Shown: in pieces, positions 1-64,000 of the stretch | Layout: each line of letters begins with the position of its first letter | Numbering within the stretch: position 1 is the stretch's first letter | Assembly (NCBI GenBank): GCA_022575985.1 | Contig: JAKSXM010000031.1 | Coordinates: 62,001-126,000 of the forward strand | Origin: Anagrus nilaparvatae | Taxonomy: Eukaryota > Arthropoda > Insecta > Hymenoptera > Mymaridae | DNA: 64,000 bases | Reading direction: 5' to 3' | Notes under the pieces: generated by a model | What the model was told of the DNA's origin: nothing | Seen by the model: the letters and a program-made list of their open reading frames with translations, nothing else | The model's database searches: none | Position numbers and translations under genes: made by a program

Positions 1-564
1 AAGTACAGGATAGTGATTATACATTGACCATTCCATGTTGTGTCTACGGTTTGGACGTTGTTTTAATACAAATGTGCATTCATCCGTAAAGCATATATCA
101 TCTAATAAAAGTTGTTCGTTATTAATTAAGTTTGTAGCCGTTTCTGAGAAATCCATGCGATTAAAAGGATCGGCCTCTGTAAATTGTTGGTGAGGTTGAG
201 GCACATAAGCTTTAAATCCTGCTTTACGCATAACATTGTAGATTGTTGTTTTGCTCAGCCCTACTTCTTGCCCAATGGCTTGCAAGCTCAAAGTACGATC
301 CCCAAGCGCTGTTGCACATATCTGCACTTTTTGGTCTTCTGTCACTTGACGAGATGGATACTCAAATTTTCTATGATTTTTATCAACACAACCACAATAG
401 TTAAAATGGTTATACGTATTTCTAATTGTTCTATCACATGGTACAGGCCGATTCGGAAATCTTTGAGGCCCATTCGCAATCACTCTAGTTGGACTCCTAC
501 CATTCATTAAATATTGTTTTACCATAAACGTTCTTTCTGGTACTGTAAATTTATCATTAGGCAT
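1..564 (-). CDS. Tc1/mariner-type transposase, N-terminal part, cut by the window edge
   Basis: Reading the minus strand from the ATG at 564-562, an uninterrupted frame of 188 codons runs off the left edge, so the gene is only partly visible. The start reads MPNDKFTVPERTFMVKQYL. A helix-turn-helix follows, with a segment like RFPNRPVPCDRTIRNTYNHF, then a second HTH around LQAIGQEVGLSKTTIYNVMR. Near the edge is DDICFTDECTFVLKQR, which corresponds to the 'FSDEATF' motif carrying an acidic catalytic residue of the DDE nuclease. This order matches the DUF4817-type insect transposases of the IS630/Tc1/mariner superfamily; that assignment is family knowledge recalled by eye. The rest of the DDE domain and the downstream TIR lie outside. 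No frameshift or stop is visible, so the copy may be fairly young. The start is the first ATG after an AT-rich stretch and is a best guess. Confidence 0.8.
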   Translation of the reverse strand, partial: MPNDKFTVPERTFMVKQYLMNGRSPTRVIANGPQRFPNRPVPCDRTIRNTYNHFNYCGCVDKNHRKFEYPSRQVTEDQKVQICATALGDRTLSLQAIGQEVGLSKTTIYNVMRKAGFKAYVPQPHQQFTEADPFNRMDFSETATNLINNEQLLLDDICFTDECTFVLKQRPNRRHNMEWSMYNHYPVL

Positions 565-1309
565 TTTTAAATATTTTTTTTTTATAACTTTTGATTCACA
601 ATTTCCAAATATAAAATAATAAAATAAAATATAAAATAAAACAATATAACAATATAAAACTTAACTAATTAAAATATCAAAGAAATAAGTACGGAGATTC
701 AAATTATACTAATATTTTAATCAATAACTAAAAAAAAAGAAAAAGAAAATTTTATCTATTACCCCCACATTATTAAAAAAGATAAGATTTTCTTTTTTTC
801 AAATGTATCAAAAATTAAAAAATTAACAAAAACTTTTGTCTAAAAAAAAAAAATATGTCTAGACCATAGACAAAAAAAACACATACTTTGTATTTCAATA
901 ATTTTCCAATCAGACAAGATTTAATTACACTGGATTTTTTTAAAATTTTTAATAAAAGTAAATATTGTATGAAAATAAATAATAAAATAGATAGTAAATA
1001 CAATACTTTTTATTAATGAAAAAAAATTTATTAGATAAAAAATTTAAAAGAACAAAAATATTTTGAACCAGTTCATTCGATATCAAAAAAAATTAGTAAA
1101 ATATATTCGGAATTTTTTTTTTTTTAATCTAAAGTAAAGGATTTAAGTAATTTGTGTATTTCTGTAGGCATCAAAATAATCTTTTAAAGAATCAAATAAT
1201 AACATATTTTTATCGCTTAATAATAATAGTAAGAATAATATTTTGAATAAGGAAATTTTATTTTTAATAAAATCAATTTATTAATTTTTTAAATTAATAT
1301 TATAATTTA
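565..1309. other. AT-rich stretch without a gene
   Basis: Very AT-rich with homopolymer runs and short inverted A/T blocks. The transposon's terminal inverted repeat would be expected near its left part, but I could not pair it with another end because the element leaves the window. No coding frame looks real. Confidence 0.6.
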
Positions 1310-3884
1310 TTTAAGCAATTAGAATTTGTTTAAAAATTTTCGCATATAATTTTTTATCAAATTTAGTTTAAATTCGCATTCAGGGCATAAAAAAATACAT
1401 GAAACTTAGAGTGGCATCTATTTTCATAAAAAAAGTAATTAACATTTATAAATTGTTTAAACAAATTAGAATTTGTTTAAACAATTTCGCATATAATTTT
1501 TTATCAAATTTAGCTTAAATTCGCATTCAGGGTATAAAAAAATACATGCAACTTAGAGTCGCATCTGGTTTTCATAAAAAAAGTAATTAACATTTATAAA
1601 TTGTTTAAACAAACTGGAATTTGTTTAAACAATTTCACATATAATTTTTAATCAAATTTAGCTTAAAATTCGCATTCAGGGCATAAAAAAATACATGCAA
1701 CTTAGTGTCGCATCTGATTTTGATAAAAAAAGTAATTAACAATTATAAATTGTTTAAACAAATTAGAATTTGTTTAAACAATTTCGCATATAATTTTTAA
1801 TCAAATTTAGCTTAAAATTCGCTTTCAGGGCATAAAAAAATACATGCAACTTAGTGTCGCATCTGATTTTGATAAAAAATGTAATTAACAATTATAAATT
1901 GTTTAAACAAATTAGAATTTGTTTAAACAATTTCGCATATAATTTTTAATCAAATTTAGCTTAAAATTCGCATTCAGGGCATAAAAAAATACATGCAACT
2001 TAGTGTCGCATCTGATTTTGATAAAAAAAGTAATTAGCAATTATAAATTGTTTAAACAAATTAGAATTTGTTTAAACAATTTCGCATATAATTTTTAATC
2101 AAATTTAGCTTAAAATTCGCATTCAGGGCATAAAAAAATACATGCAACTTAGAGTCGCATCTGGTTTTCATAAAAAAAGTAATTAACATTTATAAATTGT
2201 TTAAACAAACTGGAATTTGTTTAAACAATTTCACATATAATTTTTTATCAATTTTAGCTTAAAATTCGCATTTAGGGCTTAAAAAATACATGCAACTTAG
2301 TGTCGCTTCTGATTTTGATAAAAAAAGTAATTAACAATTATAAATTGTTTAAACCAATTAGAATTTGTTTAAACAATTTCGCATATAATTTTTAATCAAA
2401 TTTAGCTTAAAATTTGCATTCAGGGCATAAAAAAATACATGCAACTTAGTGTCGCATCTGATTTTGATAAAAAATGTAATTAACAATTATAAATTGTTTA
2501 AACAAATTCTAATTTGTTTAAACAATTTCGCATATAATTTTTAATCAAATTTAGCTTAAAATTCGCATTCAGGGCATAAAAAAATACATGCAACTTAGTG
2601 TCGCATCTGTTTTTGATAAAAAAAGTAATTAACAATTATAAATTGTTTAAACAAATTAGAATTTGTTTAAACAATTTATTTGTCGTTTAATAAAAATAAT
2701 ATAATAATAATAATAGTAATAATAATAATTTTAACTTTCTTATTCTTTTTTATTAATTAAATTACTTTTTTTATCAAAAACAGATGCGACACTAAGTTGC
2801 ATGTATTTTTTTATGCCCTGAATGCGAATTTTAAGCTAAATTTGATTAAAAATTATATGCGAAATTGTTTAAACAAATTCTAATTTGTTTAAACAATTTA
2901 TAATTGTTAATTACATTTTTTATCAAAATCAGATGCGACACTAAGTTGAATGTATTTTTTTATGCCCTGAATGCGAATTTTAACCTAAATTTGATTAAAA
3001 ATTATATGCGAAATTGTTTAAACAAATTCTAATTTGTTTAAACAATTTATAATTGTTAATTACTTTTTTTATCAAAATCAGAAGCGACACTAAGTTGCAT
3101 GTATTTTTTTAAGCCCTGAATGCGAATTTTAAGCTAAAATTGATAAAAAATTATATGTGAAATTGTTTAAACAAATTCCAGTTTGTTTTAAAACAATTTA
3201 TAAATGTTAATTACTTTTTTTATGAAAACCAGATGCGACTCTAAGTTGCATGTATTTTTTTATGCCCTGAATGCGAATTTTAAGCTAAATTTGATTAAAA
3301 ATTATATGCGAAATTGTTTAAACAAATTCTAATTTGTTTAAACAATTTATAATTGTTAATTACTTTTTTTATCAAAATCAGAAGCGACACTAAGTTGCAT
3401 GTATTTTTTTAAGCCCTGAATGCGAATTTTAAGCTAAAATTGATAAAAAATTATATGTGAAATTGTTTAAACAAATTCCAGTTTGTTTAAACAATTTATA
3501 AATGTTAATTACTTTTTTTATGAAAACCAGATGCGACTCTAAGTTGCATGTATTTTTTTATGCCCTGAATGCGAATTTTAAGCTAAATTTGATTAAAAAT
3601 TATATGCGAAATTGTTTAAACAAATTCTAATTTGTTTAAACAATTTATAATTGTTAATTACTTTTTTTATCAAAATCAGATGCGACACTAAGTTGCATAT
3701 ATTTTTTTATGCCCTGAATGCGAATTTTAAGCTAAATTTGATTAAATATTATATGCGAAATTGTTTAAACAAATTCTAATTTGTTTAAACAATTTATAAT
3801 TGTTAATTACATTTTTTATCAAAATCAGATGCGACACTAAGTTGCATGTATTTTTTTATGCCCTGAATGCGAATTTTAAGCTAA
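1310..3884. mobile_element. Foldback-like element: two inverted arms of tandem ~149-bp units
   Basis: The left arm (about 1310-2686) has about nine direct units and the right arm (about 2755-3884) eight units in inverse orientation. The anchor CAGGGCATAAAAAAA recurs at 1381, 1528, 1677, 1826, 1975, 2124, 2273, 2421 and 2570 (spacing 147-149). Its complement recurs at 2816, 2965, 3114, 3265, 3414, 3563, 3712 and 3861. Each unit contains a palindromic core with two GTTTAAAC blocks around TTAGAATT. The 2690-2750 centre is an (AAT)-rich loop. Some unit variants recur across the arms (AAGCCCTG at 3112 and 3412; GGGCTTAAA at 2276). Long arms of tandem subrepeats are typical of Drosophila FB-type elements. 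No transposase frame is present, so this would be non-autonomous. Family assignment is inference. Confidence 0.75.
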
Positions 3885-5689
3885 GCGATTGAAGTATTTT
3901 TTCAATTTTTTACAGTTTCTTCGAAATATTTCATCCAAAAAAGATGATTTTTTTTTTAAATCATGGTATTCTTTTCAAGCGAATTCGAATTTTTTATTTT
4001 TTTTATTTTTTATAAATATATTACCAAAAAATAGCTATAAAAACTTAGAAAAAACTAACAAGTTGGGGGAAATAATATTTTGTTCAAAAACATATAAAAA
4101 TTTTGGTTGGCGAAGGTCATTTTTTAAAAGCTGTACCTTTCAGCTAATTCTGCTAGTAAGGTATTAAAATTTTATATGGCCCTTGGCTAAAAAAGGGGAA
4201 TTCCCCAGATTGCATTTTACCAGGTAATTTACGGGCGATCTGGATCATTCTTTTTTTTTCTGGCTACGATCTGTAAATATACCACACTGAAATAGTATAT
4301 TACGAGCCCGTGTCCAGAAAAGTAAAGAATGGCTCAAATCGCACGTTAATTACCTTCCGAGGCAAAGCTGAGGTTGGTAAACTGCAATTTGGGCCATTCT
4401 ATATTTATCAACAAGGGTCGTATACGATTTTCCTTCGTCAGTGGCAAGAAATTGCGTCTTTTGCGGTCGCGCAGCGGCCGGGAATTACGTGCTTTCTGGT
4501 CGCTGACAAGAAAAAAAAATCCGGTTGCCGCTACCAGAATTCCGTTAGCGGCAACCGGATTTTTTTTTTTTATTTCATATGGTTGCAAATGTCAAAATGT
4601 AAAGAAAAGATAGAAAAAAATTTTTTTTTACTCGTTTGTCAAAGAATCACAAGAAAAGTTTTTTTTATGATTTATCATGCCACATTACTCGCATTTTAAA
4701 TGCATGAAAATAATATTTTTTAAATTTTTAAAAAAATTTTTCTTTACATTTTAAAGACATTTGCAATCGTTTAAACGGAATTCCGGTAGCCACAAACAGA
4801 TTTTTTTTCTTCAATGTATTTTTTATTCTGGTAATACTAAAAACAACAAAAACATTTACATTTAAAAATTACGCAAGTTTTCTATGTGTGCTTGTATTTT
4901 GGCCTTTGTTTTTAGCTGTAAAAATTTTTCACTGCTAAAGTTTTTAGATCTGAAAAACTTTACGCAAGTTTTAAATATTAAAATACATATTATCTAAATT
5001 TGCTATATTGAAAATTACCAATTATTATTTGAAGCGAATTGACCAATAATTAATCCAACTTACAATTATCAAAAATTATTTGTAAAAACTTGCCAGGCTG
5101 CCAAGTAAAAAAAAATTGAAAATTTGAAACTTAATTTGTAAAATTTGCAAAATAAATATATCCATTTTTCATAATTAATTAACGGCCTGACAAGTTTTTT
5201 TAAATAATTTTTAATAATTTGTAAGTTGGATTTTTGGATTTCGTTCAAACTTGCGTCCCGAGACGACACGTCTCTGTAGATTTATGAATGAATAAATATT
5301 TTCTGTAATTTAGGTTTTTGCAGGAAACGAACCCATATGATCAAGGCTGAGATGTAACTTTGTGGCAATGTATTGCAGGCTAGTAAAATTAAAAGTATAA
5401 ATTTTGTCTTCAGAAAAAATTCAAGAAAATGCTTTGAATTTGCATCAAGACATATAAACTGTATTTATGTTTTTTTTTTTTTTTTAAATAAAAAATTAAA
5501 TGTTTTCATTAATTTAATTTTATATTTTATTTGACCAAAGTCCTCGATACCCAAGTAGTTTACTAAGCAATTATTTTGAGAGTTCTAAAAATTAAGTTAG
5601 ATAATATTTGTAAAGTATTTAAAATATTAAAAAAACTTTTATAACTTAAAAAAAAGAAAAAAATAATAATAATAGAAGAATAAAACAAT
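3885..5689. other. Non-coding AT-rich DNA with small hairpins
   Basis: No supported gene. Contents are an imperfect hairpin around 4335-4402 (GAATGGCTCAAAT facing ATTTGGGCCATTC), the strong GC hairpin listed separately at 4511-4570, and a related sequence GGAATTCCGGTAGCC near 4780. The remainder is A/T runs. Short open frames over 4310-4699 exist on both strands because of the hairpins and are not credible genes. Confidence 0.6.
4511..4570. repeat. Perfect hairpin with A/T-run flanks
   Basis: The stem ATCCGGTTGCCGCTA (4520-4533 region) pairs with TAGCGGCAACCGGAT (4546-4560). It is extended by nine A on the left and ten or more T on the right, giving about 23 bp of uninterrupted pairing around a 12-nt loop containing GAATTC. 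The GC core stands out in AT-rich surroundings. It could be the core of a short MITE or a strong RNA hairpin. It resembles an intrinsic terminator only by coincidence of shape, since this is eukaryotic DNA. Confidence 0.7.
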
Positions 5690-6041
5690 ACAAATTATTT
5701 TGACGTGTAACAATTTTTTTGTTTCACAATATTTCAGCAACAAATCCGTTGGCCTCTTCAGGTGATCTGAATACAAAAATTATCTAATTTTTTCTGAATT
5801 ACTAATGAACAATATGAGAATTCAAAAAATTTTTATATTAACAATGTGTTAAACTTACATAAAAATACTTGTTTTATGAGCTATGCGACACTGGGTGCTG
5901 CCGACATGAGACTAATTATTTTTTATTTTTTAAAAAAATCTTTGAAAAATCTTTATAAATACATTAAATAGCCATATGTTTTTCATCACATTTCTTTAAT
6001 ATACGTATCAAATGTATTTTAATATTTATTAACGTGGGACA
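5690..6041. mobile_element. Non-coding end region of a Penelope-like element, inverted relative to its RT remnant
   Basis: This segment is repeated at 19215-19597 with the same order of blocks: TTGTTACACGTCAAAATAAT on the minus strand, then CCTGAAGAGGCCAACG, then AACGTGGGAC just before the coding remnant. On the minus strand it carries a hammerhead-like motif (5719-5775). The conserved order in two copies shows it belongs to the element and is not a chance neighbour. PLEs are known to carry such pseudo-LTR sequence, sometimes inverted. Confidence 0.55.
5719..5775 (-). ncRNA. Hammerhead ribozyme-like motif in PLE terminal sequence
   Basis: On the minus strand: UCAC (5765-5762), CUGAAGA (5761-5755, fitting CUGANGA), an imperfect helix II with CAAC/GUUG pairing, GAAA (5735-5732), a minimal AUAU helix III, U as the cleavage nucleotide (5728), and GUGA (5727-5724) closing helix I with UCAC. 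The very short self-complementary helix III resembles PLE hammerheads described as acting as dimers. The second copy near 19270 has lost GAAA (GUAA), so it is decayed. Confidence 0.45.
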
Positions 6042-6777
6042 ATGACATTTTTATTTATACAATTAAACGACCCGGCATTCTCATTTTCATTTATCATATT
6101 ATTAAATTTATTGATATATACTACTTCCGAAAATTTTCTTGTTTTAAAATCTGGTTCCGTGTCTAATATCGCGATATTCTTAAAATCAATATTATGCAAC
6201 AGTTTGCAATTATTAGGTATTGGTTTATCTAACTTATTTTTGATAACAAATAGTATGACAAAAAGTATAAATATCCCTGATAACTACAAAATAATATCGT
6301 TTGATTTAGTTTCTATGTTTACAAACATTTCTAAAGATGATATCTTAGAAACCCTGTATAAAAGATTCGAAATCTTATCGAAAAGATCACATTTGCCATT
6401 TGTAGAAATAATCAAATCAACGGAATTGCTTTTTGACAATATTTATTTTACGTTTGAAAACGTAATGTGCAGACAAATTTCGGGTACACCTATGAGGAGT
6501 CTGCTCAATAATTTTTTCGGACAATGTCATGGATTACTTAGAAACTACAGCTTTAAATAAATTAGATTTTAAACCATTATTTTATTACAGATATTTTGAC
6601 GACATTATAATGTGCGTATCGGACGAGAAAATTAATGACACGCTAAATATTTTTAATAGTATAAATCCCAATTTGCGATTCACTAAAGAAATAAAAAATC
6701 CTCAAAATGGTATTTATTATCTTGACATCATCATCTTTAGAAACAATAATGCCAAAACCAATGTTTTATCCCTTTTT
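6042..6777 (+). pseudogene. Penelope-like reverse transcriptase, degraded fragment
   Basis: Two overlapping frames (6042-6560 and 6529-6780) together give a PLE reverse transcriptase. The first has YKIISFDLVSMFTNIS (the catalytic D block) and ends near ISGTPMRSLLNNFFG, corresponding to the 'GTPMGSPLSP' block. The second has YYRYFDDIIMCVS, the Y-x-DD box, followed by LRFTKEI and YYLDIIIF. A frameshift lies between about 6500 and 6560. The GMGS glycine is changed to arginine and the downstream domain, including the GIY-YIG nuclease, is missing. The copy is therefore inactive. Its sequence is clearly different from the intact PLE at 42449-43906. Confidence 0.8.
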
Positions 6778-7132
6778 TAATAAATAGCTATTTCTTTACC
6801 CTTTTTTAGCTAATTTTGACTAATTTTCGCGAGTAAAAGATTGATTGTGGGCACTCTTCTTATGTGACTCATTTTTGAATGTCACATCTTAAAAAATTTT
6901 TTTGGACATTTTGGGAAAATTTTAGCGAATTTCATCAATGCGAACTTGATTTTAGGCCAATTCGGAAAATTCAAACCTCTAAAAATAAAACCGGAAGAAT
7001 TTTTGAGCATTACCCGCTTCCCTAAAGTATCGACGGAAACAACAGCTTCTTAGACGTCTGAGATAACGTTGCTTGAGACTTTTGAATAAGGTTTTAAACG
7101 TAGTATATAATATATGCGTATATATAATGTAC

Positions 7133-7915
7133 TAGCATAGGTGATAGGGGGGGCTCCGCTGTGTCGCATTTACTTCTGTTTGTGTTGCTTAAAAAAATCG
7201 GAAAGGGATCTTGGGTCTGATCAACAGAAAATTATTCGAGAAATCAATAATTCTACACAAAAAAGTTTTGCAGCATCATTCTATACCAAAAATCATTTGT
7301 GCTGAAAAAAAAATTGTGCTGAAAAGTTCAACACAAATTTTTTTTAGTCAAAGTATGTAACACACCATTTTAAATATTAAATAACTAATTTATTTCGTAT
7401 AATAGCATAAACAAATATCACTTTACACAGTGTGAATATTATGATTAGAAAAAGTTTGTGTTGATCTTTTCGGCACAACGATTTTCGTAGTAGTACGATT
7501 CCGCAAAACATTTTTGTGTAGAATTATTGATGTGTTGAATAATTTTGTTTTGAACAGATCCCTTGTCAAAAAATCATGTTTCACTACAAATTTATAACTA
7601 TGCAAACACATTTAAAGTATTCTGATCAGCGTAGGTAAAACATTAATGAAAAATTATAGGTTCTGATTAATTCTATAATTATAATAGAGAAAATAAAAAA
7701 ATTTAAGTGAGTACAAACAGACAGAGAAATAAATTTTGAAATATATATAGTATATGGAGAATTGACTATTAAAATCTATGTCCTATGTCACCCGCAAACT
7801 TTTTTTCTTCATTTTAACACCGGTTTCATGCTAATTGGTTAAGCGGTTCTTGAGTGATGGGGATACATTTAGATAAACAAATAAATTTTCAAATATATAT
7901 AGTATTAAGTGGAGA
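7133..7915 (-). mobile_element. Helitron-like non-autonomous element, with a second 5' end nested inside
   Basis: On the minus strand the 3' end is CTAG (7136-7133) followed by T, preceded by a decayed GC-rich stem. The 5' end reads TCTCCACTTAATACTATATA from 7915 and is preceded by A. A second 5' end of the same type (TCTCCATATACTATATA) starts at 7760, so one copy appears truncated or inserted into another. Just inside each 5' end is the shared block AATTTATTT and the 'cacccgcaaac' segment (GTGACATAGG region). TC...CTAG ends in an A^T target are the canonical Helitron signature. No Rep/helicase frame is present. The relation to 8224-9188 and 23911-25426 supports the call. Confidence 0.6.
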
Positions 7916-8223
7916 TGAAAGTATATCGCGCTGGATAATAGCGGTCACGTACTAAGTAAGTAGATTCCTGTAAAAAATATTTTAAGAAACGAAGTACTTT
8001 CCACGGTAAAAAAAGAAACGAGGAACTTTAAAAAATAACCCCTTCTTCCTTCTCCAACGGCCCTATGAGCGATGGATATTAAAGCATAAAACATTATAAA
8101 AAATACTAACATATATTATATAAAGCAAGCAAAACCATCATTATCTTTTGATGTACAAAAAAAAGTTTGCACACATAAGAAGTTTTTTGTATAATTATCG
8201 CATTTATTTCTTTTATAATGTAA

Positions 8224-9085
8224 CTAGCATAGGTGTGAGGGGGGGCTCCGCCCCCCCTGATCTATTCCCGGTGCTGTTGTTATTGATTTTTTATTATTAT
8301 CATGTTGTTATTGTCCAAAATATATATCAATGTCAAAAAAAATTAACGCCTTGAAATGAGCTAAAATTTTTTTCTTAATGTAGACCTTTTACCAGTTCAA
8401 ATGTGACCAATAAGATAAAATTTGTAGTAAATTCAAAGAAATGGTGTAATTTTGAAAATGGGCCAGATCAGGCTATTTTTGGACCTTTGAACAGACATAT
8501 TTCGGGCCCATGAGGTGCTAGAGGACTAAAACTTTGGCTGAGGGACTTTTTTATAACCCCAAACTATACCCTAAAATTTGAGTTCAATATATATAATATA
8601 TAGTAAAAAATTTTTTTTTTTTTTTTTTTTAATTATAAATAAAAATTTAACTAAGTACGCATAAATTACATTTTAATATAGAATATAAATTACATTATAA
8701 TATACACAGACCCACAAATAAATGATTAGAAATACCATAAAAATAAAAAAATGAAAAAAATTTTTTTACCAGCTTTAAAAATATTTTATAAAATTTTAAA
8801 GATACCTCCGTTTTGAATAAAAATTTCATAGAATACGTAAAAATTAGTGCTGAATCGAATACTATGAAGTGCGATAGCTAAATTTTTCGATAGTCTCGAG
8901 ATATTTCAATTATTGTTAAAATTTTTAAAAAATGTTATCAAGTTCAAAAATACTAAAAATTAAATATCTCAAAAACTACGACAGCTAATCAGAAAATATA
9001 AGGCCTATGTCACCCGCAGATTTTTTATCTTTATTTTGACACCGGTTTCATGCCAATTGGTTCGGCGGTTCTTGCGTGATGAGTG

Positions 9086-9157
<72 letters not shown>

Positions 9158-9188
9158 AATAAATTTTCAAATATATATAGTATTAAGA
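8224..9188 (-). mobile_element. Helitron-like non-autonomous element (complete)
   Basis: On the minus strand the element begins TCTTAATACTATATATATTT (9188, preceded by A). It passes a (TGTC)n tract and the CACGCAAGAACCGCCGAACC block, and ends GGGGGGGCGGAGCCCCCCC, ten spacer bases, CTAG (8227-8224), followed by T. The GC hairpin a few bases before CTAG, the 5' TC and the A^T flanks are what a canonical Helitron should show. Length is about 965 bp with no protein frame, so it would be mobilised by an autonomous relative elsewhere. Confidence 0.7.
9086..9151. repeat. (CAGA)n microsatellite inside the Helitron-like element
   Basis: About sixteen uninterrupted CAGA units. At the equivalent place other copies have (TG)n (23943-23973), so the tract is a variable internal part of the family. 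The open frame across it on the minus strand (SVCLSVCL) is a repeat artefact. Confidence 0.9.
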
Positions 9189-10167
9189 TATAAATAGCGC
9201 GATAAGTAGTTTTATATTTGCTCAAAACAATATTGAGCAAAAAAAAGCAAAATACAAAGCTTGGTTTGATCAATTTTATTGAAACCAAATTTGTTTTACA
9301 ATTGCTTCAAAATGATTTGCTGTAATAGCTGTTATGAAAAAAGTTTTAATAATTTAGCATGCACTAAATTAATTAAACCAACCAACATAAGAAATTGTTA
9401 CTTTTAATATAGGTTACAGCAGTTTAAATTATATTCTTATTTTAAAGAAATTTATATTACCGCTTTCTTAGCAGTATAAATATTTTTATTTGCACAAATA
9501 AGTAAAATTTGAGCAAAGCTAAATACAATTTTTAAAACTAGTTTATACATCAATATTAAATAAATAAAAATGTATAAATGTTTTTCATTATTTGAGATCA
9601 TTTAAACGATATCTAACAACAATAGGCCCAAAAGCGTTCACATGCACATGCATAAAATAATTAAATTAGTAATTTATATTTCAAATAAATTTAAAAAAAA
9701 ACTATCAACCCAAAATATTTTTACTAAATAGTAAATTTACGATACTCATTATTATACTTTTTGTAAATTGATCAATATCGAGTAACGAAACTATAAACAA
9801 TTAATATAATGAGCATCTAAGTCAAATATAGTACTTCTTGAAAATTTTTATATTTGGTATGATTTTGACCTTCATTATAACAGCAGATATAATTTTAAAA
9901 TCGTTGTTAGGACACCTTACTAAGTTTTTTAAAAAAAATATTAAGGCTAATGTACGCTTGATATATAAAATAAAAATTTTTTTACTCATTACTATGAAAG
10001 ATTTTTTTTTATATTATGAAGTTCATTAAAGAAATTCATTAAAATTTTGATTTTGAGGGTGTTGAAAATGCTCGTTATAGTACCATTCTTGTATCTGGTA
10101 AAACTAAATAAGTAACGTTCTTGATTTTTAAATTGTACAAGAGATGATCTAGTTCGTTGATCATCAG
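9189..10167. other. AT-rich stretch without a gene
   Basis: No repeat family or coding frame recognised. Low-complexity A/T sequence only. Confidence 0.55.
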
Positions 10168-11200
10168 ATGATGAATTTTCAGCAATTGATGGCTTGTAAC
10201 TTTTCGTATCTGGATTCTAAATTTAAAATTAAATTAAAATTAAAATTTAAATTAGTTTGTTTTTAAAAAATTTTTGGATTCTAAATTTGGCGGTAGAGAA
10301 ATACTAAAAAAAAGATAAAATTTTAAGCTCAGGTAAAAAACAGTTTATTGTAAATTTTTTTGTATTTCCTACGAGTTTATAATAAATTCATTTATTCTTT
10401 GCAGGCAAATATATTTGTTTTTGATATATCACTTACCAAAAATCCAATTGTCTAGAATGTTTTGAAAAAATTCTGTTCTAAAAGAATAACTAATAGCTTT
10501 AAAATAAAACATATTTACATATAATATTAAATAAAAGACGTATATCAAATATACATTGATGCACAAAAATTCTCTATAATCTAATCAACTTTCTTATTCT
10601 ATTTTTTGCTACTTCATTACTAACTTTTTAATTACTTCTTTCTTTTTAAAGACATGTTATACTTTTAAAGTCTAAATTCTCATAAGCAATGTGTCATAAG
10701 AAACAAATCTTACTCTTACCAGAATTCAATTTGGAAATTAAATTCTGTAAATTCTTTTACTTACTTTTAATAATGAATTAGCGTAGAATATATTTTTTTA
10801 AATTGCAGATGTTTATATACCATATATATGTGATATTTGTCTAAGTACATGCATTTTTTATTGAATATTATAAGTTAATATATTTTATTTTAAAGACATT
10901 TGTTACTCTTTTCAAACAGCATTTTTCCAAATCATTCTTCTTAAAACCATAAAAAAACTTATGCTAGACAGATTTTTAGTAAGCAATATATCAAAAACAA
11001 TTAGAATTACCTGCAAAGAACATAAATTTATTACAACTTTAAGAAAATACAAATAAATTTATATATATTCATATAAATAAAATAAATTTATAGAATTGTT
11101 TTTTACATCAGCGCAAAGTTTCATCTTTTTTTTTGTATAACTCTACCAAAAATTTGAGAATCCAAACATGAAAAGTTACAAATCATCAATTACTAAAAAT
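10168..11200. repeat. Imperfect inverted duplication, ~250-290-bp arms
   Basis: 10168-10460 and 10955-11200 are inverted copies. GCAATTGATGGCTTGTAACTT matches, reversed, the ATTGATGATTTGTAACTT block near 11165-11195. Further in, TTCTTTGCAGG and TTTTTGATATAT near 10397-10435 match the reverse of 10985-11035. Arms are clearly diverged. The inner TTTCTTTGCAG block resembles a splice acceptor. No coding frame is visible. It may be an old palindromic transposon. Confidence 0.5.
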
Positions 11201-13436
11201 TCACATTTATAACATGAGCAGCTGGATATCGCCATACTTAAGACCACTATTTATTGTTGTTAATAAAGTTAAGTAGGTTGAGAAGAAGTTTTTAAAGTTG
11301 GTGGAGCACTATGAATGATATGAATGACTCTTGCTATTTAAACACCTGTTTCACCACTGTTTTATCCAGTTGAAGAACTATCGGTTCTTTTATTCTAACT
11401 TCTAACGCTTACTTGCTACTCACTCTTCTCTTTTTCTCTTCTTTGTGGAGCTTCATAAAATGGATCGACCTAATTTATGTATTCAATTTAATTAATTAAA
11501 ATTGAAAATTCATAAAATAATTTTTAATAAAAAAAAGTTGTAAATATTTTACTTGAAGAACAGCTCCCTCCTTGAGGATGAATATCAGTTAAAGTTATGA
11601 GTATTTTTACATTTCTATTATCCAATATAACAATATTTCCTATAACAAAGCCAATGAGAATTTGCTTTATAATTGAACAAACACAGCAGAAACTGATTCT
11701 TTATCTTTTGTATCTCTGTAACATCATTTTAGTGTTTTAACTGCATCAAAAATTTAAATAAGACTATAACGAGTACCTATAACGCAGGCATATTTCATAA
11801 ATTACAATTTTACATTTGATTAATTAATCATATAAATATTTTGTATTTTACATGAAATTTTTTAAATCACAAATTGAACTAGTGAATGATAAAAATAAAC
11901 AAAACATTTTCAAAAAAATTAAATTATAAACTTATTACTTTTACCACCTTATTTTATTTATTTTACACCTTTTAGGATTAAACATTATTTAGTATTAATT
12001 TAATTTATTTTTAACATAGTTATACTGATTATAGCATTAAATGAACCTTAATACCCAAACCATAACAACAAAGTTGATCATAACCTTGAAAAATACAACA
12101 TCAAAACACGTGGGCACCATGATGCACAGCAAACGTGCATGTGAACTTTGTACACACCAGGATGTATCCTGGTACACACTTTGTACAAATTGCAAATGTG
12201 AATTAATATACCTTATCAAAATATTTATCCATGAATTAATTTATTGCATGTGCACCCAGTATCTTAATTAATTTTGTTAATACTTGATGGCTTAAATATT
12301 TCTAGAGGTACTTTATATATAAATAATAATTATTTTAAAAAAAAACGAAAGAAAGAATAATAAGGAAGGAGAAAGAGAGAGAGAGAGAGAGGGGGAATAC
12401 TATTATTTACCACGCGGTGCAATGAAACCGGCAAAATAAACAATATTTTAAAATATTAATTTTAATTCAAAAGTTGTCTAAAAGATTTTATTTAGAGTTA
12501 AAAAATATATGTTATATGAAAATTTTAAATTAATATTTACAACTTTTAAATTTGTAAGCAAAAATTAATATAAAATAAAAACACCTATAATAAATTAAAT
12601 ACTTTTAAAAAAATCGAGAATAACATCAAAATGGCAGCACATGCACATCAAAACCTGCGATCAAAATAAAAGATAAATAAAGATGCATATAATTGCCGTG
12701 GAAACACTGGAACATTGAAACAACAAGTACACACTAACACATATAAATATTTAATGTCGATAAAATATGATAAACGTCGGTTATAATCAATAATTATTTT
12801 TTTTAATTTTTTATATATTTTCCAACGGCAAAACATTCCTGATATAAAAAAAAAAAAATAATCTAGATTTTCATCCCTTTCCGATTTTTACTTTTCCCGT
12901 CATTTCGGATCTTAATTGTTACCTCAGATCTCTAATAAAATTTGTTATAAATTATTAAATTGAATAAAAATAGGCTTGAATTATTTCTAAACAATTAATA
13001 AAGGTTTTCCCGTTTCCAAATTTTTAAAATTCCTTCCCAATACTTCAAAAATTAGCAAAATATGAAAAAATTACAGGAATCTACTTTTACCCGCTTTCAA
13101 ATTCACTTAAGATATGGAGAATTGATTGAATCAAGTAAAACCAATGGTGACATTAAATTTTTATCATATTTTTCAGATATTTCACTTTTAACCAAATTTT
13201 GAAAAAATTTAATCTTTCCCAAAAATATAAAATACTTTTATGTTGAATATATATAACTAATAAAAAAATGTATTGTACTGCCACATCGGTAAACAAAGTT
13301 AAGATTAAAAAATTAAGTATTATTCATACTAATAATTATATTTTAGCATCACTTAAATTTTATGTTAAAACTTTGGATTTAATAAGTAAAATTTAAATTT
13401 AAAAGTAACCCAGTTGTTAACTCTAATTCTAAGTTA
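11201..13436. other. Non-coding DNA with a (GA)n tract
   Basis: Contains a short hairpin at 12157-12174 (ACCAGGA/TCCTGGT with loop TGTA, flanked by repeated ACTTTGTACA) and a (GA)n microsatellite at about 12369-12391. Open frames at 12037-12271 and 12648-12836 have no recognisable domains. I see no gene. Confidence 0.55.
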
Positions 13437-13870
13437 AGCCAGCTTCTTAGCGCGGTAGTATAAACTCTATACGTTTGCTTACAAAGTTAAGCAAAGATGA
13501 GCGCGGTTGATATCCGGATGGGTGACCGTCTCGGATTCTCGTGTAGAGTTTGTACTGACGTTATACGCTGTTTGGTCAGGATCGTGTTTTCGACATAATG
13601 TTTAAAAGAAAAATCGAACACTATGTAGAAAACATGTATCCGGCTGTTCTTGGCATAGGTTTTCTGCAGTTTTCCTATGTCACGGATATTGTTAATGAAT
13701 AATTAATGAATAATTAATTATTAATTGACGATGTTCGGGTGAATACAAGTTCAGTTTAAGATCTTAAAAGTCGGCTGCTCCGCAACTGCCCCAGCACAGG
13801 CTTCTCCTAGAAGCCTCTTGGGATACCCTACGTCGGTATATGTCAGTTAAAAAAAAAAAAAAAAAAAAAA
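13437..13870 (+). mobile_element. SINE with a 5S rRNA-like head and poly(A) tail
   Basis: Bases 13440-13560 carry the internal control region of a 5S rRNA gene: AAGTTAAGCAAAGATGAGC (box A, 13484 on), GCGCGGTTGATA, and the box C-like TCCGGATGGGTGACC (13513-13527). These track the metazoan 5S pattern (AAGUUAAGCA...GCGCGGUUAGUAC...GAUGGGnGACC). The acceptor-type ends of a 5S rRNA do not pair, so this is not a functional rRNA gene. A unique body follows (about 13560-13848), then 22 A (13849-13870). A pol III 5S promoter plus body plus A-tail is the structure of the SINE3 class. The body near 13770-13845 is GC-richer and may be the 3' end of a partner LINE; that is inference. A clear target duplication was not found. 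Confidence 0.75.
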
Positions 13871-14176
13871 GTCAGTGAAATCTAAACAGATCCAGTGTAA
13901 CAATTGTTAAAACACAGGCTATTCTACTATTTTAAAGGTTCACATTTATATGATTAATATTTTCAAAAAGTAAATAACCTGTTTTTATTTAACAAGTGCA
14001 AAAGTTTGGGATAAAATTTAAGCGATGTTGCTTTTTTGTGCTTGGTATTAAGAATACTTATAAATTTGATTTCATATTTTTAATTTATCAAAAAAATTTT
14101 TTATTTCACATTTTCATTATAATTATATGTATATAAAAAAAATATATACATGTACATTATATATATATATATATAT

Positions 14177-15232
14177 GTCGTAGCTGCGCGCTCCAGTTTT
14201 ATAGCCTATATAATATAGGCGCCAGCCATACTAATCTCGCCCAAAAATTAAATTTCTTTTTCCGAGGATAAAAATAGGTGGTATTTTTGTTTTTTGGCCC
14301 GCTGAACACGAATTCGGGGTCCATTTTGCGAATTTCGTGGATAATTTTTTGTTATTAACAAATTATTGGCCAATTTCGCAATAATTTGTTAATAACAAAA
14401 AATTGACCACGAAATTCGCAAAACGGACCCCGGATTCGTGTTCAGCGGGTCGAAAACCATAAATACCACCTATTTTTATCCTCGGAAAAAGAAATTTAAT
14501 TTCTTAATTTTTGGGCGAGATTAGTATGGCTGGCGCCTAGACTAATAGGCCGGCTTTTAGCGTATAAAACTGAAAGAGGTCAGCTTCATAGACAAATATC
14601 AAAGTTTCGAGACTCTTAAGTTTAAATAATATAAATTTACCAATATTATGTCATGAATTGTTTATACTTATCTTATAGCTTTATTTACATTATTAAATTC
14701 TATCAATAATTATAATAAATATAATAATAATAATAAATCTTTATAATTTTATATTTGACAAAATATAATAATATTTTAAATATTTTTAGTTTATCGCTTT
14801 TCCTTGAACGTTAATGTTGTTTAATATCATATAATTCTAAATTTTTTTTAATAAACTTTTTTATTATTAATATGGAGAAAATGAATAGCGTGTTATTCAG
14901 CGTAGAAATGATTCAAAAGATCAAATTATAATATTTTTACCTATTAAAGAATGTTACGATGAATCACCAACAAACTGTAAATAAAGCTATAAGATAAATA
15001 TAAATAATTCATGACATAACATTGGTAAATTTATATTATTTAAAATTAAGAGTCTCGAAACTTTGATATTTGTCTATGAAGCTGACATCTTTCAGCTTTA
15101 TACGCTAAAAGCCGGCCTATAGGCTATAAAACTGGAGCGCCCCGCTTCATAGCGAAATAGGCTTGCTCGAGCATTATTACTCTATGGGCCGGCTTATAGC
15201 CTATAAAACCGATTATCCTATGGGGCTACGAC
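14177..15232. mobile_element. TIR transposon (GTCGTAG...CTACGAC) built of two nested palindromes
   Basis: The element starts GTCGTAGC at 14177 after a TATATAT run and ends GCTACGAC at 15232 before ATATATA. Inside are palindrome 1 (14217-14540, arms about 160 bp, centred near AAATTATTGGCC) and palindrome 2 (14546-15119, arms about 145 bp, beginning AGGCCGGCTTTTAGCG). Subterminal TTTTATAGCCTAT blocks occur near both ends. The end sequence, ATAT flanks and AGCCTA subterminal motif are shared with 19598-20570 and with the right end at 48348. No protein frame remains. Confidence 0.65.
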
Positions 15233-18183
15233 ATATATACTATGTTTAAAACCTTATTCAAACGTCTCAAGTAACGTTATTTCAGACGTCTAAGAAGCTG
15301 TTGTTTCCATCGATACTGTAGGGAAGCGGGTAAAAATTTTTAAAATTAATATTTGAAATGGTTAAAATTAATATTTTTCGAAAATTCTAGTGAATATGTC
15401 AATCCAAGATCAAAAATAACAAATAAATTGGAAAAAATTGAAAAACTGAAAAAATTGGTCCGGTAGTTTAACTTGGACCTGAACATATATATATATATAT
15501 ATATATAAGTATATATGTATATATATATATTATATATATATATATTTAGAAAATTTGTATATTTATAAATGTATAAATATATATATTTTTATATATTTAT
15601 TTATATATATTTATATATACATTTATAAAATTTTGAAGTATATTATTTATACATATATAAACAAATTTTAAATAAAAAAAAAAATTATATTGATTATTTA
15701 ATAATAATGAAATGGGAATCATAAGGACTACAAAGCTTTTAATGGAGGGGAGAATCGTGCTTCGGCGCTTCCTTTGTGAGTTACCAGTTGTCTCTTCGGC
15801 ATTTTATTTTTTTTTTTGAGAAAATATTAATCTTATTTTATTGACAATTAAATATTTGGAAATGATACAATTTACAGCTTAACCGGCCGGTGATTCAAAA
15901 CAAAAAGTACGAAACTGTAACTATAACATCAGCAAAGATTCAAAATGAAAGAAAACCAGGCTTCTGCTGTACATGGGAGTAAATTTAAGGTTAGTTTCTG
16001 ATCTGAATTTTGGCCTAAACAATTTTATACAAATAAAATATCTCTGATTATGTAAGAACTCCTGTTATTGTGATGGTTAATTTAAAGATTTATTAAATTT
16101 AATATTTACTCTAAAATTTACAACTTTCAAATTGTAGATGTTGTAACAATAACAATGTAACAACTGAATGCCGATAAATAAATATTTACTTAAATTATTA
16201 ACAAAGTAAGATATTTAATCTCCAAGTTTTTGTTTTTAGAGAAACATTATTTTAAATAATCATTCCAATTTTTTATTAAATCATAGCTTAAGTATTTTGA
16301 AAGTGACGTATCACTAGATTAAATACAGGAAATAATAAACTATATTAGGACAAGGGCATACTTGTAAAAAATTATGATTGCGCAAGTATATTTTTAAAGG
16401 GTAAAAGCATTTAGTATACTATTTACAGTCATGCTTGTGTGAACGTATATGGATAGGTCCAAACAAAAGCACTTAACAAACTTTTTTTTATTATTTTTAA
16501 CAATTAGTTTTGTTAACAATTTAAATTTATTTTTTCTAATTTTTTTTTTAAACTTTGAAAGCTCTTTAGGAGATAAGACATCTGAAATCTACCGCATTTT
16601 TTTTGGTTCAATGATTAGTTGTCTTAAGTCATTATGTTACCAGATATTTCTTGCTTTTACAGCCAAAACACAAAATCATTTTTAAAAACTCAATTTTAAA
16701 AAATTTTTTAACATACAGTTAAACATTCAGATACGAACTGAATTTCGTATTACAGTCTGTAGCTTACAGAATTATAAGATTTGGGGATATATGCCCCGAT
16801 CAAACGTAGTAAAGCAAGGTAAGGTTTCAGAGTATAGCGTGGTAAGTGACTGGAAACCGTAAAAGTTTTCAATACATAATTGGTAAAAAATTTTCTTTTT
16901 ATTCGTTTAAAATACAAAATTTTTTTTTTGTATCATTTTTTTTTCTTGCGTTTTGAAATTTTCAAAGTTACAGCCAACTGATGTTTAGATCTGCGACGAG
17001 ATAGCGAAGCAACCTCATTCTTCGTGTACGAGGTGAGGCGATAACGAAGCGAGATCAAAATTTGAAATTTTTGATCAGATGAGGCAAGATCGAGAGTAAA
17101 ATTTACTAGTAAAATTTTCGTTAAACCTCTTACCTACTTTAATTAGTTTTTAAGTTTGATGAAAAAATGATAGGAATCACTTAGTATAATTTCGTCAAAA
17201 AAATACAGACGTTTCCGCATTTATAGTATATGTTCGAGAGGTCAGCGTCTCTTTTGGACGAATTTATAGTAGATATGTTTAGTGCGTCATTAATTCTAGA
17301 CCCTCGGTATAAAATGAAAAATTTTTTTTAAAACTGACTGAGGAAAAAACTGACTTATACCACCAAAAAAATACATCACTTTAAATTTTTCCACAGAAAG
17401 TTCACTACAAAATTTGACCACCGAAAAATGTTGAGACATGAAATTTGCATACAGAATAAAATAAAAAAATATTTTGTGGACAAGATTTCATTTGACCATA
17501 GAGAGGTCCACGACGCGACATGAACTATTGATAACTATATGGACGTATATGCAATATATTTCATTATGGGGTTAAATCCTAGCTTGGGTAAAGACTAGTT
17601 ACCGTCGGTATCGCAGGTGATATGGGTAGAAAGTATCGTGGCAGATGTTATAGAAAACTGCACCTGTGAATTCCTCCACCATTGTTATGTCAGTGTAAAA
17701 TATTTGTGACGTGTGTGAAATATTTAAAATTACAGTATTGTAAAAAAATAACAAAAACATTTTAATTCATTTAGACGATACGATAAATATTAGATAAAAA
17801 AAATAATTTTTTTACAACATCAGATATAAATAAAATTTCTAATCCATTCATTATTATATCCGATATTAAACATTCTCTGTAAAAATATATAATTTAAATT
17901 TTTAATCAATACAATTTATAATTTTATAATATAAAATAAAATAAAAAAAATTACATAAATAATTTAATAACTAATTTTTATTCAAAATATACTAAATTTT
18001 TAATTTGGTTCTAATTTATTTACGATCAACATTAACATTAACATTAATATTACACTCCACGCAAAATATGCACAGGGCGGTCCCTCATTATTAAAATTTC
18101 TAAATTATTAGCCAAATTTTTATATTATTTTATCATATAAAAATTTAACATTGATCAATGGACATGGCATTACTCTTTACCCT
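15233..18183. other. Non-coding AT-rich DNA; inverted copy of a 7.0-7.1 kb segment at its left end; AT microsatellite
   Basis: 15240-15325 is an inverted diverged copy of 7010-7115 (AACCTTATTCAAACGTCTCAAG and TAGGGAAGCGGG blocks), so the two places share an unnamed repeat. 15486-15640 is TA-rich microsatellite-like. 16985-17060 has GAAGC-containing direct/inverted short repeats. 17575-17690 is a slightly GC-richer block I could not assign. The 78-codon frame at 16449-16685 is Phe/Leu-rich low complexity and not credible. Confidence 0.5.
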
Positions 18184-18232
18184 TTACGGGGGTTGGCGTG
18201 CGGAGCGCGCAGGGGGCGGAGCGCCTTAGTAA
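18184..18232. repeat. GC-rich repeat island
   Basis: CGGGGGTTGGCGTGCGGAGC followed by GCGCAGGGGGCGGAGCGCC, two related GC-rich blocks in otherwise AT-rich DNA. The GGGGGCGGAGC core resembles the hairpins at the 3' ends of the Helitron-like elements, but I see no CTAG end here. Confidence 0.4.
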
Positions 18233-18264
18233 ATACATAATTCAATTTTCACCGAAAAAAAAAT

Positions 18265-18356
18265 CAGAGGCGTCTGCCTGCGATCGTACCTCAGTCTTAC
18301 GCTTGGAAGCCCAGAGTCTTTACCACTGAACCATCGATTGCTCTCACACAAACTAG
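18265..18356 (-). pseudogene. tRNA-related sequence (tRNA-Gly-like), SINE head or pseudogene
   Basis: On the minus strand: A-box-like GGTTCAGTGGTAAAGACTC, the segment GGGCTTCCAAGC that looks like a Gly(UCC) anticodon arm, and a B-box-like GGTACGATCGC, followed by GCCTCTG and a T run. The acceptor and T stems do not close properly, so it is not a working tRNA. A tRNA-derived SINE head is the likeliest reading. Confidence 0.45.
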
Positions 18357-18540
18357 ATATAAGTTCTATTTTTTTATTTTTGTGTTTGAAAAAAAATATT
18401 AATAAACGATTATATGGATAAATGTTTTAAAAATATTAATGACTTTAAAAATGTTGATAAAATTTATAAATAATATTATAAATATTATAATTATTAATTA
18501 TTATATATTTTAAAATATTATAAATAATATTATAAATAAT

Positions 18541-19145
18541 ATTTTTTGGTTCCTCATGATAGGCTAAATTTTGATTTTTGATTTTTTGGCATATAAGTAC
18601 GTTTTGGGACCTCAGGAAGTTAAAAAACCGGTTTTTAAAAAAGTCTATATGTGTGTGTGTGTGTGAAACCGGTGAAATTTCACAACCATTATGGAATTAA
18701 GACCTAATTTTTTTTCAAAACTTTTTTCATCAAAAAATATCTAACTACTTTTTTTTTTAATTTGGATGTAATATATATCTCATTTATTTCCATGAAAGTA
18801 CTTATATTTGAAAGTACGATTTTTACTCGATATCTCGAATCCGATAATTAATTTTTTGAAAATTTTTTTCCCAAAATTTTTGTCACAAACAAATAGAACA
18901 AACACCAATTTTTTTTTTCTTTTTGGACGTAGTATGTAATTTATTTTTATGAGAGTACTAGTTTTAGAAAGTTCGTTTATAGTCATTTTTTGGATCTGAT
19001 ACCGAATTTTTTCAAAATTTTTTTCTCAAAATTAAAAAAACTACAAATTTTTTTTTTTTATTGTGATATCTCATTTAATTCCATTAAAGTACTAATATCT
19101 GAAAATATTATAACCGGTAATATTTCACAACCATTATGGAATTAA
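18541..19145 (+). repeat. Subrepeat element ('GGTTCCTCAT' family), copy 1
   Basis: Starts TTTTGGTTCCTCATGATAGG, then CATATAAGTACGTTTTGGGACC, a (GT)n tract, ACCGGTGAAATTTCACAACC, and then diverged ~155-160-bp units built on 'GGACGTAGTA...TAATTTATTT...GAAAGTACT'. Related copies are at 20597-21020, 31718-32990, 35628-36727 (inverted) and 47470-47785. No coding potential. Confidence 0.65.
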
Positions 19146-19214
19146 AAAAGTAAAAATAATATTTTATTGACCAGAATTGGAGCTGAACTTAATTTTTTAT
19201 TGTTTTAAATTATT

Positions 19215-19597
19215 TAAAATAAATAAAACAATACAAATTATTTTGATGTGTAACAATTTTTTTATTTCACAATATTACACCAAAAAACCCGTTGGCCTCT
19301 TCAGGTGATCTGAATACAAAAATTATATAACTTTTTCTTAATTACTAATGAACAAAATAAGAATTTAAAAAAAATTTTTTATATTAACAATGTGTTAAAC
19401 TTACATAAAAATACTTGTTTTTTTGAGCTATGCGACACTAGGTGCTGCCGACATATTTTTTATTTTTTAAAAAATCTTTGAAAAAATCTTTATAAATACA
19501 TTTAATAGCCATATGTTTTTCATCACATTTCTTTAATATACGTATCAAATGTATTTGAATATTTATTAACGTGGGACTATGAAATTTTTATATATAT
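19215..19597 (+). mobile_element. Penelope-like element fragment, interrupted by a DNA transposon
   Basis: Matches 5690-6050: AATACAAATTATTTTGATGT, GTTGGCCTCTTCAGGTGATC, GCTATGCGACACTAGGTGCT, AACGTGGGACTATGAAATTT. The match resumes at 20575 (AATTAAACAACCCGGCATTC) after the inserted element 19598-20570, equivalent to 6060-6080 in the uninterrupted copy. The hammerhead-like motif in this copy is broken (GUAA for GAAA). Confidence 0.7.
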
Positions 19598-20570
19598 GTC
19601 GCAGGCGTTTTGTTGTTTTCCGTCACTTTGTAAATAGCCTAGGCTATTTATGAAAAGACGAGGCCGGATTAGGCACTTTATATTTTAGATAAAAATTACC
19701 ATAAAAATAACGAAAGTACTAGTCATTTTGTAGCGAGTGAAAAAGATTATTTTAAGAGGATTAAAAAAATATAAAAGTACTAGTCGTTTTAGAATTTTGA
19801 AAAATTTATTATTTTATGCCTCATTCAATCTCATAATAAAAATGTAAATAATATTAAAAAATTATTAGCAATATTTTTCAAACGTATTTTTGTGTTTCAA
19901 TAAGAAAGTTAACTATGTTTTATTTGCGCATGTTGATTTACCATGGTATCGTGAATTACATAAAAGTTTGTTTTTACAACATGAGCATTTTAAGGTTTTA
20001 CACTTATTTTTTAAAGCTGCGATTGCATTTGCTAACACCCTGGCCACCAAAATATTAGCAGCTTCTTCTCGCAAAGAAATATCTTCTTTTTGAAGAGGCT
20101 TATTTATTTCGATTTCTGTTGGCTGAAATTCATTCCGCAGGTACCAATTATTTAAGGTACCAACGGTCGTTGAAATTTGAAAGTTCATTCCGAAAATCTA
20201 CCATTTTGCCTAGGATATTATGGGCATCTAATGGTCCGCGGTCAACCTTAGGTACACCTACCAAAACCGTTTCTCCAAGAAATTATAAAGTGACTAAGCT
20301 AATTTAAATTTTCAATAAACGTAAATAAACAAATATGAGATTGATAGAGGCATAAAATGATAAATTTTCAAAACTCTAAAACGCCTAGTACTTTTATATT
20401 TTTTTAATCCTCTTAAAATAATCTTTTTCACTCGCTACAAAATGACTAGTACTTTCGTTATTTTTATGGTAATTTTTATCTAAAATATAAAGTGCCTAAT
20501 CCGGCCTCGTCACTTCATAAATAGCCTAGGCTATTTAGAAAGTGACGGAAAACAACAAAACGCCTGCGAC
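19598..20570. mobile_element. TIR DNA transposon (GTCGCAGGCG ends) inserted in a PLE copy
   Basis: TIRs of roughly 230 bp: 19598-19830 and 20340-20570 are inverted copies beginning GTCGCAGGCGTTTTGTTGTT. ATAT lies directly outside both ends. The uninterrupted PLE relative at 6050-6070 provides the empty site. Subterminal AATAGCCTAGGCTATTT is palindromic. Between the TIRs is a decayed reading frame (19913-20300, minus). Confidence 0.8.
19913..20300 (-). pseudogene. C-terminal tail of an integrase-like transposase, frameshifted
   Basis: On the minus strand an upstream frame gives ETVLVGVPKVDRGPLDAHN and ILGKMVDFRNE. After a frameshift near 20185 the next frame gives TTVGTLNNWYLRNEFQPTE, ISLREEAAN, and a cysteine-rich end KCKTLKCSCCKNKLLCNSRY then HGKSTCANKT and stop. 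The order 'V.VP.VDRG...NILG...LYKIG...G.L...Y.RNEF....ISLREA...C.C......CNS.CH....C.NK' is one I know from KRBA2/SCAND3-like integrase proteins of insect transposons. The integrase core itself is absent. The protein is broken and internally deleted. A second remnant of the same family is at 47800-48112. Confidence 0.65.
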
Positions 20571-21030
20571 ATATAGAATTAAACAACCCGGCATTCTCAT
20601 TTTAAGACCTAATTTTTTTTTCATAAATTTTTTAATCAATAAATCTCTAACTACTTTTTTTTTTTTTAATTTAGATGTAATACCTCATTTATTTCCACGA
20701 AAGTACTTGTATTTGAAAGTATGATTTTTACTCGATATCTCGAATCGGATACTTAATTTTTTGAAAATTTTTTTACGAAAAAATACAAAAAAAAAACCAA
20801 TTTTTTTCTTCTGTTTGGACGTAGTACCTAATTTATTTCTATGAGAGTACTAGTTTTAGACCGTTCGCTTATAGTAATTTTTTGGATCTGATTCAGAATT
20901 TTTTCAAAATTTTTTTCTCAAAATTAAAAAAACAAAATAATTCAAATAACTGCAATAGTTTTTTTTTTAGTGTAATACTTCATTTAAGTTCCATGAAAGT
21001 ACTTGTATTTGATAGTTAATAGAAATTATT
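20571..21030 (+). repeat. End of PLE fragment joined to 'GGTTCCTCAT'-family subrepeats, copy 2
   Basis: 20571-20600 continues the PLE sequence; from AAGACCTAATTTTTTTTTCA onward it matches the subrepeat family seen at 18710-19090, including GAAAGTACTTGTATTTGAAA and GGACGTAGTACC. The PLE fragment is thus flanked on both sides by the same repeat family. Confidence 0.6.
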
Positions 21031-21339
21031 GCAAGCTTATAATTGGTGATATCTGTGGCATATTCAAGTATTAAGCTGATTGGAAGAGGAACCTTAGTTC
21101 CAGCTAGTTGGTAGAGTATTTTTCTTTTTTTTTCAATGGAAATATGTTAATCTTGCATCAGCCATGGAGTGATTGCAGGCCTTGAAGATCCGCAAATTTC
21201 CATGACCACCTAGTGGTACAAGTACAACCAGGAGTTTTCGTCGACAAACGTGGTCGCTGACTTCGTACCAAATTCTTACTGGCTAAACACACTCTAAAAC
21301 TAATATTATTTAATAATATTAATTATTAATATATTATAA

Positions 21340-22117
21340 TGTACGTATAGTAGGTCAAAATTGATATGCCTAACATCCGATATATATATAAATATTAAAC
21401 CTACATCCGATAGTTGTGTTAATGTCACAGACGAAATAGGAACCCGCAGGTGCATTTCTGCTGATGCTGATCTAGCACAATAGCGTGGGACCAAAAGTCA
21501 GCTATGACGCAAAGTAGGAGTGATTTATGCAACGTAAATTGCATAGATCCCACCTCGCGATTTTTAGAAGTAGGCAAAGACGCCTCCGTTAATTGGACGT
21601 GACGAGACCGACGCTTTTTTGTATTGGACGTTTCCCCCAAAACCTCACAATATGGGCAGATTCATTTTAGATTATATATTGCCCTTCAGGCGCCCAAATC
21701 GCATTATTTAGAATCATAACATCGTTAATTAGAATACTATCTTTCGTTTAGAGTCTTACCGCTCTATTACAGTTCTACCTTTAATTACTTGACTTTAAGA
21801 CTTAGACAGTTTTATTATATTTACTTATAATCAATAAAGTGAAAGTTATATATCAAATCAGTTATCAGTTATTTTAAAGTAAATAAGTGACAATTCCTTC
21901 TGTAATTAAGAACTTAGCCTCAGGTTAGGTTCATCCAGCTTAGATCGAACTCGAACTCATCTACAAATACATCAACTATAAACCAACCAAATAATAACCA
22001 TCCAACTTATACAAAATACCTGGGGCAGTCAATATCCCCAGGATAAACTTATATTTCATATATTCATAATTATTTATATTTACGTATCCCTTGGATAAAA
22101 CCTCAGGATACGTAACA
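21340..22117 (+). mobile_element. LTR of an LTR retrotransposon, 5' position
   Basis: 778 bp beginning TGTACGTATAG and ending GGATACGTAACA. It is nearly identical to 30062-30841 (about a dozen differences counted by eye). An AATAAA lies at about 21832. A TGG-starting PBS-like site follows at 22123. Short open frames at 21306-21640 and 21976-22200 are not conserved domains. The beginning is slightly altered relative to the other copy (TGTACG versus TGTTACG). Confidence 0.75.
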
Positions 22118-22122
22118 TAAAT

Positions 22123-22140
22123 TGGCTCCCCGAAAGGAAA
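22123..22140 (+). promoter_or_regulatory. Primer binding site-like sequence after the LTR
   Basis: TGGCTCCCCGAAAGG starts five bases after the LTR's terminal CA. A TGG start, complementary to a tRNA CCA 3' end, at this spacing is what a minus-strand primer site looks like. The primer tRNA was not identified. Confidence 0.5.
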
Positions 22141-22445
22141 GCTGGTAAGAAGGAACAATAGTATATTTCCTATCAAGATATCATTTACATTATATGGCAA
22201 AGAAAGGATTACGTTTTTGCCAAAAAGTTAAAAAAGAAACAAAACCAAATAATTAAAAAATTTTTTTGACTACGAAATTTCATCAATACACAAAATTAAC
22301 AGTAAAGTACTAGTAACTATAAGTTACACAATTGGACTCACTAAAAAAATCAACTCTAATCAATCAAATATATAAGACCAGTGAAAAAAAAAAATTTTAA
22401 AACCGTTATACCACACCATACTATCCAAAGAAAATTACTGATAAG
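22141..22445. other. AT-rich leader-like stretch, no gene
   Basis: No gag start or other recognisable frame follows the PBS-like site. Confidence 0.5.
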
Positions 22446-22605
22446 CCATGTCAAGCAGCAATCCAAGCAGTGCTAAGCTATGTCAAGCAGAAACCCAAGC
22501 AGTGCTAAGCCGTGTAAAAGCAAGCCAAGCAATGCCAAGCCGTGTAACCGCAAGCCAAGCAGTGCCAAACCGTGTAGCAGCAAGCCAAGTAGTGCCAAGC
22601 AGCTC
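22446..22605 (+). repeat. 30-bp minisatellite
   Basis: Five diverged units on CAAGCAGTGCTAAGCCGTGT starting near 22466, 22497, 22526, 22556 and 22586. Because the period is a multiple of three, several frames stay open on both strands (for example NPSSAKPCKSKPSNAKPC). That explains the open frames and is not evidence for a gene. Confidence 0.8.
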
Positions 22606-23910
22606 TTTCCAGCAGATAAGTACCCTTTAAAAAAAAAAACTTTCGTAAACCTCCGAGACATATAAGATAATTTTTTTAAAATAAAAATTTTTAAGAATTT
22701 TTTTTTTAGAATAAGCTACAAGATTACGTATCAAAATCCCTTTTTACTCTTATTACGGCAAAATAATTTTTTTTTAATTATTTAAATCATTTAAAAATAA
22801 ACAGAATTTATATTATCAACGTATGGTTTCAAACATTTTTTTCCCGCGACACCTAAATTCTATTATAAACATACTCCGCATTAAAAAAAAAAAATTCAAA
22901 ATTTGTTTACTTTGCATCAAAAATTTATATTTCAACATTTTTTTACTCGCGACATATCCGCTGTATCCAGCCTATTAAACACAAAATTATCCGGATAAAA
23001 TTCTACCACCTCTTGCCTTCCAGTATTGTTTTCTCCCTGAAATTCATAAATTTATTATTACTCCATGTCCTCAAACTATATTCCAAAATTTTTTTATTCC
23101 TTTTTTTTATTAATATATACTCTCTCGTCCATATAAAACCTTACGTATTTTCTCAGTGCCCACAAAATATAAATCTTTCTGTAATATATAAAATTGTTCA
23201 ACAGCCTCAAAATATAAAATTTTCGCGTAAAATATAATACTGCTCAAGAGCCGCAAAATAAAAATTCTATCACATATAAATTTGTTCAGCAGCCTCAAAA
23301 TATAAAATTACTAAACTGCATCCCGATATTAAATTCAACAATTTCAAACTAAATTTAAAATTATTTGATTAAAATTAACCTCTTAGCAGTTAATTTTTAA
23401 CCCAAAAATCAACATATTACGCAAAATTTAAAACACGTATCCCAACCAAAATATCAGACTTTAAACTGCATCCCAATATTAAATTCAACTATTCTACACC
23501 GAATTTAAAATTATTTCATTAAAATTGACCCCATAGCAGCCAAAAGTTAGGCCAAAAATCAAAATACTATGCAAAATTTGAAATATACATCCCTATAAAT
23601 ATTTCATACTTTAAACTGCATCCCGATACTAATTTCAACAATATTAAACTAAATATAAAATTATGTCATTAAAATTGACCCCATAACAGACAAAAGTTAG
23701 GCCAAAAACCAAAATATTATGCAAACTTCAAAATATACACTTCAATCAATATTTCAAAATTTAAATTGCATCCCGATATGAATTTGAACGTTTTTAAACC
23801 AAAATTAATCTAATTCCGCTAAAAATGACGTTATAAAAGCAAAATTCTAGGCCAAAAATATAAAAAAATACACAATATTAAAATTTTAAACTCTTATCAA
23901 TCTTATCTTA
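22606..23910 (+). repeat. Degenerate ~150-bp tandem array, first part
   Basis: From about 23290 the block AAACTGCATCCCGATATTAA recurs at roughly 23314, 23463, 23613 and 23763, followed each time by a 'taggccaaaaatc' block. The array is interrupted by the Helitron-like element at 23911 and resumes at 25427. 22606-23290 is AT-rich and pyrimidine-rich without a gene. Confidence 0.65.
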
Positions 23911-25426
23911 TCTTACTACTATATATATTTGAAAATTTATTTGTGTGTCTGTGTGTGTGTGTGTGTGTGTGTATTATCATCAGGGCCAAACCAGTGAACG
24001 AAATTATATAAAACCGGTGTCAAATTAAAGAAAAAATGTCCGCGAGTGACATAGGCCATAGTTTTGCGATTCAGCTATCTTACTTTTGGAGATATTCAAT
24101 TTTTAGTGTTTTTGAACTTGATAAAATTTTTAAAAATTTTTAACAAAAAATAAAATATCTTGAGACAATCGAAAAATTTTACTGTCACACTTTGTAGTAT
24201 TCGATTTGGCACCAATTCTTGCGTATTCTCCTAAATTTTTATTCAAAACGGAGGTATCTTTAAAATTTTATAAAATATTTTTGAAGCTGGTCCGAAAATT
24301 TTTAAAAATTTTTTTACTTTTTGTGGTATTTATAATCATCTATTTGTGAGTCTGTGTGTGTATGTGTTTCATCATCAGGGTCGAATCAAAGTCAAAATGA
24401 AGTATCAAAATATAGAAAAAAAGTCAGTGGGTGACATAGGCCATAGTTTTGAAACTCAGTTACCGTACTTTTGGAGATATTCAATTTTTACTATTTTTTG
24501 AAAAAATAAAATTTTTTGAAAATTTGCTTAAAAAGTGAAATAACTTCTAAATATGATAAAATTTTTGGTATTACTCGATTCGGCACTAATTTATATGTAT
24601 TCAGATAAATTTCCATAAAAAACGGACGCTTCTTTAAAAATGTGTGAAATTTTTTTAGAGCCTGAACATTTCTTTGATTTTTCAAAAAAAATTTTCGATA
24701 ATTTGCAGTAAAATAAAAAAAATAGAGAAAAATGCAAGAAATTTTATAGATTCTTTACTATTCAGAAAACAAAAACATGATTGTTGTATCATAAATTAAT
24801 TTTTTTACATTTAGGTTATCGAGATTATCATTAACCAATAATTGGGCCCTCTGAAAAACTAGATTTTGCATATCCAGGAATCAAATGTACGATTTTTTAT
24901 TTAAAAATTACTGTATTATTTGCAATTTATATTTGTTTACGCTACAAACTATTAGGGCTATAAAGAGGCCCCTTGAAAATTATTTGATAAATTTTTATTA
25001 TGAGACCTTAAATTCTCTAGATCAAAAAATATCGAAAAAATTGCATATCCAGTTAATAACACGAAGTTTAAATTATGAAATCACTAGCCGGCTAACATGA
25101 TTCATAATAGGTCTTGAAGTCTCTAAGTCTATATATAGAATACCAAAACAGTACACGAGATACTAATACTAAAATGCTAGATTCTGTTGGATTCCATAAG
25201 AAATAAATTATCTTCGGGATTAGAAATAGCCTCTCCAATACCTTTTCAAATAATTTTCCTTAATTAATAATTTTAACTTTACTGGGGATAGAACTAGGCT
25301 ATTCTGAAAACTCTTAATGTAATTGCATAATTATAAATGTGCAGTGAAACATGATTTTCTTAAGCAACAGAAACAAAAGTAAATGCAATACAGGGGGGGC
25401 GGAGCCCCCCCTCCAACTTTTGCTAG
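23911..25426 (+). mobile_element. Helitron-like non-autonomous element inserted in a tandem array
   Basis: Starts TCTTACTACTATATATATTT (preceded by A). It contains two diverged ~400-bp internal units, each with a (GT)n tract, a TCATCAGGG block and GTGACATAGGCCATAGTTTT. It ends with the hairpin GGGGGGGCGGAGCCCCCCC, a short spacer, CTAG at 25423-25426, then T. The ends match the elements at 8224-9188 and 7133-7915. No helicase frame. Confidence 0.7.
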
Positions 25427-25800
25427 TATTTTATATAACGAACAGCAAACCGATATTAATTTTAATGCTTTTAATCCAAAATTAATTTAATTTCGCTAAA
25501 ATTTACCTTAAAATGGCGAAATTCTAGGCCAAAAATCTAAAAATTACACAATTTTTAAAATATAAATCCCAATTGATTTTTTATATAGCGAACAGCAAAC
25601 CGATATTAATTTTAATGCTTCTAATCCAAAATTAATTTAATTTCACTAAAATTGACCTTATAATGGAAAAATTCTAGGCCAAAAATTTAAAATTTACACA
25701 ATTTTAAAATTTTAAATTCTAATCAATTTTTTATATAATAAAGAGCAAACCGATATTAATTTTAACGCTTTTAAACCAAAATTATTTTAATTACCCCATG
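25427..25800 (+). repeat. Degenerate ~150-bp tandem array, continuation
   Basis: Units start at the block GCAAACCGATATTAATTTTA at about 25446, 25596 and 25746, each followed by AATTCTAGGCCAAAAAT. They are diverged relatives of the units left of the Helitron-like insertion. Confidence 0.7.
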
Positions 25801-27002
25801 AAAATCGCATGAGTATTATAAGTAAGAATAAAATATCATTAAATATAAAATAGCAAATAAATATTTTTAATTTTATTTGAGTACATTCAATGTTATCATA
25901 ACCTTTTGTCTCTTTTTGTCTTAAAATTAATAAATGAATAGAAATTTTTGAAAAACATTAAAACAAATTTTTTTTTAACAAAAAAATAATATAAATCTTA
26001 AATTCTTATTATAAAAAAATAATGTTCAAAAGTTGTTATTTTGTTTGTGTTATTTATTTTTTATTTTTCAAAGAAAAAGCGCTAAATAATACGATAAATT
26101 AAATTTCATCTAAAAATTTTAATAAATAATTTTAAAAACACAAAAGGATAATTTTTTAATTACAAAAGAAAAACTTATAATTATGAAAGATAGAAATGTA
26201 TATAAATTTCTTTTCTCCCCTAAACTGCTCGGGATTTTTCCCAGTTGAAAATAATTGTTTGGATCAAACTTGTGGGGCGAGCAAGATCTTCGATCCCTAG
26301 ATTTAAAGATGAATGGCCCTCACATTAACGTGGGGTGAGCTAGATTCCTGAATCTGGGAAGAGAGGTGAATGGCCCTCACATATAATCTAAGACAAAAAA
26401 AAATATAACTGGGCCTAATTGCAGGTAAGAAATTTACTCTGGGACGAACAGTTGACAAATAGCTGCAGCACAGCTCAGCATGTTCACACCCTTCGTTTCA
26501 GAGTGAAATTCGGAGCAGATACGGGAGATGTAATTGAAGCTCAATAATGTATGTCCTAAATTTATGTAATATTGATATAAAAAAGTATAATGATGAAAAA
26601 AAAAAGAGATGATTAATATAAATAAAATAAAATACATAATATTGAATATACAGAAAAGAGATCAAGTAAGAGGAGAAATTTATATAAAAACTGAAACATA
26701 ATTACTAAGAATAAAATGTATATAATATGAATATTATTTTTAAATTTTCTTACTGAGGGATAAATGAATAAATAAATAAATAATTAAACATTAAAATCAA
26801 CAAACAAAAAAAATTCTTATGATATTAATACTAATAGCAAATATTTCAATTTATTAAAAGTTTGTACCTGGAAATAGACTTAAATTAAATTTAATACGTG
26901 ATTTTTTTTATTTTCTTAGAATGTACAGACCAGAATAAGATGATATTTTATGTTTTAGATATTTTACTTATTTTACCAATGTGGCCTTTGTCTTACATAT
27001 TA
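25801..27002. other. AT-rich DNA with a small ~58-bp duplication
   Basis: 26271-26383 holds two diverged copies of 'GTGGGGYGAGC...GAATGGCCCTCACAT'. No gene recognised in the rest. Confidence 0.5.
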
Positions 27003-28180
27003 ATTTCATTTTTTCACGCGTTCATCATATGACAACATTGTAAATAAACTTCATATTCTTGAATGAAATTGCACGCTAATCATATTTTTATATATTTTTT
27101 ATTCTTTCTCGTGCTTATCCACTTCCGTAATATCCTACACCATGATGTGAAACCCGACTCAAATACTCCAAGATTAGACTCTGCTTTATCATATGAAATT
27201 TATCCGTATAATTTATGTAAAATATATCAAAATAATGCCAAAATTAACCTTGCAGAAGCAATTTTTACAATAACAAACTTCAAAATAAAAAAAAAAAAAA
27301 ATAAAAAAAATTTTTTTAATTTTAAGTATTAACTGCATTTTATATCATTATCGGTAAAATTATGATTAATAACTGATACGAAACTAAATATACCATAATA
27401 TTCCTAAAGTTAACCTTACAAAAGCAATTTTTTAGTGCAAAAATTTAAAATCTTGAAAATTTAAAAATTCAAACTTTAACCACTTTTTTTTACCTATTTA
27501 TAAATTTATAATAAATTAACTCATTAAATTATGTAATATATCGAATATTGTCAAAACTAGACTTGCAAAAGCAATTTTTTTAGCGCAAAAATCTTAATAT
27601 ATCAAAATTTTGTAAATTAACATAATATATCTGCATTTTTTATATCTATTGACAAATTTATGATCAATTTAAACTTACTATATCCAAATATTGTCAAAAT
27701 TAACCTTGAAAAAGCATTTTTTAGCGCAAAAATTTTAAAACACTGAAATTTTAAAAATTAACCACAATTTTTACATCTACTGACAAAATTATGATCAATT
27801 AACTCATATTAAACCTAACTTATCTATATATTGCCAAAAATAAGATTGAAACAGCAAATTTTTCCGTACAAATATTCAAAATAATTTAAATTTATTAAAA
27901 AAAAAAATTAAATATTAAATAATAAAAATAAATAATAAAAATATTAGTTTCATTTTTTTGCGCATTCGTTACTTGGCAACATTGTAAATTTCATTTAAAT
28001 ATTCTTGAATAAAATTGCATGCTAATCGCATTTTTATATAAAATTTTTTTTCTTCCTCATGTCTATTTACTTCCGTAATATTGTACACCATGATGCGAAA
28101 CACGACCCAAATACTCTAAGATTATACATTGTTTTACTATATACAATTTATCCGCACATTTTATGTAATACATATTTCTT
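27003..28180 (+). repeat. Tandem units of ~145 bp within a ~950-bp direct duplication
   Basis: 27003-27215 and 27957-28170 are direct copies (CACCATGATGTGAAAC versus CACCATGATGCGAAAC). Between them the block TTGTCAAAATTAACCTTGAA and 'AAAGCAATTTTTTAGCGC' recurs near 27230, 27400, 27545, 27690 and 27830. Non-coding. Confidence 0.6.
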
Positions 28181-29077
28181 ATCATGTCCTCTATACCTCA
28201 AATACAAAATTCCCCAAAAATTTTTTTGTTTTTTCTAAATATTAAAATACACAATACATAAATCCAAAAAAAAAAAAAATCATTTTGCCGAATTTCCTCT
28301 GACAAGAAACTATCCAAGAATTTTTCCTATTAAAAACTCATTCGAACGTAAGCTTGATAAATTCAAAAAAAAAAAAAAAAAAAAAAAAATAGTTTTTCAA
28401 ATAATTAATATTATTTACCATTCTTTATAATTATTATACATTAAAAATAAATAATATTATCGCAAAAACTGCAAAATTATTACAAATATTTAATAATAAT
28501 TTATTAGCATCATTGCAGATCCTTAATAATAAGTGGGAAATTTATTGAAAAAATAAAGCAAATAATTGTTAGCTCAGAAATTAAATATTTTTATTTAATA
28601 ATAATTAATTTATTTTTTTAAGCTAAAATTCAGTTTTTTTTTAAACAATTGGCAAATTAAAAATTTTTTTGATTTTACTTTTTACCATTTATCAACGTAT
28701 AAATAATAATACATTAACCAAAATAATATACAATGTCTCAGAGATTGCGGAAGCAAAAGAAAAAAGAAATTTTTTTTAGGGTACAAAAATTAGTCATAAG
28801 TTTTTATAGATTTCATACATTGTTTTAAATACGATTTTAATATAGAAGCAATTTCTACAAAATAAACGCATTTTTATAAACATCAAAATACCTTTTTAAA
28901 AATTTTTTTTTATTATAATTTTATTTTTATCTAACAAAATTTTTAATTTTAAGAACATCATTTTACACTATCATAAAAAATCATATATACTACAAAAAAA
29001 TAATAATTGTTTAGATTTTTTTTATCAGTACTGAATCCAGTTCTATTATAAATTATCATATTACATATTAAAAACGG
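28181..29077. other. AT-rich stretch without a gene
   Basis: Poly(A) blocks (28366-28389) and A/T runs only. No recognisable feature. Confidence 0.5.
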
Positions 29078-29755
29078 TGACGGTAGCCTAGTGGATCAAG
29101 CGCTTGCTTATTAACCTAAGGTACGAGCGTTCGATCCCACCTGGATTTTATATTTAATAAAAATTAAAAATAAAATTTGTATGGAGGGCTGCTAGATCCC
29201 AGGAGACGAATGTCGTAGAAGGTACTACGAATCGTCTCCGTATGTCATGCAAGTGGGCGTTTTTCTCCAATGGTTTTTCGCGCCACTGTTAACCGGAATT
29301 GCTTGCATGATTCCTCAAAAAATACCGGTCCTTAACCAAGGGAAAACCATACCCTTAAAAAATGGGGGATCAAGGAATATGTAAATATTCCCTGGTTTAT
29401 CTGCTAAAGTGTACCTTCCTACATATATCCCATCCCTTAAAAATTCCCTTCTAATCCTACAGCTTCACTTCACCGATGGCAACGACGTTACTGAGTAATG
29501 TTCACCGGTTGTAAATAGTCTAATATTGAAAAAGTATAGTCGTTGCTACACTTCCCACATGCCTATCCACCTTTAATTATCCTCCAATAAAAAGGAAAAA
29601 GCGGTATATATCTAAAATATATATCGACTTCCGAGGAGATAAAAAGCAAAATATGCGGTCGATAGTCGCATGTGTAAAGTGTTGGTGTTCTCCGATATAT
29701 AACTTAATGTTCAGGAGGTCAAACACAAATACATACATACATACATACATATTAC
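29078..29755 (+). mobile_element. tRNA-derived SINE with (CATA)n tail
   Basis: The head has A-box-like GTAGCCTAGTGGATCAAG and B-box-like GCGTTCGATCCC (29121-29135), the pol III internal promoter of a tRNA gene. An unrelated body of about 600 bp follows, including GC-richer blocks (GGAGACGAATGTCGTAG and its near-inverse TACTACGAATCGTCTCC). The 3' end is (ACAT)n at about 29730-29752. The body is long for a SINE, so part may come from another repeat. The head is not a working tRNA. Confidence 0.65.
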
Positions 29756-30044
29756 ATATTATACATTTACTATTTCAATTAATTAAGTAAATTATGACAT
29801 TTCTTTTAAAAATTTGATTGAATAATATTATATTTCTTAAAATATGGCAAAACTTTAAAATTTTTTATTATTGTAATTTTTATAGTTCAACTATTATTAT
29901 AATCATAATTTTATGTGCTTATATTGTATAATCTTATGTATTGACAAAGACAATGGACATAAAATTTTAAAATTATAATTGCCACTCCCTTTGCAACCCT
30001 GCCGTTAACCCCATCTCCCCGACCTAAACCAATCAGGATGATTG

Positions 30045-30061
30045 GAATGGGGGGAGGGAGA
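30045..30061 (+). promoter_or_regulatory. Polypurine tract next to the 3' LTR
   Basis: GGAATGGGGGGAGGGAGA ends directly before the LTR's TG. A purine tract at this place is the plus-strand primer of LTR retrotransposons. This marks 30062-30841 as a 3' LTR. Confidence 0.65.
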
Positions 30062-30841
30062 TGTTACGTATGGTAGGTCAAAATTGATATGCCTAACATC
30101 CGATATATATATAAATATTAAACCTACATCCGATAGTTGTATTAATGTCACAGGCGAAATAGGAACCCGCAGGTGCATTTCTGCTGATGCTGATCTAGCA
30201 CAATAGCGTGGGACCAAAAGTCAGCTATGACGCAAAGTAGGAGTGATTTATGCAACGTAAATTGCATAGATCCCACCTCGCGATTTTTAGAAGTAGGCAA
30301 AGACGCCTCCGTTAATTGGACGTGACGAGACCAACGCTTTTTTGTATTGGACGTTTCCCCCAAAATCTCGCAATATGGGCAGATTCATTTTAGATTATAT
30401 ATTGCCCTTCAGGCGCCCAAATTGCATCATTTAGAATCATAACCATCGTTAATTAGAATACTATCTTTCGTTTAGAGTCTTACCGCTCTATTACAGTTCT
30501 ACCTTTAATTACTTGACTTTGAGACTTAGACAGTTTTATTATATTTACTTATAATCAATAAAGTGAAAGTTATATATCAAATCAGTTATCAGTTATTTTA
30601 AAGTAAATAAGTGACAATTCCTTCTGTAATTAAGAACTTAGCCTCAGGTTAGGTTCATCCAGCTTAGATCGAACTCGAACTCATCTACAAATACATCAAC
30701 TATAAACCAACCAAATAATAACCATCCAACTTATATAAAATACCTGGGGCAGTCAATATCCCCAGGATAAACTTATATTTCATATATTCATAATTATTTA
30801 TATTTACGTATCCCTTGGATAAAACCTCAGGATACGTAACA
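30062..30841 (+). mobile_element. LTR of an LTR retrotransposon, 3' position
   Basis: 780 bp, TGTTACGTATGG...GGATACGTAACA, with short inverted ends TGTTACGTAT/ATACGTAACA. It is the near-identical partner of 21340-22117. Five bases outside the pair (TATAA on the left, ATCGG on the right) do not match, so a target duplication is not seen. Confidence 0.75.
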
Positions 30842-31717
30842 ATCGGTATAACAATAAATTTTATTTAATTAGTTTGAAACGATAAACTTTCTGGACGATT
30901 TGCAAGGAAATAACTTAGAAAATTAAGTGTATCTTGTAATGTTAATTTAAGTTTTTAATGGTATGTACAAAAAGGTAGTTATGCGTAACAAAAAAAATTT
31001 TTTAATAATAATCTTGTAATTTTTATCAGGAATTTAATTACAGCTAATTAGGCCCAATAGGCCCCTGGATGGCCGATTTTATCTGGTAGTATTTTTCTAT
31101 CATGCTTGATCATTTATTTACCTCCACAGTCCATTTTTTCCCGGGCTATCAGTTTATACATTAGAATTTTATTTTTAACCGATTGGGTATAATATAGGTC
31201 CCTGGATAGCTGATTTTATACTTTGGCTCATTTTAACATGGAATATTTTTAAAGGGAGGAGGTACTTCAGAACTTGAAAATTAAGGGGAGGGGTCAAATT
31301 TGTCCTATTTTAGGGGGGGAGGTTAAAATTTGTCCGATTTAAGGGGGATGGTCAAATTTGTCCTATTTAAGGGAGGGGGGTCAAATGAGACTTAGAATAA
31401 TTAGGAGACTTTGAAAAATCTGGGCTTAGGGACTTAGAATAATATCTATTTAGGGACTTAGAATAATTCAGGTTTAGGGACTTGGAATATTTTGATTTAG
31501 GGACCTAGAATTATACGCGTTTAGGGAATCAAAATAGTTTGGGTTTAGAATCTTATTAGCTAGTAATTTGATAATTACTAATTATAAAATTAGAAAATTG
31601 TATTGTAATGTTGAGTAACATTTGTATTATACTTAGTCCTCAGATGGAAGAAAATAAGTTCCATGCATTTAGGTTGTATTTACATAAACCGCAACCGGTT
31701 ATGAGTTTTTTTCTATC
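30842..31717. other. Non-coding; G-rich minisatellite
   Basis: 31250-31390 has diverged repeats of GGGGGAGG...TCAAATTTGTCCTATTT and 31390-31545 has 'TTTAGGGACTTAGAATAAT' at about 25-30-bp intervals. No gene. The repeat is not the insect telomere motif. Confidence 0.6.
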
Positions 31718-31853
31718 AAGGCCTCATACAGGGAACCTTTGTGATAGGTGAAATTTTGAATTTCAATATTTTGGCATATAAGCACGTTTTGAGACCTCAG
31801 GAAGCTAAAAAATCGGTTTTAAAAAAAAGTCTGTGTGTGTGTTTTTTGTTATG

Positions 31854-31884
<31 letters not shown>

Positions 31885-32990
31885 CGCACTGTAACCGGTG
31901 ATATATCACAGCCAGCACGACATTAAGACCTAATTTTTTTTTCAAAATTTTTTTCACCAAAAAAGCTCAAGGTACTTTTTTTTTTTAATTTGTATCTAAT
32001 ACCTCATTTATTTCCACGAAAGTACTTATATTTGAAAGTATGGTTTTTACTCGATATCTCGAATCTGATACTTATTTTTTTGAGAATTTTTTTCACAAAA
32101 TTTTTTTCATAAAGAAATACAAAAGACACCAATTTTTTTTTCTTTGAACGTAGTACATAATTTGCTTGCATGGAAGTACTAGTTTTAAGAACCTCTATAA
32201 AAGTAATTTTTTAGACCTGATACTTAATTTTTTAAAAATTTTTTTCTCAAAATTTTTGCAGCCAAAAAATATAAAAAATGCCAATTTTTTTTTTTTTTTA
32301 GAATGTAGTACTTAATGCTTTTCTACGAAAGTACGAATATTTAGAATTATCGTTTTTAAATGATTATTTCATGTGATACGTAATTTTTCGATATTTTTTT
32401 TTTTCAAAATTTTTTTCATAAAAAAATTTAAAAAATACAATAATTTTTTTTCTTTTTGGACGTAATGCCTAATTTATTTCTAGGAAAGTTCTAATATCCA
32501 TAATCATCGTTTTTAAAGGATTTCTCTATTTGATATGTAATTTTTCGATTTTTTTTTTTCAAAATTTTTTGTATAAAAAGATTAAAAAAACACAATAATT
32601 TTTTTTCTTTTTGGACGTAGTACTTAATTTATTTCTATGAAAGTACTAATATCCAGAATTATGGTTTTAAAGGATTTCTCTATCTGATATGTAATTTTTT
32701 TGAAATTTTTTTTTCAAAATTTTTTGTATAAAAAAATTAAAAAAACAATAATTTTTTTTCTTTTTGGACTTAGTACTTAATTTATTTCTATGAAAGTACT
32801 AATATCTAGAATTATTGTTTTTAAAGGATTTTTTCCGTCTGATACGTAATTTTTCAAATTTTTTTTTTTGAATATTTTTCATATAAAAAAATTAAAAAAA
32901 CATCATTTTTATTAGATAAAATAGACCATTATAAATATTTTGCTATTGTTGATGAGGAACTATAGTGCCAATCACTTGGCAGCGTTTTTT
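31718..32990 (+). repeat. 'GGTTCCTCAT'-family element, left arm of a large inverted pair
   Basis: Begins near CTCATACAGGGAACCTTTGT, has GCATATAAGCACGTTTTGAG, a (TATG)n tract, CGCACTGTAACCGGTGATAT, then about five ~155-bp units (GTAGTAC-type blocks near 32150, 32307, 32461, 32618, 32768). It ends at TGCCAATCACTTGGCAGCG. Its inverted partner is 35628-36727. Confidence 0.7.
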
Positions 32991-33679
32991 TTGTTCACTC
33001 TAAACACATTTATGCATTTCGTAATTGTTTACAATTTTCGCGAATCTTTATATGTATCCCATCAATAGTTTTATCAAAATTTTATACAACTTTTGAGCAA
33101 ACTGTTGATATTATTTTTGCGTACAGGTTGACCCCGCATCCGGGTTCAGCAACCCAAAATACCTATGGTAGACCTTTTCTCAACCTGGACATCGTTTTCC
33201 GCCCCCCCCCCGCCCCGCATTTTGACGTGTGTAACGTCGTCAAAGCGTTGTTAAATCTCGAGTTAATGTCATTAGTAACGCCGGCTACGCTGTCAAGCGG
33301 GAAAAACTCGAATGAACCACAGGATTTGGTTTTTTATCTAAAAATATCAATATGAATCAACAATTAATGTAGTAAAAGTAAAAAAAAAAAAGTAAAAAGT
33401 TCTTTATTTGTTAATGTAACAAAATTTTATATACACAGTTTATAGCAGTTTTTTACATATATATATGGAGTAAATATAAAGTAAATATATCAATTAATAA
33501 CAAATTTATAATAAATTATTTATAAATAAATCTTTAGGTCTTTTATAGAATTAGTAACAATATAAAATGAATTTAAAAATTTGTAAATAAATCCTTAAGA
33601 TAAGACAATAGTAGTACGAGAATTGCATGTAATATATAGTTAAGGTGAAGTGCCATAGGATATTGTTTGTAATAATTTG
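32991..33679. other. Spacer with a GC-richer block
   Basis: 33128-33330 contains a C-run and a GC-richer block with no domain I recognise. 33375-33660 looks like the 3' untranslated part of the LINE fragment that follows on the minus strand (AATAAAG on the minus strand near 33403). Confidence 0.4.
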
Positions 33680-34291
33680 TTATGGGTCTAAGATGAACAG
33701 ATGTTTACAAAGGGCAGCCTTGAAAGAGTTTAAGCTGGTGTTAGAAGGTATAGAGTTCCAAAAGAGTGCCCCCTGCAACTGAAAGGATGTAGACCCACAA
33801 TCCTTGATTGCAGGTAGAGACAGCTCTTTGTTACGCGAAGCACTCCTGGCATTATCTTTAGGCAGATGTTTAATAAAGAGATTTGTTAAGTAAGGAGACT
33901 GTTGTAAACGTAAAATTTTATAGATAATTATGCCAGTAAAATATAGCCTGCGCGATTCAATGCAAAGCCAGTTGAGTTTTTTTCTGTACGGAGTAATATG
34001 CTCATCCCTTCTAACACCAAATATGTACCTTAGTCCAGAATTACTTAAACGTTGGAGTCTAGATTTCAGTGTCATGCTCACATCCAGATAGACTGTATTA
34101 GAGTATTCTAGGTGTGGGGTAATGAGTGCCTGTATAAGTTTTATGCGTAAGTCTTCAGTGGCGCAATGTCTTATGAACCGGAGGGAGTATAGAATCCTAT
34201 TTACTTTGTTTTCAATCGATTTTATATTAAAACTCCAATATAGAGAAAAATTAATTTGCAGCAGAATCATGTGTTTAAAATATTTATTCAT
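33680..34291 (-). pseudogene. Non-LTR retrotransposon, C-terminal end of ORF2 (CR1/jockey-like)
   Basis: A 203-codon frame whose recognisable part is the region after the RT palm: ENKVNRILYSLRFIRHCATE, DLRIKLIQALITPHLEYSNT, LQRLSNSGLRYIFGVRRDEH and ITPYRKKLNWLCIESRRLYF. This is the conserved thumb/C-terminal segment of jockey/CR1-type LINEs. The RT motifs are absent, so it is 5'-truncated. A MITE sits immediately upstream (34313). The related plus-strand fragment at 37304-37723 shares GIRYIFGLRRQEHITPYRKR. Some N-terminal residues may be non-homologous. It cannot be functional. Confidence 0.75.
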
Positions 34292-34312
34292 TTATTAGGC
34301 TGAGCTTATATA

Positions 34313-34640
34313 AGCGTCCGTATATGAATACGAATTCCAATATTCGCATAGTGACAACATATGCTTATTTTAAGAATACTTTTGCTTCTCCCTTTAGTGC
34401 GATAATTAAAGCGCGAAAATTAAAAATTTAAATAAACCTAAAAATTTATTTTTATTTTTTGAAAAATTTATTTGAAAGTAAACTTATAAAATTACTTTAT
34501 AAACAATAAATTTTCAAATATTAAATTATTTAAAAAGTTTATTACCTTTCGTTTTTATTAAAATTTGATTTTTCGCGCTTTAAATATCGCTATATGCGAA
34601 CTATGCGAATATTTGCATGCATATTCGTGTACGGACGTCT
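34313..34640. mobile_element. MITE with TA target duplication
   Basis: Ends AGCGTCCGTATA and TACACGGACGTCT are inverted copies, with TA directly outside both (34311-34312 and 34641-34642). The arms extend about 130 bp (ATATTCGCATAGT, GCGCGAAAA blocks). The TA duplication points to mobilisation by a Tc1/mariner-type transposase. Non-coding, 328 bp. Confidence 0.7.
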
Positions 34641-35627
34641 TAGAAAATTATTAAACTTTTATTGATGTGATATACGACAGTGATCGACCACATCAAAAAA
34701 TAAAAGAGGTTTGGTGTTATTCATAAATTTCATAAATTTGTATTAATGACTAATAATAATCCCCTATAGACAGATAAATAAAACTTAATTATGAACTGGT
34801 GATAGAATAAAATCATAAAACAATGAGTATTGGGTCATCTTTTGTATAATACGTATTACCGTTTTGTTTAGAATTATTATTTTTTATGTTAAATAGGATT
34901 AATAAATATAATTTCTATTTATTTTATAAATAAATCATTTTTTTAAATCTTTCTCTGTTTAAGTTAAAGACAAGCCTAATTTATCATTTTATTTTAATAA
35001 CAAATATTTTTAAAAATTATTACATGAATTAAATGTGAAAATTTATTATTTTTTATATAATTACTCTGTCAAGTTACTCTAAAGACACTATTCCGGACTA
35101 TGCTGTAAAAGTAGTTGTGGATCTAAAATTGGAGTTTTAAGAAAAACTTTGCTCCCCTAGTATTTTTATGAACTTTTGGTCATAAAAAGGTCCCCAGCTC
35201 CAAGAATTTTTATTTTGCTTTTCAAAAACCGCGTGTCTGTTAACACCTCAAATTTTCCGTTTAAGTAACATGGGAGTTTTGACTTTTTAGCTTTCTAATT
35301 TTTTATAAAGCTTGAAAAATGTTTTGAAAAGTTGCTAATCGATAAAAAAGTACTATTAAATATATAAAAAACGATACCTTAAGGTAGGTTCTCTGAGTTT
35401 TTAGTAAAAATAACATTTTTTTTCTTATTAGTTTTCTCAAAAAGTTTATTGCATAATAAAAACATTTTTTTACAGCTATTTTATACACTCATAATAAACA
35501 CAAAAAAAAAATTTTTTTTTATTGTCTCTTTTTTTTACATATGATGAGATGGCGCTGAAGTTGGTGTCTGAAAAAAAAGTTCCCAATCGCCGCCGTATGA
35601 TAACTTGGTTCAAAATCTTCTGAGAAA
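34641..35627. other. AT-rich stretch without a gene
   Basis: No recognisable gene or repeat. Confidence 0.5.
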
Positions 35628-36727
35628 AATAAAAAAACGCTGCCAAGTGATTGGCACTATGGTTCCTCATCAACAATAGCAAAAATATTTATAATGGTTT
35701 ATTTTATCTAATAAAAATAATGTTTTTTTAATTTTTTTATATGAAAAATATTCAAAAAAAAAATTTGAAAAACTACGTATCAAATGGAAAAAATCCTTTA
35801 AAAACAATAATTCTAGATATTAGTACTTTCATAGAAATAAATTAAGTACTAAGTCCAAAAAGAAAAAAAATTATTATGTTTTTTTAATTTTTTTATACAA
35901 AAAATTTTGAAAAAAAAAAATTTCAAAAAAATTACATATCAGATAGAGAAATCCTTTAAAACCATAATTCTGGATATTAGTAACTTTCATATAAATAAAT
36001 TAAGTACTAAGTCCAAAAAGGAAAAAAAATTATTGTGTTTTTTTAATTTTTTTAATACAAAAAATTTTGAAAAAAAAAATTTCGAAAAATTACGTATCAC
36101 ATGAAATAATCATTTGAAAACGATAATTCTAAATATTCGTACTTTCGTAGAAAAACATTAAGTACTACATCCTAAAAAAAAAAAAAAATTGGCATTTTTT
36201 ATATTTTTTGGCGGCAAAAATTTTGAGAAAAAAATTTTCAAAAAATTAAGTATCAGGTCCAAAAAATTACTTTTATAGAGGTTCTTAAAACTAATACTTC
36301 CGTGGAAGCAAATTATGTACTACGTTCAAAAAAAAAAAAAAAAATTGTAGTTTTTTGTATTTTTTTATGAAAAAAATTTTCAAAAAATTAAGTATCTGAT
36401 TCAAGATATCGAGTAAAAACCATACTTTCAAATATAAGTACTTTCGTGGAAATAAATGAGGTATTACATCCAAATTAAAAAAAAAAAAAAGTACTTCGAG
36501 CTTTTTTGGTGAAAACAATTTTGAAAAAAAAATTAGGTGTTAATGTCGTGTTGGCTGTGATATATCACTGGTTACAGTGCGACATACATACATACACACA
36601 CACACACACAGACTTTTTTTAAGAACCGGTTTTTTAGCTTCCTGAGGTCTCAAAACGTGCTTATATGCCAAAATATCGAAAATCAAAATTTAACATATCA
36701 CAAAGGCTCCTCTATGAGGAACCAAAA
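35628..36727 (-). repeat. 'GGTTCCTCAT'-family element, right arm of the inverted pair
   Basis: Reverse-complement counterpart of 31718-32990, from CGCTGCCAAGTGATTGGCAC to CCTCTATGAGGAACCAAAA. Open frames within it are low-complexity Lys/Phe artefacts. Confidence 0.7.
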
Positions 36728-37303
36728 AACACCATAAAGTACATGAGTTATTGCATAAAGTAGACTACAATCAATGAAAAATATTAAAAATTAAAAAAGT
36801 TATGAAGGTAAATAGAAAAAACTCGAAATTTGATCGTGTTTTTAGCCACAAAACGGAGCCTAGAGACCAAAAAAATTCTCAGATCAGGTTCATTGTAGTC
36901 TACTTTGTGTAAAATTACATAACGAAACGATTAAAAAAAAAAAATGGAAATCGGAGGAATAGTTTTTTTTGTAATCGTGCGGCGCGTTTTCAAAAAGTTC
37001 GTTTTGAGAAAAACGCGTTTAAAGTTTGCATACTAATAATTTCACTTTTAGGCGCTGTCGTTTCTTTATTATTTGCGGGATTCATTTGCAATTTTTTTCC
37101 ATATTCTTGAATACTTTTTCAGCCCAAATCAATAAAAAAAAAAAAATCGATTTCCTATTTCAAAACTCAGAGAACTTGCCCTTAACTCAAGTAGCCAAAA
37201 AAATATTCTTAAAGCGATTTCAACGATAATAAACGTAATTTTTTTTAGGCGCCTTTGAAGTACATTTTTATCCCCTTAGAATCATTTTCTTATTAAGGTT
37301 TTA
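36728..37303. other. Non-coding with a distant inverted repeat
   Basis: AAAGTAGACTACAATCAATG (36759) and CATTGTAGTCTACTTTGTG (36889) are inverted copies about 110 bp apart. Nothing else was recognised. Confidence 0.45.
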
Positions 37304-38112
37304 TTGAAACCTTTAAATATAATTTTACATTGGAAATGTAAAACTAATTCTGGTATTAGGTACATTTTTGGTTTGAGACGACAAGAACATATTACACCAT
37401 ACAGAAAGCGTCTCGGTTGGATGCTTAACGTGACCAGAACTGACTATTTTGCATCCCTTATCGTGTATAGACTTGTGCGTATGAGAGAACCTCCTTTATT
37501 ACGCACTTTATTTGAACCATACAAATCAGACAAACCTACCAGAGGCCCTCGCATAGACCTTAAGGTTTCCACAAAACCCACTGACTGGGGTCTATACTCT
37601 TTCCAAGTAAAGTACGCGAAACTATGGAACTTGATTCCCCCCTGTATAAGGGACTTACCATCCTATCGTCGTTTTAAAAAGAGTATCAGACTTTACTTTC
37701 ATAGATTAGAAAATGAACAATAGTGTTGGTGGCATTTGCACCAATCATTTTGTAATTGACTGTGTATTATTGATATTTACTATTTAACTATTTACTTATT
37801 TACTATTAACAGTTAACTTTTGAATAGTCATTGGTATTATTGTAAATTTTCTTTTATTTAACTAAATTATGTACAGATTATATTTTATAACCATTCAGTA
37901 TTATTTCATAGACTAGTTATTGTAAATCTTCTTTATTTAATTTTAATTTTAAGTACACATAAAACTTTATTATATTGTATATTATATTTATATCTATTGA
38001 TTCATGTATTATATTTTATTATATGTATATAATTGACAATTGAGTGTGTTGAATGATATATATTTTGTAGTTGGCAAATAAAGTTTAATAATAATAAATA
38101 ATAATAATTATA
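37304..38112 (+). pseudogene. 5'-truncated CR1/jockey-like LINE: ORF2 end plus 3' UTR and (AATAAT) tail
   Basis: The frame 37304-37723 has SGIRYIFGLRRQEHITPYRK, RLGWMLNVTRTDYFASLIVY, YSFQVKYAKLWNLIPPCIRD and a stop, matching the C-terminal region of the minus-strand fragment at 33680-34291. The first dozen residues are unrelated. A 3' UTR of about 350 bp leads to AATAAAG (38077) and a tail of AATAATAATAA (38087-38112). Truncation at the 5' end is usual for LINE copies. RT motifs are absent. Confidence 0.75.
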
Positions 38113-39599
38113 AATAGCAAGTCAGCACTTGGGCCTGCAAATATTTCAAATCAAATACTATTTCATTTTTTATTTAGGTTTTCTTATTTTTTAATACAAA
38201 TTTTAAAGAATTACATGAAATTATAACAAGAAAATTATTGCATGAAATTGGCATCTTGTGTATGTGAGCTGCGGTACATATAAATGGAAGCATTTGCAAA
38301 TTATCTACAAAACCAAGCGCTGATTTGATATAAAAATAAATAAATTTTTTATTTATATTTTAATTTATCATTTTAATATTATTTTCTAATTTTATTGATC
38401 TTACTGATTATATTCTTACTAAGGTTTAATTTAAACCCTCAACAGACAATTTTGCCATGGAAGGTCCATAACATACCATATGTTTCACTAATTTCTGCGT
38501 GTGGATACTATCAGAAGAAAGTTATCCATTTTATAGTAATTTTTATTGGAAAATTTTAAATAAGATAATTATAAAATAAATGCACAGTTTTGATACCTTA
38601 AAATCAAATTCAGATAAGGATTTGAGTATTTGTTTTTTTCAATATTATTATCGTTTCTTAAAGAAACTTGATGTTTACATTTAAAATTTTTTGCAGGTTA
38701 TTCAAAATGATTTTGAATTAAGTTTATGTTTTGCTATAGTATAATTAAATCAAATGGTAATAAACTGATTGTGGTTCAATTAATAATACGGAACTGCATT
38801 ATTATTTAAATTTATTATTTTTGCAAGAAAGTTATATGATATTAGATCAGAGTGCATTTGTTCGATATTTCGAAATATTCTATATTCATCTCTTAGAATA
38901 GTTTTGCATTTTGGAAATAAATTTTTTATTATAAAATATTAAAGACAACTTAAATTATTATTAATAAAATTTTAATAAAAATAATATAGTCAATTTATAA
39001 TATTTAATATATGATGAAAAAACAATGATGCTTTCTACACCTGCAATATTGAGATCCCCTTCAAGTCACCGTTTTTAAATATTTAAATATGCTATTCAGC
39101 ATTATATGATTTTAAAATTTATATATCAAAAAGGTTCAGTTATAAACAAAAACGTTCATATTAATTATAAAAAAAATAATTTTTTTTTCAGTTTTTTATT
39201 AGAACTAGTATTAGGCGCGCGTCACGCGCAGAATGATTTAAAGCTTTCAACTTTAATTATTTTCTTAAGTACCAAAATTTATTGTTACTTTAATTTTTTT
39301 ATTGATATCAACTACTCAACTAACTAACTAACCTCAAAAATAATAGAAACATAATATAAATAATAAAACAATTAATTTTAACCTATTAACTACAATGAAA
39401 TTTGTATGAGCCAATCAGAATGACTTTTTTACGGATGACAATGTACATCGTTATCGTATCATTGACTAACCCATTATTAGGATATTATATTCACCATTTA
39501 ATAATTTCATTTATTACTTATTATATGTATTATTAGAATAACTGATGCTTTTTTATGAATTTATTTGATCAGACCCTGACTCTCACTTCTAATTATTCT
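38113..39599. other. AT-rich DNA, no gene; possible small MITE
   Basis: 39402-39480 (GAGCCAATCAGAATGAC, ACAATGTACATCG) is a diverged relative of 41650-41720 (TAGCCAATCAGAGCGC, ACAATGTACATAG), suggesting a small interspersed repeat. Nothing else was recognised. Confidence 0.45.
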
Positions 39600-39602
39600 G
39601 AG

Positions 39603-39715
39603 AACGTCAATATTTTACCCCCCGCCTAAAAACGTCAATTTTTCTACCCCCCCCCTGCCAAACCAAACTTTTTTAAATACCCCATCCAATGAACAAATTC
39701 CATGTTAAAAAGAAT
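39603..39715 (+). repeat. Pyrimidine-rich repeat, copy 1
   Basis: TACCCCCCGCCTAAAAACGT ... TACCCCATCCAATGAAC ... TTCCATGTTAA. A direct second copy lies at 41238-41345, the two flanking the large palindrome at 40133. Confidence 0.65.
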
Positions 39716-40132
39716 GTATTCCTTCCATGTATTATACTTATAATAAATACTTTTGTCCTGCACTGAAATTCTTTTTGGCTTTCTGATCAAAGTGAGTGCG
39801 TCAAAGCACAAAATCCTTAGATTTCTTCACTACAAATTTTTTGGGGCGTATAGCCCCAAATTTGAGAACTCTATAACACGAAATTAGATTCACGATTAAT
39901 TGTTTACATTTATTTTGAAAATTTTTTTGAATTTTAGGTTATAAAAAAAGTAAAAACAAAAACAAATGATTATTTAAGGCAAATAGACATTTATTTTGGG
40001 CCACTGCTCCCCAAAATTTTGATTCAAAATTAACAAATAATCAGTAAAGTAAAGACTTAATACAATTGGTCAGAAATCTAAAAAGATTTTCAGTGTGAGT
40101 GAAACCAATAAAAATATTAACAAATACCCTTC

Positions 40133-41126
40133 CACTGGTGGAAAAAAAAAGAGTACGAAAAAGTACAAAAAAATTCAAAAGTATTCATAATGTATTAAAA
40201 ACTATTCTAAAGTAACGCAAAAAAATTCTTAAGAACTTATAATAATTCAAAACTGTGCACAAAAAAAGTTCAAAAGTGTAACAATTTGCCGTCCTCGAAA
40301 ATACTTTTATACTTTTTTGAATTGTTTTGAATACTTTGAAATACTTTAAAATAGTTTTGAATAATTTTAAAATTTTAAAATTTTTATTAAATTCATAATA
40401 TTTATTTGTTTTATTTTTGCATTTTTCAATTGAAAAATTTAATATTCCAATTTAATATTGAATAATCCGGGTTTATCCACGAGAGCAAAAAATTAGTTGC
40501 GAAAAAGTGAATTACTTTATCACGATAGTGTCAAGATAAATTCGCTCTTATAAGCAGTTGAAAATACATTTTGTTAACGAGATACAAAAAAATAGAAGGT
40601 GCCATCTAGAAGATTAGAAAAAAAATAATATTTTTAATATTTTTTTTAAACGTAGATGGCCTCTCACTTTTTTTTGTATTCGTTAATAAAATGTATTTTC
40701 AACTGCTTATAAGAGCGAATTTATCTTGACACTATCGTGATAAAGTAATTCACTTTTTCGCAACTAATTTTTTGCTCTCGTGGATAAACCCGGATTATTC
40801 AATATTAAATTGGAATATTAAATTTTTTAATTGAAAAATGCAAATATAAAACAAATAAATTTTATGAATTTAATAAAAATTTTAAAATTTTTAAATTATT
40901 CAAAACTATTTTAAAGTATTTCAAAGTATTCAAAACAATTCAAAAAAGTATAAAAGTATTTTCGAGGACGGCAAATTGTTACACTTTTGAACTTTTTTTG
41001 TGCACAGTTTTGAATTATTATAAATTCTTAAGAATTTTTTTGCGTTACTTTAGAATAGTTTTTAATACATTATGAATACTTTTGAATTTTTTTGTACTTT
41101 TTCGTACTCTTTTTTTTCCACCAGTG
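40133..41126. mobile_element. ~1-kb near-perfect palindrome (CACTGGTGG ends)
   Basis: The two ~490-bp arms match almost base for base, from CACTGGTGGAAAAAAAAAGA at 40133 to its complement ending CCACCAGTG at 41126. Shared inner blocks include GCCGTCCTCGAAAATAC, AATCCGGGTTTATCCACGAG and GATAGTGTCAAGATAAATTC. The centre is at about 40630. No coding frame. CACTG ends occur in several DNA transposon superfamilies. A target duplication was not clear (CTTC/TCCT), so the superfamily stays open. Confidence 0.75.
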
Positions 41127-41237
41127 TCCTAATAAACATTTTCCATTTCAACAAAATTACAATGTATATTTTACACCCCAAATGTGTAATTGATCAATTC
41201 ATGAAATAGTCAAGCTCAAAAAATAGTAAAAAATTTA

Positions 41238-41345
41238 ACCATAGTCCATTTCACCCCTCCTCCTAAAAACGTCACTTTTTCACCCCCCTCCCCTGCCGAA
41301 CCAAACTTAATCAAATACCCCATCCAATGAACATGTTCCATGTTA
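41238..41345 (+). repeat. Pyrimidine-rich repeat, copy 2
   Basis: CCTAAAAACGTCACTTTTTC, CTGCCGAACCAAACTTA and AATACCCCATCCAATGAAC match copy 1 in direct orientation. Confidence 0.65.
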
Positions 41346-41779
41346 ATATCGGTTATTTTATATAAATAAGGTGAATTTTTAACAACAAATTTTTCGCTTT
41401 TATGTAATTTATTACTTCTCAAATAATAATAATAAGAAAAAAAAATAATATAACCCTATATACTTTTTTTGGAATATCAATTTTCAAATATTGAAAAAAA
41501 CATGTATTTTAATTTTTACAAAAAAAAAAAAAATAATTTCAATTTAGGTTATATATTTATTTTTTCTGCAATAAATAAACGTTTCTAATACTATGAATAG
41601 TCTAATATAAATACACAACGATTATTATTATGAGTCAGTATTAGTAGCCAATCAGAGCGCTTTAATTGCGATAATAATGTATAACAATGTACATAGCAAC
41701 AACTCCTTTTTAGAATAGGATAATAAGAATTATCTTAACCCTGAATTAAATATTGGTCCCTTAGGGCTGTTTATGTGCA

Positions 41780-41810
<31 letters not shown>

Positions 41811-42397
41811 ATATTCAGTAGGATTAAAAGAATTGGAAAATAATTTTAAAAAATCTTTAAAAGCAAAATTTTTAAGCTTATTCAAAAGTTGTTTAATTGA
41901 TTCAATTTGTCCTTCTATCATTACTATAGGCTATGGGCCTATTTTACTGTTAGTGTTACATATATGTTAAAATAAGTTAATCTTGATAATGTTAATATTA
42001 AAGATTCGAAATTAAATGTATATGATAGCTGAGATATGAGTCTTTTTGGTGTAGTGTGTTTTAAAAGTGAATATAATATTATCATCTCAATTACCTTTGG
42101 TGCTGATTTTAAAATATCGCAAAAATTATTGACGTTGGAGCATAAAAATACAAGCATACTTGAAAATTTGAGGTTTGTGGTTTACTATTGAAGCTCGAAT
42201 TCTCGCAGATAGTACACTGAGAAAACTAACATATAAATATTACTATTGTTTGATCAGCTTTTACCTTATTCAAAGTAAAAACATTGAACGGTAGAGAATG
42301 ATGGCAAAAGAAAATTAACAGAAAATGATTGTAATTCAAAACAAACAAAAAATATATTTATTGTAACAATTTATTTATTTTTTTTTAAATATATTAA
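41346..42397. other. AT-rich stretch without a gene
   Basis: An (AAAT)n tract near 41780-41808. No recognisable gene. The junction with the 5'-truncated PLE is at or before 42398. Confidence 0.5.
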
Positions 42398-42448
42398 ATT
42401 AAAATTGAAATTAAATCTTATGCACTCATAAAACTACAAAAACAAGGT

Positions 42449-43906
42449 ATGCCTGGTAGACCCCTTATAAATCATAAAACAGCTCCAAGCTACAAAATTT
42501 CTAAAAAATTAAATAATATCATAAAAAATAACTTAAAAATTGATAAAAATTATAGTATTAAAAATAATATTGAATTTGTAAACAAAATTAAGAATTTAGA
42601 AGTAAAACCTGATTATAAATTGGTAACATTCGACATAAAAAGTATGTATACAAACATACCTATAGAGGAAACAATAGAAATATTAAATACTAGATTGAAA
42701 GAATCATTAAAATTAAATAATTTGGAAATAAATGAAATAATTTCTATTTTAAAAACAATATTAAGCCAAAATTATTTTTGTTTCAACAATGAATATTATT
42801 TGCAAAAAGAAGGCTTAGCAATGGGATCCCCATTAAGCTCACTTTTGGCAGATATTTTCATGAATGATTTCGAAAATAAATACATATTTAACGACATAAA
42901 TCCACATAAAAAGAACATAGTTTCATACAACAGATATGTAGATGACATTTTTATAATTTATAAAGGTACTAACAGGCAAATAGACGCTTTTAAAAAATAC
43001 ATAAGTAAATTTAATAAAAAAATTCAATTCACAGAAGAGTTAGAAACAGACAATAGTATTAATTTTTTGGACTTAAAAATAAGAAAAGATAAAAATAAAT
43101 TAAAGTTCTCAATTTTTAGAAAAATAACAACTACAGACACAGTTATACATAACGAATCACACCACCCGCGAAGTCAAAAATTAGCTGCGTTCCACTCGCT
43201 TATACACAGGGCCGTAAATATACCGATGGACAAAGAAGATTTTAATACGGAAATAGCAATAATTAAACAAATCGCGAAAAATAACGGTTATAATATAGAA
43301 ATTATAAACAAATTAATTAAAAAACATAAAAACAAAAAAAATAATGCATTTAATAATAAAGCTTATAACAATAAATATTTAAGTTCAAAATACACAACGA
43401 AATTGCCAAGCATACTAAAAAACGCAGTAAAAAAATATGGGTATAATATAGGGTTCAAAACGGATAATCAATTAGATAAACATTTTAAAAAGAAAAACCA
43501 CACTAATAACAATTTTCTTGATAGAACCGGTGTATATAAAATATCATGTGACTCGTGCGATAAAATATACATAGGGCAAACGGGACGCAGCTTCAGAAAA
43601 AGGTTTAATGACCACATACCTAAAACACAAAATATAAATAATACACAACAATTAGAAAAAGTAAATACAAAATACGGATTACATTTAATTAATAATAACC
43701 ATGACTACACAGACGACAAAATTAACAATATACATAAAAATTTAAAACCGATACACTTTTGCAATAAAGGTAAAATTTTGGATACACTAGAAGAATTTGA
43801 AATTTATAAAAATACACAAATAAATGCAAATAAATTAATTAATGATAAGTTACTAAATAAAAAAAACGTATTATTTGATAAAATAATAAAAAAACATATT
43901 ATATAA
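42449..43906 (+). CDS. Penelope-like element protein: reverse transcriptase + GIY-YIG endonuclease, N-truncated
   Basis: 485 codons without interruption. RT motifs in order: YKLVTFDIKSMYTNIP (about residue 56, with the first catalytic Asp), GLAMGSPLSSLLADIF (about 124), the Y-V-DD box in NRYVDDIFIIY (163-166) and INFLDLKIRK. Then comes the linker with TDTVIHNESHHPRSQKLAAF, and a GIY-YIG nuclease from about 360 (TGVYKISCDSC, KIYIGQTGRSFRKRF). Upstream, in frame to 42398, YALIKLQKQG still matches the PLE finger region. So the ATG at 42449 is internal to the original protein and the copy is 5'-truncated. The coding bases are very AT-rich, giving a Lys/Asn/Ile-heavy protein. The absence of stops suggests a recent insertion. 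The product would copy RNA at nicked DNA; this truncated copy probably cannot mobilise itself. Confidence 0.9.
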   Translation: MPGRPLINHKTAPSYKISKKLNNIIKNNLKIDKNYSIKNNIEFVNKIKNLEVKPDYKLVTFDIKSMYTNIPIEETIEILNTRLKESLKLNNLEINEIISILKTILSQNYFCFNNEYYLQKEGLAMGSPLSSLLADIFMNDFENKYIFNDINPHKKNIVSYNRYVDDIFIIYKGTNRQIDAFKKYISKFNKKIQFTEELETDNSINFLDLKIRKDKNKLKFSIFRKITTTDTVIHNESHHPRSQKLAAFHSLIHRAVNIPMDKEDFNTEIAIIKQIAKNNGYNIEIINKLIKKHKNKKNNAFNNKAYNNKYLSSKYTTKLPSILKNAVKKYGYNIGFKTDNQLDKHFKKKNHTNNNFLDRTGVYKISCDSCDKIYIGQTGRSFRKRFNDHIPKTQNINNTQQLEKVNTKYGLHLINNNHDYTDDKINNIHKNLKPIHFCNKGKILDTLEEFEIYKNTQINANKLINDKLLNKKNVLFDKIIKKHII

Positions 43907-44345
43907 TAAAAAATAAGAAAAAGTAAAAAAAGAAAAAATAAAAAGAAATGAAATAGAAGAAACGAATTAAAAAACATATTTTATATAATATTAACTTCCT
44001 CCTAGGGAGCACTTGTACATTAGGAAAAACAGATGTGATTTCAAACACTTATAAAAAATTTTAAAATTCTTTATTACATTATAAAACTAGAAATAATTTA
44101 AAAATCTTCATACTATAAAATCTTCATATGTATACAAAATAAATATTCAAAAAATCTTTTCCATTTAGTCATAAAATAATTGTGAGTCTATACAGACATA
44201 ATCTAAAGTTACAATATCATATTCAAATGTTTTAAATAAATTTAGTTTAATTATAATACAGACCTGATGATGGGAATTTATTCCTGAAACTAGTCGTCTA
44301 ATTATTATACAAAAACAAGTTGTAAAAAGAAGGATCAATAAATAA
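43907..44345 (+). mobile_element. 3' untranslated region of the PLE
   Basis: Non-coding tail of the element following the stop at 43906. It contains the hammerhead-like motif at 44250-44308 and ends in A/T-rich sequence near GATCAATAAATAAATTAAAA. The exact 3' end was not fixed. Confidence 0.6.
44250..44308 (+). ncRNA. Hammerhead ribozyme-like motif in the PLE 3' region
   Basis: CUGAUGA (44264-44270), an imperfect helix II (44271-44285: GGGAA/UUCCU-type pairing), GAAA (44286-44289), the self-complementary ACUAGU as a minimal helix III (44289-44294), C as cleavage nucleotide (44295), and helix I AGAC (44260-44263)/GUCU (44296-44299), extended after a small internal loop by A/U pairs. The 2-nt helix III loop cannot close in a monomer, but the palindrome would allow a dimer, as described for PLE hammerheads. 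The base of helix II is a U-U apposition, which weakens the call. Confidence 0.6.
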
Positions 44346-44663
44346 ATTAAAATAAATATGTTTTGATTTAATTAATTAAAAATATCATTAAAAAAATTAA
44401 TGAACTAACAAACTTACTTTTGATTTTAATAAAAAAAATTTAAGGTTATAAAAATAAAAATTTATAAATACCAAATGATAAAAGACCTTATTTAATTTTA
44501 TAACAAACTTTTTTTTTTAATTTTTTCTTCAAATTCGATGATCTTACAATAAAATAAATTTTTGAAATTTTATTTACGTCCATTCATTTTTAAAAAAAAT
44601 TTTATAATAGATAATATTTTCCTTTCACCACAATCACAATAATAATCAGAACAAATTATTCAA
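44346..44663. other. AT-rich stretch without a gene
   Basis: Nothing recognisable. Confidence 0.5.
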
Positions 44664-46906
44664 TTAATATATGGGCACGTCCAGGGAAGAACGACCAGCC
44701 GAAAAATAAAAAATAAAAAAAAAAATTTTTTTTGTGTCACTTTTTACCTGAGATTTGTGAAACCGCTCCTATTTTAGACTTCCTGATGCATTATTTTGAT
44801 ATACGGCTGCTCCAAAGTTGGATTTTTTCATTTTTTTGATTTCAGCTGCCCAGTTCAACCTAAAATAACTCTGAACCATTTAACTTTTTATATATACATA
44901 AGATTGGGAAAAAGTTTTATTTTTACCTGGACTACCAAAAAAAAAAAAAAAATTTCCGTTTTGACTCTTTTCACTTTTTTTCCTCCTCGACGGTAGCTTT
45001 CAAACATCCAGAAAATTTCTTTCGCCATGATTTTTTTCAACTTTTTTTTTCTTAAAATTCACTTCAAAGGGTCTAATTGACATCCTGAAAGTCCTGAGAT
45101 ATGATAGGCAATGATCGGTCCACGATCTTAAATTTTAGTTCTTCAATTTACCTAAAAATCATCAAAAATGTAAAAATTTAGAAGTAAAATTTAAAAAAAA
45201 TTAAATTAGACCTTACCCACATATTTCAACTTGAAAATCTTCGTCTCCTGGACCACATGAACACATTAAAACATAAAAGTAGGTCTGGATACTTTTCCTG
45301 GAGCTAAATCACCCAGAACCAACCTCCCGTCGACATTAAAAAATTAAAAAAATCTCTAAAACAATTGATAAATTACAACTAAAATAATTATAAGATATTA
45401 AATTAGACTGAAAAATACTTAAATTAACTTACCAAATATATTTTCAAGTAAATTAAAAATCTAAAACTCCATACTGCCCATGTCTGGAACCTAGAAAAAA
45501 AATTAAACACAAAGATTAATTCTTATTTTTTGAAAAAAAGTTATAAAAAGAATTTTATACTTATCTGATCATTATTTTCCTGGTGCACCTTCTTCTTCTT
45601 GACATAAATTAGTACCTAAAAAAATTAATTAACAATTAATAACAATTAACAACAATATTTATCATAAATTAATTTTATAAGTATAACTTTACAAAATCAT
45701 ATGTGAAATTAGCAGAAGAAAAATTTTGCATTCCTCTGAAAAAAACTACTTTATCATGTGTTGATTTATTATTTTATTTCTATGATGCATTTCCATGAGC
45801 ACGACATTTTTATTATAAAATTTTTCTTGTAAATGCTAATTTCACATTTGTAAACAAACATATGATTTTGTATTATTATACTTATAAAATTAGTATAAGA
45901 TAAATATTGTTGTTAATTATTATTAATGGTTAATTATTTTTTTTAGGTACTAATTTATGTCAAGAAGAAGAAGGTGCACCAGGAAAATAATGATCAGATA
46001 AGTATAAAATTCTTTTTATAACTTTTTTTCAAAAAATAAGAATTAATCTTTGTGTTTAATTTTTTTTCTAGGTTCCAGACCTAGACATGGGCAGTATGGA
46101 GTTTTAGATTTTTAATTTACTTGAAAATATATTTGGTAAGTTAATTTAAGTATTTTTCAGTCTAATTTAATATCTTATAATTATTTTAGTTGTAATTTAT
46201 CATTTTTTTTAGAGATTTTTTTAATTTTTGGATGTTGACGAGAGGTTGGTTCTGGGTGATTTAGCTCCAGGAAAAGTATCCAGACCTACTTTTATGTTTT
46301 AATGTGTTCATGTGGTCCAGGAGATGAAGATTTTCAAGTTGAAATATGTTGGTAAGGTCTAATTTAATTTTTTTTTAATTTTACTCCTAAATTTTTACAT
46401 TTTTGATGATTTTTAGGTAAATTGAAGAACCAAAATTTAAGATTGTGGACCGATCATTGCCTATCACATCACAGGACTTTCAGGATGTCAATTAGACCCT
46501 TTGAAGTGAATTTTAAGAAAAAAAAAGTTGAAAAAAATCATGGCGAAACAAATTTTCTGGATGTTTGAAAGCTACCGTCGAGGAGGAAAAAAAGTGAAAA
46601 GAGTCAAAATGGAAAATTTTTTTTTTTTTTTTTTGGTAGTCCAGGTAAAAATAAAAATTTTTCCCAATCATATGTATATATAAAAAGTTAAATGGTTCAG
46701 AGTTATTTTAGGTTGAACTGGGCAGCTGAAATCAAAAAAATGAAAAAATCCAACTTTGGAGCAGCCGTATATCAAAATAATGCATCAGGAAGTCTAAAAT
46801 AGGAGCGGTTTCACAAATCTCAGGTAAAAAGTGACACAACAAAAATTTTTTTCTCATTTTTTATTTTTCGGCTGGTCGTTCTTCCCTGGACGTGCCCATA
46901 TATTAA
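44664..46906. mobile_element. 2.2-kb palindromic element (GGGCACGTCC ends)
   Basis: Two ~1.1-kb arms match with few differences, from TTAATATATGGGCACGTCCA at 44664 to its complement ending at 46906. Shared blocks include GAAGAACGACCAGCCGAAAA, CAAAGTTGGATTTTTTC, CTCCTCGACGGTAGCTTTC, GACCGATCATTGCCTA and CAAGAAGAAGAAGGTGCACC. The centre is near 45790. No long open frame exists. On the right arm several exon-like blocks are bordered by TTTTTTAG/GTACTAA, TTTTTTCTAG/GTTCCAG and TTTG/GTAAGTTAA. Superfamily unknown; the AT-rich ends make the target duplication ambiguous. Confidence 0.75.
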
Positions 46907-47469
46907 TAAATAATTATTAAAAACTTTCATTTTAAATTGAATGAAATATTTCAATAAAATTTTTTAATTTATTCTAATTAAAAAATATTTCTCTTTTTAA
47001 ACAACCTCAACCAACTTCTTTTTCTTTCTGACGATATTATTATTTTTTTTAAACAAAAAACCGTAACCAAGTAACATAGCAACAATAAACAATAAATTTT
47101 AAATTTCAACTCCAAACATTTTCTACTACACTGTAATAAAATTCTTATTATTCATAAAAATCTTTCAATTAAATATTCTAAGTAGTTAAATAAAATTCAA
47201 TTTTTTTAAACAAATCCAGTTCGGAACAACTATATATTCAAGTAAAAATTACTGTATTTTATTGCAATTGGGTATCCTGGTTAATTTTATTGTAATGTTT
47301 ATTATTTAGTATACATTAAAAATTGATTGTACTTTAATAAAATATAACTATAATATAAATTAATAATTACTGGATTAATTTAGAATTTTTACCATACGAG
47401 GAATATAATTTTTATTTCAGTATTTTTTTAATGCAAATTAAAAAATAATTTTTTTTTGTTGTATATTTA
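46907..47469. other. AT-rich stretch without a gene
   Basis: Nothing recognisable. Confidence 0.5.
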
Positions 47470-47785
47470 TTATTTTTGGTTCCTCAATGAGAAACCATTG
47501 TGATAGGTCAAATTGCGATTTTTGATTTCTTAACATATAAGCACGTTTTGAGACCCTATGAAGCTATAAAACCGGTTTTTAAAATAAGTATGTATGTGTG
47601 TGTGTGTGTGTACGTAACCGGTGAAATTTCACAACCATTATGGAATTAAGACCAAATTATTTTTTCAAAAATTTTTTCATTAAAAAATTTCATACTACTT
47701 TTTTTTTTTTTTTAAATTGGATGTAATACCTCATTTATTTCTACGAAAGTACTTATATTTGAAAGTATGGTTTTTACTCGAATAT
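47470..47785 (+). repeat. 'GGTTCCTCAT'-family element, truncated copy
   Basis: Starts TTTTTGGTTCCTCAATGAGA, carries AACATATAAGCACGTTTTGA, (GT)n and ACCGGTGAAATTTCACAACC, and stops inside the first subrepeat after GGTTTTTACTCGAAT, where the transposon remnant begins. Confidence 0.65.
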
Positions 47786-47799
47786 TTGGGGTATAATAT

Positions 47800-48112
47800 T
47801 TAAAATTGAAAATAACGTTTATCAGATTGGTACAAAAGATGGGATAATATAAGGCTGGTAGCCACGAACGGAATTACAAAAATGTGCTTCGAAATTTATT
47901 TCCATTAATGATGTAGATAGAGAAAGCATAGTATTCTTGAGTGAAGCTGCAAGCAATCACTTATAGGTGGTCAAGATTATAAAAAATGCAATTATAGAGC
48001 TTCTGCAAAACAATGTTCAATTCTAACAAATATATGTAATTGCTATTGCTAATCTGGGATTTTATGTAGTTCTAGGTGCCAATTAAGTGATCCTTGTACA
48101 AATAAATAAAAA
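47800..48112 (+). pseudogene. C-terminal tail of an integrase-like transposase, with stops and a frameshift
   Basis: Reading across broken frames: YQIGTKDGII, then after stops PRTELQKCASKFISINDVDR, FLSEAASNH, then after a frameshift near 47965 KCNYRASAKQCSILTNICNC, a TAA, SGILCSSRCQLSDPCTNK and stop. It has the same layout as the 19913-20300 remnant (IGTKDGI, S.NDV, cysteine-rich tail ending C-x-NK). At least three stops and one frameshift make it dead. The neighbouring right end at 48348 shows which transposon it belonged to. Confidence 0.65.
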
Positions 48113-48348
48113 GTTCTAATAACATATTTATTTTATATTTAGCGCGCTTGTGAATTTTTACTATAGTAAACTAGGAAAAAAATTTAATTTCTACAATACG
48201 ATGCTTCGTCAGTAGTATTGGCTAACACGTATAATAGGCTATAATACTAAAAATTTCAGTATTATAGGCTAGATATGTATTTAAAGGCTTTATTTTTATA
48301 AAATACGTATAATAGCCTATTTTACTAAAATGTCTATTGTACTGCGAC
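48113..48348 (+). mobile_element. Right end of the GTCG/ATAT-type transposon
   Basis: Ends TACTGCGAC (48348) followed by ATATATA, like the ends at 20570 and 15232. Subterminal ATAGCCTATTTTACTAAAAT and AATAGGCTATAATACTAAAA are inverted/direct copies of the AGCCTA motif found in the other members. The left end is missing, probably lost with the insertion of the neighbouring repeat. Confidence 0.55.
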
Positions 48349-48591
48349 ATATATATTCAAACACTTACCCAAGGGGTCTGGTAACCCATGTATTTTTTTA
48401 TATATTTACCTGAAAATTAAGGTAAGGGTAAGGTATGGCCTGTTGTGGAAGGTTAATTAGAAATAAATCGTCTCACATTGTTTTATCATTCAAATCTAAT
48501 GTTGTTTATATTGTTAATTGAATAAATTTATTAATCTACAATAATTTTGTTCATTTCATTTTGTTTTAATTAATTTTATTAATATTTTAAT

Positions 48592-50181
48592 TTATATTTT
48601 AATGTCCCCTATTTCCGCCTCCAATTTCCTCCTTTTGATCACCCACCGATCGCAACGAAAGAACGTGTGATACGCATCATCGCGTTTGCCGGGACAGAAT
48701 ACACATTCGGAGCTTCCAACTTTGCCCATCCTGAAGAGATAGGACTGAAAAAGCCCGGGTCCACTGAGAAACTGGGTCAAGAAGTAATTCACTTCCCCAT
48801 GTTATCTCTGAATCCATGGAGCGACATCTCTTATGAGACGCCTGGTCCATGCACTGTCTGTGCGATCCTTCCAGAGCGTCTGCCACTCCAGCATCACATC
48901 CCTCCTAACTTCCGCTTTGATACGGTCGACGTCGCCTTCATTTTTTCTATCATAAATAAGTTTACGCTCTTTGGCGAGGAGCTTAATTGGGATAATGCCT
49001 GCGATCACAAGGACTGCCGCTTCAGAGACAGTCCTGTACGCGCAAGAAACCCTCAGAGCATCTTGCCTCTGAACTCTTATTATGCCTTTCGAATACATAT
49101 CCTTGTCTAACGCCTTCCCCCAAATTTCTGCTCCATACAATAGGATGGAGTGAGTTACAGACATTAGTAGCTTCCTCTTGCTGGACTTCGGGCCGTTCAT
49201 ATTTGACATCAGCCTGCTCAGGGCTTGCGTCGTGGTACCTGACTTCTTGACCCTTTGGGATATGTGCTCCCAATAAGTAAACTTCGTGTCCAGAGTTATC
49301 CCTAGATATTTAACGAACCTTTTCGTCTCTATGACAGTATCCTCGTCGATTCGTATCGGGATGACAAATTGAATTTGCTTCCGCGTAAACATTACGATCT
49401 CTGTCTTAGCAGCTGCAAGACTTAATCCATGCTCTTCCATCCATATGTTTGTATTTACCATGCAAACGTTCAAGCTATTCTGAGCCTGTTGTACGTTTCT
49501 TGCTATGATTACGAGAGCAATATCATCTTCATAACCTATCATGAAGCAGCCATATGCTAGCTCCAGCCTTAGGATACCGTCATAAGAAATGTTCCATAAG
49601 TCAGGTCCCAGTACCGAACCCTAAGCCGCGCCAGCTGTCACTTTCCTACTCCTTTTACCTTGTAGAGTCTCGTACAGGAGTACTCGGTCACTTAGGTAGC
49701 TCTTCATTACCCGCATCAAATATTTGGGTACTGCGAAGTCACTCAGTCCTTGCAGGAAGTCTGTCCACTTTGCCGAGTTAAATGCATTCTTGACATCAAG
49801 GGTAACCAAAAGAGTAATTTTACGAGAGTATTGATTACCCATTTGGGCCCTCGCTATCGCGTCAACGGCCTCCTTCACTGCCCCAATGGTGGACCGCCCC
49901 CGTCTAAAGCCGTATTGTCGTGGAGATAAGTCTCCCGCTGTTTCTACAGCGTTTAAGATACGAGGTTGAAGCATCTTTTTGAAACTTTTTCCCGCTGTAT
50001 CCAAAAGTCCTAGTGGTCGCCAGTAGGATGGGAGTGTAGGATCACCCTTTCCTTTGCTGATAAGTACCAGTATTGCCTTTTCCCATCGCCTGCTAAAGAC
50101 TCCTGTTCGGATGCATGTATTGTACATCCTTAGCATCAATGATGGACACTCGTGTGCAGCTAATCTCATAATCTCGGCTGG

Positions 50182-50182
<1 letters not shown>
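48592..50182 (-). pseudogene. R1-clade LINE, ORF2 RT fragment (copy A)
   Basis: Minus-strand RT and C-terminal domain of the same family as copy C (56180-58204): FPAEIMRLAAHECPSLML, LISKGKGDPTLPSYWRPLGL, LVTLDVKNAFNSAKW. At 49621-49630 the 'AAQGS' glutamine codon has become TAG. Further on the catalytic box reads YEDD instead of YADD. The 5' edge at 50182 abuts an (AAT)n tract. The 3' edge near 48600 stops before the last ~35 codons and the 3' UTR, with A/T-rich DNA following. Inactive. Confidence 0.85.

Positions 50183-50226
<44 letters not shown>
50183..50226. repeat. (AAT)n microsatellite between LINE copies
   Basis: About fourteen AAT units between the 5' edge of copy A and the T run (poly(A) of the minus-strand copy F). 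Confidence 0.9.
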
Positions 50227-50227
<1 letters not shown>

Positions 50228-50506
50228 TTTTTTTTTTTTTTTTTTTTTTTTGCATAGTGGCAGAGAGGTGAGAATGCGTTACGCACGAACAGAACCCGGT
50301 GTTCTGAACAGTGTCGGACTCCATGATGGCAAGGCACTCTACAAAGAATGCATTGCCCCATGTTTACCGACTAAACTCACCCCTCATCATACCTTATACA
50401 AGTCAGCCCGGAACCGTTTATCACATTACATCGGGTTGACTTAAGACCATGTATCTTCTTTGGTTGAAGATCCTTCCATCCATTAATCCTTTCTTTCTCC
50501 TTCTTG

Positions 50507-50507
<1 letters not shown>
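50227..50507 (-). mobile_element. LINE copy F: 3' UTR fragment with poly(A)
   Basis: The T run 50227-50251 is the poly(A) tail on the minus strand. 50252-50507 matches the 3' UTR of copy C (55751-55998), e.g. GTGGCAGAGAGGTGAGAATG and GAACCCGGTGTTCTGAAC. It is 5'-truncated to about 255 bp. Both sides are (AAT)n. Confidence 0.8.
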
Positions 50508-50556
<49 letters not shown>

Positions 50557-50598
50557 GAATAATAATAATAAGAATAATAATAATAATAAGAATAACAA
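50508..50598. repeat. (AAT)n microsatellite with AAG interruptions, 5' flank of the full-length LINE
   Basis: Roughly 90 bp of (AAT)n, with AAG and AAC variants increasing toward the LINE's 5' end. Confidence 0.9.
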
Positions 50599-50739
50599 GG
50601 CCACTACGCTAGGGGACACCCAGTTCGGGGGGCCGACCATTGCGAGACCACCACGATGACTGGCTGTATCATGTCCCGCATTCAACTACACAAGACAGAA
50701 CAGGTTAGAAGGAGAAAACTTTTTTTTTTTTTTTAAATA

Positions 50740-52445
50740 ATGATGAAGCAAAACAATAATGAACAGGTTCAAAGCGTGCAGGGACCGCAAATGAACAACA
50801 ACCAACAGGGCCCCCTACCCCTAACAAACTCAAACGAAGCTGGCCCAGTAGAACAAATGAGGCTGGATAAGAACAGCTGGTATTGATTAAGGAGCAGCAA
50901 ACTAAAGCAGTATCAGCGATGCATGAAGCCCTCCTTAAAGAAATGAATGGGAAAGGCTCGCTTAAAAGGCCCCGCCCGATATCTTCTCCCGAGAGCTCAC
51001 CAGGCAACGGGGGGCCCACGGGGAAAAAGATGAACGAGGTTACTCAATTGAATGAAGAACTGTCTGAATTCGATCAGGGAATACAAAATGTAGAGTTCTC
51101 AATAACCGAGAAAAATAGGAAGGAGCTACAAGGGCAAAGAAAGAGGAAAAAAGTGCTCCAGGAAGAGGAAAACAGAAAGAGGCTTCAAGAGCAACGTGAG
51201 AAGCTCCAGCAGCAGCAAAAGAGACAGAAGGATTTGCGTGAAAAACGCCTATTGGAAGAAAGAAAAAACCAAGAAGGGTCGGATAAATCGAAGCCGAACG
51301 CAACGGCTTCCGATCAGTCTTCCACTGATCACCATGATCTAGTGAAATTGACAAACCACCCTGAGGTAGAAGATTCTCCAATGGAAACTCAAATCTCGGA
51401 AGAGGACCAAGACAGTTTACGTGAGCAAGACAACTCACGTAAGCAAAATAATGCAAACGGTCCCAAAAGGATCAGCAAGGCCGAAAAGAAAAGGAGGAAG
51501 AAACAAAAAAAGCTGCAGCTTCAACAGGGAAACCAGGTACCTGAAATACCAAGCCAGTTGCAAAAACAGGCCCAGGTAGGAAAAATACCCAATAAAGCGG
51601 ATACCTGGGAAAAACCCAAAAAGAAGCAGAAAGTTAAGAGGAAGAATACTCAGCAGCCAAAAAGGCCTGCTGAAACGGTCAGTACCAAGCCAAGAAGGCG
51701 TAGGTACAAAAAGAGGATGGAGGCTTTACTTATAAAACCAGCAGCAGGCCATACGTATGAGGAAACTCTTCTCAGTATTAAGAAGAACGTCCAGCTTGAA
51801 GATTCGGGGGCTAAAGTCCATCGAATCCGCAAGACGCAAGGCGGCAGCGTCCTTATCGAGCTGGAGTCAATATTGGACTCCGGGAAACTGCAGGAAGCAG
51901 TTCAAGCGGTAACGGGCCCTGATTCGAATGTTCGGGACATGATCCCCATGCTCAAACTCGAAATTCGAGATTTAGACGGGGTCACGAAAGAACAGGAGAT
52001 CCAGGAGGCGGTTGCCAAGGCGATAGGTATTGAAAACGGGAAAAACCTCTTGGTTACCATTTTCAAAACCAAAGGCACAATGAGTCAGATGGCTGTGGTG
52101 GAATTACTCGAAGCTGATGCTTTCCGCCTAGCCAAAAAAGGGAAAATCCAAATTGGATGGGCTTTGAACAGAGTGCGCCTTCGAGCAGATGCAAGGCGCT
52201 GCTTCAAGTGTCTGGGCTATGGACATAATCAGTATGTCTGCAAAGGCCCAGACCGTAGAAAAGCATGTCTAAAATGTGGCATGGATGGCCACAAAAGAAC
52301 AGAATGCAAGAAGGAAACACCCGAGTGTTTTCTCTGCAAGAATAGGGACGACAAGTGCTCTACGGAACACTATGCCGGAGAAGGAAACTGCCCCAGCTAC
52401 CGTGAGGCTCTGGCTGTGGCGAGGAATAAGTGTCATCGAAAATGA
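50740..52445 (+). pseudogene. LINE copy B ORF1: gag-like nucleic acid-binding protein, one frameshift
   Basis: The N-terminus reads MMKQNNNEQVQSVQGPQ from 50740, but this frame ends at a TGA at about 50884. The long downstream frame (from about 50871 to 52445) takes over, and the join fits loss of a single base near 50869. The downstream protein has a long Lys/Glu/Gln-rich, probably coiled-coil or disordered region (51020-51700). It ends with zinc knuckles: CFKCLGYGHNQYVC (CX2CX4HX4C), CLKCGMDGHKRTEC, and a third Cys/His cluster CFLCKNRDDKC...H...C. These bind the element's RNA in the RNP. The frame ends with TGA at 52443-52445, overlapping the ATG of ORF2. A sequencing error at an A run would also explain the frameshift. 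Confidence 0.8.
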
Positions 52446-55435
52446 TCAAGGTTCTACAAGGGAACATGAACCAAGCCCGGCAAGCTGGTGCTTTGTTGGA
52501 ACAGATTGCTCGCGAAGAAGATTCAAATATCCTTTTACTAAGCGAGCAATCATACAACATGAACCACAAATACTGGCTAACCGATGACACTGGATGCTGC
52601 GCCATATGGCTCCGGGGTAGAGCCCAAACGACCTTGACCAAAAAAGGGAAAGACAATTGCCACGTTTGGGCCACGTGCGGGGAGACAACTTATATAAGTT
52701 GCTACCTCTCCCCAAACGATAGCTCGGAAGTGCTGGCTACAAAACTGGCCAGCATTGAGAACACGGTTCGGACGGTAACTGGAAGCGTTATCCTTGCTGG
52801 AGACTTTAACGCTAGGGCCTTAGAATGGGGCATGCCGACGACCAATCCTAGGGGACAGCAGGTACTAGAAATGGCCACTAGATGCAAACTAGTGGTCCAG
52901 AATAGAGGAAACCGGCCCACCTACGAGAGGGCAGGTTGGGGTGCCTCTATCCCAGACATAACCTTTGCAACAGAAGGTGCGTCTGGGAGAATCGGCGAAT
53001 GGACGGTGATGGATGGTTACAATGGTAGCGACCATCATTACATCACCTTCCGGGTGCTTGAGGGAACCTCCCAACGGCCTCCGTACAAGAGGCGTCCCTT
53101 GGGTTGGAATGTACCAAAGATGGACGAGGACAAGTTCGAAGAGTATCTTCGAATGGAGTCGTCGTCCGTCCCCGCTTGGCATGGAGAGGCTACAGGTCCC
53201 CGCGAGGCTGAAATCTTAGTCAAGAAAGTAACGTCTCTACTGCGAGGGGCGTGTGACGCCTCTATGCCTCGTCGAAGGCCCTGGAAAGGGAGAAAGCCAG
53301 TTTACTGGTGGACTTCCGAAATAGCGGAGCTCCGCAAGGAGTGCCACAGGACGCGACGAAGGGCGCAGAGAGCACGGGACAGGCCCGAAGCTGCTGCACT
53401 TTCCAAGGAACATAAGAATGCTAAACACCGGCTGGCCAAAGCTATCCGTCAAAGCAAGGCTCGATGCCTGCGTTCATTACGCGAGGATGTAAACAAAGAC
53501 CCCTGGGGTCTTGGTTACAAAGTCGTAATGGGCAAGTTGAACCGGGGGTCTGACAACATGATGGACGCAGTATCGACCGAACGAATCATCGGCGCTCTCT
53601 TCCCTGAGCAGCCCATCCGGGAAAACCCGGTAGAGGCGATACCCAGAGAGGAAGTGCCGTTATTCAGCGAGGACGAGATGGTGAAGGCCATCAAGGCCAT
53701 GAAAAATGGCAAGGCGCCGGGGCCGGACGGGATACCTGCGGAAGTGCTCAAACGAGCGGTCAAAATAATCCCTGGTATCCTGTTAAGCATGTTCAATGCA
53801 TGCTTGGTGGCGGGAGTGTTTCCAAAGCAGTGGAAGGTGGCACGTCTCGTGCTCTTGAACAAGGGTAAAGGTGGAGCCCCGGACTCTCCATCATCTTACA
53901 GACCCTTGTGCATGTTAAACACCATCGGAAAGGTGATGGAGAGCATGCTCCGGGCAAGGTTGAGAAGAGCTATCGAGGAGGGCGGTGGCCTTTCCGAGGA
54001 ACAGTATGGATTTCGTGAGGGGCATTCCACGATAGACGCCATCCGGCGTGTCGTGGATACCGTAGAGGCTGAGAGGGAAAAGTGGCCTGCAATTCGCAAA
54101 GACGTCCTTCTTGTAACGCTGGACGTCAAAAACGCTTTCAATTCGGCCAGGTGGGATGACATGATCCGGTCTCTCGAGTACGATTTCCGGATACCCAGGT
54201 ATCTGGGTAACGTAATAAAGGACTACCTACGGGACCGGAGACTGCTCTACGACACGCTCGATGGCAGGCGACAGAGGGTTCTGAGTGCGGGCATCGCCCA
54301 AGGTTCGGTTCTCGGACCAGACCTGTGGAATGCCTTTTACGATGGCCTGTTGCGCGTTCACCTCCCGGAAGGAGCTTCTCTGATCGGGTACGCGGACGAC
54401 GTGGCTCTGACTATCACTGGCAGGGACATGCAGGTAACCCAGGAGAGGTTGAATCTAGTCATGAGACAGATCAATCTCTGGATGGGCGAGCACGGGCTCC
54501 AGCTCGCGATCCCAAAAACGGAGATCGTACTGCTGACCCGTCGAACAACAATTTCCACGGACATCGATGTAAATGTCGATGATGGTGGAAACCCTCACAC
54601 GATCCAAGCCAAGACATCGGTTAAGTACCTGGGAGTTCTGCTTGATAACAAGCTGAACTTCTGGGAACAATTTCAGAGGTCGAGTGAGAAGGCCGCGTCG
54701 ATCGCATTCTCCTTGTCAAGGCTCATGGCCAACATAGGAGGGCCCAAACCCGGGAAGCGAAGATTGTTGATGTCCGTTGTCAACTCTGTCCTGCTTTATG
54801 GATCTGAGATCTGGGCGGATATCACCAAATTTGCCAAGTACAGACATAAAATATCGTCTGTGCAGCAGCAAGCGGCCCTGAGGATCGCCTGCGCATACCA
54901 TACGGTATCGCTCGAGGCGATCCAGGTTGTAGCATCGGTCATACCCATCGACCTGCTAGCGTTGGAGCGGAAATACATTTACGATAGTGTAGAGGACCGC
55001 GATGTGGCATCCACTCGCGCCCGCTCAAGCTCTATGGAAAAATGGCAGGAACGGTGGAAAAAGGAGGAAGAGGAAAATGCCCGATGGACCCGCAGACTGA
55101 TTTCTGATCTGCAGGCATGGACTGGACGACAACATGGGGAGGTGGATTTTTACCTCACCCAATTTTTAACTGGACACGGGTACTTCCGTGTCATGTTAAA
55201 ACATTGGCACAAGGTGGCAACAGAGGAGTGCTTGCACTGCCCTGGCGTGAAGGATACGGTGGAGCACACTTTCTTCGGATGTGTGCACTACGTGGAAGGG
55301 CGCCCGCCCTTCCCGATTTGGAGGCCAGAGAAGGTGGTTCCGGAAATGCTACGGAGTTCTGAAAATTGGAACAAAGTAGCAGAGTACGTAAGGGCCACCT
55401 TGTTGAAGAAAAGGGAGGAGGGCTTGCTATCGTAG
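52442..55435 (+). CDS. LINE copy B ORF2: endonuclease-reverse transcriptase, intact
   Basis: 997 codons from the ATG at 52442, chosen because it overlaps the ORF1 stop as ATGA (an upstream GTG at 52430 is in frame but not needed). The EEP endonuclease comes first: N8/N10, E35, GDFNA at 120-124 and a GSDHH motif near 200. The RT core starts about residue 420: KAPGPDGIPAEVL, LVTLDVKNAFNSARWDD (about 556 on), AGIAQGSVLGPDLWNAF, and the catalytic YADD (about 650). Near 930 is the C-terminal CLHCPGVKDTVEHTFFGC, a CCHC motif usual in R1-clade LINEs. Length agrees with R1-type ORF2 proteins (~1000 aa). It performs target-primed reverse transcription: nicking target DNA and copying the LINE RNA there. 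The ATGA overlap suggests termination-reinitiation. All catalytic motifs look intact. Confidence 0.92.
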   Translation: MIKVLQGNMNQARQAGALLEQIAREEDSNILLLSEQSYNMNHKYWLTDDTGCCAIWLRGRAQTTLTKKGKDNCHVWATCGETTYISCYLSPNDSSEVLATKLASIENTVRTVTGSVILAGDFNARALEWGMPTTNPRGQQVLEMATRCKLVVQNRGNRPTYERAGWGASIPDITFATEGASGRIGEWTVMDGYNGSDHHYITFRVLEGTSQRPPYKRRPLGWNVPKMDEDKFEEYLRMESSSVPAWHGEATGPREAEILVKKVTSLLRGACDASMPRRRPWKGRKPVYWWTSEIAELRKECHRTRRRAQRARDRPEAAALSKEHKNAKHRLAKAIRQSKARCLRSLREDVNKDPWGLGYKVVMGKLNRGSDNMMDAVSTERIIGALFPEQPIRENPVEAIPREEVPLFSEDEMVKAIKAMKNGKAPGPDGIPAEVLKRAVKIIPGILLSMFNACLVAGVFPKQWKVARLVLLNKGKGGAPDSPSSYRPLCMLNTIGKVMESMLRARLRRAIEEGGGLSEEQYGFREGHSTIDAIRRVVDTVEAEREKWPAIRKDVLLVTLDVKNAFNSARWDDMIRSLEYDFRIPRYLGNVIKDYLRDRRLLYDTLDGRRQRVLSAGIAQGSVLGPDLWNAFYDGLLRVHLPEGASLIGYADDVALTITGRDMQVTQERLNLVMRQINLWMGEHGLQLAIPKTEIVLLTRRTTISTDIDVNVDDGGNPHTIQAKTSVKYLGVLLDNKLNFWEQFQRSSEKAASIAFSLSRLMANIGGPKPGKRRLLMSVVNSVLLYGSEIWADITKFAKYRHKISSVQQQAALRIACAYHTVSLEAIQVVASVIPIDLLALERKYIYDSVEDRDVASTRARSSSMEKWQERWKKEEEENARWTRRLISDLQAWTGRQHGEVDFYLTQFLTGHGYFRVMLKHWHKVATEECLHCPGVKDTVEHTFFGCVHYVEGRPPFPIWRPEKVVPEMLRSSENWNKVAEYVRATLLKKREEGLLS

Positions 55436-55709
55436 ATTGCTCTCCTGTCATTAGGCTGGGGGAAGGCAGCGGCCAGTTGCCTAGGCTGCGCGTCCCAAAC
55501 TGAAGTTATACCTGAAAAGGGAGTTCCGGTTTGGGGCAAACAAGCGCGGGGGGGTTTATAGTGTGTTTATCCAGTAAGAATCTGGGGCGTAGCCGGCGAC
55601 CGCGTTTGCCGGTGGTCTCCCAGTTGTACACTTTGTGCCTTTAAGGCCCGCAAACACTCCATGGCTGATGTAAGATTCACAAGATTCCCTTGACAAAAAA
55701 AAAAAAAAA

Positions 55710-55724
55710 TAATAATAATAATAA
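55710..55724. repeat. (TAA)5 between two tail-to-tail LINEs
   Basis: Short microsatellite between the poly(A) of copy B and the T run (poly(A) on the minus strand) of copy C. Confidence 0.9.
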
Positions 55725-56058
55725 TTTTTTTTTTTTTTTTTTTTTTTTTTGTACAGTGGCAGAGAGGTGAGAATGCGTTACGCAGGAACAGAACCCGGTG
55801 TTCTGAACAGTGTCGGACTCTATGATGGCAAGGCACTCTACAAAGAATGCATTGCCCCATGTTTACCGACTAAACTCACCCCTCATCATACCTTATACAA
55901 GGAACCGTTTTCCACATTACACCGGGTTGACTTAAGGCCATGTATCTTCTTTGGTTGAAGATCCTTCCATCCATTAATCCTTTCTTTCTCCTTCTTGTTA
56001 TTTCACCGTGTCGTCAACTAGATAAATAAGTAACTTTATTAATAAATAAATATATATA

Positions 56059-56093
<35 letters not shown>

Positions 56094-58345
56094 ATATCCT
56101 TGTACGTCCTCCATTATCCCCCCATTGGTGCCGCGTGCAAGAACCGTCTAATTTGACTGCTCCTACACGCGGCTCCTAGTTAGGTTGTCGTCAATAACTT
56201 TTTTGTACGCAAAATCTCCTCCACGTACCTTGCCACGACGCTCCATGATTCCTCGTTCTGGAGCATTTTTCCGACTATGTTATCGGGTGTGACTTCTTCA
56301 ACCTCTGCTTCCAGCGCTCTCCTTTTAGTTATCCAGCGGTCACACTCGAAAAACGTGTGACGCGCGTCATCTCGTTTGTCGGGACAGAATACACATTCAG
56401 GGCTCACGACCTTTCCCATCCTAAAGAGATAAGATTGGAAAAGCCCATGGCCACTGAGGAACTGTGTCAAGAAGTAGTTTACCTCTCCGTGCCCTCTCTG
56501 AGTCCAGGGCGCGACCTCTTTTATGAGGCGCCTGGTCCATGCGCTGTCTGTGCCATCCCTCCAGAGCGTCTGCCACTCCAGCATCACATCCCTCCTAACT
56601 TCCGCTCTGATACGGTCGACGTCGCCTTCATTTTTTCTATCATAAATAAGTTTACGCTCTTTGGCAAGTAGCTGAATAGGAATAATTCCTGCGATGACAA
56701 GAACTGCCGCTTCCGAGACAGTCCTGTATGCGCAAGAAACCCTCAGAGCACCCTGCCTCTGCACTCTTATCATACCTTTCGAATATATATCCTTATCCAG
56801 TGCCTCACTCCAAATCTCCGCTCCGTACAATAGGATGGAGTGAGTTACGGACATTAGCAGCTTTCTCCTGCTGGACTTTGGTCCATTCATGTTCGACATC
56901 AGCCTGCTCAGGGCTAGCGTCGTGGTACCTGCCTTCTTGACCCTTTGAGAAATATGTTCGAAATAGGTCCGCTTCATATCCAAAACTATTCTAAGATATT
57001 TGGCGAACCTTTTCGTCTCTATAATGGTATCCTCGTCAACCCGTATTGGAATAACGGTATTGATTTGCTTCCCCGTGAACATCACGATCTCGGTCTTAGC
57101 GACTGCCAGACTTAATCCGTGCTCTTCCATCCATGCGTTTGTCTTTAACATGCAGACGCTCAAGCTATCCTGTGCTTGTTGCACGTTCCTTGCTATGATC
57201 ACGAGGGCAATATCATCCGCATAGCCTATCATAAAGCAGCCATCCGCTAACTCCATCCTCAGGATACCATCATAAGAGATGTTCCATAGGTCAGGTCCCA
57301 ATATGGAGCCCTGAGCTGCACCAGCTGTCACTTTCCTACTTCTCTTCCCTTGAAGAGTCTCGTACAATAGTACTCTGTCACTTAGGTAACTCTTCATTAC
57401 CCGCATCAAATAATTTGGTACTGCAAAGTCATTTAGTCCTTGAAGGAACTTTGTCCACTTTGCAGAATTGTATGCGTTCTTGACGTCCAGGGTGACCAAA
57501 AGAGTAATTTTACGTGAGTAATGATTACCCGTTTGGGCCCTAGTTATCGCGTCAACGACCTCCTTCACAGCCCCGATCGTGGACCTCCCCCTAAATCCGT
57601 ATTGCCGAGGAGATAAATCCGCTGCTGCTTCTACTGCGTTTAAGATACGCGGTTGTAGCATTTTTTCGAAGCCCTTTCCAGCTGTATCCAGCAGTCCTAG
57701 TGGTCGCCAGTAGGACGGGAGTGTGGGATCTCCCTTTCCTTTACTGATAAGGACCAACAGTGCCTTTTTCCATCGCCTACTGAAAACTCCAGCTCGTAGG
57801 CACGAGTTGTACATCATTAACATCAATGACGGACACTCGTGCGCAGCGATTCTTATAATTTCGGCTGGTATGCCGTCTGGGCCGGGGGCTTTCTTATTTC
57901 TGAGAGAGTCTACGGCAGCGAACAGCTCTTCTTGCGTGAAGTCCGGGATTCCGGTTACCCTAATGTCCTCCTCTTGGTCTATTCTCGTCGGGTGCATCGG
58001 AAACAGAGCATCAACTACTGTCCTTGCTTCCTCTTCGTCCATTAGTGAGCTAGCAGCAAATCCCCTTAGCTTTTTCGTGACTATCTTGAAGCCCAATCCC
58101 CAGGGATCGTATTCCACTTCAAGGCACAGATTCCTTTCGCAGCGGATCTTACTGGCATTGATTGCCCGCCTCAAAGATCGCTTCACTTCCTTATGAACTC
58201 TCATCCCCTTGCTTCTTCGCGAGACTTGGCCCTAGTTGCTCTTCTTCGCGTCATGTGGCTTTGCCTACGTAACTCTGCAATTTTTGTGCTCCACCAATAT
58301 ACAGGTGGGTTCCTTCCATTAAACCTTTTTCGAGGCATGGAAGCG
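55725..58345 (-). mobile_element. R1-clade LINE copy C, 5'-truncated, second family
   Basis: Poly(A) as the T run 55725-55750, 3' UTR 55751-56179 (with an (AAAT)n tract at 56041-56095), then ORF2 up to about 58335, where it meets (AAT)n. The 5' part (PPVYWWSTKIAELRRQSHM near 58290) aligns with GRKPVYWWTSEIAELRKECH of copy B, so homology continues upstream of the long frame. Endonuclease and ORF1 are missing. Confidence 0.85.
56180..58204 (-). pseudogene. LINE copy C ORF2: reverse transcriptase and C-terminal part
   Basis: A 674-codon open frame covering the whole RT: NKKAPGPDGIPAEIIRIAAH, LVTLDVKNAYNSAKW, GAAQGSILGPDLWN, IGYADDIALVI, and the C-terminal CVFCPDKRDDARHTFFECDR. The first ATG at 58204 is not the real start. 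Upstream, REEARG and YWW-containing sequence continue in a different frame, so a frameshift lies near 58205. The endonuclease is absent through 5' truncation at (AAT)n. It is related to copy B but clearly a separate family (about half the RT residues differ by eye). It is the same family as copy A, but retains YADD. A one-codon loss (FRGRS versus FRRGRS) is visible against copy A. RT activity of a fragment is conceivable, but autonomous mobility is not. Confidence 0.85.
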
Positions 58346-58346
58346 A

Positions 58347-58406
<60 letters not shown>
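58346..58406. repeat. (AAT)n microsatellite between copies C and D
   Basis: About twenty AAT units. The 5'-truncated ends of two oppositely oriented LINEs meet here. Confidence 0.9.
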
Positions 58407-60080
<1,674 letters not shown>

Positions 60081-61139
60081 TGTGGCGAAGATGGACATAA
60101 AAGGGCATTCCTATCCCGGACAGGAAAAGGGAATTGCCACGTTTGGGCCAAGTGCGGAGAGACGACTTATATAAGTTGTTATCTCTCCCCTAACGACAGC
60201 TCGGAGGTGCTCGCTGCAAAGCTAGCCAGCATCGAGAACACAGTACGAGCGGCAACTGGTGGCGTTATCCTTGCCGGAGACTTCAATGCCAGGGCCCTAG
60301 AGTGGGGCATGCCGACGACCAACCTAAGGGGACAAATGGTACTCGAAATGGCTGCTAGATGCAAACTAGAGGTCCAGAATAGAGGAAACAGGCCCACCTA
60401 CGAGAGGGCGGGGTGGGGTATCTCTATCCCAGACATAACCTTCGCAACAGAAGCTGCGTCTGGGAGAATAGGCGACTGGAGGGTGATGGATGGCTACAAT
60501 GGTAGCGATCACAACTATGGCCTTCCGGGTAATGGAAGGAAACTCACAACGTCCTCCCTACAGGAGGCGTTCCCTTGGCTGGAATGTTTCAAAGATCGAC
60601 GAGGACAGATTCGAGGAATACCTTCGAATCGAGTCAGCGTCGATCCCCGCTTGGCAAGAAGGAGCTACAAGCCCACGAGAGGCTGAAACCCTGGTTAAGA
60701 AAGTAACGTCTCTATTACGCGGGGCTTGCGATGCCTCGATGCCTCGCCGCAGGCCCTGGAAAGGGAGAAAGCCAGTGTACTGGTGGACTCCCGAAATAGC
60801 TGAGCTCCGGAATGCCACAGGACACGACGAAAGGCGCAAAGAGCACGGGACAGACCTGAGGCCGCCGTTTTTTCTCAGGAACATAAGGATGCCAAACACC
60901 GACTGGCCAAGGCCATCCGTCAAAGCAAGGCTCGATGTCTGCGTTCATTACGCGAAGATGTAAACAAGGGGGTAGGGAGTAGCGAGTAGCGAGTAGCGAC
61001 CGCGTTCGCCGGTAGTCTCCCAGTTGTACACTTTGTACAACTGGGCGGTCATGGAAATTTGCGGGTCTTTAAGGCCCGCAAACACTCCATGGCTGATGCA
61101 AGATTCACATATTTCCCTTAAAAAAAAAAAAAAAAAAAA

Positions 61140-61140
<1 letters not shown>
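60081..61140 (+). pseudogene. R1-clade LINE copy E: endonuclease joined to 3' UTR, internally deleted
   Basis: 60110-60968 corresponds to ORF2 residues about 70-355 of copy B: the endonuclease GDFNARALEWGMPTTN, and KPVYWWTPEIAELRN. Frameshifts lie near 60520 and 60810. At 60969 it jumps directly to the last ~110 bp of the 3' UTR (from GACCGCGTTCGCC, 60997), with GTAGCGA repeated three times at the joint. It ends in 21 A. The RT is gone. Divergence from copy B is larger than that of copy D. Confidence 0.85.

Positions 61141-61172
<32 letters not shown>
61141..61172. repeat. (AAT)n microsatellite after copy E
   Basis: Last (AAT)n tract of the LINE nest. AT-rich unique DNA follows. Confidence 0.9.
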
Positions 61173-61173
<1 letters not shown>

Positions 61174-62499
61174 TGATATCAAGGATTTATGTAATATTAG
61201 ATGCTTATATTTTGATTTATTTTGGTGAAAAGTAAATTTATATTTAAATTATTATTTTATTAATTAAAATATTTTTATTTATTCTTTTAATTAATTTGTT
61301 ATATGATTATTTAAGATTTTTTTAAATTTTGTACAGAAAAGACTTTCAATGTTCCATTTTATAACAAAACGATATGAAGGAATGGAAGGAATAAACACAT
61401 GATAGGAAACCTAACCTGATCTAATATTTCATGACGTGGACCTGTGGGTGACCAACAGGTTCCGCGCACATGGAGGATAACCTCCGTGGAAGTTTAGCCT
61501 GAGGGTAACGAACAATCCTGTGACACTAATATATTAAATCGGGGATTACCACCGGAGTATTTACACTATGTATTTACTCACCAGCTGGGGATAGCATATC
61601 GTATATGATGTTATATATGAAAACTAGTCACACAAGCAGAAGATGTATAATCTTTTCGAGTTATTAATTTCACATTAAAATTTTACCAAATAATTTTGTA
61701 TAAAATATTATACCCTTAGTATAATACTTCCATATATTTTGGACAAAAACAACATGATAATAACAAAAATTAATAATAAAAAATCAAAACCAACAACATC
61801 GGGAACAGATCAGACATGCTATGACACGTCACATACGCTAGTACTATATGTATAGGCATATAAAATATATTTATAACTTTTATTTACGATTATTTTGCCC
61901 TTTTTTGTATTTGTAACGAATAAAGTTACTCGTACCCAGGAAGGCTTGTTTTAAAATATTGAAATATCAAATATTTTATTAATGGATAGTTGCGATAAGA
62001 TTAGAGGTTTTGATGGATTAGAGGTAGAAAATAAGAACACCGTTTTACAAATACTTCTTCCATATTGTTTCCGACATATTTATTAACGAAAATTTGAATT
62101 TGAATTTAATTTTGGTAATTTGAGAGTTAATTTTTATTAATAATGATCATTAAATACCTTTCTTAATTATTTTCAATAATTAAAGAAGGACGTATTTTTT
62201 ATTCTTGAAAAATAATTTTAAAATTTATTTAAAATTATTAATTTAAAAATCCATTTTAATTAATGGTTAGAAATAATATTGAACAAGAAATTGTCATTAT
62301 TTCTATGTCTAATACGGCTTTGTTCGTTATAATCATAAAACACATTTATTGTGTATTCGATTTGTCAAATTTGAAATTTTCCGCGAACATAAAGATAACT
62401 ATGTTATCTTCTATACCAATAATTAATTCGACAATTGATAAATGACTTGTCTACTTTCAAGAATGAAAAATAAGTCTTCCGAGAGAATTTAATTCGGTG
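61173..62499. other. AT-rich DNA; one GC-richer block; no gene
   Basis: 61430-61600 is GC-richer with the hairpin GGAGGATAACCTCC (61471-61484), but I recognise no family. 62187-62236 is the first copy of a 50-bp direct repeat whose second copy overlaps the tRNA-like 3' end. Confidence 0.5.
62187..62236 (+). repeat. 50-bp direct repeat, copy 1
   Basis: AGGACGTATTTTTTATTCTT through TTATTTAAAATT, identical by eye to 62567-62616, 380 bp downstream. Confidence 0.85.
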
Positions 62500-62570
62500 T
62501 CTTCCATGGTGTAGTGGTTAGCACAATGGACTAGCAATCCAGAGACCCGAGTTCAATTCTTGGTGGAGGA
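62500..62570 (+). tRNA. tRNA-like gene, anticodon loop CTAGCAA (AGC), body like tRNA-Gln
   Basis: 71 nt fold into a cloverleaf. The acceptor TCTTCCA/TGGAGGA is fully paired with one U-G. The D arm is GTGT/GCAC with loop AGTGGTTA. The anticodon arm TGGA/TCCA has a 7-nt loop CTAGCAA. The T arm is CCGAG/CTTGG with loop TTCAATT. A-box (GGTGTAGTGGTTAGCAC) and B-box (GAGTTCAATTC) are good. The anticodon AGC would read Ala codons, but the body (CCATGGTGTAGTGGTTAGCAC) resembles tRNA-Gln, and the Ala identity pair G3-U70 is absent (here U3-G70). The variable loop is one nt short and the outermost anticodon-stem pair is A-G. It may therefore be a tRNA pseudogene or a tRNA with altered anticodon. A T run follows at 62575. 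Confidence 0.65.
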
Positions 62571-62616
62571 CGTATTTTTTATTCTTGAAAAATAATTTTA
62601 AAATTTATTTAAAATT
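62567..62616 (+). repeat. 50-bp direct repeat, copy 2, between tRNA-like gene and satellite
   Basis: Starts within the last four bases of the tRNA-like sequence and ends exactly where the 504-bp satellite begins (62617). Confidence 0.85.
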
Positions 62617-62861
62617 GAAAATTAATAATTTTTATTACTCGTTTGTAATTCTTAAACAATAATATTTATAATCGACCTTTTTACGAGTACATAGTATTAA
62701 ATGAATTTACAAATTCATCGCCCACGCTTTTTATATGCGGATGCTTATCGTCATCTCTTTTTTTATTATGGCATACAAAGCGGCGACATTAGATGAATTT
62801 TTAAACTTATTTAAAAATTTTGAATTTACGCGGATTTTAAATGTCGGTACAGAAGGTACCT

Positions 62862-62935
62862 AGCGTTTCGATCAACACTAACACATAGATCTCATCAGTG
62901 TAGCTGTGTGTGTTAGTGTATGTGCTACAGACGCT
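62862..62935 (-). ncRNA. Type III hammerhead ribozyme, satellite unit 1
   Basis: Minus strand, 5' to 3': AGCGU (helix III), C (cleavage nucleotide, 62930), UGUAGC (helix I), a 19-nt loop, GCUACA (helix I), CUGAUGA (core), GAUC, a 14-nt loop, GAUC (helix II), GAAA with its last A pairing into helix III, then CGCU. Helices are 5, 6 and 4 bp without mismatch, and every consensus core residue (C3, U4, G5, A6, G8, A9, G12, A13, A14, A15.1, U16.1) is present. Cleavage would occur after C at 62930. Both ends lie in helix III, so this is topology type III. Loop 1 contains ACACUAACACA and loop 2 its exact complement UGUGUUAGUGU. Confidence 0.85.
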
Positions 62936-63365
62936 GATGTAAACACGTCCTTATTTTTCTTATATAGTTAACAAATGGCGATTTTAGCACTTGTGAGGAC
63001 GACTCACATTGCTTTAGCCATCTGTTCTGTATATAAGAAATGATGTTATATATATATATTTATTGAAATGCGAGTTGAATGTTATAACTCAGAGCGTTAT
63101 TAGGTCCAAGCTCTATATATGAAAATTAATAATTTTTATTACTCGTTTGTAATTCTTAAACAATAATATTTATAATCGACCTTTTTACGAGTACATAGTA
63201 TTAAATGAATTTACAAATTCATCGCCCACGCTTTTTATATGCGGATGCTTATCGTCATCTCTTTTTTTATTATGGCATACAAAGCGGCGACATTAGATGA
63301 ATTTTTAAACTTATTTAAAAATTTTGAATTTACGCGGATTTTAAATGTCGGTACAGAAGGTACCT

Positions 63366-63439
63366 AGCGTTTCGATCAACACTAACACATAGATCTCATC
63401 AGTGTAGCTGTGTGTGTTAGTGTATGTGCTACAGACGCT
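63366..63439 (-). ncRNA. Type III hammerhead ribozyme, satellite unit 2
   Basis: Same sequence 504 bp downstream, with all helices and core residues unchanged. Predicted cleavage nucleotide at 63434. Transcription of the array on this strand would give 504-nt units between successive cleavage sites. Confidence 0.85.
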
Positions 63440-63869
63440 GATGTAAACACGTCCTTATTTTTCTTATATAGTTAACAAATGGCGATTTTAGCACTTGTGA
63501 GGACGACTCACATTGCTTTAGCCATCTGTTCTGTATATAAGAAATGATGTTATATATATATATTTATTGAAATGCGAGTTGAATGTTATAACTCAGAGCG
63601 TTATTAGGTCCAAGCTCTATATATGAAAATTAATAATTTTTATTACTCGTTTGTAATTCTTAAACAATAATATTTATAATCGACCTTTTTACGAGTACAT
63701 AGTATTAAATGAATTTACAAATTCATCGCCCACGCTTTTTATATGCGGATGCTTATCGTCATCTCTTTTTTTATTATGGCATACAAAGCGGCGACATTAG
63801 ATGAATTTTTAAACTTATTTAAAAATTTTGAATTTACGCGGATTTTAAATGTCGGTACAGAAGGTACCT

Positions 63870-63943
63870 AGCGTTTCGATCAACACTAACACATAGATCT
63901 CATCAGTGTAGCTGTGTGTGTTAGTGTATGTGCTACAGACGCT
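63870..63943 (-). ncRNA. Type III hammerhead ribozyme, satellite unit 3
   Basis: Third identical copy, in the unit cut by the window edge. Predicted cleavage nucleotide at 63938. Confidence 0.85.
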
Positions 63944-64000
63944 GATGTAAACACGTCCTTATTTTTCTTATATAGTTAACAAATGGCGATTTTAGCACTT

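Follow-up and report, generated by a model that had tools for sequence, protein, structure and literature searches.

The right end of the window (the stretch of 64,000 nucleotides of Anagrus nilaparvatae DNA analyzed in this report) consists of an exact 504-bp tandem repeat, each unit of which carries a hammerhead ribozyme motif. It raises the question of what kind of sequence this is and how its copies came to their places in the genome. A preliminary description had called the repeat a satellite. The structure of the copies points to a different origin: the repeat is probably a non-autonomous, non-coding, retrozyme-like element whose type III hammerhead is pseudoknotted and which was copied into the genome from circular or multimeric RNA by the enzyme of a Penelope-like element (PLE).

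The repeat occupies positions 62617–64000 with two full units and a 376-nt piece, and there are zero differences between them (Table 1). Beyond the window the array reaches C333:130331, which is 68331 in window numbering. The complete element (locus L009, 62617–68331) comprises ~3.2 units followed by ~8.1 inverted units. Open runs in the circular unit reach at most 52 codons; the unit is non-coding. Zetavirus-like circles have endless reading frames. This candidate was rejected, as 504 is divisible by 3, yet 8 to 15 stops per lap are present in all six frames.

Table 1. Features of the window that belong to the 504-bp element, its target site and the neighboring PLE (window numbering).
Feature	Position	Strand	Remark
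First complete 504-bp unit	62617..63120	.	Position 62617 is end A, the inferred start of one cDNA
Second complete unit	63121..63624	.	
Third unit, clipped by the window end	63625..64000	.	Element continues to 68331
Type III hammerhead, copy 1	62862..62935	-	Predicted cleavage between 62930 and 62929
Type III hammerhead, copy 2	63366..63439	-	Predicted cleavage between 63434 and 63433
Type III hammerhead, copy 3	63870..63943	-	Predicted cleavage between 63938 and 63937
Copy 1, loop I part of the 11-bp loop-loop complement	62909..62919	-	Positions by hand
Copy 1, loop II part of the 11-bp loop-loop complement	62875..62885	-	Positions by hand
Left 13-bp target duplication TTTATTTAAAATT of L009	62604..62616	.	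Right copy beyond the window, where the element ends
Same 13 bp in an insert-free paralogous flank	62224..62236	.	Natural empty-site comparison; by eye
'Tail' between start sites A (unit position 1) and B (~37–41)	62617..62657	-	End B of L009 outside the window
5'-truncated PLE, family 1	42420..44392	+	RT frame 42398–43906; minimal hammerhead core at 44264

On the minus strand each copy of the motif reads AGCGU-C / UGUAGC, loop I (19 nt), GCUACA, CUGAUGA, GAUC, loop II (14 nt), GAUC, GAA, ACGCU. Stem III (5 bp, AGCGU/ACGCU), stem I (6 bp, UGUAGC/GCUACA) and stem II (4 bp, GAUC/GAUC) are free of mismatches, the cleavage triplet is GUC and the core consists of CUGAUGA and GAAA. The arrangement is that of a type III hammerhead, with three stems round CUGANGA, GAAA and UH and with stem III open-ended. 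A strict descriptor scan of both strands of the 64 kb found precisely three hammerheads and gave no match on either strand of 40 first-order Markov windows. A scan for the core alone added one weak core at 5761. The Rfam model RF00008 (Hammerhead_3) matches 62860–62937, 63364–63441 and 63868–63945 with 33.4 bits and an E-value of 5.5e-5 in a search of 1430 bases. The descriptor and the model agree with the preliminary description, which had placed three complete, mismatch-free type III motifs on the minus strand at 504-bp spacing and at the right coordinates. The covariance-model search over the array, which it had proposed as a check, thus matches all three copies, but the score lies below the gathering score of 48.5, the cut-off set by the Rfam curators, and a default scan gives just a tRNA. 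The low score probably results from the long loops. An Rfam scan of the whole window at E ≤ 1 reported no hammerhead and missed the three known copies too; it is weak evidence on further hammerheads.

Loops I and II contain a perfectly complementary pair of 11 nt, and a complement of at least 11 nt was reached in 25 of 20,000 loop shuffles. Probably, not all of the 11 pairs can form together within a loop of 14 nt. Among nested folds, the lowest energy belongs not to the hammerhead but to a hairpin made of the same 11 pairs (z = -0.21 relative to shuffled sequences), which is incompatible with stems I and II. Its computed energy is -20.1 kcal/mol, compared to -12.1 kcal/mol for the hammerhead stems calculated without loop-loop pairing. 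As the nested energy minimum, this predicted hairpin counts against the favored explanation. Judged from the motif, self-cleavage of minus-strand transcripts into 504-nt monomers is plausible, possibly followed by circularization.

In the genome assembly (488.7 Mb, 393 contigs), 471 matches to a 42-nt ribozyme stretch were found with up to three mismatches, and none to the same pattern written backwards. The unit itself has at least 200 matches (40 of 613 candidates scored). Thirty-nine loci were analyzed; they were picked from the best-scoring matches and well-preserved copies are over-represented. They are dispersed insertions with a usual plan of tandem units, a join and tandem units in inverted orientation. 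The hammerhead sense points outward in both arms. Unit length is 504 bp in the window and 503–516 bp in other loci. In the 24 palindromic loci the arms measure 73 to 7474 nt, and at least one arm exceeds a full lap in 23 of them. At 17 joins the two arms are separated, or overlap, by no more than 5 nt. An RF00008 search of the genome at E ≤ 10 gave no match among the 68 of 40,753 candidates that were scored; it missed the known copies too and is therefore uninformative. Applied to six more loci, Rfam found five hammerhead matches in L024 (29.7 bits) and no hammerhead in L044 or in the PLE loci L050, L066, L075 and L079. An exact 24-mer of the ribozyme had no match in viral contigs.

L039, L040 and L041 (C156:7523300–7577600) have common flanks, and the whole region was duplicated after the insertion. 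Four inverted pairs of the ribozyme stretch have an equal spacing of 277 bases (C62:31905395/31905672, C79:10152625/10152902, C79:13977806/13978083 and C95:12466113/12466390); perhaps one palindromic copy was multiplied at the DNA level within another repeat. At C62:36947084–36948760 the ribozyme copies are spaced by 545 instead of 504 bases, a variant of unit length. In L021 a stretch of ~1.2 kb without a unit match (4642–5808) splits one unit and is likely a later insertion.

The outer ends of the insertions are of two kinds, termed A and B. One A end and one B end are present in 28 of the 39 loci (L030 was counted by eye, as BLAST ran beyond its edge), while the combinations A-A and B-B do not occur. 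BLAST edges place A at unit positions 1–7 and B at 26–42. When the start of the word shared by the flanks is added to the BLAST edge by hand, B falls at positions 37–41 in 19 of 23 loci; L010, L011 and L021 (45) and L044 (32) are the exceptions, and L016, L030 and L036 are omitted from this sum. Relative to the BLAST edge, the A end is shifted ~18 nt inward in L021 and ~11 nt outward in L033. The remaining 11 loci lack one or both start-site ends: ten have one of them and another end elsewhere in the unit (L017, L019, L028, L029, L031, L032, L035, L042, L043 and L046), and L045 has neither. In the tail between A and B a possible hairpin, AUUACAAACGAGUAAU, was noticed by eye at 62634–62649.

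The insertions are flanked by short target duplications. With L039, L040 and L041 counted once there are 26 independent two-ended loci. A word of at least 10 bp is common to both flanks in 24 of these compared to 25 of 650 mismatched pairs, and a word of at least 12 bp in 23 compared to 4 of 650; the mode is 13 bp. L016 (8 bp) and L036 (5 bp) fall short of 10 bp. In a narrower earlier search, 22 of 25 loci had a shared word of 8 bp or more, compared to 41 of 600 mismatched pairs. The A flank is AT-rich next to the element, with 86% A+T over its final 12 nt and T as the last base in 18 of 25 cases. For L009 the target is also present in a paralogous, uninterrupted copy, as an exact 50-bp repeat connects 62187–62236 with 62567–62616. 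By eye, the right flank of L009 continues like this uninterrupted copy. The flank looks like a tandem duplication with the element inserted into one of the copies. A tRNA-Ala (AGC) gene (62499–62572) lies between the two copies of the 50-bp repeat (window 62187–62616). A tRNA-derived origin of the unit was rejected, as this gene sits in the flank and outside the unit.

These features decide against the earlier assignment as a satellite. Within the window the identical head-to-tail units fit an ordinary satellite that carries a hammerhead by descent. A satellite would form long arrays at few sites and without target duplications, whereas the copies are short arrays dispersed over many contigs, mostly palindromic, with two defined outer ends and duplications of ~13 bp. 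The target duplications largely contradict an ordinary satellite, which was set aside on these and on the inverted arms; hammerhead-bearing satellite DNA is a very remote explanation. Inverted tandem arms and target duplications are also expected from a Foldback-type DNA transposon with inverted repeats built of tandem units. Such an element has identical terminal sequences at both ends, whereas A and B differ by ~36–40 nt in the 28 two-ended loci, whichever the orientation. Furthermore, no transposase was found in the unit (stops in all six frames) and every unit contains the ribozyme. The Foldback transposon was set aside on the unequal ends and is equally improbable.

The ends and target sites resemble those of PLEs instead. 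In AT-rich DNA, the enzyme of the anole PLE (Frangieh et al. 2024) cleaves each of the two strands and extends it, and reverse transcription starts inside the RNA at two adjacent sites, which gives rise to a 'tail' of 30–40 bp (PMC11167929). Arkhipova et al. (2013) described head-to-head copies and duplications of 8–10 bp; of the two inverted pLTRs, one carries a tail of 31 bp (PMC3846280). In these sources PLEs share with the 504-bp element the two starts of reverse transcription 30–40 nt apart, head-to-head inverted copies, short duplications, an AT-rich target and a hammerhead in the RNA (PMC11167929, PMC3846280). The two starts, with the longer end on one of the inverted copies, are found in the A-plus-B loci (28/39), and the short duplication at an AT-rich target in 24/26 (A+T 86%). 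The duplication of the 504-bp element is somewhat longer than the published 8–10 bp (PMC3846280). In addition, PLEs encode a reverse transcriptase (RT) and a GIY-YIG endonuclease and have a minimal type I hammerhead, whereas the 504-bp unit encodes neither enzyme and has a full type III hammerhead. It is therefore not a PLE and at most mobilized by one.

PLEs are abundant in this genome, with at least 85 matches (85 of 4083 candidates were scored, and all 85 matched). The family 1 copy in the window establishes their presence; as a partner of the 504-bp element it is only a candidate, not a proven one. Pfam recognizes the RT alone in this copy, and a GIY-YIG motif was found by eye. Among the 120 protein relatives of family 1 that were listed, the named species belong to Lepidoptera, Orthoptera and Hemiptera, and two entries are named GIY-YIG endonuclease. 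In all three twin copies of family 2 that were retrieved (L068, L072 and L075) the two tails are of unequal length, and the tail ends are 36, 23 and 33 nt apart, respectively (BLAST edge). Their shared words measure 11 bp (by eye), compared to 13 bp for the 504-bp element, which counts against the favored explanation. For copies of family 1 only the long end was found. Families 3 and 4 were covered by a single copy each, and the tails were read in families 1 and 2. A comparison of the 504-bp unit with 30 PLE loci revealed no kinship beyond AT-rich, chance-like matches, and the best match falls in a flank. L050 and L066, which represent two PLE families, have a common stretch, TTGTAAAAAGAAGGA, downstream of the minimal hammerhead. 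It may be an RT-binding motif. Of these two families one ends at two sites and the other showed one.

Other repeats are present in the window. Two long inverted-repeat elements (40143–41117 and 44703–46868; 450-bp arms 98% alike; nested arms of ~1 kb) are probably DNA transposons. Several copies of non-LTR retrotransposons with endonuclease and RT frames adjoin (AAT)n runs between 48802 and 60963; the single named relative among the 120 listed is from Bactrocera tryoni. A hairpin at 14321–14426 weakly matches models of plant microRNAs on each strand, with scores under the gathering cut-offs, and is probably a small inverted-repeat transposon. Palindromic arrays of a 149-bp unit (1292–2677, and inverted 2760–3884) have a plan similar to that of the 504-bp element. 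No hammerhead was found in the 149-bp arrays (1292–3884), and their best shared edge word is 9 bp.

Owing to the 504-nt period of the template, the start and the stop of either cDNA can be read from every insertion. Starts at the outer ends and cDNAs running inward would result in RNA sense pointing outward in both arms, which is the orientation observed. The sequence variants give information on the template. Across 138 copies from 39 loci (L040 and L041 included), units diverge by 0.35% within an arm, by 0.37% between the arms of one locus and by 1.28% between loci. The 11 copies of L009 have no difference. In L011 a stem I variant is present in 17 of 17 copies and absent from every other locus analyzed. 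Both arms carry the variants of their locus and thus derive from one variant. A single unit is the simplest source, and this favors a circular template.

The following series of events would account for these features. The array would be transcribed in the hammerhead sense. The hammerheads would cut this RNA into 504-nt pieces, which would be closed into circles; of this step, the motif is the observed part. The RT-endonuclease of a PLE would then bind the RNA, nick both strands of an AT-rich target ~13 bp apart and start reverse transcription from the internal sites A and B, ~36–40 nt apart, one for each target strand. The ends, the duplications and the A-plus-B pattern are observed. Both cDNAs would be copied from the same RNA variant over distances that vary and in many cases exceed a full lap, as seen in the array structure and the shared variants. 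Finally, the two cDNA ends would be joined without a preferred unit position to give palindromic tandem arrays that are locally satellite-like, the structure seen in the loci. In a more specific form of this course, an animal element would be copied by rolling-circle target-primed reverse transcription. Two RTs of one PLE complex would work on one ribozyme-made circle, one at A and the other at B. Each would use one of the cut target strands as its primer, and they would move round the circle one behind the other. This form is a serious possibility and is put forward tentatively. If true, it would explain the combination of A and B ends, the same variant in both arms and arms of several laps.

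The same element could be inserted in the PLE manner from an uncut multimeric transcript, with the hammerhead dispensable or acting at another stage. In L024 the G12 of the core is changed to A in 7 of 7 copies; the ribozyme is presumably crippled, yet this variant was amplified, which counts against strict dependence on the ribozyme. Among 148 ribozyme copies, 13 (7 loci) fail the strict core or cleavage pattern and 90 (29 loci) are identical to that of the window. There is no signal of selection on the ribozyme: the 74 ribozyme sites have 2 shared and 31 private alleles, the other 430 sites 11 and 123 (without the same-flank copies L040 and L041), and transmitted variation does not measurably spare the ribozyme in this young family (Fisher p = 1.0). 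Furthermore, the anole PLE also inserted ribozyme-dead RNA, and in vitro it mainly used unprocessed RNA as template (PMC11167929). On the other hand, variants common to both arms are unexpected from a heterogeneous array transcript, unless the source array was uniform. An uncut template is regarded as rather unlikely.

Alternatively, the inverted arms of a PLE-type element could arise by self-priming (snap-back) of a single cDNA, as proposed for palindromic PLE junctions of the rotifer Penelope (PMC3846280). The inner ends are at most 25 nt apart in 5 of the 24 palindromic loci, where 2.4 are expected. The remaining inner ends are spread over the unit, and over the 24 loci they have no preferred offset (KS p = 0.34 against a uniform distribution). 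The second arm may be longer than the first in either direction, with B arms of up to 4096 nt, and both outer ends are defined start sites. Snap-back is thus not favored and is improbable overall; it may apply to the five loci with close inner ends. Joining of two separately primed cDNAs is the preferred reading.

The preliminary description had regarded a type III hammerhead in such a repeat as unusual. According to the parts of the literature drawn on here, animal hammerheads are mostly of type I (PMC7229834, PMC11722881), in line with this view. Pseudoknotted type III hammerheads, on the other hand, are already described from dipteran and termite genomes and from delta-like RNAs of toad and termite (PMC7936874), so that the type in itself is less exceptional than assumed there. 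Like the hammerhead of the 504-bp unit, these are animal type III motifs with pairing between loops I and II. The termite genome copies are isolated motifs, whereas a mobile tandem unit is present here (PMC7936874). Moreover, the published motifs have longer helices and 4-nt contacts (GCCR/YGGC), in contrast to the stems of 6 and 4 bp and the 11 complementary nt found here (PMC7936874).

Closest in overall organization are the metazoan non-LTR retrozymes (Cervera and de la Pena 2020, PMC7229834). These are also small, non-coding, dispersed tandem repeats with a hammerhead per unit, low G+C and no LTR, and circular RNA intermediates and mobilization by PLEs have been shown or proposed for them (PMC7229834). 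The 504-bp repeat resembles a retrozyme in that it is a dispersed, non-coding tandem unit with a hammerhead. Animal retrozymes have type I hammerheads and RNAs of ~170–400 nt (PMC7229834, PMC11722881), whereas the hammerhead here is of type III and the unit measures 504 bp. In view of the hammerhead type the element is called retrozyme-like. Inverted arms with two start-site ends, as present here, were not found described for metazoan retrozymes in the portions of PMC7229834 drawn on, and the word 'inverted' is absent from that text. Among insects, pDo500 of Dolichopoda cave crickets is likewise a tandem repeat of ~500 bp with a hammerhead per unit; its 49-bp hammerhead is of another build and the repeat is described as satellite DNA (PMC2837043). 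The LTR retrozymes of plants share the type III hammerhead and a proposed circular RNA intermediate. They are bounded by LTRs, have 4-bp duplications and are thought to rely on the enzymes of Gypsy elements, in contrast to the inverted tandem arms and ~13-bp duplications found here (PMC7229834, PMC6155905).

In the portions of the open-licence literature covered, neither a type III animal retrozyme nor an animal retrozyme shown to be moved by a PLE was found. Type III hammerheads of insects are mentioned as 'in preparation' (PMC7761336), which makes prior unpublished knowledge likely. PLEs have been named as the likely movers of retrozymes on indirect grounds, namely shared type I hammerheads, tandem copies and co-occurrence (PMC7229834, PMC7761336, PMC11722881). 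Within this literature, the 504-bp type III retrozyme-like element and insertion ends with the PLE signature are new. Here the insertions themselves carry the start-site signature of PLEs, which bears on how animal retrozymes move. With 504 nt the element is easy to test, and its type III hammerhead contrasts with the mostly type I hammerheads described for animals. If the rolling-circle reading is true, the arrays record start sites, processivity and joining, and they would do so for PLEs generally.
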